From contig JADCFN010000019.1 in assembly GCA_020249505.1 (NCBI GenBank), positions 1 through 51,576 on the forward strand: DNA of 51,576 nucleotides, read 5' to 3'. The notes under the pieces are model-generated. The model worked only from the letters and a program-made list of their open reading frames with translations, made no database searches and was not told the DNA's origin. The position numbers and the translations under genes are program-made. This document shows positions 1-51,576 of this stretch, one piece after another. The number at the start of each line of letters is the position of its first letter. The first letter of the stretch is position 1. This stretch comes from Roseomonas sp. GTDB taxonomy: Bacteria; Pseudomonadota; Alphaproteobacteria; Acetobacterales; Acetobacteraceae.

Positions 1-735
1 GCCGATTTCCGCGGCGGCGATGTGGCGATGATCTTCCAGGAACCCATGACGGCGCTTGACCCGGTTTTTACCATCGGGAGGCAAATCGCGGAAACCGTGC
101 AGCGCCATGAAGGCGCCAGCCGCAGCGCCGCCGATGCCAGGGCCTTGGAATTGCTGGAATTGGTGCAAATCCCCTCGGCCAAGCGGCGGCTTTCCGCCTA
201 TCCCCATGAATTATCCGGGGGCTTGAGGCAGCGCGCCATGATTGCGGTGGCACTGGCCTGCCGGCCCAAGCTGCTGCTGGCGGATGAACCGACCACGGCC
301 TTGGATGCCACGGTGCAAATCCAGGTGCTGCTGTTGCTGCGGTCCTTGCAGGAAAAGCTTGGCATGGGGGTGGTGTTTGTGACCCATGACCTTGGCGTTG
401 CTGGGGAAATCGCTGACCGTGTGGCGGTGATGTATGCCGGCAAGGTGGTGGAAGAAGGCCCGGTCGGCGCGCTGATGGCCGGCCCCTTGCACCCCTATGC
501 TAAGGGCCTGTTGGGGGCGACGGTCCATGCCGGCATGCGCGGCAAGCGGCTCACCACCATCCCCGGCGCGCCGCCGATGCTGGATAAGGTGCCCACCGGC
601 TGCGCCTTCGCGCCGCGCTGTGCCGAGGTAATTGAGGGCTGCCAAGCCGGGGTGCCCCCCTTGCGCCAAATCGTCCCCGGGCGGCAGGCGCGCTGCATCA
701 GGGTAGCGCCGAACGAGGGGCAGCCCCATATCTAA
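1..735 (+). CDS. Oligopeptide/dipeptide ABC transporter ATP-binding protein (5'-truncated)
   Basis: The reading frame is open from the first base, so the gene starts outside the window; about 244 codons remain of a usual 320-340. Missing are the N-terminus and Walker A. Visible are the Q-loop (MIFQEPMTALDP), the ABC signature as LSGGLRQR, Walker B (LLLADEPTTALD) and the switch histidine in VFVTHD. The C-terminal tail with PLHPYAKGLL and a Cys-bearing segment (CAFAPRC) is the oligopeptide/dipeptide C-terminal domain typical of DppD/OppD. It would power peptide or opine-type import at the cytoplasmic face of the inner membrane. Partner permeases and binding protein would lie upstream of the window. 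The specific substrate cannot be told. Confidence 0.93.
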   Translation, partial: ADFRGGDVAMIFQEPMTALDPVFTIGRQIAETVQRHEGASRSAADARALELLELVQIPSAKRRLSAYPHELSGGLRQRAMIAVALACRPKLLLADEPTTALDATVQIQVLLLLRSLQEKLGMGVVFVTHDLGVAGEIADRVAVMYAGKVVEEGPVGALMAGPLHPYAKGLLGATVHAGMRGKRLTTIPGAPPMLDKVPTGCAFAPRCAEVIEGCQAGVPPLRQIVPGRQARCIRVAPNEGQPHI

Positions 736-748
736 AAAAAGTGAAACT

Positions 749-772
749 TGCCGCGGCCTGCGGGGCGCGGCA
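749..772. terminator. GC-rich hairpin after the ABC ATPase gene
   Basis: TGCCGCG (749-755) and CGCGGCA (766-772) form a perfect 7-bp stem with a 10-nt loop, 14 nt after the stop codon. No T-run follows, so intrinsic termination is uncertain; it may only be a 3'-end stability hairpin. Confidence 0.3.
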
Positions 773-888
773 GAAGCCTTTCCGAGCTTGGCGCTCTCGC
801 CCGGCTCTTTCCTGCGGTGCGGGGCCGCTTTTGCGGTCGCGCTCTGCCTTGGTGCCGGTCCTGAGGGGGCGGTTTGGGTTGAAATGAT

Positions 889-2004
889 ATGCGCACCATC
901 ACGCAGCTAGGCCTACTTGCCCTGATCGCCGGCGCCGGCGCCGCCTGGCATTTCAAGGGTGAGGAATTTGGCCTGCCCGCGCCGCTACAATTGGTTGGGT
1001 TGCAACCCTCGGCAAGCCAGGGCCCCGCGCGCGGTGGCCCAACCGGTCCCGTGGGTGTTATCGTCCAGCCTGTGCGCACCGGACTGGTGGTGGATAGGGT
1101 TGAGAGTGTCGGCACGGTGCGCGCGCGCGAAGCCGTTACCATCACCGGCAAGATTGTTGGCATTGTCACGCATATCCGCTTCACCGAAGGCCAGAAGGTG
1201 CAGGCGGGTGAAACCCTGGTGGAACTCGATTCTGGTGCGGTTTCGGCTGAGCTCGATCAGGCGCGCGCGCTATTGGATGATGCGCGCAATCAATTGCAGC
1301 GCGCCCGTGGCTTGCAGCCCGGCCAGACCATCGCGGCGCAGCGGCTGGATACGCTTGAAGCCTTGTCCCGTCAGGCGGAAGGCCGCGTGCGTCAGGCGGA
1401 GGCAAAGCTTGAAGAATTGCGCGTGACCGCGCCCTTCAGCGGGCGGGTTGGCTTGCGGCAAGTCAGCCTGGGCGCACTGATCCAGCCCGGCACGGCCATC
1501 ACCACCCTGGATGATTTTTCCCGCGTGCGCGTCGAATTCGCCGTGCCGGAGGTTTTCCTGGCGCGGGTGCGCATTGGCCGGCAAGTCACCGCGCGCAGCA
1601 CCGCCTATGGCGATCGCCGCTTCAATGGTGAGGTGACGATTATTGATACGCGCATTGACCCCGCAACGCGCAGCGTGCGCGTGATCAGCGAATTCGACAA
1701 TGCGGATGAAGCGCTGCGCCCTGGCCTGTTCCTGAATGTGGAAATGGTGCTGGAAGAACGCCCAACCGCGCTGCTGGTGGCCGAGGAAGCGATTGACCCC
1801 GTTGGCGACCGCGCCTTTGTCTACGTAATCCGTGATGGGCGCGCCCGGCGCCAGGAAGTGAAGCTGGGGCTCCGCCTGCCCGGCGAAGTGGAAATCCGCG
1901 AAGGGCTCGCCGCCGGGGAATCGGTTGTCGTGCGCGGGATTCAGCGCTTGCGCCCGGATGCGCCGGTGCGCATCATCGAAACCGCTGCACGTCCGACAAG
2001 CTGA
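889..2004 (+). CDS. RND efflux periplasmic adaptor (membrane fusion protein)
   Basis: 371-aa HlyD/AcrA-family adaptor that would link an inner-membrane RND pump to an outer-membrane channel. The N-terminus (residues 3-20, TQLGLLALIAGAGAAW) is a hydrophobic anchor or signal. A lipoyl/barrel-sandwich half sits at about 75-105 (GQKVQAGETLVELDSG). An alpha-helical hairpin rich in Gln/Arg/Glu follows at about 108-165, then the second lipoyl half (APFSGRVGLRQVSLGALIQPG). A beta-barrel domain (FNGEVTIIDTRIDPATRSVRV) and a membrane-proximal domain close the protein. The 14-nt gap to the pump gene supports one operon. No clear Shine-Dalgarno precedes the ATG. No TolC-like channel gene is in the window and the exported substrate is unknown. 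Confidence 0.93.
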   Translation: MRTITQLGLLALIAGAGAAWHFKGEEFGLPAPLQLVGLQPSASQGPARGGPTGPVGVIVQPVRTGLVVDRVESVGTVRAREAVTITGKIVGIVTHIRFTEGQKVQAGETLVELDSGAVSAELDQARALLDDARNQLQRARGLQPGQTIAAQRLDTLEALSRQAEGRVRQAEAKLEELRVTAPFSGRVGLRQVSLGALIQPGTAITTLDDFSRVRVEFAVPEVFLARVRIGRQVTARSTAYGDRRFNGEVTIIDTRIDPATRSVRVISEFDNADEALRPGLFLNVEMVLEERPTALLVAEEAIDPVGDRAFVYVIRDGRARRQEVKLGLRLPGEVEIREGLAAGESVVVRGIQRLRPDAPVRIIETAARPTS

Positions 2005-2018
2005 GCAGGGCTGAACCC

Positions 2019-5000
2019 ATGGTCCTTTCCGATATCTCAATCAAACGGCCGGTTTTCGCCACTGTCATCAGCCTGATGCTGATCGTGCTTGGGCTGGCGT
2101 CACTGTATAAGATGCCGATCCGGGAATACCCGAAGATTGACCCGCCGATCATTCAGGTGGTGACCACCTATCGCGGCGCCTCGGCGCCCGTGGTGGATAA
2201 TCAGATTACGGAAATCCTGGAAGGTGCCGTTGCGGGGATTGAGGGGATCAAATCCATTCAATCCCAATCGCGCGATGAACGCAGCCAGATCACGCTGGAA
2301 TTCCGCCTGACGCGTGATGTGGATAGTGCCGCCAATGATGTGCGCGACCGTGTGGCGCGCGCCTTGGCGCGGCTGCCGGAACAGGCCGATACGCCGATTG
2401 TGCAAAAGGTGGATGGCGATAGCCGGCCCATTTTGTGGATCGCGCTCAATTCCGAAACCCTCTCACCGCTTGACCTGACCGATATCGCGCGCCGGCGCAT
2501 CGTGGACCGCCTTGCGATTGTGGAAGGTGTCGCGCAGGTCTTGGTGATTGGCGAACGGCGCTTTTCCATGCGCATCTGGCTGGATCGCCAAGCGCTCGCC
2601 GCGCGTGGCCTGACGGTGCAGGATGTGGAAGACGCGATCCGGCGGGAGAATGTGGAATTGCCCGGCGGGCGGCTTGAAAGCTCCGCCCGCGAATTGACCG
2701 TGCGCACCGACACGCGCATGAGCACGCCCGAGCAATTCCGCCAGGTGGTGGTGGCGCGCGGTACCGGGGGTGCGCAGGTATTGCTTGGCGAAGTCGCCAG
2801 GGTTGAGGTTGGCGCTGAAGATACGCGCGGCGGCTATCGTATCAATGGCCGGCCTGCCATCGGCCTTGGCATCCTGCGCCAATCCACCGCCAATACGCTT
2901 GCGGTTGCTGATGGCGTGAAGGAGGAATTGGAACGCATCAAGCCAAGCCTGCCGCCCGGCGTGGATGCCATTATCGGCTACGATGAAAGCCTTTTCATCG
3001 CGCAATCCATCTATGAGGTTGAGCATGCGCTGATGATCGCGCTGGCGCTGGTGGTGGGCGTGATCTTCCTGTTCCTGCGTTCGGTGCGCGCCACCATCAT
3101 CCCTGCTGTCGCCATTCCCGTTTCCATCGTGGCGTCCTTCATCCCGATGGCAGTATTCGGGTTTTCGGTGAATGTGCTGACGCTTCTTGGCCTTGTGCTC
3201 GCCATTGGCCTTGTTGTGGATGACGCGATTGTGGTGTTGGAAAACATCCATCGGCGGATCGAGCTAGGCGAGGATCCTTTGCTCGCTTCCTTGCTTGGCT
3301 CTCGTGAAATTGCCTTTGCCGTTATTGCGACAACGCTGGTGCTGGTTTCAGTCTTCCTGCCGCTGTCCTTCATGGGGGGCAATACGGGGAGGCTATTTAC
3401 GGAGTTTGGCATAGCCCTTGCCGCATCGGTGTTATTCTCGGGGCTGATTGCGCTGACACTCACGCCCATGATGTGTTCCAAGCTGCTGCGCCCGCATGAA
3501 GGTGAAGGGCTTTTGGTGCGCATGACAGAGCCTTTCTTCGTGGCGATGAATGAGGCTTTGCGCTGGACATTGGACAAGGCGCTGCGTGCGCCGCTGCTGG
3601 TGATGGGCGCATCGGCGGCCATGTCGCTTTTCGCCGTGGTGCTGTTCAATGTTTTGCCCAAGGAATTCGCCCCCACCGAAGACCGCGGCGTGGTGATTAT
3701 TCCAACCACGGGGCCTGAGGGCGCTTCCTTCCCCTATACCATCGAACATGTGATGCGCCTGGAAAGCCTGTTGCAGCGCTATCTGGACAGTGGTGAGGCC
3801 TATGCGGTCTTCGCAACCGTGGGCGGCTTCCAGCGCCCGGCCGTTGGCAATATCGCCAATGTCTTTGTGCGGCTGGCCCCCTGGAATGAGCGTGAGCGCA
3901 AGCAGCAGGCCATCGCTGCCGAGATTTTCCCGCTGGTCGCTGGCGTGCCGGGTATTCGCGGCTTTGCGCTGAACCCGCCCTCGCTCGGCCAGCGTGGCTT
4001 CCAGCCGCCGGTACAATTCGTGATTGGCGGGCCGGATTATGATACGCTGATCGCCTGGCGCGATGCCTTCCTGGAAAGGGCAAGGACCAATCCGCGACTG
4101 CTCAACCTTGATCACAACTTCAAGGAAACCAAGCCGGAAGTGCGCGTGGATATTGATCGGCGCAAGGCAGCCGATCTTGGCATTTCCATCGCCGCCGTGG
4201 GCCGCACCATTGAAACCATGATGGGATCACGCGAAGTGACCACCTATGTCGTGGGTGGGCAGGAATACAAGGTGATGTTGCAAGCGCCGGAATCGGCCCG
4301 GCTTTCGCCCTATGATTTGCAAAATGTCTTTGTGCGCACGGGCACTGGCGGGCTGGTGCCGCTTTCCAATGTGGTGACGCTGTCCGAACGCGCCCGCGCG
4401 CAGACCTTGTCGCGCCAGGATCGCGTGCGCGCCATTACCATCACAGCCTCGCTCGCGCCTGGCTATTCGCTGGGTGAGGCTTTGGATTTCCTTGATCGCA
4501 CCGCCAAGGAAGTGCTGCCGCAGGAAGCGCGCATTTCCTATCTGGGCCAAAGCCTCGAATTCCGCGAAAGTTCCGGCGCGCTTTACGTGACCTTTGCGCT
4601 GGCGCTGCTGGTGGTGTTCCTGGTGCTGGCGGCGCAGTTTGAAAGCTTCGTGCATCCCTTTGTCATCTTGCTGTCCACACCCTTGGCCGTGACAGGTGGG
4701 CTATTGGCGCTATGGGTGACGGGTCAGACGCTCAACGTGTTCAGCCAGATCGGCATGGTCTTGCTTATTGGCCTGATGGCGAAGAACGGCATTCTGGTGG
4801 TGGAATTCGCCAATCAGCTGCGTGATCGGGGCATGAGCATCCGTGATGCTGTGCTGGAAGCCTCTGTCGTCAGGCTGCGCCCGATTCTGATGACCTCCAT
4901 CGCGACAGTGCTGGGTGCCGTACCGCTTGCCATGGCAACCGGGGCGGGGGCGGAAAGCCGTCAGGCTTTGGGTGTGGTGATTGTGGGCGGCATTACGCTT

Positions 5001-5144
5001 TCCACGATCGTGACGCTTTACGCCGTGCCGGCGCTGTATTTGCTGCTGGCGCCCTATACCAAGCCGATTGGCGCCATTGCTGCCAAGCTTGCGGAATTGG
5101 AAAAGCGCCCTGCCACCAGCCACGGCCATCAGGCGGCTGAATAA
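2019..5144 (+). CDS. RND efflux inner-membrane transporter (HAE-1/AcrB family)
   Basis: 1041 aa, the normal length for a proton-driven RND drug/lipid exporter. The start is typical of the family (MVLSDISIKRPVFATVISL), giving TM1, followed by a large periplasmic porter loop. TM4 contains GLVLAIGLVVDDAIVVLENI with the proton-relay Asp pair. The second half repeats the pattern: LVFFLVLAAQFESF-like helix near 870 and GLMAKNGILVVEFANQLRDRG at about 925-945, carrying the conserved Lys of the relay. It ends in a short polar tail. Together with the adaptor 14 nt upstream it forms a MexEF/MdtABC-like two-gene operon. Substrate specificity cannot be read from the sequence. Confidence 0.96.
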   Translation: MVLSDISIKRPVFATVISLMLIVLGLASLYKMPIREYPKIDPPIIQVVTTYRGASAPVVDNQITEILEGAVAGIEGIKSIQSQSRDERSQITLEFRLTRDVDSAANDVRDRVARALARLPEQADTPIVQKVDGDSRPILWIALNSETLSPLDLTDIARRRIVDRLAIVEGVAQVLVIGERRFSMRIWLDRQALAARGLTVQDVEDAIRRENVELPGGRLESSARELTVRTDTRMSTPEQFRQVVVARGTGGAQVLLGEVARVEVGAEDTRGGYRINGRPAIGLGILRQSTANTLAVADGVKEELERIKPSLPPGVDAIIGYDESLFIAQSIYEVEHALMIALALVVGVIFLFLRSVRATIIPAVAIPVSIVASFIPMAVFGFSVNVLTLLGLVLAIGLVVDDAIVVLENIHRRIELGEDPLLASLLGSREIAFAVIATTLVLVSVFLPLSFMGGNTGRLFTEFGIALAASVLFSGLIALTLTPMMCSKLLRPHEGEGLLVRMTEPFFVAMNEALRWTLDKALRAPLLVMGASAAMSLFAVVLFNVLPKEFAPTEDRGVVIIPTTGPEGASFPYTIEHVMRLESLLQRYLDSGEAYAVFATVGGFQRPAVGNIANVFVRLAPWNERERKQQAIAAEIFPLVAGVPGIRGFALNPPSLGQRGFQPPVQFVIGGPDYDTLIAWRDAFLERARTNPRLLNLDHNFKETKPEVRVDIDRRKAADLGISIAAVGRTIETMMGSREVTTYVVGGQEYKVMLQAPESARLSPYDLQNVFVRTGTGGLVPLSNVVTLSERARAQTLSRQDRVRAITITASLAPGYSLGEALDFLDRTAKEVLPQEARISYLGQSLEFRESSGALYVTFALALLVVFLVLAAQFESFVHPFVILLSTPLAVTGGLLALWVTGQTLNVFSQIGMVLLIGLMAKNGILVVEFANQLRDRGMSIRDAVLEASVVRLRPILMTSIATVLGAVPLAMATGAGAESRQALGVVIVGGITLSTIVTLYAVPALYLLLAPYTKPIGAIAAKLAELEKRPATSHGHQAAE

Positions 5145-5228
5145 CGCCGCAGCCTCGGCTCAGGGTGATTTCACGCGCTGGATTTATCGGCTAGTTTCCG
5201 CCCATCTGAATTGATTGGGGAAGCGGTT

Positions 5229-6977
5229 ATGGCCGAGGCAAAGACAGGAAGAACAGGCGGCAAGCTTTTGGCCGATGCGCTGGTGGCACAAGGCGTCACT
5301 CACGCGTTTTGTGTGCCGGGTGAGAGCTATCTTGATCTGCTCGATGGCCTTTATTCCGTGCGCAATCGGCTGCAATTGGTGACCTGCCGCTTTGAAGCCG
5401 GCGCCATCCATATGGCAGAGGCCTATGGGAAACTCACCGGCAAGCCAGGTGTGGCCATTGTCACGCGCGGCCCGGGTGCCTGCCATGCGGCGATTGGCGT
5501 GCATGTCGCGCAGCAGGATTCAACGCCGCTCGTGCTGCTGGTCGGCCAAATCCCGGTGGAGGAGACAGACCGCGAAACCTTCCAGGAAGTTGATTATCGC
5601 CGCATGTTCAGCCCCATCGCAAAATGGGTGACGCAGATTGATGATGAAAAGCGCATCCCGGAATTGATGGCGCATGCCTTTGATGTGGCGGTGTCTGGCC
5701 GCCCTGGCCCGGTGGTGATTGCGATCAGTGAGGAAATGCAAAAGCGCATGGCGAATGTGCCGGATATCGGCCCCGCCACCGTGCTGCCGCCGCACCCGGC
5801 GCCCGATGCCGTTTCGCGCATGATGGAGATGCTGGGCAAGGCCAAGCGTCCGCTCGCGGTGCTGGGTGGCTCACGCTGGTCTGATCAGGGCAAGGCCGAT
5901 ATCCGCGATTTCCTGTTGGCGAATGATCTGCCGGTGGCGGTTGGCTTCCGCCGTCAGGGGATTTTCGATGGCAATTCGGAAAACTATGTCGGTGATCTTG
6001 GCGTGGGTGCCGATCCGGGCCTGGTGGCACACGCCAAGGATGCAGATTTGATCATCGCGATTGGATCGCGCCTTGGGGAGACTTTCAGTCAGGGTTATAC
6101 GCTGCTCGACATGGCGGGGGCGACGCCGATTGTGCATGTCTATCCCGAGCAATCTGAAATCGGGCGCGTCTATCGCCCCGCACTTGGTATCACGGCAGAC
6201 CTCAATGCCTTTGCCGCAGCGGCCAAGGCGGCAGCGCCTATCAAAAAGCCCGCCTGGGCTGGCTGGACGCGGGATTTGCGCGCCACGCGCATGAAGCAGG
6301 CGGCAGCGCCCGATTACGAAGGGCCACTCAATCTCGCGAAAGCCTTGCAGGATTTGGAAAAGGCTTTGCCGGCCAATACGATCTACACGACGGACGCCGG
6401 CAATTTCGCCACCTGGCCAACACGCTTCATGCATGTGGGCGCGGGGCAGGATTTCCTTGGCCCCACCAATGGTGCCATGGGCTATGCGGTGCCGTCTGCG
6501 ATTGGTGCCAAAATTGTGTATCCGGAACGGCCGGTGATTGGCTTTGTTGGCGATGGCGGGTTTTTGATGACGGGCCAAGAAATCGCGACCGCCTTCCATC
6601 ATTCGGTCAATCCAGTCATTCTGGTCTTCAACAACCAGATGTATGGCACCATCCGCATGTATCAGGAACGCACCTATCCGCATCGCGTTTCCGGCACGGC
6701 GCTGACCAATCCTGATTTCGCGCGCTTCATTGAAGCCTTTGGCGGCCATGGTGAGGTGGTGGAAAAGACCGAGGAAATGGTGCCCGCCGTGCAGCGTGCG
6801 CTCGCTTCCGGCAAGCCCGCCATTGTGGAAATCCGGATGAACCCGGAACAGGTGACCAATCGCGCCACGATTTCCGATTTGCGCGCGCAATCGGGCAAGG
6901 CTGCGCCGGCAGCGGCACTTCCTGCTACCGCCAAGCGCGGCCCGGCGCCGCGGCGAAGCGGGCCGCGCCCGCGCTGA
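5229..6977 (+). CDS. Thiamine-pyrophosphate-dependent enzyme (acetolactate synthase-like large subunit)
   Basis: 582 aa counting from ATG 5229, which has GGGGA 8-13 nt upstream; an in-frame TTG at 5211 is less likely. The three-domain TPP-enzyme plan is clear. The N-terminal PYR domain has CRFEAGAIHMAEAYGKLTGK, with the conserved Glu that activates the cofactor. A central Rossmann-like domain follows. The C-terminal PP domain has GDGGFLMTGQEI and NNQMYGT, the Mg-TPP binding motif. This family makes or cleaves bonds next to 2-keto acids (acetolactate synthase, glyoxylate carboligase, sulfoacetaldehyde acetyltransferase and others). No small regulatory subunit is adjacent, so biosynthetic IlvB is unlikely and the substrate is open. 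The last 25 residues are a basic Ala/Pro/Arg tail not expected in the fold. Confidence 0.88.
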   Translation: MAEAKTGRTGGKLLADALVAQGVTHAFCVPGESYLDLLDGLYSVRNRLQLVTCRFEAGAIHMAEAYGKLTGKPGVAIVTRGPGACHAAIGVHVAQQDSTPLVLLVGQIPVEETDRETFQEVDYRRMFSPIAKWVTQIDDEKRIPELMAHAFDVAVSGRPGPVVIAISEEMQKRMANVPDIGPATVLPPHPAPDAVSRMMEMLGKAKRPLAVLGGSRWSDQGKADIRDFLLANDLPVAVGFRRQGIFDGNSENYVGDLGVGADPGLVAHAKDADLIIAIGSRLGETFSQGYTLLDMAGATPIVHVYPEQSEIGRVYRPALGITADLNAFAAAAKAAAPIKKPAWAGWTRDLRATRMKQAAAPDYEGPLNLAKALQDLEKALPANTIYTTDAGNFATWPTRFMHVGAGQDFLGPTNGAMGYAVPSAIGAKIVYPERPVIGFVGDGGFLMTGQEIATAFHHSVNPVILVFNNQMYGTIRMYQERTYPHRVSGTALTNPDFARFIEAFGGHGEVVEKTEEMVPAVQRALASGKPAIVEIRMNPEQVTNRATISDLRAQSGKAAPAAALPATAKRGPAPRRSGPRPR

Positions 6978-6979
6978 AG

Positions 6980-7858
6980 TCAGCTTGGCCGGGGCGTGGG
7001 TTGCGGGCGCCCCGGCAAATTCATGCCGGAAAAACGCGTATCCAGATGCTCGATTTCAAGCCAACCCATATCGCGGCCGAATGGCTTGTAAATCGGGAAG
7101 GTTTTCAGAATGCCGAGTGTTGCGGCACTTTCAAGCGGTGAGATGAAGCTGCAATCCTGATCGCCGAAGTGCGGTTGCGCCATCCAATGCGTCAATTGCT
7201 CGGCGGTAATGGCGAAAAAGCCGCAATGCGGATTGGTCGCGCGCTGGAAGGTGAGCGGCTTTGCCCCTTGGCGGCCTTTCAGGAAACGCTCACCCGGCAG
7301 CGCCGCTTCAAAGGGCGCAAGCAGCCCTGGGCGTAGCATGCCATCAATATAGGTTTTCAGCGCGGGGCCGCGCGGATTCCATTCAAATCGATTAGGAAAC
7401 AGCACGCGCCGCCAACCGTAATCATCATGAAAGGCCAGGATGCGTGGGATCATATCACCGCCGGTTGGGCGGAGGTCATCTTCGGAAAAGGCGAAAACAT
7501 CATAGACATTGCGCGCATCGGCAAAAAGCTTATGCGCCGTGAAGCCCAGCATGCGCGGATTATCAAGCTTCGCATCATAAAGCCGCACCCCACGGGAACG
7601 GCAGTAATCAAGGTCAAGCAGGTGATCCTCGCCATTCACCAGCACGATGATGTCAAGCTGGTCCGCGACGCCCACCATGGGTTCGAATTTCTTGTGCCAG
7701 ACATTGATTCCATAGACCGGCCCGTAATGTCCGCGCCAGGAATCAATCACATTCCGGATCGCCGCCGCGCGCTGATCACGCCGATGCGCATCGGTGGAAC
7801 TGTGGTTTGATCCTTCCTCGGCACGAAAGAAATGTGCGATGGCGAGCAGAATGCGCAT
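6980..7858 (-). CDS. Unrecognised protein, possible GT-A-type glycosyltransferase
   Basis: 292 aa, no signal peptide or membrane helix. I do not recognise the family. The N-terminus (MRILLAIAHFFRAE) and a mid-protein acidic cluster (VFAFSEDDLRP, about residue 123) look like the first strand and DXD-type nucleotide-sugar site of a GT-A fold. A late FGDQDCSFISPLESA could be a second catalytic element. The start lies 2 nt after the stop of the UDP-glucuronate decarboxylase gene, so both are surely co-transcribed. A transferase using the UDP-xylose that enzyme makes would be a sensible partner. That function is inference from context and weak motif resemblance. Confidence 0.55.
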   Translation of the reverse strand: MRILLAIAHFFRAEEGSNHSSTDAHRRDQRAAAIRNVIDSWRGHYGPVYGINVWHKKFEPMVGVADQLDIIVLVNGEDHLLDLDYCRSRGVRLYDAKLDNPRMLGFTAHKLFADARNVYDVFAFSEDDLRPTGGDMIPRILAFHDDYGWRRVLFPNRFEWNPRGPALKTYIDGMLRPGLLAPFEAALPGERFLKGRQGAKPLTFQRATNPHCGFFAITAEQLTHWMAQPHFGDQDCSFISPLESAATLGILKTFPIYKPFGRDMGWLEIEHLDTRFSGMNLPGRPQPTPRPS

Positions 7859-7860
7859 GC

Positions 7861-8847
7861 TCAGGCGTTTCCTCTCGATAGCAGCTTGTCGAAATAGGCG
7901 ATGGTCTGCACCAAGCCCTGTTCCAGCGGGATGGTCGGCTCCCAGCCAAGCCTGCCGCGCGCCTTGGTGATATCAGGTTGGCGCTGGCGCGGGTCATCCA
8001 CTGGGGCAGGGCGGAACACCATGCGTGAAGCGGAGCCGGTCAGCCGGATCACGGCTTCGGCCAATTCAATCATGGTGAATTCGCCCGGATTGCCAAGGTT
8101 GATCGGCCCCGTGACATCTTCGGGTGAATCCATCAGGCGGCGCAAACCTTCGACCAGATCTGAGACAAAGCAGAAGGAACGCGTCTGCTTGCCGCCTCCG
8201 TAAATGGTGATGGGATCACCGCGTAAAGCCTGGACGATGAAGTTGGACACCACGCGCCCATCATTCGGGTGCATGCGTGGGCCATAGGTGTTGAAGATGC
8301 GCGCTACCTTAATCTGCAGCCGGAATTGCCGATGGTAATCGAAGAACAGGGTTTCTGCGCAGCGCTTGCCCTCATCATAACAGGAACGCGGCCCGATTGG
8401 GTTCACATTGCCCCAATATTCCTCGGGCTGAGGATGGACATTGGGGTCGCCATAAACCTCGCTCGTGGAAGCTTGCAGGATGCGCGCCTTCAAACGCTTC
8501 GCGAGACCCAGCATATTGATCGCGCCATGCACGCTGGTTTTCAGCGTCTGCACTGGGTCATGCTGGTAATGGATGGGCGATGCGGGGCAGGCGAGATTGT
8601 AGATTTCATCAACTTCGACATAAAGCGGGAAGGTCACGTCATGGCGCAGCAATTCGAAATAGGGGTGATCCAGCAGCTTTTCGATATTGGCCTTATTGCC
8701 GGTAAAGAAGTTATCGGCGCAAAGCACCTCATGCCCCGCGGCCAAAAGCGCATCGCATAAATGGCTGCCGACAAAGCCAGCACCCCCCGTAACCAGGATG
8801 CGCTTGCGCGCATGGTATTCCCGTTTGGTTTCGTTTGATTTTTCCAT
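7861..8847 (-). CDS. UDP-glucuronate decarboxylase (UDP-xylose synthase), extended SDR
   Basis: 328 aa. It converts UDP-glucuronate to UDP-xylose using bound NAD+. The Rossmann motif is [12 protein letters not shown] (about residues 18-29). [16 protein letters not shown] and [20 protein letters not shown] are close to family signatures. The catalytic set is Ser/Thr in STSEVYGDP and YDEGKRCAE (YxxxK). [20 protein letters not shown] and [13 protein letters not shown] are the sugar-binding part. ATG 8847 overlaps the stop of the upstream gamma-glutamyltransferase-like gene by one base (TGATG), which suggests translational coupling; a GTG one codon earlier is possible. The next gene begins 2 nt downstream. 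The product would feed capsule, LPS or glycan xylosylation. Confidence 0.94.
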
Positions 8848-10685
8848 CACCGTCCCACCGCATAACCTTGCATGCCGCGCGGATTGGCGCCGGCGCGAAT
8901 AGTGCCATCGGCTTCACGCCGCGCGCCAGTCAGCCGCCCTTCGGACCAATCGCCACCCGCTTCCGCCTGATGCCCGCGCGCCTTCAACGCCGTCAGCACC
9001 TCCGGCGCATAGCGGCCTTCAATCACCAGCTTGCCGGGCTTGGCGCCGCGCGGCCAGAAGCTGCTGATCCAATGTTCCGAATGGAAGGAAGGCGCATCAA
9101 TCGCTTCCTGGATATTCATGCCGTGATGCAGCATCCGCAGCAGCATGATGGATTGCCATTGATCTTGCTGCTCTCCGCCCGGCGTGCCGAAGCTCATCCA
9201 GGGCTTGCCATCGCGTAGAACGAGTGCAGGGGAAAGCGTGGTGCGCGGGCGCTTATTCGGCTGCAGGCCATTGGGTAGCGTCTCATCCAGCCAGAACATT
9301 TGGCAGCGCGTGCCAAGGCAGAAGCCAAGCTCAGGAATGGCGGGCGAGGATTGCAGCCAGCCCGCCGATGGTGTCGCGCTTACCATATTCCCGGCCGCAT
9401 CAATCACATCCACATGGCAGGTATCGCCACCCGCGGCACCAAGGCGAGAGACGGTGGGCTCGCCACTGCCGGCAGCCGCGGTCATTTCCTGCGCGCGGCG
9501 GATGGCGGCGGCGTAATCCGTGCGCGGGGTGCGGCCATCCGGTGAACCGGGGCGGAATTCCATGCTGGCAGCAGCGCCAATCAAAGCGCGGCGTGCGGCG
9601 TTATAGGGGGGCGACAGCAGGGTTACCATCGGCACATCAACGAAATTCGGGTCGCCGTAAAAGGCTTCACGATCCGCGAAGGCAAGCTTCATAGCCTCCG
9701 TCACCAGATGGATGAAATCCGCGCCCAGCGGGTCCATCGCCGCGATGTCATCGCCGGCGATCAAGGCCAGGGTTTGCAGCATCGCGGGGCCCTGGCTCCA
9801 GGGGCCGCATTTCAGCACGCGATGGCCGTGGTAATCCAAGCCAAGTGGTTCTTCGATGGTCGCGGACCAATTCGCCAAATCCTGCCCATTCAGCACGGCG
9901 CGGTGGCGGCGGCCCGACGTATCCATTGCTTCTGTCGTGCGGCAGAAACGATCAATCGCTTCCGCCACAAAGCCGCGATACCAGGCCCGCCGCGCAGCTT
10001 CGATTTGCGCCACGCGATCCCCACCCGCCGCTTCCGCTTCGCGCACCACGCCTTCATAGGTATCGGCGAGTGTCGGGTTGGCATAAAGCCCGCCCGGAGC
10101 CGGGCCGCCATTGCGTAGCCACAGCGCGGCCGAGGTTTTCCATTCCGCCTCAAACAAGGGGCGCACCGAATCAATCGTCGCGCGGACACGCGGCACCATC
10201 GGCGCGCCATGGCGCGCATAGCCAATGGCATAGGCAAGGATATCGCGCGGCTTCCAGCTGCCGTGATCGCGCAGCATCAGCATCCAGGCATCAAAGGCGC
10301 CGGGGATGGGCGCGGCCAGCATGCCGGTGCCGGGCATGATTTCATGGCCCAGGCTTTTCATGAGCGCGACATTCAAGCCGGCCGGCGCGGGGCCTTGGCC
10401 GCAAATGGCCTGCTGCTGTCCGGTGCGGGCGCTATGGAGCAAGATGGGGCAGTCGCCGCCCGGGCCGTTCAGATGCGGTTCCACGATTTGCAGCATAAAG
10501 CCGGCAGCGGCGGCGGCATCAAAGGCATTGCCGCCGCGTTCCAGCACCGCCATGCCAACCTGGGAAGCGATCCAATGGGTGGAGGCAACCGCGCCGAAGG
10601 TCCCGCTGATTTCAGGCCGCGTGGTGAAGGCCCGCGCCCCTTCCTTTGCCGGAAAGCCGATGGAGGCAAGGGTAGTCTGGGACAT
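8847..10685 (-). CDS. Gamma-glutamyltransferase family protein (Ntn hydrolase)
   Basis: 612 aa. Family hallmarks include [20 protein letters not shown] and [20 protein letters not shown] near the N-terminus. The expected autocleavage and catalytic Thr lies in [11 protein letters not shown] (about residue 425), which would split the precursor into large and small subunits. [21 protein letters not shown] is the typical small-subunit substrate region. There is no obvious signal peptide, unlike periplasmic Ggt, so it could be a cytoplasmic family member acting on gamma-glutamyl compounds or a related amide. Its stop overlaps the start of the UDP-glucuronate decarboxylase gene, an unusual operon partner. 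Substrate is undetermined. Confidence 0.9.
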
Positions 10686-10769
10686 GGGCGCTTTTGTTCC
10701 GTTTCTCGGCCGGGCGGGGTTCTGAACCGCCCGGGCCGTTTCTAGGCTAAATGGTCAGAAAGACAAAGA

Positions 10770-11183
10770 TCAGGCCTCGGCCAGGCCGCCATCGGGTTCG
10801 GCGCGCATTTCGGCAAAGACGCCCTTGGCCACGATCATCGCTTCCCGCACCGCGGGTAGGCCGATATAGCCGCAAAGATGCATCAGCGCTTCAGTGAGTT
10901 CATCCTCGCTCCAGCCCATGCGCCGCGCCATCCGCAGATGAATGGTGAGTTCCGGCCAGGCATGGATGGCGGTATCGGAAATGACGCAAATCAGCGCCTT
11001 TGTCTTGAGATCGAGCCCCGGGCGGGACCAAAGCATCCCAAACACAGCCTCGCGCGCATAATCGCCGAATTTTTCCATGATGGGGTCGTCATAAACACCC
11101 TGGGCCATATTCTTGACGGTGGCCTGCCCCATCAGGCGCGTGCGTACCGCATCGCCCTTCTTCCATAGTGCGGATTTGGCCAT
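10770..11183 (-). CDS. Carboxymuconolactone decarboxylase family protein (PcaC-like)
   Basis: 137 aa, all-alpha CMD fold. The core KTKALICVISDTAIHAWPEL, then IHLRMARRMGWSEDELTEAL and LCGYIGLPAVREAM, matches the 4-carboxymuconolactone decarboxylase branch. The CxxC of AhpD-type peroxidase members is absent. No other protocatechuate-pathway gene is nearby, so a true PcaC role is not supported; many such paralogues have unknown substrates. An AGGGAGAGAAACC stretch upstream of the ATG (11184-11196) provides a ribosome-binding site. It is 85 nt from the gamma-glutamyltransferase-like gene downstream and may share its transcript. Confidence 0.85.
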   Translation of the reverse strand: MAKSALWKKGDAVRTRLMGQATVKNMAQGVYDDPIMEKFGDYAREAVFGMLWSRPGLDLKTKALICVISDTAIHAWPELTIHLRMARRMGWSEDELTEALMHLCGYIGLPAVREAMIVAKGVFAEMRAEPDGGLAEA

Positions 11184-11231
11184 GGTTTCTCTCCCTTGGT
11201 TTTGATGAGCAGAAGCCTAGGCTGGCTTGGC

Positions 11232-11612
11232 TCAGCGCGTGAAGACCCACCACAGCAGCGCTCCAGCTGCCAAGACCCAAACCCCGATGATGATGGCGGC
11301 GCCCGCCTTGCTGCGCGGCCTTTCCACCATGCGCTGGGCCGCTGCCCGGCTTTCGGCCATGACATCGGCCGGGATCAGACGCGCGATCAGCGCAATGGCG
11401 ATGGGTAGCAGGATCACCTCATCCACCAGGCCAAGCACCGGAATGGCATCCGGGATCAGGTCAATCGGGGAAAGCGCATAGGCCGCGACCAGAAGCGCCA
11501 GCAGCTTGGCAAACCAGGGCGTGCGCGCGTCACGCGCCGCAATATAAAGCGCCAGACCATCGCGCAACACCAAACGCGCCCAGAAGCGCAAGCGTTGCCA
11601 CAACGCCCTCAC
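11232..11612 (-). CDS. DUF1232 (YkvA-type) small membrane protein
   Basis: 126 aa. The diagnostic segment is AYALSPIDLIPDAIPVLG followed by a hydrophobic helix (VDEVILLPIAIALIARLI); a second helix lies near the C-terminus (AAIIIGVWVLAAGALLWW). Family members are small inner-membrane proteins of unknown biochemical role. Translation starts at GTG 11612, overlapping the stop of the upstream glutamate-synthase-like gene by 4 nt (GTGA), so it is translationally coupled to it. Confidence 0.85.
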   Translation of the reverse strand: MRALWQRLRFWARLVLRDGLALYIAARDARTPWFAKLLALLVAAYALSPIDLIPDAIPVLGLVDEVILLPIAIALIARLIPADVMAESRAAAQRMVERPRSKAGAAIIIGVWVLAAGALLWWVFTR

Positions 11613-13234
11613 TTGCGGCAGGGGGCGAAGCTATGCGCATCCGCCATCGCCCAAGCCTCGGCAAAGCGCGGATCATCCGTGCCGGTGAGCAGGGCGCCGG
11701 GCGGCAGCGTCGGGTAAAGCTCGGCAAAGCTTTTCACGACACTCGGCGAAAGGCGCCGGCTGAAATGGTCCGCGCGCAATTCGGATGGGTGCGCAAGCCC
11801 GACGGCCGCGATCAGTTCATTCAGCGCCTCCAAAGTCGCGGCATGGAATTGATGCACACGTGGCGCCTTGTCTGGCACGCGTAGCGCGCGTTGGCGGGTT
11901 GGGTCTTGTGTTGCCACGCCCGTTGGGCAGTGATCCGTATGGCAGGAAAGCGATTGGATGCAGCCAATGGCGAACATGAAGCCGCGCGCGGCATTGCACC
12001 AATCAGCACCGAGAGCGAGCGCGCGCGCGACATCAAAGGCAGTCGCGATCTTGCCGCTGGCGCCAAGCTTGATCTGATCACGCAACCCAATGCCGATCAG
12101 CGCATTATGGGCGAAGCTTAAACCTTCGCGCAGCGGCATGCCGACATGATCCATGAATTCGAGGGGCGCCGCGCCGGTGCCACCTTCCGCGCCATCAATC
12201 ACGATGAAATCGGGCGCAATCCCGGTTTCGATCATGGCCTTGCAGATGGCGAGGAATTCCCAAGGATGGCCGATGCAAAGCTTGAAGCCCGCTGGCTTGC
12301 CGCCCGACAGGCGCCGCATCTCCGCAATGAAACGCATCATCTCAACCGGGGTGGAAAATGCTTTGTGCACGGGCGGGGACACGCAATCCTGCCCCATCGC
12401 AACACCGCGCGTGGCAGCGATTTCCGCGCTGACCTTGGCAGCCGGCAGCACGCCGCCATGGCCGGGCTTGGCACCTTGGCTGAGCTTGAGTTCCACCATT
12501 TTTACCTGATCGAGGGCCGCGACTTCGGCGAAGCGCTCCGGCGAAAAACTGCCATCCGGATTGCGTGCACTGAAATAGCCGGAACCGATTTCCCAAATCA
12601 GATCACCGCCTGCTTCGCGGTGATAGGGGCTGAGCCCGCCTTCGCCCGTGTCATGCGCAAAGCCGCCGCGCTTGGCGCCTTGGTTCAGGGCGCGAATGGC
12701 ATTGGCGGATAATGATCCGAAACTCATGGCGGAGATATTCAATATGGAAGCGGAATAAGGCCGCGTGCAGGCCGGCCCGCCGATCAGAATGCGCGGCAGA
12801 TCATGGGCGGGCGCGCGGGCGGCCAGCGAATGCTGCAACCATTCAAAGCCCGTGTCATAGACATCATACTGCGTGCCGAAGGGCCGCTTATCCAATTGCT
12901 TCTTCGCGCGTTGATAGACAATGGCGCGCTTGTCGCGGCTGAAGGGTGTGCCGTGCTTTTCATCTTCGAAGAAATATTGCCGCATTTCGGGGCGAATTTC
13001 TTCCATGAGAAACCGCAGTCGCGCGGCGATTGGGTAATTGCGCAGAATGGCATGCGTCGGGTGGAACAGATCGCGCAAGCCAAGCGCGCTGAGCGCCGCC
13101 GCGATGACAAAGCCCAAACCCATCCAGAAACCGGGGGCGACCATTAACGCTAGGCCAAGCAGCAGCGTGGCCAGCAAGGCCAAGCTCAGGCAGATGAAGC
13201 GCGGTGAAAAGGCAAGGCTCAGGCTGCGGGTCAT
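11609..13234 (-). CDS. FMN-binding glutamate synthase family protein (membrane-anchored)
   Basis: 541 aa. Two N-terminal membrane helices (about 12-50, e.g. [20 protein letters not shown]) are followed by a Glu_synthase TIM-barrel like the GltB synthase domain: [35 protein letters not shown], and a FMN-site segment in [32 protein letters not shown] supplies the three cysteines of a 3Fe-4S cluster. There is no class II glutaminase domain and no GltD neighbour, so it is not a complete NADPH-GOGAT. It belongs to the stand-alone family of unknown acceptor and substrate; the barrel may use free ammonia or do different chemistry. It is coupled to the downstream DUF1232 gene by a 4-nt overlap. Confidence 0.9.
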
Positions 13235-13282
13235 GGCGGCACCTTTCGTATCACGCGCAGCATAGACTGGATTGCGCCCGCG

Positions 13283-14227
13283 TCAGCCCAGCAAACCGCG
13301 CCGCTTGATCTCGGCGGCGATGCGCCCGCTTTCATCCAGCGGCGCGCGCGCAAATGGCGCGGGCGCGGCGGCCAAATCCCGCGCCTGGCCCGCTTTAATC
13401 AGGCTCTCCGCCAAGCGCTTGTGGCGCGGCCCAAGCCCGCCCGGATCGGCGATGAAAACCGGCCCCGCCGTGGCCAGTGCTTCCGAGAGCATGGAAACCG
13501 AATCCCCCGTCACCACCACCTGATCCGCCCAGGCGAGGAAGCCCGCATAGGGGTTGGGCGGCGCGTCGCCCCAGCGAAACAGCTTATGCGCATGCCCCGC
13601 CAGCGCCGCCGCCATGGCATCTTCTGCCTCGCGCCCGGTGCGGCGCGATGCGGTGGCCAGCACGCTGCCGGCAAACCCCGCCACCTTGGCCGTGATGGCG
13701 CCGGCAACGCTTGGGTCCATGCCCTCAGCCCGCGGTGGCCCGCCCATCAGCAAGGCGACGCGCGGGGAAGGCAGCGCAGCAAGTGCGGCAAATTCCGCCC
13801 GCGCGGCTGCCAGCCTTTCGGGCGACATCCGATGCGCCGCGCCCAGAATGGGCAGGATATTGGGCGCAGGCTTCGGCGCATCATGCCGGCCAATCACCAG
13901 CAAATCGAAGCGTGCCGCGCCAAAGCCGGGGCGCATGCAATGCACCAGCCGCACGCCCTTTTGCTTCAACCAAAGCGCGACCGGTGCGCTCCGCCGCCCC
14001 GCCGATATCACCAAGGCCGGCCAGGGGGGCGTGAAGGCCGCGCGGGCTTCGGGGGTCAGGCCCGTCAAGCTTGGCAAGGGCAAAGGCAGCCGCGCCAGCG
14101 CCCCCCAGGCCAAATCCACCCGACGGAAGGGTTCACCCAGCCTTTCGGCAATGCCCAAAGCCTGCGCCGCCGTACCGGCGCGCGGGTCCGCCAGCACCCA
14201 AATCCGGGGCGACTCGGCCAGGGTCAT
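13283..14227 (-). CDS. ELM1/DUF1022 family protein (possible GT-B glycosyltransferase)
   Basis: 314 aa. The family pattern is [20 protein letters not shown] at the N-terminus, [17 protein letters not shown], a conserved His/Pro region [10 protein letters not shown], and [11 protein letters not shown] starting the second Rossmann-like half. The C-terminal [20 protein letters not shown] with GPVFI resembles the nucleotide-sugar site of GT-B enzymes. The family is named for a plant mitochondrial fission protein, but bacterial members are thought to act in envelope glycan assembly; that is family-level inference. It is divergent from pyrE with a 54-nt gap that must hold both 5' regions. Confidence 0.82.
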
Positions 14228-14281
14228 GGACGCCGCCGCCCCAGCGCATTACCAAAGCCCGGAAAGAGAGGAGCCCTATCC

Positions 14282-15004
14282 ATGCCCGCCCTTCATGCCT
14301 CCGACTGGGACCGCGACGCGGCGCTCACCACCGCGCGTATCCTGCTTGAAATCAAGGCGGTGAATTTCCGCCCGGAAGAGCCCTACACCTTTACCAGCGG
14401 CTGGAAGAGCCCCGTTTATATTGACTGCCGCAAAATCATCTCCTTCCCGCGGGCGCGCAACCGGATTTGCGATCTGGGTGTGGAAAAGATCGGCCGGCAT
14501 GTCGGCTATGAATCGATTGACGTGGTGGTGGGCGGTGAGACGGCGGGGATTCCCTTCGGCGCCTGGATCGCGGATCGCATGCTGGCCCCCATGGCCTATG
14601 TGCGGAAAAAGCCGAAGGGCTTTGGCCGCAATGCGCTGATTGAAGGCGAAGTGCCTGTTGGCCAGCGCACGCTGCTGGTGGAAGATTTGACCACCGATGG
14701 CGCCTCAAAGATTCGTTTCGCGAATGCCTTGCGTGATGCCGGCGCCATTTGTGATCATACCTTTGTTGTCTTCTATTACGGTGTCTTCCCTGGTTCCTTT
14801 GAAACCATGAAGGGCATGGGCCTGAACCTGCATCACCTCTGCACCTGGTGGGATGTGCTGGAGGTGTGCCGAGAGCGCCCCTATTTCAGCGAAGGCGCCT
14901 TGAAGGAAGTGCGGAAATTCCTGGAAGACCCGGTGCAATGGTCCAAGGCAAATGGCGGGATCGGTAGCGCGGAAGAAGCCAAGGCCAAGGCTTCAGGAGA
15001 GTAG
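14282..15004 (+). CDS. pyrE: Orotate phosphoribosyltransferase
   Basis: 240 aa. It joins orotate to PRPP, giving OMP in de novo pyrimidine synthesis, in the cytoplasm. Seen: [20 protein letters not shown] (substrate loop), [17 protein letters not shown], the flexible-loop [17 protein letters not shown], and the PRPP signature [16 protein letters not shown]. The frame is open far upstream, but ATG 14282 is preceded by GAGAGGAG (14266-14273) at 8 nt and begins the homologous N-terminus, so it is the start chosen. The length and the [10 protein letters not shown] region fit alphaproteobacterial PyrE. Confidence 0.95.
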
Positions 15005-15050
15005 TGCCCGAGCCGCCATTGGATGACAGAAATTTCATTTTGTTGGTGTG

Positions 15051-15076
15051 TGCAGACGGAAAACCCGCCGTCTGCA
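15051..15076 (+). terminator. Hairpin downstream of pyrE
   Basis: TGCAGACGG (15051-15059) and CCGTCTGCA (15068-15076) form a perfect 9-bp stem with an 8-nt loop, 46 nt after the pyrE stop. Only ATTTG follows, so the T-run is poor; a likely 3'-end hairpin or weak terminator. Confidence 0.5.
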
Positions 15077-15145
15077 ATTTGAATGGTCAGGGCCTTGGCT
15101 AATCGTGCTAAAGAAAAGCCCGATTCGCTCAGGAAGGTTGAACCC

Positions 15146-15397
15146 ATGATGAAACGCTTTTTGCTTCTTGCCGCCCTTGGTGGCCTGATGGCCGCGACCA
15201 GCGCCCTACCGGCTGATGCCGCGCCGCGGCGCGCCGCTGATGGTACGGAAGCCGCTGCCAGCAGCACGCAGCGCAACCAATCCACGCGCAACCGCAGCGC
15301 TTCCCAGGGCCAGAAGGCCAATCGGCAGAATCGCAGCAATAGCGCGAATAAGGCCAACCGCCAACGTACGCCGCGCAGCGGCGCAGCGGCCGGCTAA
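15146..15397 (+). CDS. Small secreted basic low-complexity protein
   Basis: 83 aa from ATG 15146, with AGGAAGG (15131-15137) 8 nt upstream. A clear signal peptide (KRFLLLAALGGLMAATSALPADA) ends in a signal peptidase I site around residue 25. The mature 57 residues are almost only Arg, Asn, Ser, Gln, Ala and Lys, with no Cys or aromatic residues, so they are probably disordered and strongly positive. I do not recognise it. A polycation of this kind could bind DNA, LPS or cell-wall polyanions in the periplasm; that is inference from composition. Its own hairpin-separated position after pyrE suggests separate transcription. Confidence 0.65.
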   Translation: MMKRFLLLAALGGLMAATSALPADAAPRRAADGTEAAASSTQRNQSTRNRSASQGQKANRQNRSNSANKANRQRTPRSGAAAG

Positions 15398-15630
15398 GTG
15401 CCACCTATTCCGGGCGGGCCATCCCTGGCGCTGCCCGATGCGGGTCTTGGTGCGAGCACTGGCATATTGATCGCAACCCTGGCCCATGCTGGGTTGTGCA
15501 AACCTGTTCGCATGTCGGGGATGAAATCATTTTCGGTACCAGTTAAGCGTAATGCCGCCATCGGTGTTTCGGATTGCTTCGCCTTTCGAAGCCCGATGAC
15601 CAAGGAACGGAAGCAGGGGGGCTCGGCACG
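15398..15630. other. Intergenic region without a recognisable gene
   Basis: 233 nt between the small secreted protein and the ArsC-like gene. I see no tRNA, hairpin with T-run or credible coding region. The last 15 nt contain the GGAAGCAGGGGGG stretch that serves as ribosome-binding site for the next gene. Confidence 0.5.
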
Positions 15631-15981
15631 ATGCGCGTGAAAATTCATGGCATTCGCAATTGCGATACCATCAAAAAGGCGCGCGCTTGGCTTGATATGA
15701 ATGGCATCGCGCATGATTTTCATGATTATAAGATTTCAGGCATAGAAGCGGATATGCTGCAGTCTTGGGTTGGACGCGCCGGTTGGGAAGCCGTGCTGAA
15801 CCGCCACGGCACAAGCTTTCGCAAGCTACCCGATGCGCGCAAGCAGGATCTGGATGAGACCCGCGCTATCGCCCTCATGCTCGCCGAACCCAGCATGATC
15901 AGGCGTCCGATACTGACCCAAGGCAATCTTCTGGTGATTGGCTTTGATCCGGCGCGCTATACCAAGGCCCTGCTAGGATAA
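15631..15981 (+). CDS. ArsC/Spx/YffB family thioredoxin-fold protein
   Basis: 116 aa, ATG 15631 behind a GGGGGG-containing ribosome-binding site. The N-terminus VKIHGIRNCDTIKKARAWLD has the family's single redox Cys in RNCDTIKKA. Further marks are a YKISGIEADMLQSWV helix, then RKLPDARKQDL, and the C-terminal IRRPILTQGNLLVIGF, matching the cis-Pro and Arg of the fold. It resembles the YffB/ArsC-related group more than true arsenate reductases: no ars gene is near and the catalytic Arg pattern of ArsC is not complete. Probable role: thiol redox or glutathione-linked chemistry. Confidence 0.83.
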   Translation: MRVKIHGIRNCDTIKKARAWLDMNGIAHDFHDYKISGIEADMLQSWVGRAGWEAVLNRHGTSFRKLPDARKQDLDETRAIALMLAEPSMIRRPILTQGNLLVIGFDPARYTKALLG

Positions 15982-16030
15982 TTGCTGCCGCGGGTGCTTG
16001 GCTGCCTCAAAAGGACCATCTCCTGCCTAT

Positions 16031-17815
16031 ATGTACCTTTTGGCAGGTCAACAAATAGGTTTTGGGGTGGCTGAGGGGCTCAATATTCAGGCGTATAGCG
16101 ATGCGCTGGTCGTGCTCGGCACGGCGGGCGTGATCGTGCCTCTATTGCGCCGCGTCGGTGTCAGCCCAGTGCTTGGCTATCTTGGCGCGGGGGCGCTGCT
16201 CGGGCCGCTCGCGCTGGGGTCCTTCATCAATGACTACCCGCTGCTTTATTGGTTCACAGTGATTGACGCGAAAAGCGTTACCGCGATTGCGGAACTTGGC
16301 GTGGTCTTTCTGCTGTTCCTGATTGGGCTTGAGCTTTCCTTTGATCGCCTGAAAGCGATGCGCCGGCTGGTGCTGGGCCTGGGTGGACTGCAATTGGCGA
16401 TTACCTTTGTGGTTCTGAGCCTGCTTGCGCTGCTGCTTGGCTTCAGCCCAGGCATCGCCGCGGTGCTGGCCGCCTGCCTGGCACTTTCTTCCACCGCCAT
16501 TGTGCTGGAATTGCTGGCGCAGCAGGAAAGGTTGCTCACCAGCGGCGGCCGCGCCAGTTTTTCCATCCTCCTTGCGCAGGATGTCGCGGTGGTGCCCATC
16601 CTGCTGTTTATCGGCATCCTGGGCGCCAAGGGGGGCAGTTCCGTATTGCTCAGCATCGCCATCGCCTTGGGGCAGGCTTTGCTGGTGCTGGCGCTGATTG
16701 TTCTGGTGGGGCGCGTGGTGCTGCGCCCGCTGTTTCGCCTGGTGGGGGGGCAGCGTTCCGAGGAACTCTTTATCGCCGCCGTGCTGTTTGTGATTGTTGC
16801 GACCGGCATCATGGCCGCGATGGCTGGGCTTTCCATGGCGATTGGGGCCTTTGTCGCCGGGCTATTGTTGGCTGAGACCGAATATCGCCGCGCGGTGCAG
16901 GCGACGATTGAGCCCTTCAAGGGCCTGCTGCTTGGCATTTTTTTCTTCAGCGTGGGCATGAGCATTGATTTCCGCGCGGTGATGCGCGAACCCGTGCTGC
17001 TGCTTGGCCTTGCGCTTGGCCTTGTGCTGCTGAAGGCGGGCATTGTTTACGCGCTGGCGCGGTATTTCGCGCTAACCCGCGCGGCGGCTTTGGAAACGGC
17101 TTTGCTGCTTGGCCCTGGCGGTGAATTCGCTTTTGTCGGTATTGGGCTTGCGACGGGCCTCGCGCTGATTGAGCCGAAGCTGGCCAGTTTTATTTTGGCG
17201 GCGATCAGCCTGAGTATGGCGTTGCTGCCCTTGCTTTCCGCGCTGGCGCGGCGCGTAGCGCCCTTGCTGGAAGAAACCCGGCCCAAGGACCCAGAGCTTG
17301 AGGCCCTGCCGGGCGCGCAGCAGGGCCATGCCATCATCATCGGCTATGGGCGCGTGGGCAAAACAGTGGCCGCGCTGCTCCGCCAACATGGCTTGCGGCA
17401 GATCGCGGTGGATAATGACCCCGCAACCGTGGCCCGCGCGCGCCGCGCCAATGAGGAAGTGTTCTTCGGCGATGCCGCGCGCCCGGCCTTTTTGCAGGCT
17501 TGTGGCCTTGCTTCGGCGCAAAGCGTCATCATCACCATTAATCTTACGCCGCAGATAGATCAGATTGTCAGTGCCATTCGCACAGCGCGGCCGGATTTGC
17601 CCATCATCTCCCGCGCGCGGGATGCGGCGCATGCGCGCCACCTTTATGCACAGGGTGTGAGTGAGACAGTGCCGGAGACAATTGAAGCCAGCCTGCAATT
17701 ATCCGAAGCGGCACTGGTATCGCTTGGCGTGCCGATGGGGCGCGTGATTGCCTCCATCCACCAGAAACGCGCCGATTTCGCTGAGGAATTGCGCAGCGCC
17801 GCGCGCGGGGCTTAA
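16031..17815 (+). CDS. CPA2-family K+/H+ antiporter with TrkA-N domain (KefB/KefC-like)
   Basis: 594 aa from ATG 16031; an in-frame TTG at 15998 would add 11 residues and cannot be excluded. About 12 membrane helices occupy residues 20-410. Ion-path features include LGYLGAGALLGPLALG, LELLAQQERLLTSGGR and the CPA2 core ILLAQDVAVVPILLF with the ion-binding Asp. A cytoplasmic regulatory domain follows with AIIIGYGRVGKTVAALLRQHG (NAD/nucleotide Rossmann motif) and the acidic strand end IAVDNDPATVARARR. These proteins extrude K+ in exchange for protons, protecting against electrophiles or pH stress. No KefF/KefG ancillary protein is adjacent. Confidence 0.93.
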   Translation: MYLLAGQQIGFGVAEGLNIQAYSDALVVLGTAGVIVPLLRRVGVSPVLGYLGAGALLGPLALGSFINDYPLLYWFTVIDAKSVTAIAELGVVFLLFLIGLELSFDRLKAMRRLVLGLGGLQLAITFVVLSLLALLLGFSPGIAAVLAACLALSSTAIVLELLAQQERLLTSGGRASFSILLAQDVAVVPILLFIGILGAKGGSSVLLSIAIALGQALLVLALIVLVGRVVLRPLFRLVGGQRSEELFIAAVLFVIVATGIMAAMAGLSMAIGAFVAGLLLAETEYRRAVQATIEPFKGLLLGIFFFSVGMSIDFRAVMREPVLLLGLALGLVLLKAGIVYALARYFALTRAAALETALLLGPGGEFAFVGIGLATGLALIEPKLASFILAAISLSMALLPLLSALARRVAPLLEETRPKDPELEALPGAQQGHAIIIGYGRVGKTVAALLRQHGLRQIAVDNDPATVARARRANEEVFFGDAARPAFLQACGLASAQSVIITINLTPQIDQIVSAIRTARPDLPIISRARDAAHARHLYAQGVSETVPETIEASLQLSEAALVSLGVPMGRVIASIHQKRADFAEELRSAARGA

Positions 17816-17859
17816 GCCTATTCTGGCTTGTCGGTGCCGGACGCCGAACCTGGTTCAAG

Positions 17860-19215
17860 TCAAGTGCGGCGCAGCGGCAGCACTACCTCCACGCGAAGCC
17901 CGCCAAGCGCGCTATCGGCCAATTCAACCTCACCACCATAGGCAAGGGCGATGTCGCGCGCCATGGCAAGGCCAAGGCCTGTGCCGCTTTTGTCGCTATT
18001 GAGCTGCACGCCGCGGGTCAATGCCGCACGACGATCCTGCGGCGGAATGCCAGGCCCATCATCTTCCACCGAAAGCCGCACAACCCCTTGCGCCAGATGC
18101 AGGCCAATGCCGATCCTGCCGGAGGCCCATTTCGTTGCATTATCAAGCAGCACGCCCAGCAATTCGACAAAATCGCCTTCCTCAATCTCCGCCGTCACGT
18201 CCTGCGGAATATCCTGCTGCCAGGTCAGGGTTTCGCCACGGCTGGTGCGCGCAAAAGCGCGCGCGACACGTTCAATGACCAGGCGCAGCGCCAGCGGTGC
18301 CCCACGGGCTTTCGGGCCTTCGATGTAGGCGCGGGCCAATTCGCGGGCCATGCGCTGTTCAATGCTGGTTGAAATGGCTTCCAGCGCTTGCGCCATTTCG
18401 TCATCACCACGATCACGCAATTCCCTGATGCGCGCATTCAGCAAGGCCAGCGCGGTGCGCAGCCCATGCGCCAGATCGGCGGTGCGTTCCCGCGCCAATC
18501 GCGCGCCGCGGCGCTGTTCATCCAATAGCGCATCGAAGCGGTTCGCCAATGCCTGCAATTCGCTTGGCAGCGCCCCGCCAATCCCTTCCCGCTTGCCTTC
18601 AGCCAATTCCTGCAAGGCGCGCCTGGCACGCGCGATCGGGCCCAGCGCAAGGCCGCCCTGCAAGGTAAAGGCAAGCAACATGCCCGCCCCGATCAGCCCC
18701 AGCAGCGGCAGCAGATCAAGCAGAAAGGCGCGATTGGCCGCTTCCAGCAGCTTGCGGTCCACGGCCACCGCCACACGGTAGCTCGCTGCCGGCTCGCTCG
18801 GGTCCTCAATGCGGCGCTCAAGCACAATCAGCTTGGTGCCTTCAGGCCCGAACACGATGTGGCGATGACGCTCACCAAGCGGCAGGCGATCATGCTCGAG
18901 CGGGAAGCTGGCACCAGCGAGCGAGGGGGAGCGCAGTATCCCCCCGGTGCGGTCATTCCTGACTTGCCAATACAGCCCCGAAAGCGGTTCCTGAAAGCGC
19001 GGATCAGCCAAGGGCTGCACACTGAGCGTCGCAACGCCATTATCCAGCACAAGGCTGCGCGCCAGGAAGCGCAAATCGGCATCCAATTCCGCCAAGACTT
19101 CCCTTTCATTATGGCGTTCGAACATGCCCTGCACTGCCATGCCGATCGCCCCGATCACGATCAGCACCGTGGCAATACCCACAATGGCAAAACGCGCGCG
19201 GACGGAATTCGTCAC
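17860..19215 (-). CDS. Sensor histidine kinase (PhoQ/EnvZ-like) of an OmpR-type system
   Basis: 451 aa. TM1 is at about 9-29 and TM2 at about 165-187; between them is a periplasmic sensor domain of about 135 residues. A HAMP-like linker leads to the H-box RTADLAHGLRTALALL with phospho-accepting His; the usual Pro after LRT is Ala. The catalytic domain shows the N-box LLDNATKWA, G1 DDGPGIP and G2 GTGLGLAMARDIA. Start GTG 19215 overlaps the regulator stop by 4 nt (GTGA), so regulator and kinase are translationally coupled. Signal unknown; PhoPQ-like systems sense divalent cations, envelope stress or phosphate. Confidence 0.93.
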   Translation of the reverse strand: MTNSVRARFAIVGIATVLIVIGAIGMAVQGMFERHNEREVLAELDADLRFLARSLVLDNGVATLSVQPLADPRFQEPLSGLYWQVRNDRTGGILRSPSLAGASFPLEHDRLPLGERHRHIVFGPEGTKLIVLERRIEDPSEPAASYRVAVAVDRKLLEAANRAFLLDLLPLLGLIGAGMLLAFTLQGGLALGPIARARRALQELAEGKREGIGGALPSELQALANRFDALLDEQRRGARLARERTADLAHGLRTALALLNARIRELRDRGDDEMAQALEAISTSIEQRMARELARAYIEGPKARGAPLALRLVIERVARAFARTSRGETLTWQQDIPQDVTAEIEEGDFVELLGVLLDNATKWASGRIGIGLHLAQGVVRLSVEDDGPGIPPQDRRAALTRGVQLNSDKSGTGLGLAMARDIALAYGGEVELADSALGGLRVEVVLPLRRT

Positions 19216-19874
19216 GCATCACCGCCAATCACATAGCCATGGCCGCGCCGAGTGCGAATGGTATCCGGCCCGATCTTGCGCCTGAGGCGTGCCATCAGCG
19301 CTTCAATCGCATTATCGCCGCGATCCGCTTCCCCGGCATAGAGATGTTCCGAAAGCTCCGTCTGATGAATGGTGCGCCCGGCATGATGCATCAAATAGGC
19401 AAGCAGCCGAAATTCCAGCAAAGTCAATTCAACCGGCACCCCTGCGCGTGAAAGCCGCCTTGCGCGCAGATCAAGCAGCAAATCCCCAATCACCAGGATG
19501 TTTTGGCTGCGCCCAGCAGCACGCCTCAGGATGGCGCGCAACCGCGCCAACAGCTCCTCCATGGCGAAGGGTTTTATGAGAAAATCATCGGCGCCGGCAT
19601 CTATCGCTTCCACGCGTGTGGTCCAGGTACTGCGCGCGGAAAGTACCAGGATCGGAAAGGCCACCCCTTCCGCGCGCCAGCGGCGGATCAGCGAAAGCCC
19701 ATCCATGCGCGGCAGGCCAAGATCAAGCACGGCAGCATCAAAGGCTTCAATGCCGCCACGCTGCCAGGCGGTGTCGCCATCGGCGGCATGTTCCGCGGCA
19801 AAGCCGGCCGATGCCAGCGCGCCCATCACATCCCGCGCGATCCCTGGCTCATCTTCAACCACCAAAATCCGCAT
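19212..19874 (-). CDS. OmpR/PhoB-family response regulator
   Basis: 220 aa. Receiver domain: acidic pocket VVEDEP, phospho-acceptor Asp in VLDLGLPRMDG (about residue 51), Thr/Ser-equivalent in VLSARST and Lys in LIKPF. C-terminal winged helix: VELTLLEFRLLAYLMHHAGR and NAIEALMARLRRKIGPDTIRTRRGHGYVI. It would control target promoters by binding tandem half-sites once phosphorylated by the kinase encoded directly downstream. A Pho-box-like tandem repeat lies 42-60 nt upstream of its ATG, suggesting autoregulation. A GGAG sequence (CCAGGAGAATC on the minus strand) serves as ribosome-binding site. Confidence 0.95.
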   Translation of the reverse strand: MRILVVEDEPGIARDVMGALASAGFAAEHAADGDTAWQRGGIEAFDAAVLDLGLPRMDGLSLIRRWRAEGVAFPILVLSARSTWTTRVEAIDAGADDFLIKPFAMEELLARLRAILRRAAGRSQNILVIGDLLLDLRARRLSRAGVPVELTLLEFRLLAYLMHHAGRTIHQTELSEHLYAGEADRGDNAIEALMARLRRKIGPDTIRTRRGHGYVIGGDA

Positions 19875-19915
19875 CGCGGCCCGATTCTCCTGGAGCCTAG
19901 AAAATAGTCCCCGAT

Positions 19916-19934
19916 AGCTGACATCAAGCTGACA
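19916..19934 (-). promoter_or_regulatory. Pho-box-like tandem repeat upstream of the response-regulator gene
   Basis: On the minus strand the site reads TGTCAGCT twice with an exact 11-nt period, preceded by C and A respectively, i.e. close to the CTGTCA-N5-CTGTCA plan of PhoB boxes. A third half-site in inverted orientation (GTCAGC, 19941-19946 on the plus strand) faces it. An A/T-rich TATTTT about 10-20 nt downstream could serve as -10. This is the expected architecture for OmpR/PhoB-family autoregulation. Confidence 0.55.
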
Positions 19935-19994
19935 GGCCCCGTCAGCCTGCCGAAGCCCTGCCTAGGCTAACCAGCCCCCGTCAAGGAGGCTTCC

Positions 19995-21023
19995 ATGCAG
20001 ATCGGGCAGCGTTTTTCGGCTGATCCTTGCGGCCTATGCGGCGGCTTGGAGAGTGAGGTGCTGGCAACACGTGGCCGCGGGCATCAGCCGCTGAAAACGG
20101 CTATTTGCTGCGGCTGCGGCCTGGTCAGCCATCATCCGCTGCCAAGTGCCGCAGAAATCGCCGATTTCTACGCCAAGGATTACCGCGTGGCGTATAAGGG
20201 CGGCTTTGAGCCGAAGCGCAAGCATTCACTGCGCGCCTTGCGCGGCGCCATGTCTCGCGCTGGAAGGCTCATGCCCTTCCTGCATGGTGGCGCGCGCATT
20301 CTGGATATTGGCGCTTCTTCGGGCGAATTCGTTTATGTCATGGCACGCAGCGGCTTTGACGCGCGCGGCATAGAACCAAACGAAGCCTATGCGGATTTCG
20401 CGCGGCGGAGCTACGGCGTTGCCATGCAAACCGGCGGCTTCGAACAGGCGGCACCGGCTGAAGCAAGCCTTCATCTGGTGACCATGAACCATGTGCTGGA
20501 ACATGTGGCCGATCCCTGGCAGGCGCTGCGGCGCATTCATGCCTGGCTTGCCGAAGATGGCGTATTGTTTCTTGAGGTGCCCAATCTTTCCGCTACCCAT
20601 AAGCAGGTGGGGAATATCTTTCACCGGGCGCATATCTGGAATTTCACCCCGGAGACGCTGTTGCTGCTGGCATGGCAATGCGGCTTTGTGCCGATGGAGC
20701 ATGAGGATACGCGCCATACCTCCGTGGTCCTGCGCAAGCGCCGCGATGGCGATACCGCCCCTATCGGTGCCGGGCCCGAATTGGCGGAACGTCTGGTGCA
20801 GCACATGGCGACCGAAGCTCAGCCGATTGCCTATTTCGTCTCGGGGAGGCCGTTTACGCGCCGTTGGGCAAGGCTGCGTCGGAATATCGGCGAATGGCTG
20901 ATCTGCCGGCGCCACGCGTCGGTGCGCGATATGGCGGATGCGCTGCTGACATCCGCGCCCGCGCCAGGGCTTCGTGTGATGCATCAGGACAGGGCCACAC
21001 CCGTCAGCAGTCTGGCAGGCTGA
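19995..21023 (+). CDS. Class I SAM-dependent methyltransferase with N-terminal zinc motif
   Basis: 342 aa, AAGGAGG ribosome-binding site 7 nt before ATG 19995. The N-terminus carries two Cys pairs (CGLCGG at about 12-17 and CCGCG at about 37-41), as in sugar C-methyltransferase-type zinc-binding domains. The Rossmann core has motif I ILDIGASSGEFVYVMA, acidic post-II GIEPNEAY, and motif IV VTMNHVLEHVADPWQALR. The C-terminal half has HIWNFTPETLLLLAWQCGF, common in methyltransferases acting on nucleotide sugars or other glycan precursors. Substrate unknown; no sugar-nucleotide operon is adjacent. It is divergent from the two-component genes. Confidence 0.85.
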   Translation: MQIGQRFSADPCGLCGGLESEVLATRGRGHQPLKTAICCGCGLVSHHPLPSAAEIADFYAKDYRVAYKGGFEPKRKHSLRALRGAMSRAGRLMPFLHGGARILDIGASSGEFVYVMARSGFDARGIEPNEAYADFARRSYGVAMQTGGFEQAAPAEASLHLVTMNHVLEHVADPWQALRRIHAWLAEDGVLFLEVPNLSATHKQVGNIFHRAHIWNFTPETLLLLAWQCGFVPMEHEDTRHTSVVLRKRRDGDTAPIGAGPELAERLVQHMATEAQPIAYFVSGRPFTRRWARLRRNIGEWLICRRHASVRDMADALLTSAPAPGLRVMHQDRATPVSSLAG

Positions 21024-21048
21024 GGGATAGGCGCGGGGAAGCGCCGGT

Positions 21049-21816
21049 CTACTCCGGCTTATCCGTGCCAGACCCTGAACCGGGTGCCACAAAGCGCCGA
21101 CTATCCATGGTGATGCTCACCGGGCGGCCCTCGCGGCAATTGCTCATGCAGGCATTGTTTTCGGTATCGGGCCGCCCTTCCAGTACAAAGCCATCGCGAT
21201 TGGGCATGGCAAGCTTGGGTAGGCTTGTTGCATCCATCTTGTCGTCTTCACCAATCAGCTCATTCAGGTATAGCACATAGGCGGTGATGGCGTAGTATTC
21301 GTCGTTTGATAGGCTCTGCGGCGCGGCATAGGGCATGGCGCGGCGGATGTAATCAAAGACGCTCGGCGCATGCTGCCAGAAGGAACCGATGCTGCGCTTT
21401 GGCTGATCAGATCGCAGGCTGCCGCGCCCGCCCATCAGCGCGGGCCAACGTTCCAGCCCTTCACCGAAATCGCCGTGGCATCCAGCGCAATGCGTGACGT
21501 AAAGCTCCTCGCCTTCTTTCGCGGTGCCGCTGCCGGGCGGCAGGTTATGGCCATCACCGCGCACGGCGATATCCCAGCCGGCGATTTCTGCCGTTGTTGC
21601 GGCGCGGCCGATGCCTGGGATGGGTGCCGTAAGCGCTGCCGTACTGGCGGGCCAAGCGATATCGGCGCGCGTTCTCTCGCCCGGAGGCGCAGTGAAGGGG
21701 CGATAAATATCGCTGATGGCCGCTGAAGAATTTGGCGCCTGCTGCGCCTGCACAAGCCCAGCAATCAGCATGACGGCAGCAGTGTATCCCGCAACCTTAA
21801 GCATCAATCTGGACAT
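21049..21816 (-). CDS. soxD: SoxD-like c-type cytochrome (sulfane/sulfite dehydrogenase electron carrier)
   Basis: 255 aa. Signal peptide (VAGYTAAVMLIAGLVQAQ) targets the periplasm. One covalent haem site is seen, CAGCH at about residue 111. A C-terminal extension with NNACMSNCREG is characteristic of SoxD. Canonical SoxD is longer and often dihaem; this is the shorter one-haem form. It would take electrons from SoxC and pass them to a small cytochrome c during oxidation of SoxY-bound sulfane sulfur. The start overlaps the 3' end of soxC by 20 nt, supporting co-translation. Assignment rests on this neighbour and the C-terminal motif. Confidence 0.88.
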   Translation of the reverse strand: MSRLMLKVAGYTAAVMLIAGLVQAQQAPNSSAAISDIYRPFTAPPGERTRADIAWPASTAALTAPIPGIGRAATTAEIAGWDIAVRGDGHNLPPGSGTAKEGEELYVTHCAGCHGDFGEGLERWPALMGGRGSLRSDQPKRSIGSFWQHAPSVFDYIRRAMPYAAPQSLSNDEYYAITAYVLYLNELIGEDDKMDATSLPKLAMPNRDGFVLEGRPDTENNACMSNCREGRPVSITMDSRRFVAPGSGSGTDKPE

Positions 21817-23077
21817 TCACCACCGTCCCGTCGCGGTCAACCAGCCAGGTATGGATGCTGTTCTTGTGATAAATGCTCTCCACGCCGCGCGCGCGTCGTA
21901 GCGCCGTGATGGTGGGCTGCACGCGCCCGGTTTCATCCATGGCGCGGCTTTGCAAATAAGCGGTCTGGCCTTCGGCCCATTCCCAGGGGATGCGAAACCG
22001 TGTCAGCGCCTTGGGCAGCACGGGGTCCTGTAAGGTCGCACTCCGCCAATTATCGCCGCCATCCACACTCACATCCACGCGCGTGATGCGCCCGGCGCCA
22101 GACCAGGCAAGGCCAGAGATTTCGACAAAGCCTGGGCGCCCACGCAGCGGCTTTTCCGGGCAGGGCGCGGTGATGACCGAACTCACCTCATTCACAAAGG
22201 TGAATTGGCGGGCGAGGCCATCGGGCATCAAATCCGTATAGGTGCGCGTTTCCCAACGCGTGAACCAAGGCCGATCACCGATTTCGATGCGGCGCAGCCA
22301 TTTGATCCACATATTGCCTTCATAGCCAGGCAGCACCAGCCGGACCGGATAGCCCTGCTGTGGGCGCACCGCTTCGCCGTTCTGGCCAAAAGCGATGATC
22401 GCATCATCCAGCGCCTTGGATAGCGGGATGGACCGCGCCAGATGCGCCGCATCCGATGCTTCCGCCAATAGCCAGGAAGCTCCGGCGCGCAAGCCGGTTT
22501 GTGCGAGCAATAGCTTCAAAGGCACGCCGGTCCATTCCGAACAGGAAAGCATGCCATGGGTGAATTGCACGCCAGACATTTGCGCGCCGCGCCATTCCAT
22601 GCCGCCATTGGCCGGGCATTCGATGAAATGAATGCGAGAGACCGATGGCAGGCGCTTCAGATCTTCCAGCGTGAAAATCAGCGGGCGTTCCACCATGCCA
22701 TGGATCATCAGCCGATAATCCACAGGGTCCACATCCGGCACGCCGCCATGATGGCGTTCGAAATGCAGCCCGGATGGCGTGATGATGCCATGCATATCAG
22801 CAAGCGGCGTGAAGGAAACTGATGAGACCCGATCCGGCGTCAGCCATGGCACATAGCGGCGCACCGCGGTTTCATGCCGGCTGCGCGTACCATAGGTTTC
22901 CTCGATCACGCCGGGGCCAAGGCTGCGCGACCATTCCGGCAGATTGGGCGGTTGGTTTTCCGCATTGCCAGCCGCCTGCGCGATGCCGCCCGCAGTCGCC
23001 AGGCTGGCCGCACCCGCACCAGCGGCGCGCAATAGGCCGCGCCGGGAGGATGATTTCGGGTCTTTTCCAAGCCTCAT
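21797..23077 (-). CDS. soxC: Sulfane dehydrogenase, molybdopterin subunit SoxC
   Basis: 426 aa. Twin-arginine leader (SSRRGLLRAAGAG) for folded export with its molybdenum cofactor. Family features: GIITPSGLHFERHHGGVPDV, the Mo-coordinating Cys region HFIECPANGGMEWRG, THGMLSCSEWTGVPLK, QNGEAVRPQQGYPVRLVLPG, and the C-terminal Ig-like dimerisation domain starting near VEISGLAWSGAGRI. With SoxD it forms Sox(CD)2, which removes six electrons from the sulfane sulfur on SoxY, allowing full thiosulfate oxidation to sulfate without stored sulfur globules (family knowledge). It is 86 nt downstream of the flavocytochrome gene. Confidence 0.95.
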   Translation of the reverse strand: MRLGKDPKSSSRRGLLRAAGAGAASLATAGGIAQAAGNAENQPPNLPEWSRSLGPGVIEETYGTRSRHETAVRRYVPWLTPDRVSSVSFTPLADMHGIITPSGLHFERHHGGVPDVDPVDYRLMIHGMVERPLIFTLEDLKRLPSVSRIHFIECPANGGMEWRGAQMSGVQFTHGMLSCSEWTGVPLKLLLAQTGLRAGASWLLAEASDAAHLARSIPLSKALDDAIIAFGQNGEAVRPQQGYPVRLVLPGYEGNMWIKWLRRIEIGDRPWFTRWETRTYTDLMPDGLARQFTFVNEVSSVITAPCPEKPLRGRPGFVEISGLAWSGAGRITRVDVSVDGGDNWRSATLQDPVLPKALTRFRIPWEWAEGQTAYLQSRAMDETGRVQPTITALRRARGVESIYHKNSIHTWLVDRDGTVVNVQIDA

Positions 23078-23117
23078 GATGGTCTCCCTGGCAGAGAGCT
23101 TCTCATCGCCAACTGGC

Positions 23118-23144
23118 CCCTGACCATCGCTTGGATGGTCAGGG
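23118..23144. repeat. Perfect hairpin between fccB and soxC
   Basis: CCCTGACCATC (23118-23128) and GATGGTCAGGG (23134-23144) make an 11-bp perfect stem with a 5-nt loop. TTTT follows only on the plus strand, so as an intrinsic terminator it would act on antisense transcripts. On the minus-strand sox message it lies 20 nt after the fccB stop and could act as a processing or stability element. Confidence 0.6.
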
Positions 23145-23163
23145 TTTTGCCCCTTGCCCGATC

Positions 23164-24456
23164 TCAGCCGAACATCTCACCCGTGATGCTGTAGTACCAT
23201 CCATCGGCATAAAGCGCTTCAAGCTGACGATGTTCGCGCCGGCGCTCTGCGGTCAGTGCTGCATTGCGCGGGCTGACGCCGCCTGAACCTTCAACCTCGG
23301 CAAAGCCATTGGCGCCGGGGCGGAAGACGCCGACAATGGAAATGCCGTAATCAGGCCCGACATGGCTGTAGCAGGTATTGAAGAAGGTCGCGGATGGCGG
23401 AGCGCGCCCCGCCAGCGATGCCGCGATGCAGGCCACCGCATGCTTGGCATGCGATGACGCGACAAAGCCCGATTTCGGCATGGGCGCGGCGATGGTCGCA
23501 TCGCCCAGTACATGGATGCCTTCCACCTGCGTGCTTTCGAGCGTTGCGGGCTTGATCGGGCACCAGCCGGATTGATTGGCAAGCCCCGCATCACGCGCGA
23601 TCTTCGCGGCCATTTGCGGCGGAATCACGTTGATGACATCGCCCTTCAGCTTTTCGCCGAATTCCGTTTCCACTTCCATGGCAGCGGCATTCACCCGCGT
23701 CACACGCCCATCACTGGAAGCGCCACGCCATTCGATGATGCCGGGGTAAAGCTCTGCCCAGGCATCCTGAAATAGCGGTTGCTTGGAAAAGCCGTTCTTC
23801 GCATCAAGCGCAATCAGCTTGCTGCGCGGCTTGGCGCGCTTCAGATAATCGGCGACCATGCTGATCCGCTCATAAGGGCCGGGCGGGCAGCGGAAGGGAT
23901 TGTCCGGGATCACCATCACAAACCTGCCGCCATCGGGCATGGCTTCAAGCTGGCGGCGCAGCAGGGAAATCGGTTGCAGCGATGGCACCCAGCCATGCGG
24001 CATGCGCTCACTCGCCGCTTCATCATAGCCTTCAATGGCACCCCACCTTAGGTCAATCCCAGGTGACATGATCAGCCGGTCATAAGGCACCTGCGCCCCA
24101 TCCGCGAGGCGCACCTGCTTCGCGCCGGCATCCACCGCGACCACGCTTTGATGCACCACACGCACCCCACGCGCGGCGAGTTTTTCATAGCCGAAGGTAA
24201 TGCTGTTCATATCCCGCCGCCCGGCGAGAACCAGATTGCCGTAAGGGCAGGTGGTGAAACTCCGGCTCCGTTCGATCAGCGTAATGTCAAGCGCGGGGAA
24301 ATTATCGCGCGCGAAACGCGCGGCGGAAGCGCCGCCAAAGCCACCGCCAATGATGACAACGCGCCCGGCGCCGGCCTGGGCATGGGCGATACGGGGTGCG
24401 GCAAGGGCTGCGGGCAGTGCGGCGGCGGCCAGGAAGGCGCGGCGGGAAAGGGCCAT
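23164..24456 (-). CDS. soxF: Flavocytochrome c sulfide dehydrogenase flavoprotein subunit (FccB/SoxF)
   Basis: 430 aa. Tat leader (LSRRAFLAAAALPAALAAP). FAD motif VVIIGGGFGGASAARFARDN. The redox-active Cys pair expected beside the flavin is visible: Cys in NPFRCPPGPYERISMV (about residue 180) and Cys in FFNTCYSHVGPDYGISIVG (about 355). ATIAAPMPKSGFVASSHAKH is the second conserved FAD contact. It oxidises sulfide (or SoxY-linked polysulfide) and passes electrons to the small cytochrome encoded 17 nt upstream in the same direction. Length is normal for FccB. Confidence 0.93.
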   Translation of the reverse strand: MALSRRAFLAAAALPAALAAPRIAHAQAGAGRVVIIGGGFGGASAARFARDNFPALDITLIERSRSFTTCPYGNLVLAGRRDMNSITFGYEKLAARGVRVVHQSVVAVDAGAKQVRLADGAQVPYDRLIMSPGIDLRWGAIEGYDEAASERMPHGWVPSLQPISLLRRQLEAMPDGGRFVMVIPDNPFRCPPGPYERISMVADYLKRAKPRSKLIALDAKNGFSKQPLFQDAWAELYPGIIEWRGASSDGRVTRVNAAAMEVETEFGEKLKGDVINVIPPQMAAKIARDAGLANQSGWCPIKPATLESTQVEGIHVLGDATIAAPMPKSGFVASSHAKHAVACIAASLAGRAPPSATFFNTCYSHVGPDYGISIVGVFRPGANGFAEVEGSGGVSPRNAALTAERRREHRQLEALYADGWYYSITGEMFG

Positions 24457-24473
24457 GATGTTTCTCCTCCGGC

Positions 24474-24767
24474 TTATTGCGGGCGCGCGTAATGCGCGGC
24501 CAAAAGCGCGATTTGTTCCGGCGTATAGCCGCGGCTGATGCGCCCCATGATCGTGGCGGGCCGTTCATTGGCACTGAAGGCGCGCATGAGCGCGACGAAT
24601 TCATCGCGGCTGTGATTGGCCTTGATGGAGGGGATACCATTCCCCCCCTGGCCGCTTACACCATGGCAGCCCTGGCAGCCACCGATCAGCAGGGCGGTAT
24701 CTGGCGCCTGCGCGACGGCCGACCCGCCCGAGAAAAGTAACAGGCACAGCGCGAACCTGATCTTCAT
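24474..24767 (-). CDS. Small c-type cytochrome, FccA/SoxE-like
   Basis: 97 aa. Signal peptide (IRFALCLLLFSGGSAVAQ), single haem site CQGCH at about residue 31, followed by GVSGQGGNGIPSI and an axial Met in ATIMGRISRGYTPEQI. This short one-haem form fits the cytochrome subunit of flavocytochrome c (SoxE) and is the first gene of the minus-strand run cytochrome-fccB-soxC-soxD, 17 nt before fccB. It would accept electrons from the FAD of SoxF in the periplasm. The symbol is withheld because several cytochrome c families look alike at this length. Confidence 0.88.
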   Translation of the reverse strand: MKIRFALCLLLFSGGSAVAQAPDTALLIGGCQGCHGVSGQGGNGIPSIKANHSRDEFVALMRAFSANERPATIMGRISRGYTPEQIALLAAHYARPQ

Positions 24768-24835
24768 GGTTTTGCGTCCCTCAAAAAGCCGCTTGCATGC
24801 GGGCTCTTCATTGATGATAAGGCGAGCCTAGCCAC

Positions 24836-24865
24836 CGGGTTTTCAGCGGTCAACAAGAAAACCCG
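24836..24865. promoter_or_regulatory. Perfect inverted repeat between divergent sox cytochrome genes
   Basis: CGGGTTTTC (24836-24844) and GAAAACCCG (24857-24865), 9 bp each arm with a 12-nt centre, lie midway between two divergent promoters. The arm centres are about 21 nt apart, two helical turns, as for a dimeric repressor operator. No regulator gene is in the window. It could instead be an RNA hairpin. Confidence 0.45.
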
Positions 24866-24909
24866 CAGTAATCCGGTTGGCTTGAATCCTTTGCCGGGAG
24901 AATAGGAAA

Positions 24910-25296
24910 ATGAAACTTCGTATCGCCATGCTTGCCGCACCCTTGCTGATGGCGCCAAGCCTTGCCTCGGCGCAGGACGCTGAGGCTGGGCAGCGCGTCT
25001 TCAACCAATGCCGTGCTTGCCACACGGTGGATCAAGGCGGGCGTAATGGCGTTGGCCCCAATCTTTATGGCGTTTTTGATCGCCGTGCGGGCGCTGTGGA
25101 AGGCTTTCGTTACTCTACCCCCATGCGTGGCAAGGCGGACGAAGGGCTAACGTGGAATGAGGCGAATCTGCGCGCCTATATCGCCAACCCGAAGGCGGTG
25201 GTGCCGGCCGGATCCATGGCCTTTGCCGGGCTGCGCAATGAACAGCAACTGAACGATCTGATCGCCTATCTGCGCCGCGCCACGGGCGCCAATTGA
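24910..25296 (+). CDS. Soluble cytochrome c (c2/c-550 type)
   Basis: 128 aa. Signal peptide ending in LASAQD. Class I cytochrome c: GQRVFNQCRACHTVDQGG (haem CRACH), GPNLYGVFDRRAGAVEGF, FRYSTPMRGK, and the axial Met in GSMAFAGLRNEQQLNDLIAYLR. It is the likely periplasmic electron shuttle from SoxCD or FccAB to a terminal oxidase. A TAGGAA ribosome-binding site precedes the ATG. Its stop shares one base with the start of the thioredoxin-like gene (TGATG). Confidence 0.92.
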   Translation: MKLRIAMLAAPLLMAPSLASAQDAEAGQRVFNQCRACHTVDQGGRNGVGPNLYGVFDRRAGAVEGFRYSTPMRGKADEGLTWNEANLRAYIANPKAVVPAGSMAFAGLRNEQQLNDLIAYLRRATGAN

Positions 25297-25658
25297 TGCT
25301 TCGGCGCCGCACCGCGCTGTTACTGGGGGTTGCCACGCTCTTAGCCCGCCCGGCTGCGGCGCAGAATGCCACACTGGTTATGATGGATCGGCATGATTGC
25401 GTTTGGTGTCGTCGTTGGCTGGCTGAAGTCGGCGAAAGGGCCTGGAACCAATCTGATCTTGGGCGCCGCGCACCACTTAGGCGCGTGGACACCACCCGCG
25501 GTCTGCCAGAGGATTTACGCCATATCCCGAATTGGCGGGTGACACCCACCTTCATCCTGATGGTCAATCAGCAGGAAATCGGGCGTTTCACCGGCTATGG
25601 GGGTGAGTTGTCCTTCTGGCAGAACGCGGAAATGCTGATGGCGCGCCTGCCAGCGTGA
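25296..25658 (+). CDS. SoxS-like periplasmic thioredoxin
   Basis: 120 aa from ATG 25296, overlapping the cytochrome stop by one base. Signal peptide RRRTALLLGVATLLARPAAAQ. A redox motif CVWC lies at about residue 35 in DRHDCVWCRRWLAEVG, and the thioredoxin cis-Pro is in NWRVTPTFILM. In Paracoccus-type clusters SoxS is a small periplasmic thioredoxin that keeps SoxY active by reducing its swinging-arm cysteine; position and size fit. Apart from the family-level comparison there is no direct evidence for its substrate. Confidence 0.8.
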   Translation: MLRRRTALLLGVATLLARPAAAQNATLVMMDRHDCVWCRRWLAEVGERAWNQSDLGRRAPLRRVDTTRGLPEDLRHIPNWRVTPTFILMVNQQEIGRFTGYGGELSFWQNAEMLMARLPA

Positions 25659-25697
25659 TGCCTGCTGGGCTGAATGCACTGAACCTAAGCCCGGATG

Positions 25698-27359
25698 TCA
25701 CATACCACGCAGTTCAACGTCCTGGCGCTGCGCCACCCTCAACGGCCCCTTCGCCAACTGTCGAAACACCAAATCCCAAATCGGCGGGCCTTCTACCCCT
25801 TCATTGATGCTGGCCCAGCCGGCCACCACGTAATCTTGAGACGCTTCAATCGCCTGCCCGCTTCGCTTCAGCCGCAGATTGGAAATACGCTGGCCCGCAC
25901 CTGCCGCGACATCCAGGGTGAAGGTAATGCCGGCGCTCCTCACCATATCCCCACCCTGCTGATAGAAGGGATCTGGGTGAAACAAATTATCGGCAATATC
26001 CTCAAGCAGGGCCTTGATCGCCGCCCCCTTCATCACGCTGCGATAGGCGGCTGGATAGGTGATGGCAGTTTGCGCCCAGACATCCTCGGCAGTGATATCC
26101 GTATCGGGCAGCAGCGTCGTGCCCCAGCGAAAGCCAGGGGAAAGCGCAATCTCGGCATCACGCTGTTCAAGCAGCGCATCGCAGATCACATCATCCCAGG
26201 TGCCGGCGGTATTGCCGCGCCGCCACAGCAGGCTTTCCGTGCGCCCCACGACGCGCGCCAAATCCACCGCATAGGGTTCGCGCAGGCCGCGCACCAAGGC
26301 CGCCATTTCGGCATCGGGCGTAATGCTGTTGCTGAACACCGGGATCAGCGCGTGCCGATAACCGGCCACGCGCCCGCCCTGCACATCAAGATCAAGCCGA
26401 CTGATGAATTTGCCTGAGGCACCAGTCGCAATCAGCAATGTGCGCCCAATTTGCACGGGGCTTGGCAGCGCATCATGCGTATGGCCGGTCAGGATCACAT
26501 CAATCCCCGGCACGCGGGCAGCGAGCTTCCGATCCACCTCAAAACCGTTATGCGAAAGCAGCACGACCAAGCTGGCGCCCTCATCCCGCGCAGCCTGCAC
26601 GCGGGCGGCGATTTTTTCTTCCTTGATGCCGAATTCCCAATCGGGAAATATCCAGCGCGGATTGGCAATCGGCGTATAGGGAAAGGCCTGGCCGATCACC
26701 GCAATCTTCACCCCGCCACGGTCAAACATGGCATGTGTGGGGAAGACATCCTCATTCCATTCGCGGTCCTGGATATTGCCGCCAAGGAATGGAAAGCCGA
26801 GCCCCTTGGCCAATTCCGTCACGCGTTCCGCGCCATAGGTGAATTCCCAATGGCCGACCATGGCTTCAACGCCCAAGGCCTTTTGCACCGCCACCATATC
26901 AGCGGCCTTGGTTTGCAAATTCGTCCAGGCGCCTTGCCAGGTATCGCCGCCATCCAGCAGCAGGCAGCGCCCGGGGCGCTCTGCCCTGATCGCCTTAACG
27001 ATGGTCGCCATGCGATCCATCCCACCCATGGGGCCGAAGCGTCGCGCAAGTTCGGCGAAATCCAGATCGGTCAGCGCATGGGCCAGTGCCGTCCCGCGCG
27101 CCAGGCCGAATTCAGTAAGGAACGCCTCACCGGTGATATGCGGCACGCGGCCGCGCGCTTCCCCCACGCCGATCTTGGCCGAGGCTTCACGAAAGTTCAT
27201 CGGCATCAATTGGCCGTGCAGATCCGTCATATGGATCAGCGTGACCTGGCCAAGCGGCGCAAAGCGCAACAGTTCATTCTGGCTCGGCGCTTCAGCGGCC
27301 GTCCGCCCCAAAGGTGCTAGCGCAACAGCAGCCGCGAGCAGATCACGCCGCGTGATCAT
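25698..27359 (-). CDS. soxB: SoxB thiosulfohydrolase (S-sulfosulfanyl-SoxY hydrolase)
   Basis: 553 aa. Twin-arginine leader (ITRRDLLAAAVALAPLG). The metallophosphoesterase-type dimanganese site is complete: HMTDLHGQL, LLDGGDTWQG, the SoxB-typical VGHWEFTYG in place of NHEFDYG, LLSHNGFEVD and LTGHTHDALP. The 5'-nucleotidase C-terminal domain follows from about residue 390. The enzyme hydrolyses the terminal sulfonate of SoxY-cysteine S-thiosulfonate to sulfate in the periplasm. It lies 46 nt after soxZ in the order Y-Z-B. Confidence 0.96.
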   Translation of the reverse strand: MITRRDLLAAAVALAPLGRTAAEAPSQNELLRFAPLGQVTLIHMTDLHGQLMPMNFREASAKIGVGEARGRVPHITGEAFLTEFGLARGTALAHALTDLDFAELARRFGPMGGMDRMATIVKAIRAERPGRCLLLDGGDTWQGAWTNLQTKAADMVAVQKALGVEAMVGHWEFTYGAERVTELAKGLGFPFLGGNIQDREWNEDVFPTHAMFDRGGVKIAVIGQAFPYTPIANPRWIFPDWEFGIKEEKIAARVQAARDEGASLVVLLSHNGFEVDRKLAARVPGIDVILTGHTHDALPSPVQIGRTLLIATGASGKFISRLDLDVQGGRVAGYRHALIPVFSNSITPDAEMAALVRGLREPYAVDLARVVGRTESLLWRRGNTAGTWDDVICDALLEQRDAEIALSPGFRWGTTLLPDTDITAEDVWAQTAITYPAAYRSVMKGAAIKALLEDIADNLFHPDPFYQQGGDMVRSAGITFTLDVAAGAGQRISNLRLKRSGQAIEASQDYVVAGWASINEGVEGPPIWDLVFRQLAKGPLRVAQRQDVELRGM

Positions 27360-27405
27360 ATGGCGTCGCTAAAGATGGAAACCGCCCGCATGGATCGGGC
27401 GCCCG

Positions 27406-27738
27406 TCACCCAAGCTTCAATTCAGCATTCGTGCTGCGTGTTTCGCCGGCATCATTGGTCCAGGTCATTTCAAACCGGCCCGCACGCTCCACGCGGAAGG
27501 GGAAAGCGATGTAAGGGTTGGCGGCAATCGCCGGCGCCAGATCCATGGCGAAGACCAATTCGCCTTCAAAACGCGCCTCAAAACGGCGGATGATGTCGCG
27601 CGGAATCTCCTGGCCTTCTGGCGTGCGGCGCTGGCCGGTTTCCATCACATGCGTGATCAGGGTGCGGATTTCGATGATGTCTCCGGCCTTGACCTGGGCT
27701 GGAAGGCGAAGGCGGGGTTGCCCGATAGGTGAGGACAT
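27406..27738 (-). CDS. soxZ: SoxZ, sulfur carrier subunit
   Basis: 110 aa. It has no signal peptide, as expected for a protein exported by hitch-hiking with SoxY. Family features: QPRLRLPAQVKAGDIIEIRT, LITHVMETGQRR, and the Ig-like core AANPYIAFPFRVERAGRFEM ending WTNDAG. It binds SoxY to form the sulfur-intermediate carrier SoxYZ. AAGGAAAG lies 7 nt before the ATG; the gene is 19 nt after soxY. Confidence 0.95.
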   Translation of the reverse strand: MSSPIGQPRLRLPAQVKAGDIIEIRTLITHVMETGQRRTPEGQEIPRDIIRRFEARFEGELVFAMDLAPAIAANPYIAFPFRVERAGRFEMTWTNDAGETRSTNAELKLG

Positions 27739-27757
27739 GATGCGCTTTCCTTCTGCC

Positions 27758-28207
27758 CTAGCCGCCGCAGCCGCCGATGGTGACCTTCACCTCGGCGCGC
27801 GCCATGAACAGGCGCCCGTCAGCCATTTCCGCGAAGGCCACCACATCCTGAGTCTGCCCCAGGCGGATGCGCGTATCCACCGTGGCGCGGCCCATGGCCG
27901 GCGTCAGGTGAAACACCGCGACTTCAGGCGTTGGATTGCCGGTCGCGAAAACATGGACCGCCTTCACATGATCGGCTGCCGTCATGGGGCTTTCCACCAT
28001 GACATTTAGCGGCACCGCATTGCCATTTTCAGCAATCGCCGGCAGACGGAGCGTCATGCGCCCTTCTTCAGCGTTACGCCCGGCGCGGAGCTTGTCTATG
28101 GCCGCTTGGACCTTGTCCGGCAGGTTGGCGAGGCCAGGGCGCGGCACCAGCACCAACCCGGAAAGCGCCAACGCTAACACGGCGCGGCGTGATGAATGCT
28201 CAAGCAC
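27758..28207 (-). CDS. soxY: SoxY, covalently sulfur-binding carrier
   Basis: 149 aa from GTG 28207, chosen because AGGAGG stands 11 nt upstream and the signal peptide (SSRRAVLALALSGLVLVP) then begins at once; a longer frame up to 28291 has no comparable start. The C-terminal end is KVTIGGCGG, the swinging-arm Cys that carries the substrate sulfur through the Sox cycle. The Tat-like SRRAVL would also carry SoxZ across the membrane. It is the first sox gene of the Y-Z-B run. Confidence 0.95.
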   Translation of the reverse strand: MLEHSSRRAVLALALSGLVLVPRPGLANLPDKVQAAIDKLRAGRNAEEGRMTLRLPAIAENGNAVPLNVMVESPMTAADHVKAVHVFATGNPTPEVAVFHLTPAMGRATVDTRIRLGQTQDVVAFAEMADGRLFMARAEVKVTIGGCGG

Positions 28208-28317
28208 TTGCGTGTAACCCTCCTGACTAGAGGCTTCTATAGCATAAGGGCCAGCCGGCCAGCCAGCATTTGCAGCCATGGCACGCGTCACCCGGCAGAA
28301 GCCGCTGCGTTAACCGT

Positions 28318-30852
28318 TCATAGCGGCTGCCGACCCCTGCGCTGAACACGATTGAGCGAGCGTTCCGCCGATTCGCGGCCAACGAGTATTTCTTCGATAC
28401 GCGCGATTTCCATAGCCGTGATGCCAGCCCCAGTTTCACCCTGCGGCAGTTTTTCCATCTCGGCGCGGAATTCCTCCTGAACGGAAACATAGCTTTGCGA
28501 TGGCCCAAAACGCTTTCCCGTCTCCTCAAGGCTTCGGGCCACCCGTGCCATGGCTTCGATCTCAGCCAAATCACCGATTTGGTTTGGGGTCAGTCCCATC
28601 AGGGCGGCGTTCACGTGAACTGATACAACTTCGCGATAGGTTGACCGGCAGAACTGATCAAGATTGCGCCGATGCGCATGAAGTTCCTTTGCATCTAACT
28701 TTGACGTTATCTTGGGCTGATTTTCAAGAGCGGCGATGATCAGCCCGGCTTCTGCCGCCAGCCTGGCGCCATTGGCGAAATCCTCTTCCGCGAGTTCGGG
28801 TAGGGTAATGCCAATCCAGAGATTCAAGACCTCCTCTACAACCCCGGTGACTTGCGCCGGTAGATTGTTAATCAGGCTTAAGAAAAGCGAAGGCCGGCTG
28901 GCCCGTTTTAACAGGGTCTCCAAGGCAGCGGAGAATACCTGGCGCCCTTCATTGGCTGGTCCGATAAGCGCAGCGCGCAGCGCTTCGGGTGGGCAATCAT
29001 CACCCATCTGCTGCAAACAATCCCAAATCGGTCCAGCGTGTCGCCAAAGGGATCCAGCAAATTGTGTGATTCGCTCAAAATCCGGTTGCCCCAGGCCAGC
29101 GCTTGACCAGCCAGTGCCCAGGCGCAGGCGCGGCACTGAATTGGCGGCCAAGCCCCATAATTGCAGCCCAACGCGCGTCATAAGCTGATGATCATCAAGG
29201 CTGCCGCCACGCAGTTGAACCGACAGTAACTCTAATTGGGAAGCGCTCGTGTCTTGCAGGGATTCGATCATCGGCCCCAAGGCCGAACGAGGAATGCGCC
29301 CTTCAGTACGTTTCCACTGGAGGGGAGCCACCAAGGCCCCTTCCATTGGAAGGAAAAGAAGGCGTGTGAGGCTCGCGGGTCTTGGTGGGCGCAGGCGCTT
29401 GAGGCGCCGCAGCGAAGGTCCGAGAAGGCGTTCATGGATTTCCGGGTCGCCAAGCCGATCCACTAGCGCAACAATCTTGAGCAGCGCCGCATCTGAGGCA
29501 ACTTCAACCTGATTGCCGAGAGAGCGGGTCAGCGCCACAGGGTTTTCCGTGTCTAGTTTTTGGGACGTTGACTCGAAAATGGTAGGCTTTTCTGCCGCGC
29601 TGCGGGCGACGGTGGACTGCGGGGTGCCCTGTTTCGTCTTGAAGGCGGCACCATCACGTTTCAGCGCCAAGCGGTCATTCACCTGCGGCAGTACCATTGG
29701 GGAGACGCGGTTTTCATACGCGATTGAAAAGCCGATCAAATGCTCGTTGCGGGCGACAAGTTCCATGACATTGCCGCTGCGCCAGTCGGATTTATCGCGC
29801 ACCACCTGGGTGATGCGCCGTGGCGTTTCGCGCCAATCGCTCACCTTGCCAAGCCAAGCCTTGGCCTCGCGCGGCAGGATCGGCGCAATCAGGGCCATTT
29901 CCCATATTGTGGCGCGACGCTGTTTCGCGTCTGCTGCCGCCCAAAGGGCGATGGGTGTTTTCCAGCCATCCAGCACCCATTCAGGCCTCCGCGCACGTTC
30001 CAGGACATTATCCCTTTCCGTTCGCCATTTTGGCACAAAAAGGCCAAGATCGGCGATCAGGGCATCCGCGGTTGCCAGGGCGATTTCGGCGCATTCCAAT
30101 GTCTGCCGCGCCGTTTCCACGATGAAACGCGCTGCCATTACATGAGGCGCTTCTTTCTGTTGTTCGGCCGCCCAGTGGGTTACTTGGTCCACCAGGTCAT
30201 CAAGCTTTGTAACCATTTCGCGCAACCGCGCATCTTCGCCTTCAAGCTTTGGTGCTGAACCGGCCAAGGCGATAGCAAGAGCCTCAAGATCCGCTGAGAA
30301 TTCCGCGATTGGGATTTGTGCCAGAGCCGCAGCGCGCGCGACAGCACGTTCACCCCGTTTCAGGAAGGATGCGCTATCGGTAAGGCTGGATCGCCCAGCC
30401 GCTTCAGTTGGCACTTCGGAGGCCGCAATCAGTGTCTCAAGCAGCATGGCGCGCATCAGTCTTTGGCCGGATTGGTCGCGCCGCTGTGCATCCCTGGCCG
30501 CCAAGGCAGCGCGCCGCCCGGCGAGTCCTTGGGCGGCCAGCCTTTGCGCCTCCTGCCGAATTCCGACCGGGGAAATGTCCTCCGCAGTGCTCAAACTCTC
30601 CCATAAATGGCGATCAAAAAGCGTGGGAGAACAAATCTCCGGCATGAATAACCAAGGCATGATCAAGGCCCCGCGGCCGCCGGAAGGATTGGCTACCACC
30701 ACCTCAAATCCACGTCCGGAACTGGCAGCGCGCATACGGGCATTCAGCAGCAAGGGGGTCGTGAATGGGACGGTTGAACCCCTTTCACGAAAACTTGCTG
30801 GCTCAAACGAATCCGACCGGAAGCGCTCGAGTTCGGAAAGTGAAATAGACAT
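28318..30852 (-). CDS. Unrecognised large soluble protein
   Basis: 844 aa from ATG 30852; a TTG at 30912 would add 20 residues. I do not recognise a family. There is no signal peptide, no membrane helix and no obvious nucleotide-binding or catalytic motif. It is mostly helical, Ala/Leu/Arg/Glu-rich with scattered Trp, and has a possible linker at about 420-460 rich in Thr/Ser/Lys/Gln. A more conserved-looking block is RPASLTRLLFLPMEGALVAP followed by WKRTEGRIPRSALGPMIESL. The C-terminal end is basic (RVQRRGRQPL). It stands alone: 110 nt before soxY in the same direction and behind an AT-rich 5' region. No link to sulfur oxidation is shown. Confidence 0.8.
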   Translation of the reverse strand: MSISLSELERFRSDSFEPASFRERGSTVPFTTPLLLNARMRAASSGRGFEVVVANPSGGRGALIMPWLFMPEICSPTLFDRHLWESLSTAEDISPVGIRQEAQRLAAQGLAGRRAALAARDAQRRDQSGQRLMRAMLLETLIAASEVPTEAAGRSSLTDSASFLKRGERAVARAAALAQIPIAEFSADLEALAIALAGSAPKLEGEDARLREMVTKLDDLVDQVTHWAAEQQKEAPHVMAARFIVETARQTLECAEIALATADALIADLGLFVPKWRTERDNVLERARRPEWVLDGWKTPIALWAAADAKQRRATIWEMALIAPILPREAKAWLGKVSDWRETPRRITQVVRDKSDWRSGNVMELVARNEHLIGFSIAYENRVSPMVLPQVNDRLALKRDGAAFKTKQGTPQSTVARSAAEKPTIFESTSQKLDTENPVALTRSLGNQVEVASDAALLKIVALVDRLGDPEIHERLLGPSLRRLKRLRPPRPASLTRLLFLPMEGALVAPLQWKRTEGRIPRSALGPMIESLQDTSASQLELLSVQLRGGSLDDHQLMTRVGLQLWGLAANSVPRLRLGTGWSSAGLGQPDFERITQFAGSLWRHAGPIWDCLQQMGDDCPPEALRAALIGPANEGRQVFSAALETLLKRASRPSLFLSLINNLPAQVTGVVEEVLNLWIGITLPELAEEDFANGARLAAEAGLIIAALENQPKITSKLDAKELHAHRRNLDQFCRSTYREVVSVHVNAALMGLTPNQIGDLAEIEAMARVARSLEETGKRFGPSQSYVSVQEEFRAEMEKLPQGETGAGITAMEIARIEEILVGRESAERSLNRVQRRGRQPL

Positions 30853-31016
30853 GGCGCCTAATTCTACATGTTCGGGACTGGTAAGGGAAGGCTTCTTGCC
30901 GTTGCATACCAAAGGAAATTGTCAGCGATGCGCTATCCCGCGTTGCAAAGAATTAAAGCATTAACCTTTAACTTTTGCGCGAAAAAAACGCATAGAGCGC
31001 GGCTTAATACGCCGGT
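30853..31016. other. AT-rich intergenic region before the 844-aa gene
   Basis: 164 nt, clearly richer in A/T than its surroundings. It holds a perfect short inverted repeat TTAAAG-N7-CTTTAA (30953-30971), a possible operator. A run of seven A (30982-30988, T on the minus strand) could be the tail of a weak terminator for the hydroxyacid dehydrogenase operon ending at 31017, though I find no strong stem before it. No RNA gene is evident. Confidence 0.4.
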
Positions 31017-31955
31017 TCACGCCACGCGGTTCAAAAGCGGCTTACCTGCGGCAAACCGTTGGCAATTCTCTGCCGCGATGCTGAAGGAACGGGCAAAGGT
31101 CCCGTTGGAAAGCCAAGCGACATGCGGCGCCAGCACCACATTAGGCAGGCCAAGCAAAGGGTCGGCGGGGTCCAGGGGCTCGGCGGCAAAAACATCCAGC
31201 CCCGCCGCAGCCAAATGGCCAGATTGCAGCGCCGCCACCAGTGCGGGCTGATCCACCAGGCCGCCACGGGCGGTGTTTACCAGGATAGCGCCCGGTTTCA
31301 TGCGGGCAATCGCCGCGGCATTGATCAGCCCCCGGGTTTCGAGCGTTTCTGGGATATGGAGTGAGACCACATCGGCTTCCGCCAAAAGTGCCTCCAACGG
31401 GCGAAACGTGCCAATCGCCTTGGGCTTCGGGGCGCGGGCGGTGTACAGAACCTCACACCCCATGGCTTGTAGGACGGGGGCGAGAAGCTTCGGCACCGCG
31501 CCATAGCCAACCAGCCCCACCTTCCGCCCGCCCAGTTCAAACAAACCATCCTGTAGGGCAGGGGGCTGAGACCAGCCGCGCCCGGCGCGGGTCTCAGCAT
31601 CAAAATAGGCAATGCGGCGCAGCGCACCCAGCATCAGCAAAAGCGTCATTTCCGCGACCGCCCGGCTATTCGTGCCTGGCAGATTGCACACCGCGATGCC
31701 CCGCGCCCGGGCGGCCTCCAGGTCAATGGTATTCACGCCAACGCCGATTTTCTGGATCAGGCGAAGCTTGGGCGCGGCGGCGATATCAGCGGCGGTGATG
31801 GGGCGGAGCACATGCCAGATCACCTCAATCTCCGGCAGCAGGCGCGCGTAAAGCGCGGTATCGGCTTCCGGACAGATGGTCAGGTCAATGCCGGGCAGTG
31901 TCGCCAACTGTGCCGCCAGCCCCGGCCCGGCGTCATAATGCAGCAGCACCTTCAT
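31017..31955 (-). CDS. D-isomer-specific 2-hydroxyacid dehydrogenase
   Basis: 312 aa. NAD(P)-dependent interconversion of a 2-keto acid and its D-2-hydroxy acid. The cofactor motif is VGLVGYGAVPKLLAPVLQ, where IG of GxGxIG is replaced by VP. Catalytic Arg lies in NTARGGLVDQPAL, Glu in AAEPLDPADPL and His in VVLAPHVAWLS. The N-terminal substrate domain has KIGVGVNTIDLEAARARGIAV. ATG 31955 overlaps the enolase-like stop (ATGA). As last gene of a receptor-kinase-enolase unit, glycerate/hydroxypyruvate-type substrates are plausible; that is inference. Confidence 0.92.
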   Translation of the reverse strand: MKVLLHYDAGPGLAAQLATLPGIDLTICPEADTALYARLLPEIEVIWHVLRPITAADIAAAPKLRLIQKIGVGVNTIDLEAARARGIAVCNLPGTNSRAVAEMTLLLMLGALRRIAYFDAETRAGRGWSQPPALQDGLFELGGRKVGLVGYGAVPKLLAPVLQAMGCEVLYTARAPKPKAIGTFRPLEALLAEADVVSLHIPETLETRGLINAAAIARMKPGAILVNTARGGLVDQPALVAALQSGHLAAAGLDVFAAEPLDPADPLLGLPNVVLAPHVAWLSNGTFARSFSIAAENCQRFAAGKPLLNRVA

Positions 31956-33241
31956 GGCCGGGACCGCCCAAGATAGGCGCCGCCGGCAAAACGCGCCCGG
32001 GCGCCCAGGCTTTCTTCCACGCGAAGCGCCTCATTCCATTTCGCCATGCGCTCGGATCGCGCGAAGGAACCGACCTTCAATTGGCCGACACCCCAACCCA
32101 TCGCCAGGTGGACAATGGTGACGTCCTCGGTTTCGCCCGACCGGGCGCTGACAATGCCGGCGAAGCCCACGTCACGCGCGGCATCCCAGGCGGCTTTGGT
32201 TTCGGTCAGTGTGCCGCGCTGATTGGGCTTGATCAGCACGGTATTGGCGGCACCCATGGCAGCAGCCCGGCGCACGCGCGCGGCATCTGTCACCAGGAAA
32301 TCATCGCCCACCACCTGAATGCGGCCGCCCACTTCGCGGGTGAAGGCAGCGAAGCCCGCCGCGTCATCCTCGGCCAGCGGGTCTTCGATGGAAGCGATCG
32401 GATAGGCAGCGATCCAGCCGAGCAACATGCGGATCATCTCATCCGTGCCGAGTTCGCGGCCTTCCAACCCAAGCTTATACCGCCCACCCTTGCCGAAATC
32501 CGTCGCCGCAATGTCAAGCGCAATCGCCACTTGCCGCCCCGGCGCAAAACCCGCTTTTTCGATGGCGGCAACAAGGGTTTCCAAAGCCTGTTCATTGGCG
32601 GTGAAGGCGGGCCACCAGCCGCCTTCATCGGCGACCCCTTGCATGAGCCCGCGCTGCTTCATGATGGCGCCAGCGGCGCGATAGACTTCGGCGGTCCAAT
32701 CCAAAGCCTCGGCAAAGCTGGTCGCGGCCGGGCACATCACCAGAAAATCCTGGATATCCACGCGCCGCCCGGCATGGGCACCGCCGCCCAGAATTTGGAT
32801 TTGCGGTAGCGGCAAAACATTGGGCGTATCGCCGCCCAGATAGCGCCAGAGCGGCACACCAGAAGCCGCCGCGGCAGCATGGGCAGCCGCCATGGAAACG
32901 GCGAGCGTCGCATTGGCGCCAAGGCGCGTTTTTTGCGGCGTGCCATCGCGCGCAATCAGCCGCGCATCCAGGGCCGCTTGCGCGCGCGCATCCATCCCAA
33001 GCAGGGCAGGGGCCAATTCGCGGTTCACGGCATCCACCGCGCCGGTCACGTCATAACCGCCAAAGGCAGCGCCACCATCGCGCTTGTCCAAAGCCTCACC
33101 ACTGCCGGTGCTGGCACCGGCGGGGGCAATGGCACGGCCTGTCGCCCCACCTGCCAGGGTGATTTCCGCTTCCACGGTGGGCCGGCCTCGGCTGTCCCAA
33201 ACGCGACGACCGCGAATGGCGGTGATGCTGGTGCTGCTCAT
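31952..33241 (-). CDS. Enolase-like protein with altered active site
   Basis: 429 aa, full enolase length and fold. Retained: catalytic loop PAGASTGSGEA, GGGAHAG (yeast His159), ADEGG (Glu211), metal ligands in ALDIAATDF (Asp246), SIEDPLAEDD (Glu295) and VGDDFLVTD (Asp320), the base Lys in LIKPNQRGTLTET (Lys345) and Lys in GQLKVGS (Lys396). Changed: QEFM becomes QDFL (Glu168 to Asp) and SHRSGETED becomes SARSGETED (His373 to Ala). It dehydrates 2-phosphoglycerate or a related 2-phospho-3-hydroxy acid by family knowledge; the changes suggest a paralogue with shifted substrate or rate. The start overlaps the kinase stop by 4 nt. It might still be the only enolase; the rest of the genome is not visible. 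Confidence 0.9.
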   Translation of the reverse strand: MSSTSITAIRGRRVWDSRGRPTVEAEITLAGGATGRAIAPAGASTGSGEALDKRDGGAAFGGYDVTGAVDAVNRELAPALLGMDARAQAALDARLIARDGTPQKTRLGANATLAVSMAAAHAAAAASGVPLWRYLGGDTPNVLPLPQIQILGGGAHAGRRVDIQDFLVMCPAATSFAEALDWTAEVYRAAGAIMKQRGLMQGVADEGGWWPAFTANEQALETLVAAIEKAGFAPGRQVAIALDIAATDFGKGGRYKLGLEGRELGTDEMIRMLLGWIAAYPIASIEDPLAEDDAAGFAAFTREVGGRIQVVGDDFLVTDAARVRRAAAMGAANTVLIKPNQRGTLTETKAAWDAARDVGFAGIVSARSGETEDVTIVHLAMGWGVGQLKVGSFARSERMAKWNEALRVEESLGARARFAGGAYLGRSRP

Positions 33242-34248
33242 GCGCCGATCTCTTCCCCCCAGGCCGCGCGCACCGCCAGCAGGCGATCCTCGGGCTTGGT
33301 CAATAAGGCACGCGCCACGCGGCGCACGCGGTTTTTATCATGCTCCTGGGTCAGGTATTCGACCGGGCTTTTGCCGTCCACCCGTGCGAGGAAAAGCCCC
33401 GGCAGCAGCCGCGCCGCGCGCGCTTCCAGCGCATCCGCTGCTTCCCAGGTGATGCCGGCCAGATAGCGCGCCGAAAGCGCTTCAAAGCAGGCCATGAATC
33501 CCGCGCTGGCGCTTGGCGTCCACAGGCATTTCAGCAAAAGATGATTGAGGCAAAAGGCAAGATCGAAAGCGGGATCACCCCACCAGGCACATTCCGCATC
33601 CAGAAACACTGGGCCTGATGGCCCGCACAGGATATTCTTTGGGCTGACATCACCATGAACCAAACTGCGTTTGCTGCGCGCGGTGACTGCCGCGATATCT
33701 TCCAAAACCGCTGCCAGATCAGGATGCGCGCGCGCGGTCGCCAGCAGATAAGGTTCCAGCCGGATGGCGTGGAAAATCTCATCCGTCGGGAAAGCTCCCG
33801 CCAAGCCGGGATGCGCGGCGGCATGGGCATGGATGGCCGCGATGCGCCGCCCGACCTCAGCCGCGAAGGCCACATCCGCATGGCCACCCTGCAGCCGCGC
33901 CTTCCAGACAGGATGATCCGCCGGCGAGAGGAATTCCATGGCGAGCGCGCCCGTCGCCTCATCCTGGCCGAGGAGTTTCGGCACGGCGCCGGGCAAAGCG
34001 CGATCTGCTTCCAAAAGCCAGCGCGCTTCATAAGTATTGCGCACCACGGGCGCGCGCCAATCGGCGGCCACCTTCAGCTTGGGCAAAGCGCGTTTGACGC
34101 AAATCTCGCGCCCATCGGGCAGTTTTAGATGCCAGATATCGGACGAAACGCCGCCCGCCAGCGCCTCACCCTGCACAGGCTGGCCGGGGGCGAGCAGCCC
34201 CATGGCGACAAGCCCCGCAGCGATGGCCTCTGGCAAAGGTTCCGGCAT
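33238..34248 (-). CDS. APH-fold small-molecule kinase (phosphotransferase family)
   Basis: 336 aa. Protein-kinase-like fold of the aminoglycoside/choline kinase superfamily: ATP Lys in EICVKRALPKL, catalytic loop LVHGDVSPKNIL (HGD Asp with Asn), and Mg-binding VFLDAECAWWGDPAFDLAFC. The N-terminal part has LAGGVSSDIWHLKLPDG, a phosphate-binding loop variant. Family members phosphorylate hydroxyl groups of small molecules; antibiotic resistance should not be assumed. It lies 3 nt after the solute-receptor gene and overlaps the enolase-like gene by 4 nt, so the substrate is probably the imported compound or a derivative of it. Confidence 0.9.
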   Translation of the reverse strand: MPEPLPEAIAAGLVAMGLLAPGQPVQGEALAGGVSSDIWHLKLPDGREICVKRALPKLKVAADWRAPVVRNTYEARWLLEADRALPGAVPKLLGQDEATGALAMEFLSPADHPVWKARLQGGHADVAFAAEVGRRIAAIHAHAAAHPGLAGAFPTDEIFHAIRLEPYLLATARAHPDLAAVLEDIAAVTARSKRSLVHGDVSPKNILCGPSGPVFLDAECAWWGDPAFDLAFCLNHLLLKCLWTPSASAGFMACFEALSARYLAGITWEAADALEARAARLLPGLFLARVDGKSPVEYLTQEHDKNRVRRVARALLTKPEDRLLAVRAAWGEEIGA

Positions 34249-34251
34249 GGC

Positions 34252-35193
34252 TCAGCGCTTCAGTAGCGCTTCCCAGCGCGTCACCTCGGCGGCCAGATAG
34301 GTTTCGCTTTCGGCGACATTCAGGCTGAGAATGCGGTCAGCGCCCAAATCCCCCAAGCGCTTGCGAAGCGCTTCCTGGCCAAGGGCGCGGTTGATCGCGG
34401 CATTCAGTATTTCGCGCCGGTCGCGCGGTGTTGCGCTCGGGACAAAAACCGCCTGCCAGACGCTCATTTCCGCGTCTACACCGCCTTCGCGCCAGGTCGG
34501 CACATCAGGATTGGCAGCATTACGGTGCGCGGTCGTCACGGCAAAAGCACGCGCCTGATTGCCGCGCGCGGTCTGAAAGCCCGTCAGCCCCGCATCGAAC
34601 ATCATGGCAATCCGCCCCGCCGCAAGGTCGAGTGTTGCGGGCGCGCCGCCGCGATAGGGCACTTCATTCAACTGCACGCCCGTCGCCTTCAGATAAAGCA
34701 GCGCTGCCATTTGCAGAATGCCGCCACCGCCAGAACTGCCATAATCCAATTGCCCGGGTCGTGCCTGAGCCAGCGCGGTGAATTCGCGGAGATTATTGGC
34801 CGGCACATTATTCGCAACCAACATCACAATGGGAGATTCAGCGACCACCGCAATCGCCTGCAAGCTGGTGATGGGATCAATCGGCGGATTGGGCACCAGC
34901 ACGCGCAAGGCCGCGTGGCCGGTATTGTTGAACAGCACCGTATGGCCATCAGCCGGGGCGCGGGCCACGACCTCGGCCCCCACCATGCCGCCAGCGCCGC
35001 CGCGGTTTTCGATGACAAGCGGCTGCGGCAGAATCGGTGCCATGGCTTCCGCCAGCACGCGGGCCACCACATCGGTCGCCCCACCCGCAGCATAGGGCAC
35101 GATCACGCGAATGGGCCTTTCGGGATAGGCGCTGGCCGGCGCGAAAGGCGCCAGCAACAGCATCAGAACGGACAAAACCCAGCGCAAGCGCAT
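34252..35193 (-). CDS. Tripartite tricarboxylate transporter (TTT/Bug) solute-binding protein
   Basis: 313 aa from ATG 35193, with an AAAGGGGGGAAAG ribosome-binding site directly upstream. Signal peptide RWVLSVLMLLLAPFAPASA, then the Bug-family opening YPERPIRVIVPYAAGGATDV, ENRGGAGGMVGAEVVARAPA, LDYGSSGGGGILQMAALL and EVPYRGGAPATLDLAAGRI. Bug proteins bind carboxylates in the periplasm; TctA/TctB membrane partners are not nearby, as is common. First gene of the four-gene unit with the kinase, the enolase-like protein and the dehydrogenase. Confidence 0.94.
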   Translation of the reverse strand: MRLRWVLSVLMLLLAPFAPASAYPERPIRVIVPYAAGGATDVVARVLAEAMAPILPQPLVIENRGGAGGMVGAEVVARAPADGHTVLFNNTGHAALRVLVPNPPIDPITSLQAIAVVAESPIVMLVANNVPANNLREFTALAQARPGQLDYGSSGGGGILQMAALLYLKATGVQLNEVPYRGGAPATLDLAAGRIAMMFDAGLTGFQTARGNQARAFAVTTAHRNAANPDVPTWREGGVDAEMSVWQAVFVPSATPRDRREILNAAINRALGQEALRKRLGDLGADRILSLNVAESETYLAAEVTRWEALLKR

Positions 35194-35275
35194 CTTTCCC
35201 CCCTTTGTCCCGGCCTTTGGGGACATCGCCACCCTCATCCTGCCCGGCCTTGGCGCCGCTGCCAAACCCTGTAGC

Positions 35276-35304
35276 CTGACCAGATGGAAAGCCTATGGTA
35301 TAGA
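35276..35304 (+). promoter_or_regulatory. Candidate sigma-70-type promoter for the PDZ protein gene
   Basis: CTGACC (35276-35281), a 17-nt spacer and TATAGA (35299-35304), 27 nt before the ATG at 35331. Each hexamer matches consensus at 4 of 6 positions with ideal spacing. The 137-nt region between the two divergent genes must hold promoters for both. Confidence 0.45.
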
Positions 35305-35330
35305 ACGCCGAGACATTGAACCGAGACATC

Positions 35331-36299
35331 ATGGCGGAAGAAGACTGGGATATTCCTGAGCATTTGCAGCCCGACCCGACGGAGCATGGCTTCGACCTGG
35401 ATCAGGCCTATCGCGCCGTGGTCGGTTTGCGGAGCCAGGTGCCGCCCGATGCCTTTACCGCGCGGGTGCTGGGCACGGAACGCGAAGGCAGCGGCGTGCT
35501 GATTGGCGATGGCCTGGTGCTGACCGTCGGCTATCTGGTGAGCGAGGCCGAGAGCATTTGGATTACCACCGCCGAGGGCCGCGCGGTTGCTGGCCATGCG
35601 CTGGCGGTGGATCAGGAAACCGGTTTTGCCCTGGTGCAGGCTTTGGGCAAAATCCCTTTGAAACCTGCTGTTCTGGGCGATAGCGAAAAGCTGAAGATTG
35701 GCGCCGCGACTGTCATGGCCGCAGCAGGCGGGCGCACCCATGCGGTGGCGGGCAAGCTGGTCGCGCGCCAGCCCTTTGCCGGCTATTGGGAATATCTGAT
35801 GGAAGACGCGCTGTTTGTCGCCCCCGCGCATCCTTCCTGGGGTGGCGCCGGGCTGTTTGGCCCCGATGGCAAGCTGGTTGGCATTGGTTCCCTGATTTTG
35901 CAGCAAGGGGAGGAAGGGCGCCGATTGGACCTGAATATGGTCATCCCGGTGCATCAGCTGAAGCCCATTTTGGATGACCTTGTCACCCAGGGCCGCCGTT
36001 CTAGCCCGCCGCGCCCCTGGCTTGGGCTTTATGCGACCGAGGATGAGGAGGGGATTTCGGTGGCCTCCCTCGCCCCTGGTGGCCCGGCCGAGGCAGCCGG
36101 GATGCGCAATGGCGACCGTATTCTGTCGGTTGAGGGCGCCGAGGTTGGCGAATTGGCTGATTTCTGGCGCGCCATTTGGGCCATGGGGCCGGCTGGGGTG
36201 AATATCCATTTGCAGGTGGCTCGCGGTAAATCGCGCCGGGATGTGACCGTTACCTCGGCTGATCGCGTGCAATTCCTGAAGCGCCCGCGCCTGCATTGA
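35331..36299 (+). CDS. HtrA-like PDZ protein with degenerate protease triad (pseudoprotease)
   Basis: 322 aa from ATG 35331 (an in-frame TTG at 35316 is possible). Trypsin-like core at about 45-225 and PDZ domain at about 230-315 (PWLGLYATEDEEGISVASLA, AEAAGMRNGDRILSVEG). Aligned by eye to DegP, all three catalytic positions are changed: TNNHV reads TVGYL (His to Tyr), the Asp of SDIALIQI reads TGFALVQA (Asp to Gly), and GNSGGAL reads PSWGGAGL (Ser to Trp). No signal peptide is visible, unlike periplasmic Deg proteases. It is therefore a probable non-catalytic cytoplasmic binding protein. The cupin gene follows 11 nt later. Confidence 0.82.
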   Translation: MAEEDWDIPEHLQPDPTEHGFDLDQAYRAVVGLRSQVPPDAFTARVLGTEREGSGVLIGDGLVLTVGYLVSEAESIWITTAEGRAVAGHALAVDQETGFALVQALGKIPLKPAVLGDSEKLKIGAATVMAAAGGRTHAVAGKLVARQPFAGYWEYLMEDALFVAPAHPSWGGAGLFGPDGKLVGIGSLILQQGEEGRRLDLNMVIPVHQLKPILDDLVTQGRRSSPPRPWLGLYATEDEEGISVASLAPGGPAEAAGMRNGDRILSVEGAEVGELADFWRAIWAMGPAGVNIHLQVARGKSRRDVTVTSADRVQFLKRPRLH

Positions 36300-36310
36300 A
36301 AGGATCGCCC

Positions 36311-36874
36311 ATGTCCGATTCCGGTGGTTTTGTTCTCATCCCGCCGGGCGGCGGGGCGCAGCATTGGCAGCCGCAACCGGCCAATGGCTGGATCGAGGTC
36401 CTGACCTCCCCCCGCATTGCCGGCATGCCCGCTGGGTTTTCGGCGGGGCTTCAGGAATTGCCGCCGCTTGGCAAGATCCGCGAACATGCCCACCCGGCGC
36501 AGACCGAGATTTTCTGGGTGGTGGCGGGTGAGGCGCTCGGGCGGCTGGATGGTGTGGTGCGGCGCATCCCGACCGGCAGCTTCATGGTTGCGCCGCCCCA
36601 TATCCGCCATGGCTTCATCAATGATGGCGCGCATCCCTTTCGGTTCCTGTGGCTGCTGATCCCGGCGGGGCTGGAGGATTTCTTCATCGGCATTGGCCGC
36701 CCAAAACTGCCGGGCGCGCCGGACCCCACACCTTATCCGCGCCCGGCCGATGCCGGGAACATCGAACTCTCCACCGTATTTGAGACGCTGGACCCACCAC
36801 CGCCGCCGCCCTGGGATACCAGCCCCATCACCGATCCGGCGGTGCTGGAGGCCCTGCAGCGGGAAGCCCTGTAA
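36311..36874 (+). CDS. Cupin-domain protein
   Basis: 187 aa from ATG 36311, AAAGGA 6 nt upstream. The cupin metal site is EHAHPAQTEIFWVVAGEALG (two His, one Glu), with the second motif PPHIRHGFINDGAHPFRFLW supplying the last His. The C-terminus is Pro-rich (ETLDPPPPPPWDTSP). Cupins include dioxygenases, isomerases and sensors; the reaction here is unknown. It may be read with the PDZ gene, and the ABC importer operon begins 92 nt later. Confidence 0.8.
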   Translation: MSDSGGFVLIPPGGGAQHWQPQPANGWIEVLTSPRIAGMPAGFSAGLQELPPLGKIREHAHPAQTEIFWVVAGEALGRLDGVVRRIPTGSFMVAPPHIRHGFINDGAHPFRFLWLLIPAGLEDFFIGIGRPKLPGAPDPTPYPRPADAGNIELSTVFETLDPPPPPPWDTSPITDPAVLEALQREAL

Positions 36875-36966
36875 TTCCCCGCTTGCGGTAGGCCGCGGAT
36901 AGGAGAAGGATCAGGAAACGAGGCGCCGCACCAATGCCGCGCCGTGAACGAACGGAGGGTCCAGGA

Positions 36967-38304
36967 ATGGCCAATCAGATCACGCGCCGCCAGGCGCTGG
37001 GCGCCACCGCGGCATTGATCGCCGCGCCCGCCTTTGTGCGGCAAGCCAATGCGCAAAGCCGCTTTGACTGGAAGCGCTTTGCCGGCGAACGCATCGAAGT
37101 CACGCTGCAAACATCGCCGCGTGGCTTGCTGCTGCAACGCCAGAACAAGGAATTCGAAGACCTGACGGGCATTCGCTGCGGTATTGAAGTGGTGCCGGAA
37201 CAGCAGCATCGCCAGAAAATCATCGTGGAATATGCCTCTGGCAGGCCTTCCTTCGATGTGGCGGAACTCAGCTTGCATGTGAATAAGCGTCAGGTCGGCA
37301 AGGCTCGCTGGAATACGGATATCAAGGCGCTGATTGCGGATCAATCCATCACCGCGCCTGATTTCGACTTCGCCGATTTTGGCGCTGGCATGGTGCAATA
37401 TGCGACGCAAGCCGATGGGCGGATGGATTCACTGCCGGCCTTCGCTGATTACTTCATCCTTTACTATAACAAGGAATTGCTGGCGGCGAAGAATATTGCC
37501 GTGCCGACGACCTTTGATGGCATGTTCGAAGCGGCGCGCGCGCTGACCGAACCTTCCCGCCAGATCTATGGCCATGTCGGGCGCGGCTTGAAGAACGCCA
37601 ATGTTGTGCTGTGGTCCAGCTATCTGCTTGGCACGGCGCAGCGCGACATGATCAACGCCAATCGCCAATTGATCACGGATACGGATGACGCGATCTGGGC
37701 CGGCGAGATGTACAAGAAGTTCTTGCGTGATGTCTCCCCGCCCGGGTCCATCGGCTTCAATTGGAATGAATGCCAAACCACCTTCATGCAGGGCCGCGCG
37801 GCCATGTGGATTGATGGCATTGGCTTCGCCGCACCCTTGGAAGATCGCCAGCGTTCCCGCGTGGCAGGCAAGGTTGGCTATGCGCTGGTGCCGAAGGGCC
37901 GCGGTGCCAATCACCATTGCTGCCTATTCGGCGCGGGCTATGGCATTCCCGAAGCGTCACGCAAAAAGGGCGCGGCGTGGCTGTATCTGCAATGGGCGCT
38001 TGGCAAGGAAAACCAGCTTCGCTTCCTGACCAGCGGTGCCGGCGTGCCGGCGCGCAGCAGCCCCTTCGGCAATGAAGCGGCGATTGCCGCCAGCACCTTC
38101 CCGCGCGAATTCTTCAACACGCTCAATGAAAGTGCGAAAATCGCGCGCGCTGGCCTGCCGGAAATTGTGCCGGTGACGCAATTCCGCGACGTGATCGGCA
38201 CGGCACTTACCAACACCATCAGCGGTTCGGATGTGGCGACGGAACTGCGTCGCGCCACGGCTGAATTCCGCCCGGTTCTTGAGCAAAGCGAACGGGAAAG
38301 CTGA
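36967..38304 (+). CDS. ABC transporter solute-binding protein (family 1, carbohydrate type)
   Basis: 445 aa from ATG 36967, preceded by GGAGGGTCCAGG. Tat-like leader QITRRQALGATAALIAAPAF. Two-lobe binding-protein features: FEDLTGIRCGIEVVPEQQHR, SLPAFADYFILYYNKELLAA, ECQTTFMQGRAAMWIDGIGF, and ACC-less family ending ELRRATAEFRPVL. It binds sugars, polyols or glycerol-phosphate-type solutes in the periplasm and delivers them to the two permeases encoded immediately downstream. Confidence 0.93.
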   Translation: MANQITRRQALGATAALIAAPAFVRQANAQSRFDWKRFAGERIEVTLQTSPRGLLLQRQNKEFEDLTGIRCGIEVVPEQQHRQKIIVEYASGRPSFDVAELSLHVNKRQVGKARWNTDIKALIADQSITAPDFDFADFGAGMVQYATQADGRMDSLPAFADYFILYYNKELLAAKNIAVPTTFDGMFEAARALTEPSRQIYGHVGRGLKNANVVLWSSYLLGTAQRDMINANRQLITDTDDAIWAGEMYKKFLRDVSPPGSIGFNWNECQTTFMQGRAAMWIDGIGFAAPLEDRQRSRVAGKVGYALVPKGRGANHHCCLFGAGYGIPEASRKKGAAWLYLQWALGKENQLRFLTSGAGVPARSSPFGNEAAIAASTFPREFFNTLNESAKIARAGLPEIVPVTQFRDVIGTALTNTISGSDVATELRRATAEFRPVLEQSERES

Positions 38305-38319
38305 GGCTCTCGCAAACTG

Positions 38320-39231
38320 ATGCAGCAAGCTGAAACCATCACCGCGTCCCCCAGCAAGGGGGCGCGGGTGCGCAATTACGCCCGGCATTATGGCTGGTTC
38401 ATTGTGCCGGCGGCGGTGGTGGTGCTTGCCGTCATCATCTTTCCTTGGATTTTCACGATTTATGTCTCCGCCCATGATTGGCATCTGGGCGGGGAAAGGC
38501 GCTGGGTGGGGTTCGATAATTACACCAAGCTGTTTTCTGATTCCCGCTTCGGCTGGGCGATGCTGCGCACGCTATTCTATACGCTGCTGGCGGTGGTGTT
38601 TCCGATGCTGCTGGGGCTGGCGGCGGCGCTGGCCTTTAATCGCAAATTTCCGCTGCGCGGCCTGGCGCGCACCATTTTCATCCTGCCCATGATGGCAACG
38701 CCGGTGGCGGTGGCGCTGGTGTGGACCATGACCTTTCACCCGCAGCTTGGCGTGCTGAATTGGCTTTTGGGCCAGGTGGGTCTGCCGCCCAGCATGTGGA
38801 TTTATAGCGCGAATACCGTGATCCCAACCTTGGTGATGATCGAGGTCTGGCATTGGACACCCTTGGTGATGCTGCTGATCCTGGGTGGCCTCGCTTCCTT
38901 GCCGATTGATCCTTATGAGGCTGCGAAGATTGATGGCGCCAATGGCTGGCAGGCCTTTCGCCACATCACGCTGCCCTTGCTGATGCCCTTTATTGTCGTG
39001 GCCCTGATCATCCGCTGCATTGATGCGCTGAAGGCTTTTGATACGATCTACGTCATCACCCAGGGCGGGCCGGGCTCAGCGAGCGAGACGATCAATATCT
39101 TCCTTTATCTGCAAGCTTTTGCCTTTTACAATGTGGGCTATGCCTCGGCCGTGGTGGTGGTGTTCTTTGTGATCATCCTGGCGCTGGCTGCGCTGCTGCT
39201 ATGGACGCGTCAGCGGGTGAAAATGACATGA
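38320..39231 (+). CDS. ABC sugar permease, MalF/UgpA type
   Basis: 303 aa with six predicted membrane helices: IVPAAVVVLAVIIFPWIFTI, AVVFPMLLGLAAALAFNR, MMATPVAVALVWTMTF, TVIPTLVMIEVWHWTPLVML, IVVALIIRCIDALKAF and AVVVVFFVIILALAALLL. The EAA loop that docks on the ATPase is ASLPIDPYEAAKIDGANGWQ. It is 15 nt after the binding-protein gene and overlaps the next permease gene by 4 nt (ATGA). Confidence 0.94.
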   Translation: MQQAETITASPSKGARVRNYARHYGWFIVPAAVVVLAVIIFPWIFTIYVSAHDWHLGGERRWVGFDNYTKLFSDSRFGWAMLRTLFYTLLAVVFPMLLGLAAALAFNRKFPLRGLARTIFILPMMATPVAVALVWTMTFHPQLGVLNWLLGQVGLPPSMWIYSANTVIPTLVMIEVWHWTPLVMLLILGGLASLPIDPYEAAKIDGANGWQAFRHITLPLLMPFIVVALIIRCIDALKAFDTIYVITQGGPGSASETINIFLYLQAFAFYNVGYASAVVVVFFVIILALAALLLWTRQRVKMT

Positions 39232-40085
39232 GTGTGGAAGCAAAGCGTAGCCCTGCGCAGTATCGGCTGCGTCGGCTGATCGGCAATATTGGCTTTGGCT
39301 TTTCGGTGCTGGTGCTGGTTTCGCCCGCCATCCTGTTTTTCCTTTGGATGCTGTCGCTATCCTTCAAGAATGAGCTGGACAATACCGATTGGCCGCCGAT
39401 CTTCATTCCGCAATCGCCGACCTTGGACAATTACCGCGAAGTTTTTGCACGCAATGATTTCCTGCGCTTTGCCTGGAATTCCATTGTGGTGTCCTTCGGT
39501 GCCACTGGAATTGCGCTGCTGATTGGCGTGCCGGCGGGCTATGGCATCGCCAAGATGCACGCCATGCGCGCTGCGGCACTGATCCTGATTGCGCGCATTA
39601 CGCCTGGGCTTTCCTATCTGATCCCGCTGTTTTTGCTGTTCCAATGGCTGGGCATGACCGGCAGCCTGACGCCGATTGTCATCACGCATTTGGTCATCAC
39701 GGTGCCTATCGTGGTCTGGGTGATGATTTCATTTTTTGAGGGCCTGCCGCCGGAATTGGAAGAAGCCGCTTTGGTGGATGGTGCGACCATCTGGCAGGCG
39801 TTTCGTTATGTGGCGATGCCCTTGGCGCGGCCAGGGATCACCGTTGCCACTATTCTGTCCTTCATTTTTTCCTGGAACAATTTCATCTTCGCGATGGTGC
39901 TGGCGGGGCGTGAAACGCGCACGCTGCCGGTCGCGGTGAACAACATGTTGACTTTTGAGCAGATCGCCTGGGGGCCGCTTTCCGCTGCGGCGTTACTAGT
40001 AACGGCGCCCGTGCTGATCCTGACGCTGGTGGCGCAAAAGCAGATTGTGGCTGGGCTGACGGCGGGGGGTGTGAAGGGGGCTTAG
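39228..40085 (+). CDS. ABC sugar permease, MalG/UgpE type
   Basis: 285 aa from ATG 39228, inside the ATGA overlap with the partner permease. Helices include FGFSVLVLVSPAILFFLWML, TGIALLIGVPAGYGIAKMHA, VITHLVITVPIVVWVMISFF and LSAAALLVTAPVLILTLVAQ. The EAA loop is PPELEEAALVDGATIWQAF. It completes the membrane channel, but no ABC ATPase gene follows; the importer must borrow a shared ATPase (MsmX/UgpC-type) encoded elsewhere. Confidence 0.94.
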   Translation: MSVEAKRSPAQYRLRRLIGNIGFGFSVLVLVSPAILFFLWMLSLSFKNELDNTDWPPIFIPQSPTLDNYREVFARNDFLRFAWNSIVVSFGATGIALLIGVPAGYGIAKMHAMRAAALILIARITPGLSYLIPLFLLFQWLGMTGSLTPIVITHLVITVPIVVWVMISFFEGLPPELEEAALVDGATIWQAFRYVAMPLARPGITVATILSFIFSWNNFIFAMVLAGRETRTLPVAVNNMLTFEQIAWGPLSAAALLVTAPVLILTLVAQKQIVAGLTAGGVKGA

Positions 40086-40108
40086 CGCCGCGCTGCCCCC
40101 AAAATGGG

Positions 40109-40146
40109 GGTGGGTGAACTGCTGCAGGACAGGCAATTCACCCACC
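40109..40146 (+). terminator. Hairpin downstream of the ABC permease operon
   Basis: GGTGGGTGAA (40109-40118) and TTCACCCACC (40137-40146) form a perfect 10-bp stem with an 18-nt loop, 23 nt after the stop. It is followed by TTTG only, so intrinsic termination is possible but not strong. A smaller CCCCCA-AAA-TGGGGG hairpin precedes it. The rest of the gap to 40263 holds nothing I recognise. Confidence 0.5.
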
Positions 40147-40263
40147 TTTGACTAAAGAGTCGGAGCGATGATACCCAAATGGCCGCATTTCAACGCGCCG
40201 AGATTGGATCGGTCCCCGGGCCGCCTAGTGCTACCCTTGGCTTTAAAACGCTCAAGAACTACA

Positions 40264-40797
40264 TCAGGCCGCCTGATCAAAGAAACTGCCGGGCTTCAGG
40301 CTGGCCAGGTACTTTGTAAGCATGCTGATCACTGCATCGTCGTAGGAGCCATTATTTTGGCCTGAGCGCGAAGCCCCTTTTTCAGAAGGACCGCCCTGAC
40401 CGCCACCAGGAGGAGGGCCGCCGGAGCCACCAGGGCCTCCGCCGGGTGGCGGGCCGCCAACGCCATTTGGTGGCATCATGCCCCCGCCTGCCTGTAGTCC
40501 CTGCCCGGAAGTTTGTTTGGCCGGATCAAGATCCTCGAATGTCTGGAAGACGATTTTCGCATCTTCGTCGGAAAGTTTACCCGAAGCGACATCCGCTGAA
40601 ATGCGCTGCTCGAGAGCGGCCTTGACACTCTCCTTGTGAGAGGCGCCAGGAGCCATATTGCCTACCGACTGAAAAGCGGCTTTTGCCTGTGTCTCAACGA
40701 AGCTAGCTTTTTCTGCTGTCAGGCCATTACTAGTGAGCTGTGATACAAACTGCCTTTGCATGGCAGGGGGCGGCGCCCCTACAGAAGAGATGTTCAT
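40264..40797 (-). CDS. Gly/Pro-rich protein of unknown function
   Basis: 177 aa, AAGGAG 9 nt before the ATG. Three parts: a helical N-domain (about 1-95, TSNGLTAEKASFVETQAKAA; DVASGKLSDEDAKIVFQTFE resembles a degenerate EF-hand-like helix-loop-helix), a Gly/Pro/Gln-rich low-complexity linker at about 100-145 (runs of GGPPPGGG), and a short C-terminal helix (DDAVISMLTKYLASL). No signal peptide. I do not recognise it. It lies on the same strand as, and 312 nt downstream of, the ECF sigma/sensor module and may belong to its regulon. Confidence 0.65.
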   Translation of the reverse strand: MNISSVGAPPPAMQRQFVSQLTSNGLTAEKASFVETQAKAAFQSVGNMAPGASHKESVKAALEQRISADVASGKLSDEDAKIVFQTFEDLDPAKQTSGQGLQAGGGMMPPNGVGGPPPGGGPGGSGGPPPGGGQGGPSEKGASRSGQNNGSYDDAVISMLTKYLASLKPGSFFDQAA

Positions 40798-41109
40798 TTT
40801 CGAACGCTCCTTGGTTCAGGTGTGACCCGGTCAATTCAAAAGGTGCCTGGCAAAGCGGGAGCAAAGCCAAGGGAAATGATGGGGTAGAATGCCACTCGAG
40901 TTCCCTCATTCCAATGTTGCCCACCCTGTCCGACGCCGCCATTGCCGGTTGGCGAGAAGGAGCAAAAAGCCCCTCCCCCAAGCATAACGTCCGAGCCCTT
41001 ATCATTCCTGCGCGCCACGTCATTCCATCCGACTTGAAGACTGCCCCCAAACCCTTGGCCTTTGGTCGCGCAATATCGCGGGATGGCGCACGGATCGCGC
41101 AATACGCGA
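40798..41109. other. 312-nt region with no convincing gene
   Basis: It lies between the Gly/Pro-rich gene and the metal-sensor-like gene, both on the minus strand. Frames on both strands are open over parts of it, but none has a convincing start, codon pattern or recognisable product. The last 20 nt hold the AAGGAG ribosome-binding site of the Gly/Pro-rich gene. TTGACC on the minus strand (40830-40835) might be a promoter element; no matching -10 is obvious. It may be a long 5' leader or a decayed gene. Confidence 0.4.
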
Positions 41110-41547
41110 TCAGGACCGAGGTGGACGCAGGCCGGAGATTCGCGCGCGTCCTTCAACACTCAAGGATGGCGCGACGGATACCACGAAGGAATGCGCAATC
41201 GCCTCCATCCGCGCCTCGGCCTCCCGGATGGCGGCGAATGCATCGGCAAGACGCGTTTTGTCAGGGGTATCTCGGTGAAACTCCCGAAGCACCTCCGCCC
41301 GCGCCCGCTCCAAGGCAGCGCGGCGTGCGGTGAACTCAGCGTCCCAAACCCGCCATCCAGCGCGCAAGAGGCGGGCATCCTCCGCACCAACGGCGGCTGC
41401 CATGCGTTCGGCCGGTGTCGGTGGAAGGCTGCTGGCCGACCGCGCCTCCCTCACGGCCCAATGCGCGGCCCAATTGGCCAGGATAAAGGCATTTGCCGCG
41501 AAAGATGCGATCACGATGCCTGTCAACAAGACCTTCCGAAATTTCAT
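41110..41547 (-). CDS. Periplasmic heavy-metal sensor-like protein (CnrX/Spy-type)
   Basis: 145 aa from ATG 41547, with GGGAGGG 4 nt upstream. An N-terminal membrane anchor (FRKVLLTGIVIASFAANAFI) is followed by a periplasmic helical hairpin rich in Ala/Arg/Glu. Candidate metal or stress ligands are His in ANWAAHWAV, His in REFHRDTP and His in EAIAHSFV. In Cnr-type systems such a protein binds the anti-sigma factor and releases the sigma factor when it senses Co/Ni or another periplasmic signal. The ATG overlaps the anti-sigma stop (ATGA). The assignment to this family is by size, topology and context; the ligand is unknown. Confidence 0.72.
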   Translation of the reverse strand: MKFRKVLLTGIVIASFAANAFILANWAAHWAVREARSASSLPPTPAERMAAAVGAEDARLLRAGWRVWDAEFTARRAALERARAEVLREFHRDTPDKTRLADAFAAIREAEARMEAIAHSFVVSVAPSLSVEGRARISGLRPPRS

Positions 41548-41945
41548 TCGACCCTCCCGGCCAAAGGTCGGATCGGAGCGCCCCAAGCACCCTGCTTTGT
41601 CGAAAAAAGCAAGCTCTCAACGCGATTCATTTCGGTGAAGGATCCCGTCGCAGCACCAAGCACGGCCGCGAATAGAACGGAGGCAGCGGCCGCACGTAGG
41701 GGCCAATTATCCCACCTTCGCTTGGCGGCGCGTGCAATCGCCGCTTCGGCCAATGCCTCATCTTCAAGCATGCCGCGTGCGGGTGGCTCCCGTCTCAAAG
41801 CCTGCAACGCCGCGTCAACCGAAGCCGCCGCGCGCAGAAGACCAGGCGAATGCTGGGCGTAGTCTGACAAATCACCAGCTTCCGGCCATTTCGCGACATC
41901 AGTGCCATAGGCCCGGATCATTCGATCAATGCGTTCTGGTCTCAT
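41544..41945 (-). CDS. Probable membrane anti-sigma factor of the ECF module
   Basis: 133 aa. The cytoplasmic N-terminus RIDRMIRAYGTDVAKWPEAG is of the kind seen in small proteins next to ECF sigma genes. One membrane helix (PLRAAAASVLFAAVLGAATG, about 82-101) is followed by a short periplasmic tail. Topology and location between the sigma factor and periplasmic sensor match CnrY-type anti-sigma factors: cytoplasmic part holding sigma, tail touching the sensor. 4-nt overlaps on both sides (41544-41547 and 41942-41945) show tight coupling. Function is inferred; no canonical zinc anti-sigma motif is present. Confidence 0.7.
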   Translation of the reverse strand: MRPERIDRMIRAYGTDVAKWPEAGDLSDYAQHSPGLLRAAASVDAALQALRREPPARGMLEDEALAEAAIARAAKRRWDNWPLRAAAASVLFAAVLGAATGSFTEMNRVESLLFSTKQGAWGAPIRPLAGRVE

Positions 41946-42541
41946 GACAAACCCTCATCCCAATCCTTGGCCGCCGCCAGGCCACGCCGGGCCAACAAAA
42001 TCCTGAGTTCGCGTCGTGCACGGGATAGCAAGCCTTCCAAGGCGCCAATGGACGTGCCAAGCAGCGCGGCGGTCTCGGCGCCAGACCGGCTTTCCAGATG
42101 CACAAGTTCAACCGCAAGGCGTTGGCGTTCCGGCAGCTCAAGCAAGGCAGCGCGGACTGCCGACGCAAGCTCCACCTGCAACACGGCGGCGCTTGGGGCA
42201 GGTGCCATATCGGCGATCATGGATGCGGCCTCGAGCGATGTCACAGGTCGACGCTTTTCGCGTCGCAACAAGTCAATCGCGAGATTGGACGCGACGCGAT
42301 AAAGCCAAGCGGCAAAAGGTGCGCCATCTGCAGGCCAGTTTGGGGCTGCATCCCAGGCACGTGCAAAAACCTCCTGCGCCACGTCGTCGACATCGTGCGG
42401 ACCAAGACCATATCGCCCCGCAACGCGCGCGACCAGGCCACGATGGCGCGATACCAGGCGGGCGAAGGCCTTGCGATCTCCCCGACCCGAAGCCAGCAAT
42501 AGTTGACGGTCCTCAACATCACCGCCGCGCACATCGGCCAA
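41942..42541 (-). CDS. ECF-type RNA polymerase sigma factor
   Basis: 199 aa from TTG 42541, with GGGAG 9 nt upstream; GTG 42532 is an alternative and no ATG is available. Region 2: LVARVAGRYGLGPHDVDDVAQEVFARAW and WLYRVASNLAIDLLRREKRR (read in two parts). Region 4: LLELPERQRLAVELVHLE, then GTSIGALEGLLSRARRELR as the recognition helix. There is no region 3 or N-terminal extension. It would direct transcription in response to the signal relayed by the two coupled downstream proteins. Candidate targets are its own operon, the YHYH gene and the Gly/Pro-rich gene. Confidence 0.9.
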   Translation of the reverse strand: MADVRGGDVEDRQLLLASGRGDRKAFARLVSRHRGLVARVAGRYGLGPHDVDDVAQEVFARAWDAAPNWPADGAPFAAWLYRVASNLAIDLLRREKRRPVTSLEAASMIADMAPAPSAAVLQVELASAVRAALLELPERQRLAVELVHLESRSGAETAALLGTSIGALEGLLSRARRELRILLARRGLAAAKDWDEGLS

Positions 42542-42613
42542 CCGCCTTTGCTCCCAAAAACTTGCCCCGAAATCCCTTATTCGCCAACATCATGCATATT
42601 GATGAAAACCCCC

Positions 42614-42641
42614 ATAATTCTCTTCCGTCACAAAAGGTCAA
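42614..42641 (-). promoter_or_regulatory. Candidate sigma-70-type promoter for the ECF operon
   Basis: On the minus strand TTGACC (42641-42636), a 16-nt spacer and AATTAT (42619-42614), about 73 nt before the sigma-factor start. The -35 matches 5 of 6 and the -10 matches 4 of 6. It suggests a housekeeping basal promoter for the ECF module inside the 158-nt gap after the YHYH gene. Confidence 0.45.
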
Positions 42642-42699
42642 CCCAATCCCATAACGCTTGAGCCAATGGGATTCCTGCGCGGCCAGATGGCTCTTTCGA

Positions 42700-43656
42700 T
42701 CAGGCGCGGTAACCTCGCAAAGCTGGCGGTACCCCATCAATGCCAGGGCCAACACGGTGCCCGGAAAAGGAGGTGTGCGGCTGCCCTCGGAAAAGCCTTG
42801 GAATCCAGGGAAACGCATCGGTGATGATATAGTGGAAGATGCCTGCCGGCCAATCCGGCGTCACGCCGATCCGGCCATTCAGCGGATCAAGCCGTCCACG
42901 CGCCCCATCATACACATAATCCTCGACAAAAGTGCCATCATGGCGGCCGCCGGGTCCACCATCACGGGTACCGGACCGCAGGACATAGCCGGAATGCAGT
43001 TCAACCAGCGGAGAGGCAGGATCATCGGCCACAAGATGCCCCCAGCGCCAATAGATTGGAAAGCCATCCGCCGCAAAACCCAACAGGACCATGCTTTTGG
43101 GGGGCGCATCAGCAACGCCAAGCGACCGCAACAACCCGGAAGGCGGGCCGTGATAATGGTAGACACCATCCGGATGGACATGCGCGTTACTGTCATCAAG
43201 GCCAAGATGCGGGCGGGCTTTCGGTGACATAACCTCAAACTGCCAGCCGCTGCGCCGGTCGCCTCGCCAATGTGGCCCTGCCGGGTCCAATGGAATGCCG
43301 TTCAGCATGACGCCAAACTCCGAGAAACCGATGGGCATGGGGGCTGACGCGGCGACCGGGTCTGAGGGCACGATAAAGGACCGGCGCCGGGCGCGAACGG
43401 AAAACGGGTTCCCGGGATTGGGGAATGGGCCGAAATCATGGTCTGGAACCAGGTTTGAACTCAGCACGCGCCATGGGGGGGCAAAAAACATGTCTGCTGA
43501 TGGCTCTGGCAGGGTATCGGGACCATACAGACTTCGCAAGATTCTCCCCGGGTGATCAGCACAAGCTTTGATGGGCAGAATGGCGGCACCGCTGAGCGCC
43601 AGCGTCCCAAGGATTGCGCCTCTGCGGGTGGCGCGGCTTGGCGTAGGCTTGTACAT
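42700..43656 (-). CDS. YHYH-domain secreted protein
   Basis: 318 aa. Twin-arginine-like leader RATRRGAILGTLALSGAA. The family motif is HPDGVYHYHGPPSG at about residue 165, with further conserved residues in LLGFAADGFPIYWRWG, HSGYVLRSGTRDGGPGGRHD and FVEDYVYDGARGRLDPLNGR. YHYH proteins are periplasmic or secreted and their biochemical role is not established; the His-rich core suggests metal binding (inference). It lies upstream of and in line with the ECF/heavy-metal-sensor module. A hairpin that would cover its ribosome-binding site lies just upstream. Confidence 0.88.
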   Translation of the reverse strand: MYKPTPSRATRRGAILGTLALSGAAILPIKACADHPGRILRSLYGPDTLPEPSADMFFAPPWRVLSSNLVPDHDFGPFPNPGNPFSVRARRRSFIVPSDPVAASAPMPIGFSEFGVMLNGIPLDPAGPHWRGDRRSGWQFEVMSPKARPHLGLDDSNAHVHPDGVYHYHGPPSGLLRSLGVADAPPKSMVLLGFAADGFPIYWRWGHLVADDPASPLVELHSGYVLRSGTRDGGPGGRHDGTFVEDYVYDGARGRLDPLNGRIGVTPDWPAGIFHYIITDAFPWIPRLFRGQPHTSFSGHRVGPGIDGVPPALRGYRA

Positions 43657-43666
43657 GACGGCGTGT

Positions 43667-43703
43667 CTCCCGCACTAGTTCCATTCCATAGACGTGGCGG
43701 GAG
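43667..43703 (-). promoter_or_regulatory. Leader hairpin covering the YHYH ribosome-binding site
   Basis: CTCCCGC and GCGGGAG (43697-43703 and 43667-43673) are perfectly complementary with a 23-nt loop. On the minus strand the 3' arm contains GGGAG, the Shine-Dalgarno sequence 11 nt before the ATG at 43656. Folding would hide the ribosome-binding site, hinting at translational control. Confidence 0.45.
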
Positions 43704-43838
43704 CCTAAAATCCTGCGCGCCGGGGGCGCCCTCATGTCTGCAAGGGCGGCGCCGCATGTCAGTCTGGTATTGAAAGCCGCAGCGCCGGGAAGCGCCGTCG
43801 GCGTGATGGGGCTTAGCCCGCGCTTATTCCGCGGCCGC

Positions 43839-44372
43839 CTAACTATGCGCCGCCGCATCAATCCCAAGCGCACCAGTAAAGCGGTTGAAAAAGCCGCAGA
43901 GCGTGATGCGGAGCGTGAGTTCCACAATCTGCGCTTCGGAAAAATGCTCCCGCAGCGCGCGGAACAGGCGCTCCGGCACGCGATGGCTATTCTCCCAGGC
44001 GGCGACCGAATATTCCGCCACTAGCCGGTCAATCGGCGTCAGCGATGGGTGATCAATCCGCCCCGGCAGGCCTTCCAAAGCCTCGGTCGGGATGCCTTCC
44101 ACCGCCAGGAACGGGCCGTGATGATCCACGCAGTAATCGCAGGCATTAAGCTTGGAAACCACCACAATCGCCAATTCCAGATAGCGCCGTGGCAGCGTCC
44201 CCGCCGCGCGCAATTCCATCAGCATCGGCATCAAGTGCCTAAGCGCCGCCGGTACATGGGCGAAGACCGCCAATTGCTCCTCAAACGGGCCATAGCCGGT
44301 GACATAGCGATGCCAGATATCGCGTAGTTCCGGTGTTAGTTCCTCGGGCGAGACTTCACGCACACGGGCCAT
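43839..44372 (-). CDS. AhpD-like/carboxymuconolactone decarboxylase family protein with CxxC
   Basis: 177 aa from ATG 44372, preceded by GGAAAGGA at 8 nt; the frame stays open upstream but without support. The peroxidase-type motif NACDYCVDHHG (CxxC plus His) lies at about residue 84, within LELAIVVVSKLNACDYC. LRITLCGFFNRFTGALG matches the family's C-terminal helix. Such proteins reduce hydroperoxides or carry thiol chemistry with alpha-helical trimers. It is divergent from the M20 amidohydrolase gene; no AhpC is near. Confidence 0.88.
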   Translation of the reverse strand: MARVREVSPEELTPELRDIWHRYVTGYGPFEEQLAVFAHVPAALRHLMPMLMELRAAGTLPRRYLELAIVVVSKLNACDYCVDHHGPFLAVEGIPTEALEGLPGRIDHPSLTPIDRLVAEYSVAAWENSHRVPERLFRALREHFSEAQIVELTLRITLCGFFNRFTGALGIDAAAHS

Positions 44373-44489
44373 GGCGGTTTCCTTTCCACAAGACATAAAG
44401 CTTGCGCTGCCGGCCGCGCCCCGTCCATCCCTGGACTTGCTCAGGGCGCCGCGCGACACTCCGCCCGAGGATTTTGGGAGCCTAAAGCA

Positions 44490-45908
44490 ATGCGCAATAC
44501 CGAAGAAATCTGGCGGCTGGTGGATGCCAAGGCGCCTGAGGCGATTGAACTCAGCGACCGCGTCTGGGGCATGCCGGAGCTTTGCTACGCCGAACACCGT
44601 TCCTGCGCCGAACATACCGCGATGCTGGAAGCCCATGGCTTTCGCGTGACGCAGAATGTGGCGGGCATCCCAACGGCGGTGATGGGTGAGGCGGGGGAAG
44701 AAGGCCCCATCATTGCGATCCTTGGCGAATATGATGCGCTGCCGGGGCTGTCCCAGGAAGCCGGCATTGCGGAACCGCGCCCCTTGCCGGGCGATGGCAG
44801 CGGGCATGGCTGTGGGCATAATCTGCTCGGCGCCGCTTCCTTGCTGGCAGCGAGTGCGGTGAAGGATTGGCTCGCGCAGAACGGCATCAAGGGGCGCGTG
44901 CGCTATTATGGCTGCCCCGCAGAAGAAGGCGGCGCGGCCAAGGGCTTCATGGTGCGCGCGGGCTGCTTCGATGATGTGGATATGGCGATTTGCTGGCATC
45001 CGGCAGCGTTTTCCGCGGTGAATGAACCGGTTTCGCTCGCCAATACGCGCATTGATTTCGCTTTCACCGGCCGGTCATCCCACGCCGCCGCCGCGCCGCA
45101 TCTGGGCCGCAGCGCCTTGGATGCGGTGGAATTGATGAATGTCGGCGTCAATTACATGCGCGAACACATGCCATCCGATGCACGCATTCATTACGCCTAT
45201 CTGGATGCGGGCGGCATTGCGCCCAATGTGGTGCAGGGCACGGCCAAGGTGCGCTATTTGATCCGCGCGCGGGATCTGGTGGAACTGAATGGCCTGGTCG
45301 CGCGCGTCCGCAAGATTGCCGATGGCGCGGCGCTGATGACGGAAACCAGTGTCTCCACCAAAGTGGTCAGCGCGGTGTCCAATCTGCTCGGCAATACGCC
45401 TTTGGAAAAGGCGATGTACGATAATTTCCAGCGCCTGGGTGCGCCGCAATTCGATGAGGAAGATCGCCGCTATGCGCGCGAAATCCAGGCGACGCTGAAG
45501 CCCGAGGATATTGTCTCCGCCTTTCGCCGCCATGGGCTGACGCCGGAGATGGATTTGCCGCTCTGTGACAAGATCGTGCCGCTGGAAAACAAGGGTTTTG
45601 GCGGTGTGGGGTCCACCGATGTGGGCGATGTGTCCTGGGCGGTGCCCACCGTGCAGGCGCGTGGTGCGACCTGTGCTGTCGGCACGCCGGGGCATTCCTG
45701 GCAGCTCACGGCGCAGGGCAAATCCGGCATTGCCCATAAGGGGCTGGTGCATGTGGCGAAAATCATGGCCGGCACTGCGGTGGATGCCATCGCCAATCCG
45801 GAAATCCTCGCCGCCGCCAAGGCGGATCACCAGAAGCGCATAGCAGCGACCCCCTATGTCTGCCCGTTGCCGCCGGATGTGGAACCGCCGATCAAAATGT
45901 CCGCGTAA
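44490..45908 (+). CDS. M20-family amidohydrolase (AbgB-like)
   Basis: 472 aa, GGGAG 9 nt upstream of the ATG. Metallopeptidase/aminoacylase plan: ILGEYDALPGL, dimetal site in GSGHGCGHNLLGAASLL, and Glu pair PAEEGGAAKGFMV. The dimerisation (lid) domain begins at NTRIDFAFTGRSSHAAAAP. The catalytic domain resumes with GVGSTDVGDVSWAVPTVQA and TPGHSWQLTAQGKS, as in p-aminobenzoyl-glutamate hydrolase subunit B. It hydrolyses an amide of an amino acid or aromatic acyl group; the substrate is unknown and no AbgA/AbgT partner is present. Confidence 0.92.
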   Translation: MRNTEEIWRLVDAKAPEAIELSDRVWGMPELCYAEHRSCAEHTAMLEAHGFRVTQNVAGIPTAVMGEAGEEGPIIAILGEYDALPGLSQEAGIAEPRPLPGDGSGHGCGHNLLGAASLLAASAVKDWLAQNGIKGRVRYYGCPAEEGGAAKGFMVRAGCFDDVDMAICWHPAAFSAVNEPVSLANTRIDFAFTGRSSHAAAAPHLGRSALDAVELMNVGVNYMREHMPSDARIHYAYLDAGGIAPNVVQGTAKVRYLIRARDLVELNGLVARVRKIADGAALMTETSVSTKVVSAVSNLLGNTPLEKAMYDNFQRLGAPQFDEEDRRYAREIQATLKPEDIVSAFRRHGLTPEMDLPLCDKIVPLENKGFGGVGSTDVGDVSWAVPTVQARGATCAVGTPGHSWQLTAQGKSGIAHKGLVHVAKIMAGTAVDAIANPEILAAAKADHQKRIAATPYVCPLPPDVEPPIKMSA

Positions 45909-46159
45909 AACGCCCGGGGGTAACCCCGCCTTGCTTTCGCCTTGAAGGGCGCCCATATGCATCCGGTCAGCGTGCCTTTCCGCGCGCCTCGCGCCCTGCC
46001 GGCTGCGTGATCGGTCCCCGCCGCTTCTCTGGAAGCGCGGTGCGGGCCCGGGTCGGCCAGATCGCTTTTCCCACTTAGGACGGTCCCAATCCCGCGGGGC
46101 TTTCTGCCCCAAGCCGCGCTTGGCCCGGAAGTCTGTGCGTGGCTGATCTAGGATTCATC
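45909..46159. other. Leader region of the DEAD-box helicase gene
   Basis: 251 nt of GC-rich DNA with several short hairpins, e.g. CGCTTC (46022-46027) with GAAGCG (46032-46037). No gene is evident. Long structured 5' leaders are common for cold-inducible RNA helicases, but no specific cold-shock element is recognisable. Confidence 0.35.
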
Positions 46160-47494
46160 GTGACCGATAATTTCGAGGCTCTGCGCCTCAACCCGCTTAT
46201 CCTTCAGGCTTTGAAGGATGAGGGCTACAAAGCCCCAACCCCCATCCAGGCCCAGGCCATTCCGGCGGTGCTGGAAGGGCGCGACCTTTTGGGCATTGCC
46301 CAAACCGGGACCGGCAAGACGGCAGCCTTCGCGCTACCCTTGCTGCATAAGCTTGCCCTGCTGAAGGGCCGCCCGCCGCGCGGCGGCTGCCGCGTGCTGG
46401 TGCTGAGCCCCACGCGCGAATTGGCGACGCAAATCGCCGAAAGCTTCCGCACCTATGGCAAGCATCTCGGCTTTTCCATCGCGACTATTTTCGGCGGTGT
46501 GGGCTTTGGTGGTCAGCGCCAGGCGCTGGGCCGCGGCATTGATGTGCTGGTGGCAACCCCTGGCCGTTTGCAGGACCATCTGGAACAGGGCTCTGCGCGC
46601 TTGGATCATGTCAGTACGCTGGTCTTGGATGAGGCTGATCAGATGCTGGACAAGGGCTTTCTGCCCGCCATTCGCCGCCTGATCCGCGCTGTGCCGGTGG
46701 AACGCCAGACGCTATTCTTCAGCGCGACCATGCCCACGGAAATCAACCGCCTGGCGGATGAAATGCTGAAATCACCCGTGCGCGTGGCAGTGGCGCCGGT
46801 GGCGACGACGGCCGAGAAAGTGGCGCAGCGCGTCATCCACGCCAATCGGCAGGATAAGCGCCGCGTCTTGGCGGAATTGCTGCGTGGCGAAGGTGTTGGT
46901 CGCGCGCTGATCTTCAGCCGCACCAAGCATGGCGCGGATCGCATTGTTAATCAGCTGGACCAGGATGGCATCAAGGCCAATGCGATCCATGGCAACAAGT
47001 CCCAGAATGCACGTGAAGCTGCTTTGGCAGCGTTTCGTGATGGGCGCGCACCGGTCATGGTGGCGACCGATATCGCCGCGCGCGGCATTGATGTGGATGG
47101 CGTGACCCATGTCATCCAATTTGATCTTCCCGAAGTGCCGGAAACCTATGTGCATCGCATTGGCCGCACCGCGCGCGCCGGTGCGGCTGGCATTGCGATT
47201 GCGCTATGTTCGGGCGAAGACCGCGACAAGCTGCGCGCGATTGAAAAGCTGATCCGCACGCAGATCCCGGCGGAAGATCGCCGCACCGGGGAAGCCGAGG
47301 AAGCCGCCCCGGCCCGCCCGCCACGTCAGGCCCGCCCGCAACGCGCCGCACCAAAGCCGCGCCAGGCGCAGGAACAGCAACGCCCGCGCCGTCCTGGCCC
47401 GGCCCGCAGTGGTGGTGGGGGCGGAGGCGAAGCGTCGCGCCGCCGTGCTGGCTCCACCCCTGGTTCGGGGCAATTCGGGCGGCTGCCGCGCTGA
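46160..47494 (+). CDS. DEAD-box ATP-dependent RNA helicase (RhlE-like)
   Basis: 444 aa from GTG 46160, with AGGA 6 nt upstream; GTG 46139 would add seven residues. All motifs are present in order: Q (KAPTPIQAQAIP), I (AQTGTGKT), Ia (SPTRELATQ), Ib (TPGRLQ), II (DEAD), III (SAT), V (ATDIAARGID), VI (HRIGRTARAG). A basic low-complexity tail of about 80 residues (Arg/Pro/Gln, then a Gly run and Arg-rich end) follows the core and probably binds RNA nonspecifically. Role by family: ribosome assembly and mRNA remodelling, often at low temperature. A strong terminator follows. Confidence 0.95.
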   Translation: MTDNFEALRLNPLILQALKDEGYKAPTPIQAQAIPAVLEGRDLLGIAQTGTGKTAAFALPLLHKLALLKGRPPRGGCRVLVLSPTRELATQIAESFRTYGKHLGFSIATIFGGVGFGGQRQALGRGIDVLVATPGRLQDHLEQGSARLDHVSTLVLDEADQMLDKGFLPAIRRLIRAVPVERQTLFFSATMPTEINRLADEMLKSPVRVAVAPVATTAEKVAQRVIHANRQDKRRVLAELLRGEGVGRALIFSRTKHGADRIVNQLDQDGIKANAIHGNKSQNAREAALAAFRDGRAPVMVATDIAARGIDVDGVTHVIQFDLPEVPETYVHRIGRTARAGAAGIAIALCSGEDRDKLRAIEKLIRTQIPAEDRRTGEAEEAAPARPPRQARPQRAAPKPRQAQEQQRPRRPGPARSGGGGGGEASRRRAGSTPGSGQFGRLPR

Positions 47495-47520
47495 TCCGCG
47501 CGGTACTTTTGCGCCAACGC

Positions 47521-47550
47521 AAAGCCTGGGCCGATGGTCCGGGCTTTTTT
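47521..47550 (+). terminator. Rho-independent terminator of the helicase gene
   Basis: A 12-bp stem (47521-47532 with 47536-47547, two G-U pairs, 3-nt loop GAT) runs into TTTTTT (47545-47550). It lies 27 nt after the helicase stop and ends only 8 nt before the hemN start codon. Confidence 0.85.
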
Positions 47551-47557
47551 GTGCGGC

Positions 47558-48907
47558 ATGACCCAAGCCGCCCAAGCGCCGGATTCCGGCCTGCTCGCCT
47601 ATGCCAGCGCCAATCTGCCGCGCTACACCAGCTACCCGACCGCACCGCATTTTACGCCGCTTGATGAATCGACATTGCGCGGCTGGTTGGCGGAAACCAA
47701 ACCTAATGATGCGCTGTCGCTTTACGTACATGTGCCGTTTTGCGCATCGCTTTGCTGGTATTGCGGCTGCCATACGGCAGTGACGCGATCCGCTACGCGC
47801 ATCGGGCGTTATGGCGCAGCCTTGGCAGAAGAAGCGCGGCTATTGGGCGCGGTGCTGCCCGCGCATGGCGGTGTGGCGGCTTTGCATCTTGGTGGTGGCA
47901 CGCCAACGGCGCTGGGGCCAGAGGGGCTGATCGCGCTGGGTGTTGTACTCCGCCAGCATTTCCCGTTTCAGCACGGCACGGAAATCGCCGCCGAGCTTGA
48001 TCCGCGCACGCTTGATACCCGCATGATTGACGCGCTGGCCGGCATGGGCCTGACGCGTGCAAGCCTTGGCGTGCAGGATATCTCGCCCAAGGTGCAGCGG
48101 CTGATCGGACGCGTGCAGCCGGCGGAGCAAGTTGCAGTGGCGGTTGAAAGACTGCGGGCTGCCGGCATTGGCGGGATCAATATGGATTTGATCTATGGCC
48201 TGCCGGGGCAGGGGGTGGCGGAAGTTGAAGCCTCGGCCCGTTTCGCCGCTGCCCAAGGTGCGGATCGTGTGGCGGTTTTCGGCTATGCGCATGTGCCTTG
48301 GATGAAGTCGCACCAAAAGGCGATCAGGCTTGAGGATTTGCCGGATGCGACGCTCCGCATGGCGCAGGCTGAAGCGGCAGCGCGCGTGCTGACGGATGCG
48401 GGTTATCTCGCGATTGGGCTTGATCATTTCGCGCGGCCGGAAGATGCCCTGGCGCGGGCGGCTGCGTCCGGCCGGCTGCGGCGCAATTTTCAGGGCTATA
48501 CCACGGATGATGCGCCGGTATTGCTCGGCCTGGGCGCTTCGGCAATTGGTCGTTGCCGCGCCGGCTTTTTTCAGAATATCGCCGATGAGCGTGATTGGCT
48601 TGCCGCGGTGGAAGCCGGGCGACTGCCCATCGCGCGCGGGCGCGCCTTTACGGGGGAAGACCTTGTCCGCGCCCAGATGATTGAACGCATCATGTGCGAT
48701 CAGGCTTTGGATCTCTCGATTGTGCCGCGGGCGATTTTAGCAAGCGCGCTTCCGAAACTCGCCCCACTGATCGTCGATGGGCTGGTGACGGAAGCCGCTG
48801 GGCGCCTGACGATGACCGCGAAGGGTGCGCGCTTCCTGCGGCATTTGGCCGCGTGTTTCGATGCCTATCTGGCGCCGGCTGGCACGCAGCATAGCGCCGC
48901 TGTTTAA
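47558..48907 (+). CDS. hemN: Oxygen-independent coproporphyrinogen III oxidase (HemN)
   Basis: 449 aa from ATG 47558; an upstream ATG at 47534 lies inside the terminator and is rejected. Radical-SAM motif in YVHVPFCASLCWYCGCHT (CxxxCxxC plus adjacent Cys), SAM-site LHLGGGTPTALGPEG, NMDLIYGLPGQ and FGYAHVPWMKSHQK. The N-terminus LPRYTSYPTAPHF is characteristic of HemN rather than HemW. It decarboxylates coproporphyrinogen III to protoporphyrinogen IX without oxygen, for haem synthesis under low O2; cytochrome-rich sulfur oxidation raises haem demand. No clear Shine-Dalgarno precedes the start. Its stop overlaps the stop of the convergent receptor gene by a few bases. Confidence 0.95.
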   Translation: MTQAAQAPDSGLLAYASANLPRYTSYPTAPHFTPLDESTLRGWLAETKPNDALSLYVHVPFCASLCWYCGCHTAVTRSATRIGRYGAALAEEARLLGAVLPAHGGVAALHLGGGTPTALGPEGLIALGVVLRQHFPFQHGTEIAAELDPRTLDTRMIDALAGMGLTRASLGVQDISPKVQRLIGRVQPAEQVAVAVERLRAAGIGGINMDLIYGLPGQGVAEVEASARFAAAQGADRVAVFGYAHVPWMKSHQKAIRLEDLPDATLRMAQAEAAARVLTDAGYLAIGLDHFARPEDALARAAASGRLRRNFQGYTTDDAPVLLGLGASAIGRCRAGFFQNIADERDWLAAVEAGRLPIARGRAFTGEDLVRAQMIERIMCDQALDLSIVPRAILASALPKLAPLIVDGLVTEAAGRLTMTAKGARFLRHLAACFDAYLAPAGTQHSAAV

Positions 48908-49866
48908 GCAGGCGCAAGATTGAGGCGCCGCAGCAGGGCGCGTTCTTCATCCATGGTCTGGCGCATCGATTCCCGATAGGCAGCGCCATCCATCAGTATC
49001 AGCGGCTGATTGACACGTTCCAGGAATTGCAAATGCGCGGGGTCTTGCGTGGCGGCGGTGAAGGCTTCCGCCAGCACGCGCACCACGCCGGCATCCATGC
49101 CGCGCGGGCCGATCAGCCCGCCTGGGCTATCCACCACAATATCCAAGCCCTGTTCCTTCAATGTTGCCACCTGCGGAAAACGCTTGGCGCGGGTGGAGGT
49201 ATAAATCGCAAGCAGCCGCAATTGCCCCGCTTCCACCATCGGCGCCCAGCCGGATGCTTCTGAGGCAAAATCAATCTCCCCACCCACCAGCGCGCGCAGC
49301 GTGTCGGACGTGCCGCGATAGGGCACATGCGTCCAGCTCAAGCCGCGCTGAAAGCCGATGCGTTCCACCACCAGATGCTGTGTGGAACCAATACCAAGCG
49401 TGCCAAAATTGAGCTTGCCCGGATTGGCGCGCGCATGGGCCAGCAATTGTTCAAGGCTCTGCCAGGGAGAATCCGCGCGCACCACCAGGCCCATGACGAA
49501 GCCGGTAATTTGCAGAATGTAAGTCAGGTCATTGATCGGATCATAGGGCGGGCGGGGATTGAGCAGCATTTGCCGCACCACACCGACATGCATTTGCGAA
49601 ATCGTATAGCCATCGGGGCGCGCTTCCTGCAGCGCCATGGCACCCAAAATGCCGGAAGCGCCGCCGCGATTTTCGACCACCACCGGCTGGCCAAGGTTGC
49701 GCGATGCATGATCGGCCATGATGCGAAAGCCCACATCCGCCGGACCGCCGGCCGCCCAGGGAATGATCAGGCGAATGGGCCGTTCAGGGAAGCGAGGCTG
49801 CGCCAAGGCCGGCATGGCAAGCAATGCCGAAGCGCCAAGCGCCGCACGACGGGTGATTTGCGCCAT
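48904..49866 (-). CDS. TTT/Bug-family solute-binding protein
   Basis: 320 aa from ATG 49866, with GGAGG 9 nt upstream. Tat-like leader QITRRAALGASALLAMPALA. Bug hallmarks: FPERPIRLIIPWAAGGPADV, VVVENRGGASGILGAMALQE, LNFGTLGIGSTQHLVVERIG, HVPYRGTSDTLRALVGGEID. It binds an unknown carboxylate-type ligand in the periplasm. Stand-alone, with no membrane partner adjacent, as for most Bug paralogues. It is convergent with hemN. Confidence 0.93.
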   Translation of the reverse strand: MAQITRRAALGASALLAMPALAQPRFPERPIRLIIPWAAGGPADVGFRIMADHASRNLGQPVVVENRGGASGILGAMALQEARPDGYTISQMHVGVVRQMLLNPRPPYDPINDLTYILQITGFVMGLVVRADSPWQSLEQLLAHARANPGKLNFGTLGIGSTQHLVVERIGFQRGLSWTHVPYRGTSDTLRALVGGEIDFASEASGWAPMVEAGQLRLLAIYTSTRAKRFPQVATLKEQGLDIVVDSPGGLIGPRGMDAGVVRVLAEAFTAATQDPAHLQFLERVNQPLILMDGAAYRESMRQTMDEERALLRRLNLAPA

Positions 49867-50015
49867 TGTCTTGAGCCTCCGTTTCACTGATCAATTTGGG
49901 CGTGAATGGGCAGTCTCGGCAAGCCAGGGCCGGTTATACAAAGACCAGTCAAGGAGATGATTGCATCCTGTTCCAGGATCGGGAATGATTTCACGAAATA
50001 GTAGGGGGAAAAACC

Positions 50016-50399
50016 ATGAATGCTTGGCCCGACGCCACCCGCCCCGGCGAGCCCGCGGATACTGCCCGCGCTTGGCATTGGTTGGCGCGCTTGGATGATG
50101 GCGGGCAGGCGCCTTTGCCGATGGGTTGGAACACCGCCGCGCGGCAATGGCTTGCCTGGGATGGCAGCGCAGTGGCGCCGGCAGAAGCATCGCGGCGCTT
50201 TCGCTACCTTGGCCCGGCATTGACACCGGCCGAGGTGGCGGCTGAGGCCGCGCAGGCCGAGCCCGCTGAAGTGACGCCATCCATCCCGCCCGACATGGTC
50301 CCGCGCCGTGATGCCATTCGCAATCATTTGCTGATTTTTGTGGGCAGCGTTGTTGCCACCCTTTTTGTAGCGGAAAAAATCGTTCAGTGGCGTGGGTAG
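50016..50399 (+). CDS. Small tail-anchored membrane protein of unknown function
   Basis: 127 aa, AGGGGG 8 nt before ATG. N-terminal half is Trp-rich and soluble (ARAWHWLARLDDGGQAPLPM; NTAARQWLAWDGSAV), then an Ala/Glu/Pro-rich stretch and a single C-terminal membrane helix (HLLIFVGSVVATLFVAEKIV). The repeated short W-containing strands recall small domains found in other bacterial membrane proteins, but I do not recognise the family. It is flanked by the convergent/divergent receptor gene and an insertion sequence. Confidence 0.6.
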   Translation: MNAWPDATRPGEPADTARAWHWLARLDDGGQAPLPMGWNTAARQWLAWDGSAVAPAEASRRFRYLGPALTPAEVAAEAAQAEPAEVTPSIPPDMVPRRDAIRNHLLIFVGSVVATLFVAEKIVQWRG

Positions 50400-50488
50400 C
50401 ATTTGTTGGCGCCTCAAAAAACCACCAGGTGGCTTGGAAAATGCGCGCGAGTAAAAGTAAAAAATGTTTTCCCTGATCACGCGAGAAA

Positions 50489-50500
50489 GGAGACGTCTCC
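50489..50500. repeat. 12-bp perfect palindrome beside the IS
   Basis: GGAGACGTCTCC is its own reverse complement. It lies 24 nt outside the presumed IS end in a 125-nt stretch with no recognised gene. It may be a protein-binding site or chance. Confidence 0.3.
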
Positions 50501-50592
50501 GGTGAAGGGGAAGGGGGCCGCTAACAGGCTGCTGAAAAGCTGTCATTGAGCATCGTAATTTTGGGGCGCGAGTATGTTTTCAGCGCTGCCTG

Positions 50593-50634
50593 CGCCAGGG
50601 CACAAGCATTTTCAGTGATTTTTTGGCCCTGGCG
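50593..50634. repeat. Inverted repeat in the IS end region
   Basis: CGCCAGGGC (50593-50601) and GCCCTGGCG (50626-50634), perfect 9-bp arms with a T-rich 24-nt spacer, just after the transposase stop. It could form an RNA hairpin that limits transcription through the element. Confidence 0.5.
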
Positions 50635-50659
50635 GCACGCTCAGGACAGACTCCCGGCA

Positions 50660-51576
50660 TCACGCCGCCACCACCAGCAACTTCGGCAGGCGCACCAGAT
50701 TGTAAGCTGCCATCGCCAGAGTGAACTGCCAGCCCACCTTGGGCAGCCCGCGATGGCGTGCCTTGCGTAAGCCTGCCACCGTCTTTGCCCACCCGAAAGC
50801 CTCCTCAATCCGCTTGCGAATACGCAGGCTGATGGCATAGCCAGCATGGCGTGTGGTCCGGCCATTAATCGCCGAGCGCCGGCCATTGGTATTCTGCGCC
50901 ACATGCGCTGTCACGTTGATCTCCCGGAGTTCGGCCACGAAATCCTGTGTATCAAAGCCTTTATCGCCGCCCAGCGTGACCTTCTGCGGTCGGTCGGCAT
51001 ACGGTTCTATCAGGTGCCGCGCGGCCAAACGCTCCGCATGGCCAGAGGCGCGTGTAGCAACAGCACCAACGATCAGGCCGTTGCGGTTTTCCATCAGCGC
51101 ATGCCCCATGAAGGCCAGCTTGGCTTCCTTGCCGCGTCCCTTGCGATAAAGCCTCGCATCGGGGTCGGTGGTTGATGCATGGGTCTCGTTGCTGCGCTTC
51201 TGGCCGTGGAAGTTTTGCTCGCCATTGCGGCCCGTGCCAGGCGGCGGTCCAGAGCCGACCTTCGGCCGGAAGCCCTTGGTGCTGGCCCAGGCTTCCAGCA
51301 GCGTGCCATCAACCGAGAAATGCTCGCTTGAAAGCAGGACCTTTACTTTCGGCTGCGCCAGTAACGCGCGCATGAACTCCGAGGCCACGTCGCCTTGCAA
51401 CAGGCGGTCGCGGTTCTTGGTAAAGGTCGTAGCGTCCCATACAGGGTCATCAACGCCAAGGTCGACAAACCAGCGAAACAGAAGGTCAAACTCAATGCGT
51501 TCGACCAATTATCGTTCCGAACGGATCGAGTAGCAAGCCTGCAACAACAGGGCGCGGATCAGTCGCTCCGGCGGGA
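50660..51576 (-). pseudogene. IS5-family transposase interrupted by an in-frame stop
   Basis: Visible frame 50660-51508 codes for 282 residues with the DDE set: Asp in HFSVDGTLLEAWAS, Asp in LGGDKGFDTQDFV and Glu in RIRKRIEEAFGWAK. Upstream, the same frame continues as PPERLIRALLLQACYSIRSER, the normal N-terminal domain end of such transposases, then hits TAA at 51509-51511 where the family usually has Gln (CAA), and resumes as LVERIEFDLLFRWFVDLG. The stop is most simply a C-to-T nonsense mutation, so the copy is probably inactive unless the TTG after the stop restarts translation. The N-terminus is outside the window. Confidence 0.8.

Follow-up and report, generated by a model that had tools for sequence, protein, structure and literature searches.

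We identified, in a 51,576-nucleotide stretch of DNA from Roseomonas sp. (contig JADCFN010000019.1; the window), two adjacent genes encoding an APH-fold kinase (KIN) and an enolase-like dehydratase (ENO) that form the conserved core of a recurring gene set, to which a TctC-type receptor is a local addition and in which a D-2-hydroxyacid dehydrogenase (DH) is found as one partner among several. What we observed directly is the order of the genes, their conservation and co-occurrence, the residue changes and the predicted kinase fold. On balance, and by a small margin, we believe that KIN and ENO catalyze successive steps of a single catabolic module, and that the acid on which this module acts is probably not plain D-glycerate.

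The four genes lie contiguously on the minus strand, and reading that strand bore out the spacing given in the preliminary description, i.e., a 3-nt gap and two ATGA overlaps. The first gene encodes a TctC/Bug-type periplasmic receptor of 313 aa (34252..35193; Pfam TctC, 168 bits), and its TGA stop codon is followed by GCC and then by the ATG of KIN at 34248. KIN (336 aa; 33238..34248; Pfam APH, 58 bits), a small-molecule kinase that has the APH fold and belongs to the methylthioribose-kinase branch, has its stop codon within the ATGA at 33241-33238 that also starts ENO (429 aa; 31952..33241; Pfam Enolase_N, 156 bits, and Enolase_C, 281 bits), and a second ATGA at 31955-31952 is common to the ENO stop and the start of DH (312 aa; 31017..31955; 2-Hacid_dh_C, PF02826, 181 bits, and 2-Hacid_dh, PF00389, 91 bits), which ends at 31017. 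The genes scanned on one side of this set are HtrA-like, cupin and ABC transporter genes; on the other side lies an unmatched 864-aa open reading frame.

Our search for conserved co-occurrence covered 102 KIN loci, 22 from a genome search and 80 from a contig search, the latter being the top-ranked among at least 506 relatives; L039 duplicates L117 and L040 duplicates L104, leaving 100 distinct loci, and the loci are not independent, many being relatives of each other. Counting KIN and ENO as adjacent where they share a strand with a gap of at most 250 bases between the matches, we observed adjacency in 86 of these 102 loci, with ENO elsewhere within the fetched locus in 11 and absent from it in 5 (86, 10 and 4 of the distinct loci), and ENO lay downstream of KIN in 82 of the 102. 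Neighboring genes were called with our own script, and the kinase gene of L050 was added by hand. Most hosts are Proteobacteria, the others being a few Actinobacteria and a single Acidobacteria bin, and the KIN-ENO pair is found across distant taxa rather than in one or two genomes only. Two genome searches, one of them behind this taxonomic spread, took the best 5 or the best 10 candidates per genome at E ≤ 1e-20, and their counts are lower bounds. An ENO-like gene was found in 34 of 36 KIN-bearing genomes searched, a full-length canonical enolase also in 34 of 36, and both together in 33 of 36. The Acidobacteria locus (L103) contains KIN with no ENO-like gene found, its genome showing only an unassignable enolase fragment, and no ENO-like gene was found in the KIN-bearing alphaproteobacterial genome G038; the missing ENO of L099 is uninformative, since KIN lies at a contig end there.

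A TctC gene is present in 14 of the 17 near loci (L003-L019, with L003 the window's own), is absent from L013 and L015 and is cut short in L008, and no TctC match occurs in the 22 more distant loci (L023-L029 and L038-L052). The source genome contains 147 TctC matches in 4.06 Mb, and the presence of one at this locus is therefore far less telling; TctA and TctB were not found beside the receptor among the flanking genes scanned. Its distribution over near and distant loci and its abundance in the genome together ruled out TctC as a core part. Thus, of the four-gene unit originally proposed, KIN and ENO stand, DH stands in part of the loci, and the receptor is a lineage-specific first gene outside the conserved core, which may import a carboxylate in the window's lineage only.

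ENO scores 472 bits with the TIGR01060 profile (equivalog cut-off 300), is approximately 45% identical to the canonical enolase of the same genome, and gives a predicted structure with a mean pLDDT of 89.1. In its top PDB alignment, to an entry that we take to be the Chloroflexus enolase, the residue numbers match those used in the paper on that enzyme. Positions 165 and 366 correspond to Glu168 and His373 of yeast enolase; a search of the open-licence PubMed Central literature found no paper naming the role of His373. In a paper on a Chloroflexus enolase, 2-PGA is bound by Glu165, Glu206, Lys338, Arg367 and Ser368 (PMC4450660). The catalytic base and acid, the three metal ligands, the loop Ser and the phosphate-binding Arg/Ser are kept in the window's ENO and in nearly all of the 97 KIN-linked ENO sequences, a set that includes duplicates (96 without them). 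Position 165, however, is Asp in 97 of 97 linked sequences and Glu in 26 of 26 canonical enolases (those fetched among 34 full-length canonical enolases found), and position 366 is Ala in 95 of 96 linked sequences and His in all 26; three of the 29 other enolases are ENO-like, were already among the linked sequences, and were left out of the canonical count. The window's ENO, with Asp165 and Ala366, does not contain the canonical Glu/His combination. Arg occupies position 160 in 66 of 71 non-redundant ENO sequences (100 sequences reduced by an 80% identity cut) and in none of the 26 canonical enolases, and further distinguishing residues are Ala204, Trp210 (for Ala) and Gly152. Judged by these residues, the 3-hydroxyl site of ENO is altered compared to canonical enolase, and Arg160 may read an extra polar group of the substrate.

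An unrooted tree of 63 of the 126 enolase sequences, comprising 28 of the 29 others and 35 linked sequences of more than 350 residues (five named, plus every third of the remainder), splits ENO-like from canonical enolases by one branch with support of 100/99. Under midpoint rooting, a deeply divergent group (L098, L131 and L132) lands on the canonical side, so the tree does not demonstrate that the ENO-like group arose only once. The residues and the tree together ruled out ENO as a simple recent duplicate of the housekeeping enolase.

DH matches both PF02826 and PF00389, which places it among the D-2-hydroxyacid dehydrogenases; its nearest solved relatives are glycerate dehydrogenase/glyoxylate reductase and phosphoglycerate dehydrogenase, and none of its 21 NCBIfam matches reaches the cut-off. 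In 28 of 102 loci (26 of 100 without duplicates) a DH homologue is found no more than 6 kb from KIN; as a yardstick, the window's genome has 30 PF02826 matches, many of them weak. Three types of 2-hydroxyacid dehydrogenase recur beside KIN: the window-type DH, a Rhizobium-type DH from a second D-2-hydroxyacid dehydrogenase group, and a PanE-type reductase (8 of 102 loci). An FAH-fold hydrolase is the partner in 22 of 102 loci, in 19 of which an SDR dehydrogenase is also present; the member searched, from L078, resembles L-2,4-diketo-3-deoxyrhamnonate hydrolase, and such an enzyme would split a six-carbon acid into pyruvate and glycerate. The KIN-ENO pair seems self-sufficient, since 46 of 102 loci contain none of DH, PanE and the FAH-fold hydrolase. 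Other neighbors, labeled by eye, include an FMN reductase, a branched-chain-type receptor, a CoA-transferase and a glutaryl-CoA dehydrogenase, and just 4 loci share an HAD hydrolase.

From these parts we infer the reactions of the module, their direction, their stereochemistry and their substrate. DH would supply KIN with its (R)-2-hydroxy acid by reducing a 2-keto acid; KIN would use ATP to phosphorylate a small 2,3-dihydroxy acid at the 2-hydroxyl; and ENO would convert the product to an enol phosphate, with the alpha proton taken by Lys338 and the 3-hydroxyl expelled via Glu206. The parts are consistent with the order of chemistry suggested in the preliminary description, from 2-keto to 2-hydroxy to 2-phospho acid and then to an enol phosphate, and two further 2-hydroxyacid dehydrogenase types recur beside KIN. 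The end product would most likely be PEP, because often no further recurring enzyme lies beside the module, and this would in turn make the acid most likely a glycerate; we would guess at L-glycerate first, and at a four-carbon 2,3-dihydroxy acid second. We tentatively propose, as a reading that could well be wrong, that KIN phosphorylates L-glycerate or a four-carbon acid at the 2-position and that ENO, as a divergent true enolase but not one for D-2-phosphoglycerate, then dehydrates the resulting 2-phospho acid, so that a product of sugar-acid cleavage is salvaged. Stereochemistry counts against L-glycerate: the (R) acids that D-2-hydroxyacid dehydrogenases and PanE generally form fit D- and not L-glycerate.

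An acid of four to six carbons (erythronate, threonate, tartrate or an aldonate), on which KIN and ENO would replace a sugar-acid dehydratase to give the enol phosphate of a 2-keto-3-deoxy acid, is in our view unlikely. Asp165 and Ala366 could serve a larger acid, as these substitutions would free space around C3 and an additional group could be recognized by Arg160, although Trp210 in place of Ala adds bulk nearby. Similarly, 14 of the 22 hydrolase loci have no dehydratase of the MR or IlvD clusters within 6 kb (other dehydratase types and contig ends not being allowed for), but 8 of the 22 do carry one. In the recurring neighbor clusters, no phosphatase, kinase or aldolase suited to such an enol phosphate was conspicuous, and the 46 loci with none of the three tested partners also argue against such a route.

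That the module is a plain D-glycerate route, in which DH converts hydroxypyruvate to D-glycerate, KIN forms D-2-phosphoglycerate, and ENO is a second enolase for this compound on a separately regulated path to PEP, we consider improbable. It is consistent with the stereochemistry typical of DH and PanE and with the ENO profile score, and in Rhizobium KIN has a PEP carboxylase gene two genes away (7 loci, 5 of them distinct), although this gene is confined to Rhizobium and may be an accidental neighbor. The class II glycerate kinase (PF13660) is absent in 5 of 43 KIN-bearing genomes tested, and KIN could be the D-glycerate kinase in those five. It is, however, kept in the window's genome and in the other 38, which speaks against the earlier suggestion that KIN replaces a known glycerate kinase, and a canonical enolase is present besides ENO in the window's genome. 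Plain D-glycerate is doubtful because most hosts tested contain both of these enzymes and because the 3-hydroxyl site of ENO is altered; the same residue changes argue against D-2-phosphoglycerate as the main substrate of ENO.

The assignment of KIN to the APH fold is clear, with PF01636 at 58 bits (cut-off 23.2) and conserved HGDxxxxN/D catalytic motifs, and a Pfam scan found nothing besides APH except a fructosamine-kinase match below threshold, with no match to the class I (PF02595) or class II (PF13660/MOFRL) glycerate kinases. The overall fold predicted for KIN has methylthioribose kinases as its nearest solved structures, yet we regard it as very improbable that KIN is a methylthioribose, antibiotic or choline kinase with unrelated neighbors, since it scores 52.8 bits with the methylthioribose kinase profile TIGR01767 (cut-off 275) and its adjacency to an enolase would be difficult to account for; the family cut-off and gene context ruled out an antibiotic or methylthioribose kinase.

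To our knowledge, enolases are regarded as a family with a single reaction, and automatic annotation would name ENO phosphopyruvate hydratase because it passes the curated cut-off. If the module does act on L-glycerate or a four-carbon acid, ENO would carry out a second enolase reaction in nature, many genomes would contain mislabeled genes that score above the phosphopyruvate hydratase cut-off, and the three known glycerate kinase classes would be joined by KIN as a fourth glycerate-type kinase unrelated to them. A KIN-linked enolase group with a rebuilt 3-hydroxyl site would thus break the one-reaction rule and give a new carbon route from sugar acids. Our search of the open-licence PubMed Central literature found no description of this gene set, of an L-glycerate or APH-type glycerate kinase, or of an enolase acting on other acids.

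The type of chemistry is known, and KIN-ENO appears to be a variant of it new to the literature searched. The serine cycle contains a segment of hydroxypyruvate reductase, glycerate 2-kinase and enolase, in which, as proposed here, a 2-keto acid is reduced, its 2-hydroxyl phosphorylated, and the product dehydrated to an enol phosphate. KIN differs in being APH/methylthioribose-kinase-like and not a class I, II or III glycerate kinase, and ENO in belonging to a separate enolase group with changed residues at the 3-hydroxyl. The glycerate kinases are described as three unrelated classes (PMC2063504). The methylthioribose kinase MtnK shares its fold and APH catalytic motifs with KIN, but KIN is only 16-17% identical to methylthioribose kinases in structural alignments, falls well under the family cut-off, and has sugar-acid type genes among the recurring neighbors identified. 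With canonical enolase (phosphopyruvate hydratase), ENO has in common the metal ligands, the catalytic Lys/Glu, the phosphate Arg/Ser and a score above the profile cut-off, but it differs by Asp165, Ala366, Ala204, Trp210, Gly152 and mostly Arg160, and in being KIN-linked and extra to a canonical copy. Finally, the SDR and FAH-fold hydrolase beside KIN in 19 of 102 loci, mostly from Rhodobacterales and other Alphaproteobacteria, resemble the non-phosphorylative L-rhamnose/L-fucose route, which pairs a 2-keto-3-deoxy acid 4-dehydrogenase with a 2,4-diketo-3-deoxy acid hydrolase. The L-fucose route ends in pyruvate and L-lactate (PMC13406643), whereas the KIN loci add a kinase and an enolase, an addition that would make sense if the second hydrolase product were glycerate.

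Our analysis of the window confirmed the layout given in the preliminary description, in which four minus-strand genes (35193-31017) follow one another with 3 nt between receptor and kinase and ATGA overlaps at the next two junctions, and Pfam bore out each family, i.e., a Bug-type receptor encoded first (TctC, 34252-35193), an APH-fold kinase (APH, 33238-34248), an enolase-like protein (Enolase_N/Enolase_C, 31952-33241) and a D-2-hydroxyacid dehydrogenase (2-Hacid_dh, 31017-31955). As that description had also stated for operons of this make-up, no account of the gene set was recognised in the literature searched; a term search of the text of an L-glucose/L-galactose pathway paper found neither "glycerate" nor "enolase" (PMC12632266). 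The nearest named homologues of the kinase mark the genome as that of a Roseomonas-like member of the Acetobacteraceae. Adjoining the unit is an 864-aa open reading frame (28318-30912, minus strand) with no match in Pfam or NCBIfam; L027-L029, three loci of the same genus, have weak relatives of it (33-41% identity) close to the unit. On the opposite strand, the genes for a carbohydrate-type ABC transporter (an SBP_bac_1 receptor with two permeases; 36934-40085, plus strand) start approximately 1.7 kb past the start of the unit, with an HtrA-like protease and a cupin encoded in between. At 21797-24456 (minus strand), a flavocytochrome c sulfide dehydrogenase flavoprotein is encoded next to a molybdopterin-binding oxidoreductase that has a dimerisation domain, a pair that suggests sulfur oxidation.

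The kinase had a match in all 34 same-genus relatives searched (partial only in G023 and G027), and was patchy in the order (at least 25 of 200 genomes) and the phylum (at least 9 of 397), counts taken at an E of 1e-20 or better that include the window's own genome and are lower bounds, part of the first-look candidates having been scored. A scan of species genomes found at least 506 relatives; among the best 80 are Rhodobacterales, Rhizobiales, Burkholderiales, Granulosicoccus, Streptomyces, Arthrobacter and an Acidobacteria bin. Among 102 kinase loci (100 distinct), the enolase-like gene adjoins the kinase gene in the same orientation in 86 (downstream in 82, upstream in 4), occupies another place in the locus in 11, and is absent from 5. 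The linkage of kinase and enolase-like protein is real, widespread and coherent. TctC was found in 14 of 17 near loci (L013 and L015 lack it), and none of 22 more distant loci gave a match to it. It carries little weight, given that the 4.06-Mb genome has 147 matches to TctC/Bug receptors, a second of which lies in the window at 48916-49728.

Of 36 kinase-bearing genomes, 34 contain an enolase-like gene, 34 a full-length canonical enolase, and 33 both. Most enolase-like proteins are 53-100% identical to that of the window, versus 44-49% for canonical enolases; those linked to the kinase in L131 and L132 are divergent (47-48%) and were told by residues and linkage. Comparison of 97 linked rows (one a duplicate) with 26 canonical sequences showed that the catalytic residues are common to both, and that position 165 is Asp in 97/97 linked rows versus Glu in 26/26 canonical sequences, and position 366 Ala in 95/96 (one Gly, with one further row gapped) versus His in 26/26. 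The Gly366 row is from a Streptomyces locus (L118), in a genome with another enolase-like copy. Further residues separating the groups, among 71 non-redundant enolase-like proteins, are Ala204 (71), Trp210 (68), Gly152 (68) and Arg160 (66). In yeast enolase, His373 contacts the 3-hydroxyl. In a crystal study, 2-phosphoglycerate is bound by Glu165, Glu206, Lys338, Arg367 and Ser368, and the general acid is yeast Glu211 (PMC4450660). Set against these contacts, the residue pattern indicates that the sites of proton abstraction and phosphate binding are preserved and the surroundings of the 3-hydroxyl rebuilt. In a maximum-likelihood tree of 63 sequences, one branch parts enolase-like from canonical proteins (support 100/99), from which a single origin of the enolase-like group does not follow, since the tree is unrooted and midpoint rooting places L098, L131 and L132 on the canonical side. 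These three Burkholderiales-type loci have the order enolase-like gene then kinase, and their enolase-like proteins are deeply divergent (46-48% to the window), yet keep Asp165 and Ala366; they possibly act on a different substrate.

Within 6 kb of the kinase, a D-2-hydroxyacid dehydrogenase was the lone partner in 26 of 102 loci, an FAH-fold hydrolase in 20, both together in 2, and a PanE-type reductase was found in 8. The dehydrogenases form a window-like group downstream of the enolase-like gene and a Rhizobium/Streptomyces group upstream of the kinase, 34-40% identical to that of the window; counting PanE, the recurring 2-hydroxyacid dehydrogenases are thus of three types. In six Rhizobium and Paraburkholderia loci (L093, L101, L104, L107, L117 and L119, neighbours being family-searched in L119), the dehydrogenase-kinase pair and enolase-like gene lie near a glyoxalase/dioxygenase-superfamily protein, a zinc alcohol dehydrogenase and a cupin-like gene, joined in the Rhizobium loci by an apparent FMN reductase and an apparent ABC receptor of the branched-chain type, which may point to an additional degradative route upstream. 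All three partners are absent within 6 kb in 46 of 102 loci. That other recurring enzymes are often missing favours a central product, PEP, and hence a C3 acid.

The 2-hydroxyl phosphorylation and dehydration originally proposed for the kinase and enolase-like protein is likely as a type of chemistry, and its D-glycerate example fared less well. The class II glycerate kinase family PF13660 occurs in 38 of 43 kinase-bearing genomes, including the window's own, versus 8 of 12 kinase-free genomes, and so most hosts tested already possess a path from D-glycerate to PEP; class I (PF02595) occurs in 3 of 43 (one partial) versus 4 of 12. This existing path and the enolase changes favour another acid.

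One candidate comes from the 22 hydrolase loci, which contain a LacI gene (16), an SDR (19) and an MR- or IlvD-type dehydratase (8), the latter two within 6 kb of the kinase, and a sugar ABC transporter receptor (9). For example, the L078 cluster encodes an SDR, an MR-type dehydratase, an SMP-30 lactonase, the kinase, the enolase-like protein, the hydrolase and a second SDR, a gene set suggesting a route that would run from sugar through aldonate, 2-keto-3-deoxy acid and diketo acid to pyruvate and glycerate, with the kinase and enolase-like protein carrying glycerate on to PEP. The L078 hydrolase matches L-2,4-diketo-3-deoxyrhamnonate hydrolase (8gsr, 276 bits) and scores 351 bits against NCBIfam, under the cut-off of 500; the L106 and L119 hydrolases, at 258 and 261 aa, are shorter and may be different. 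By analogy with the L-sugar substrates known for hydrolase relatives, L-glycerate is suggested; the usual products of the dehydrogenases found beside the kinase are (R) acids, which disfavours L-glycerate and favours D-glycerate or a longer (2R) acid.
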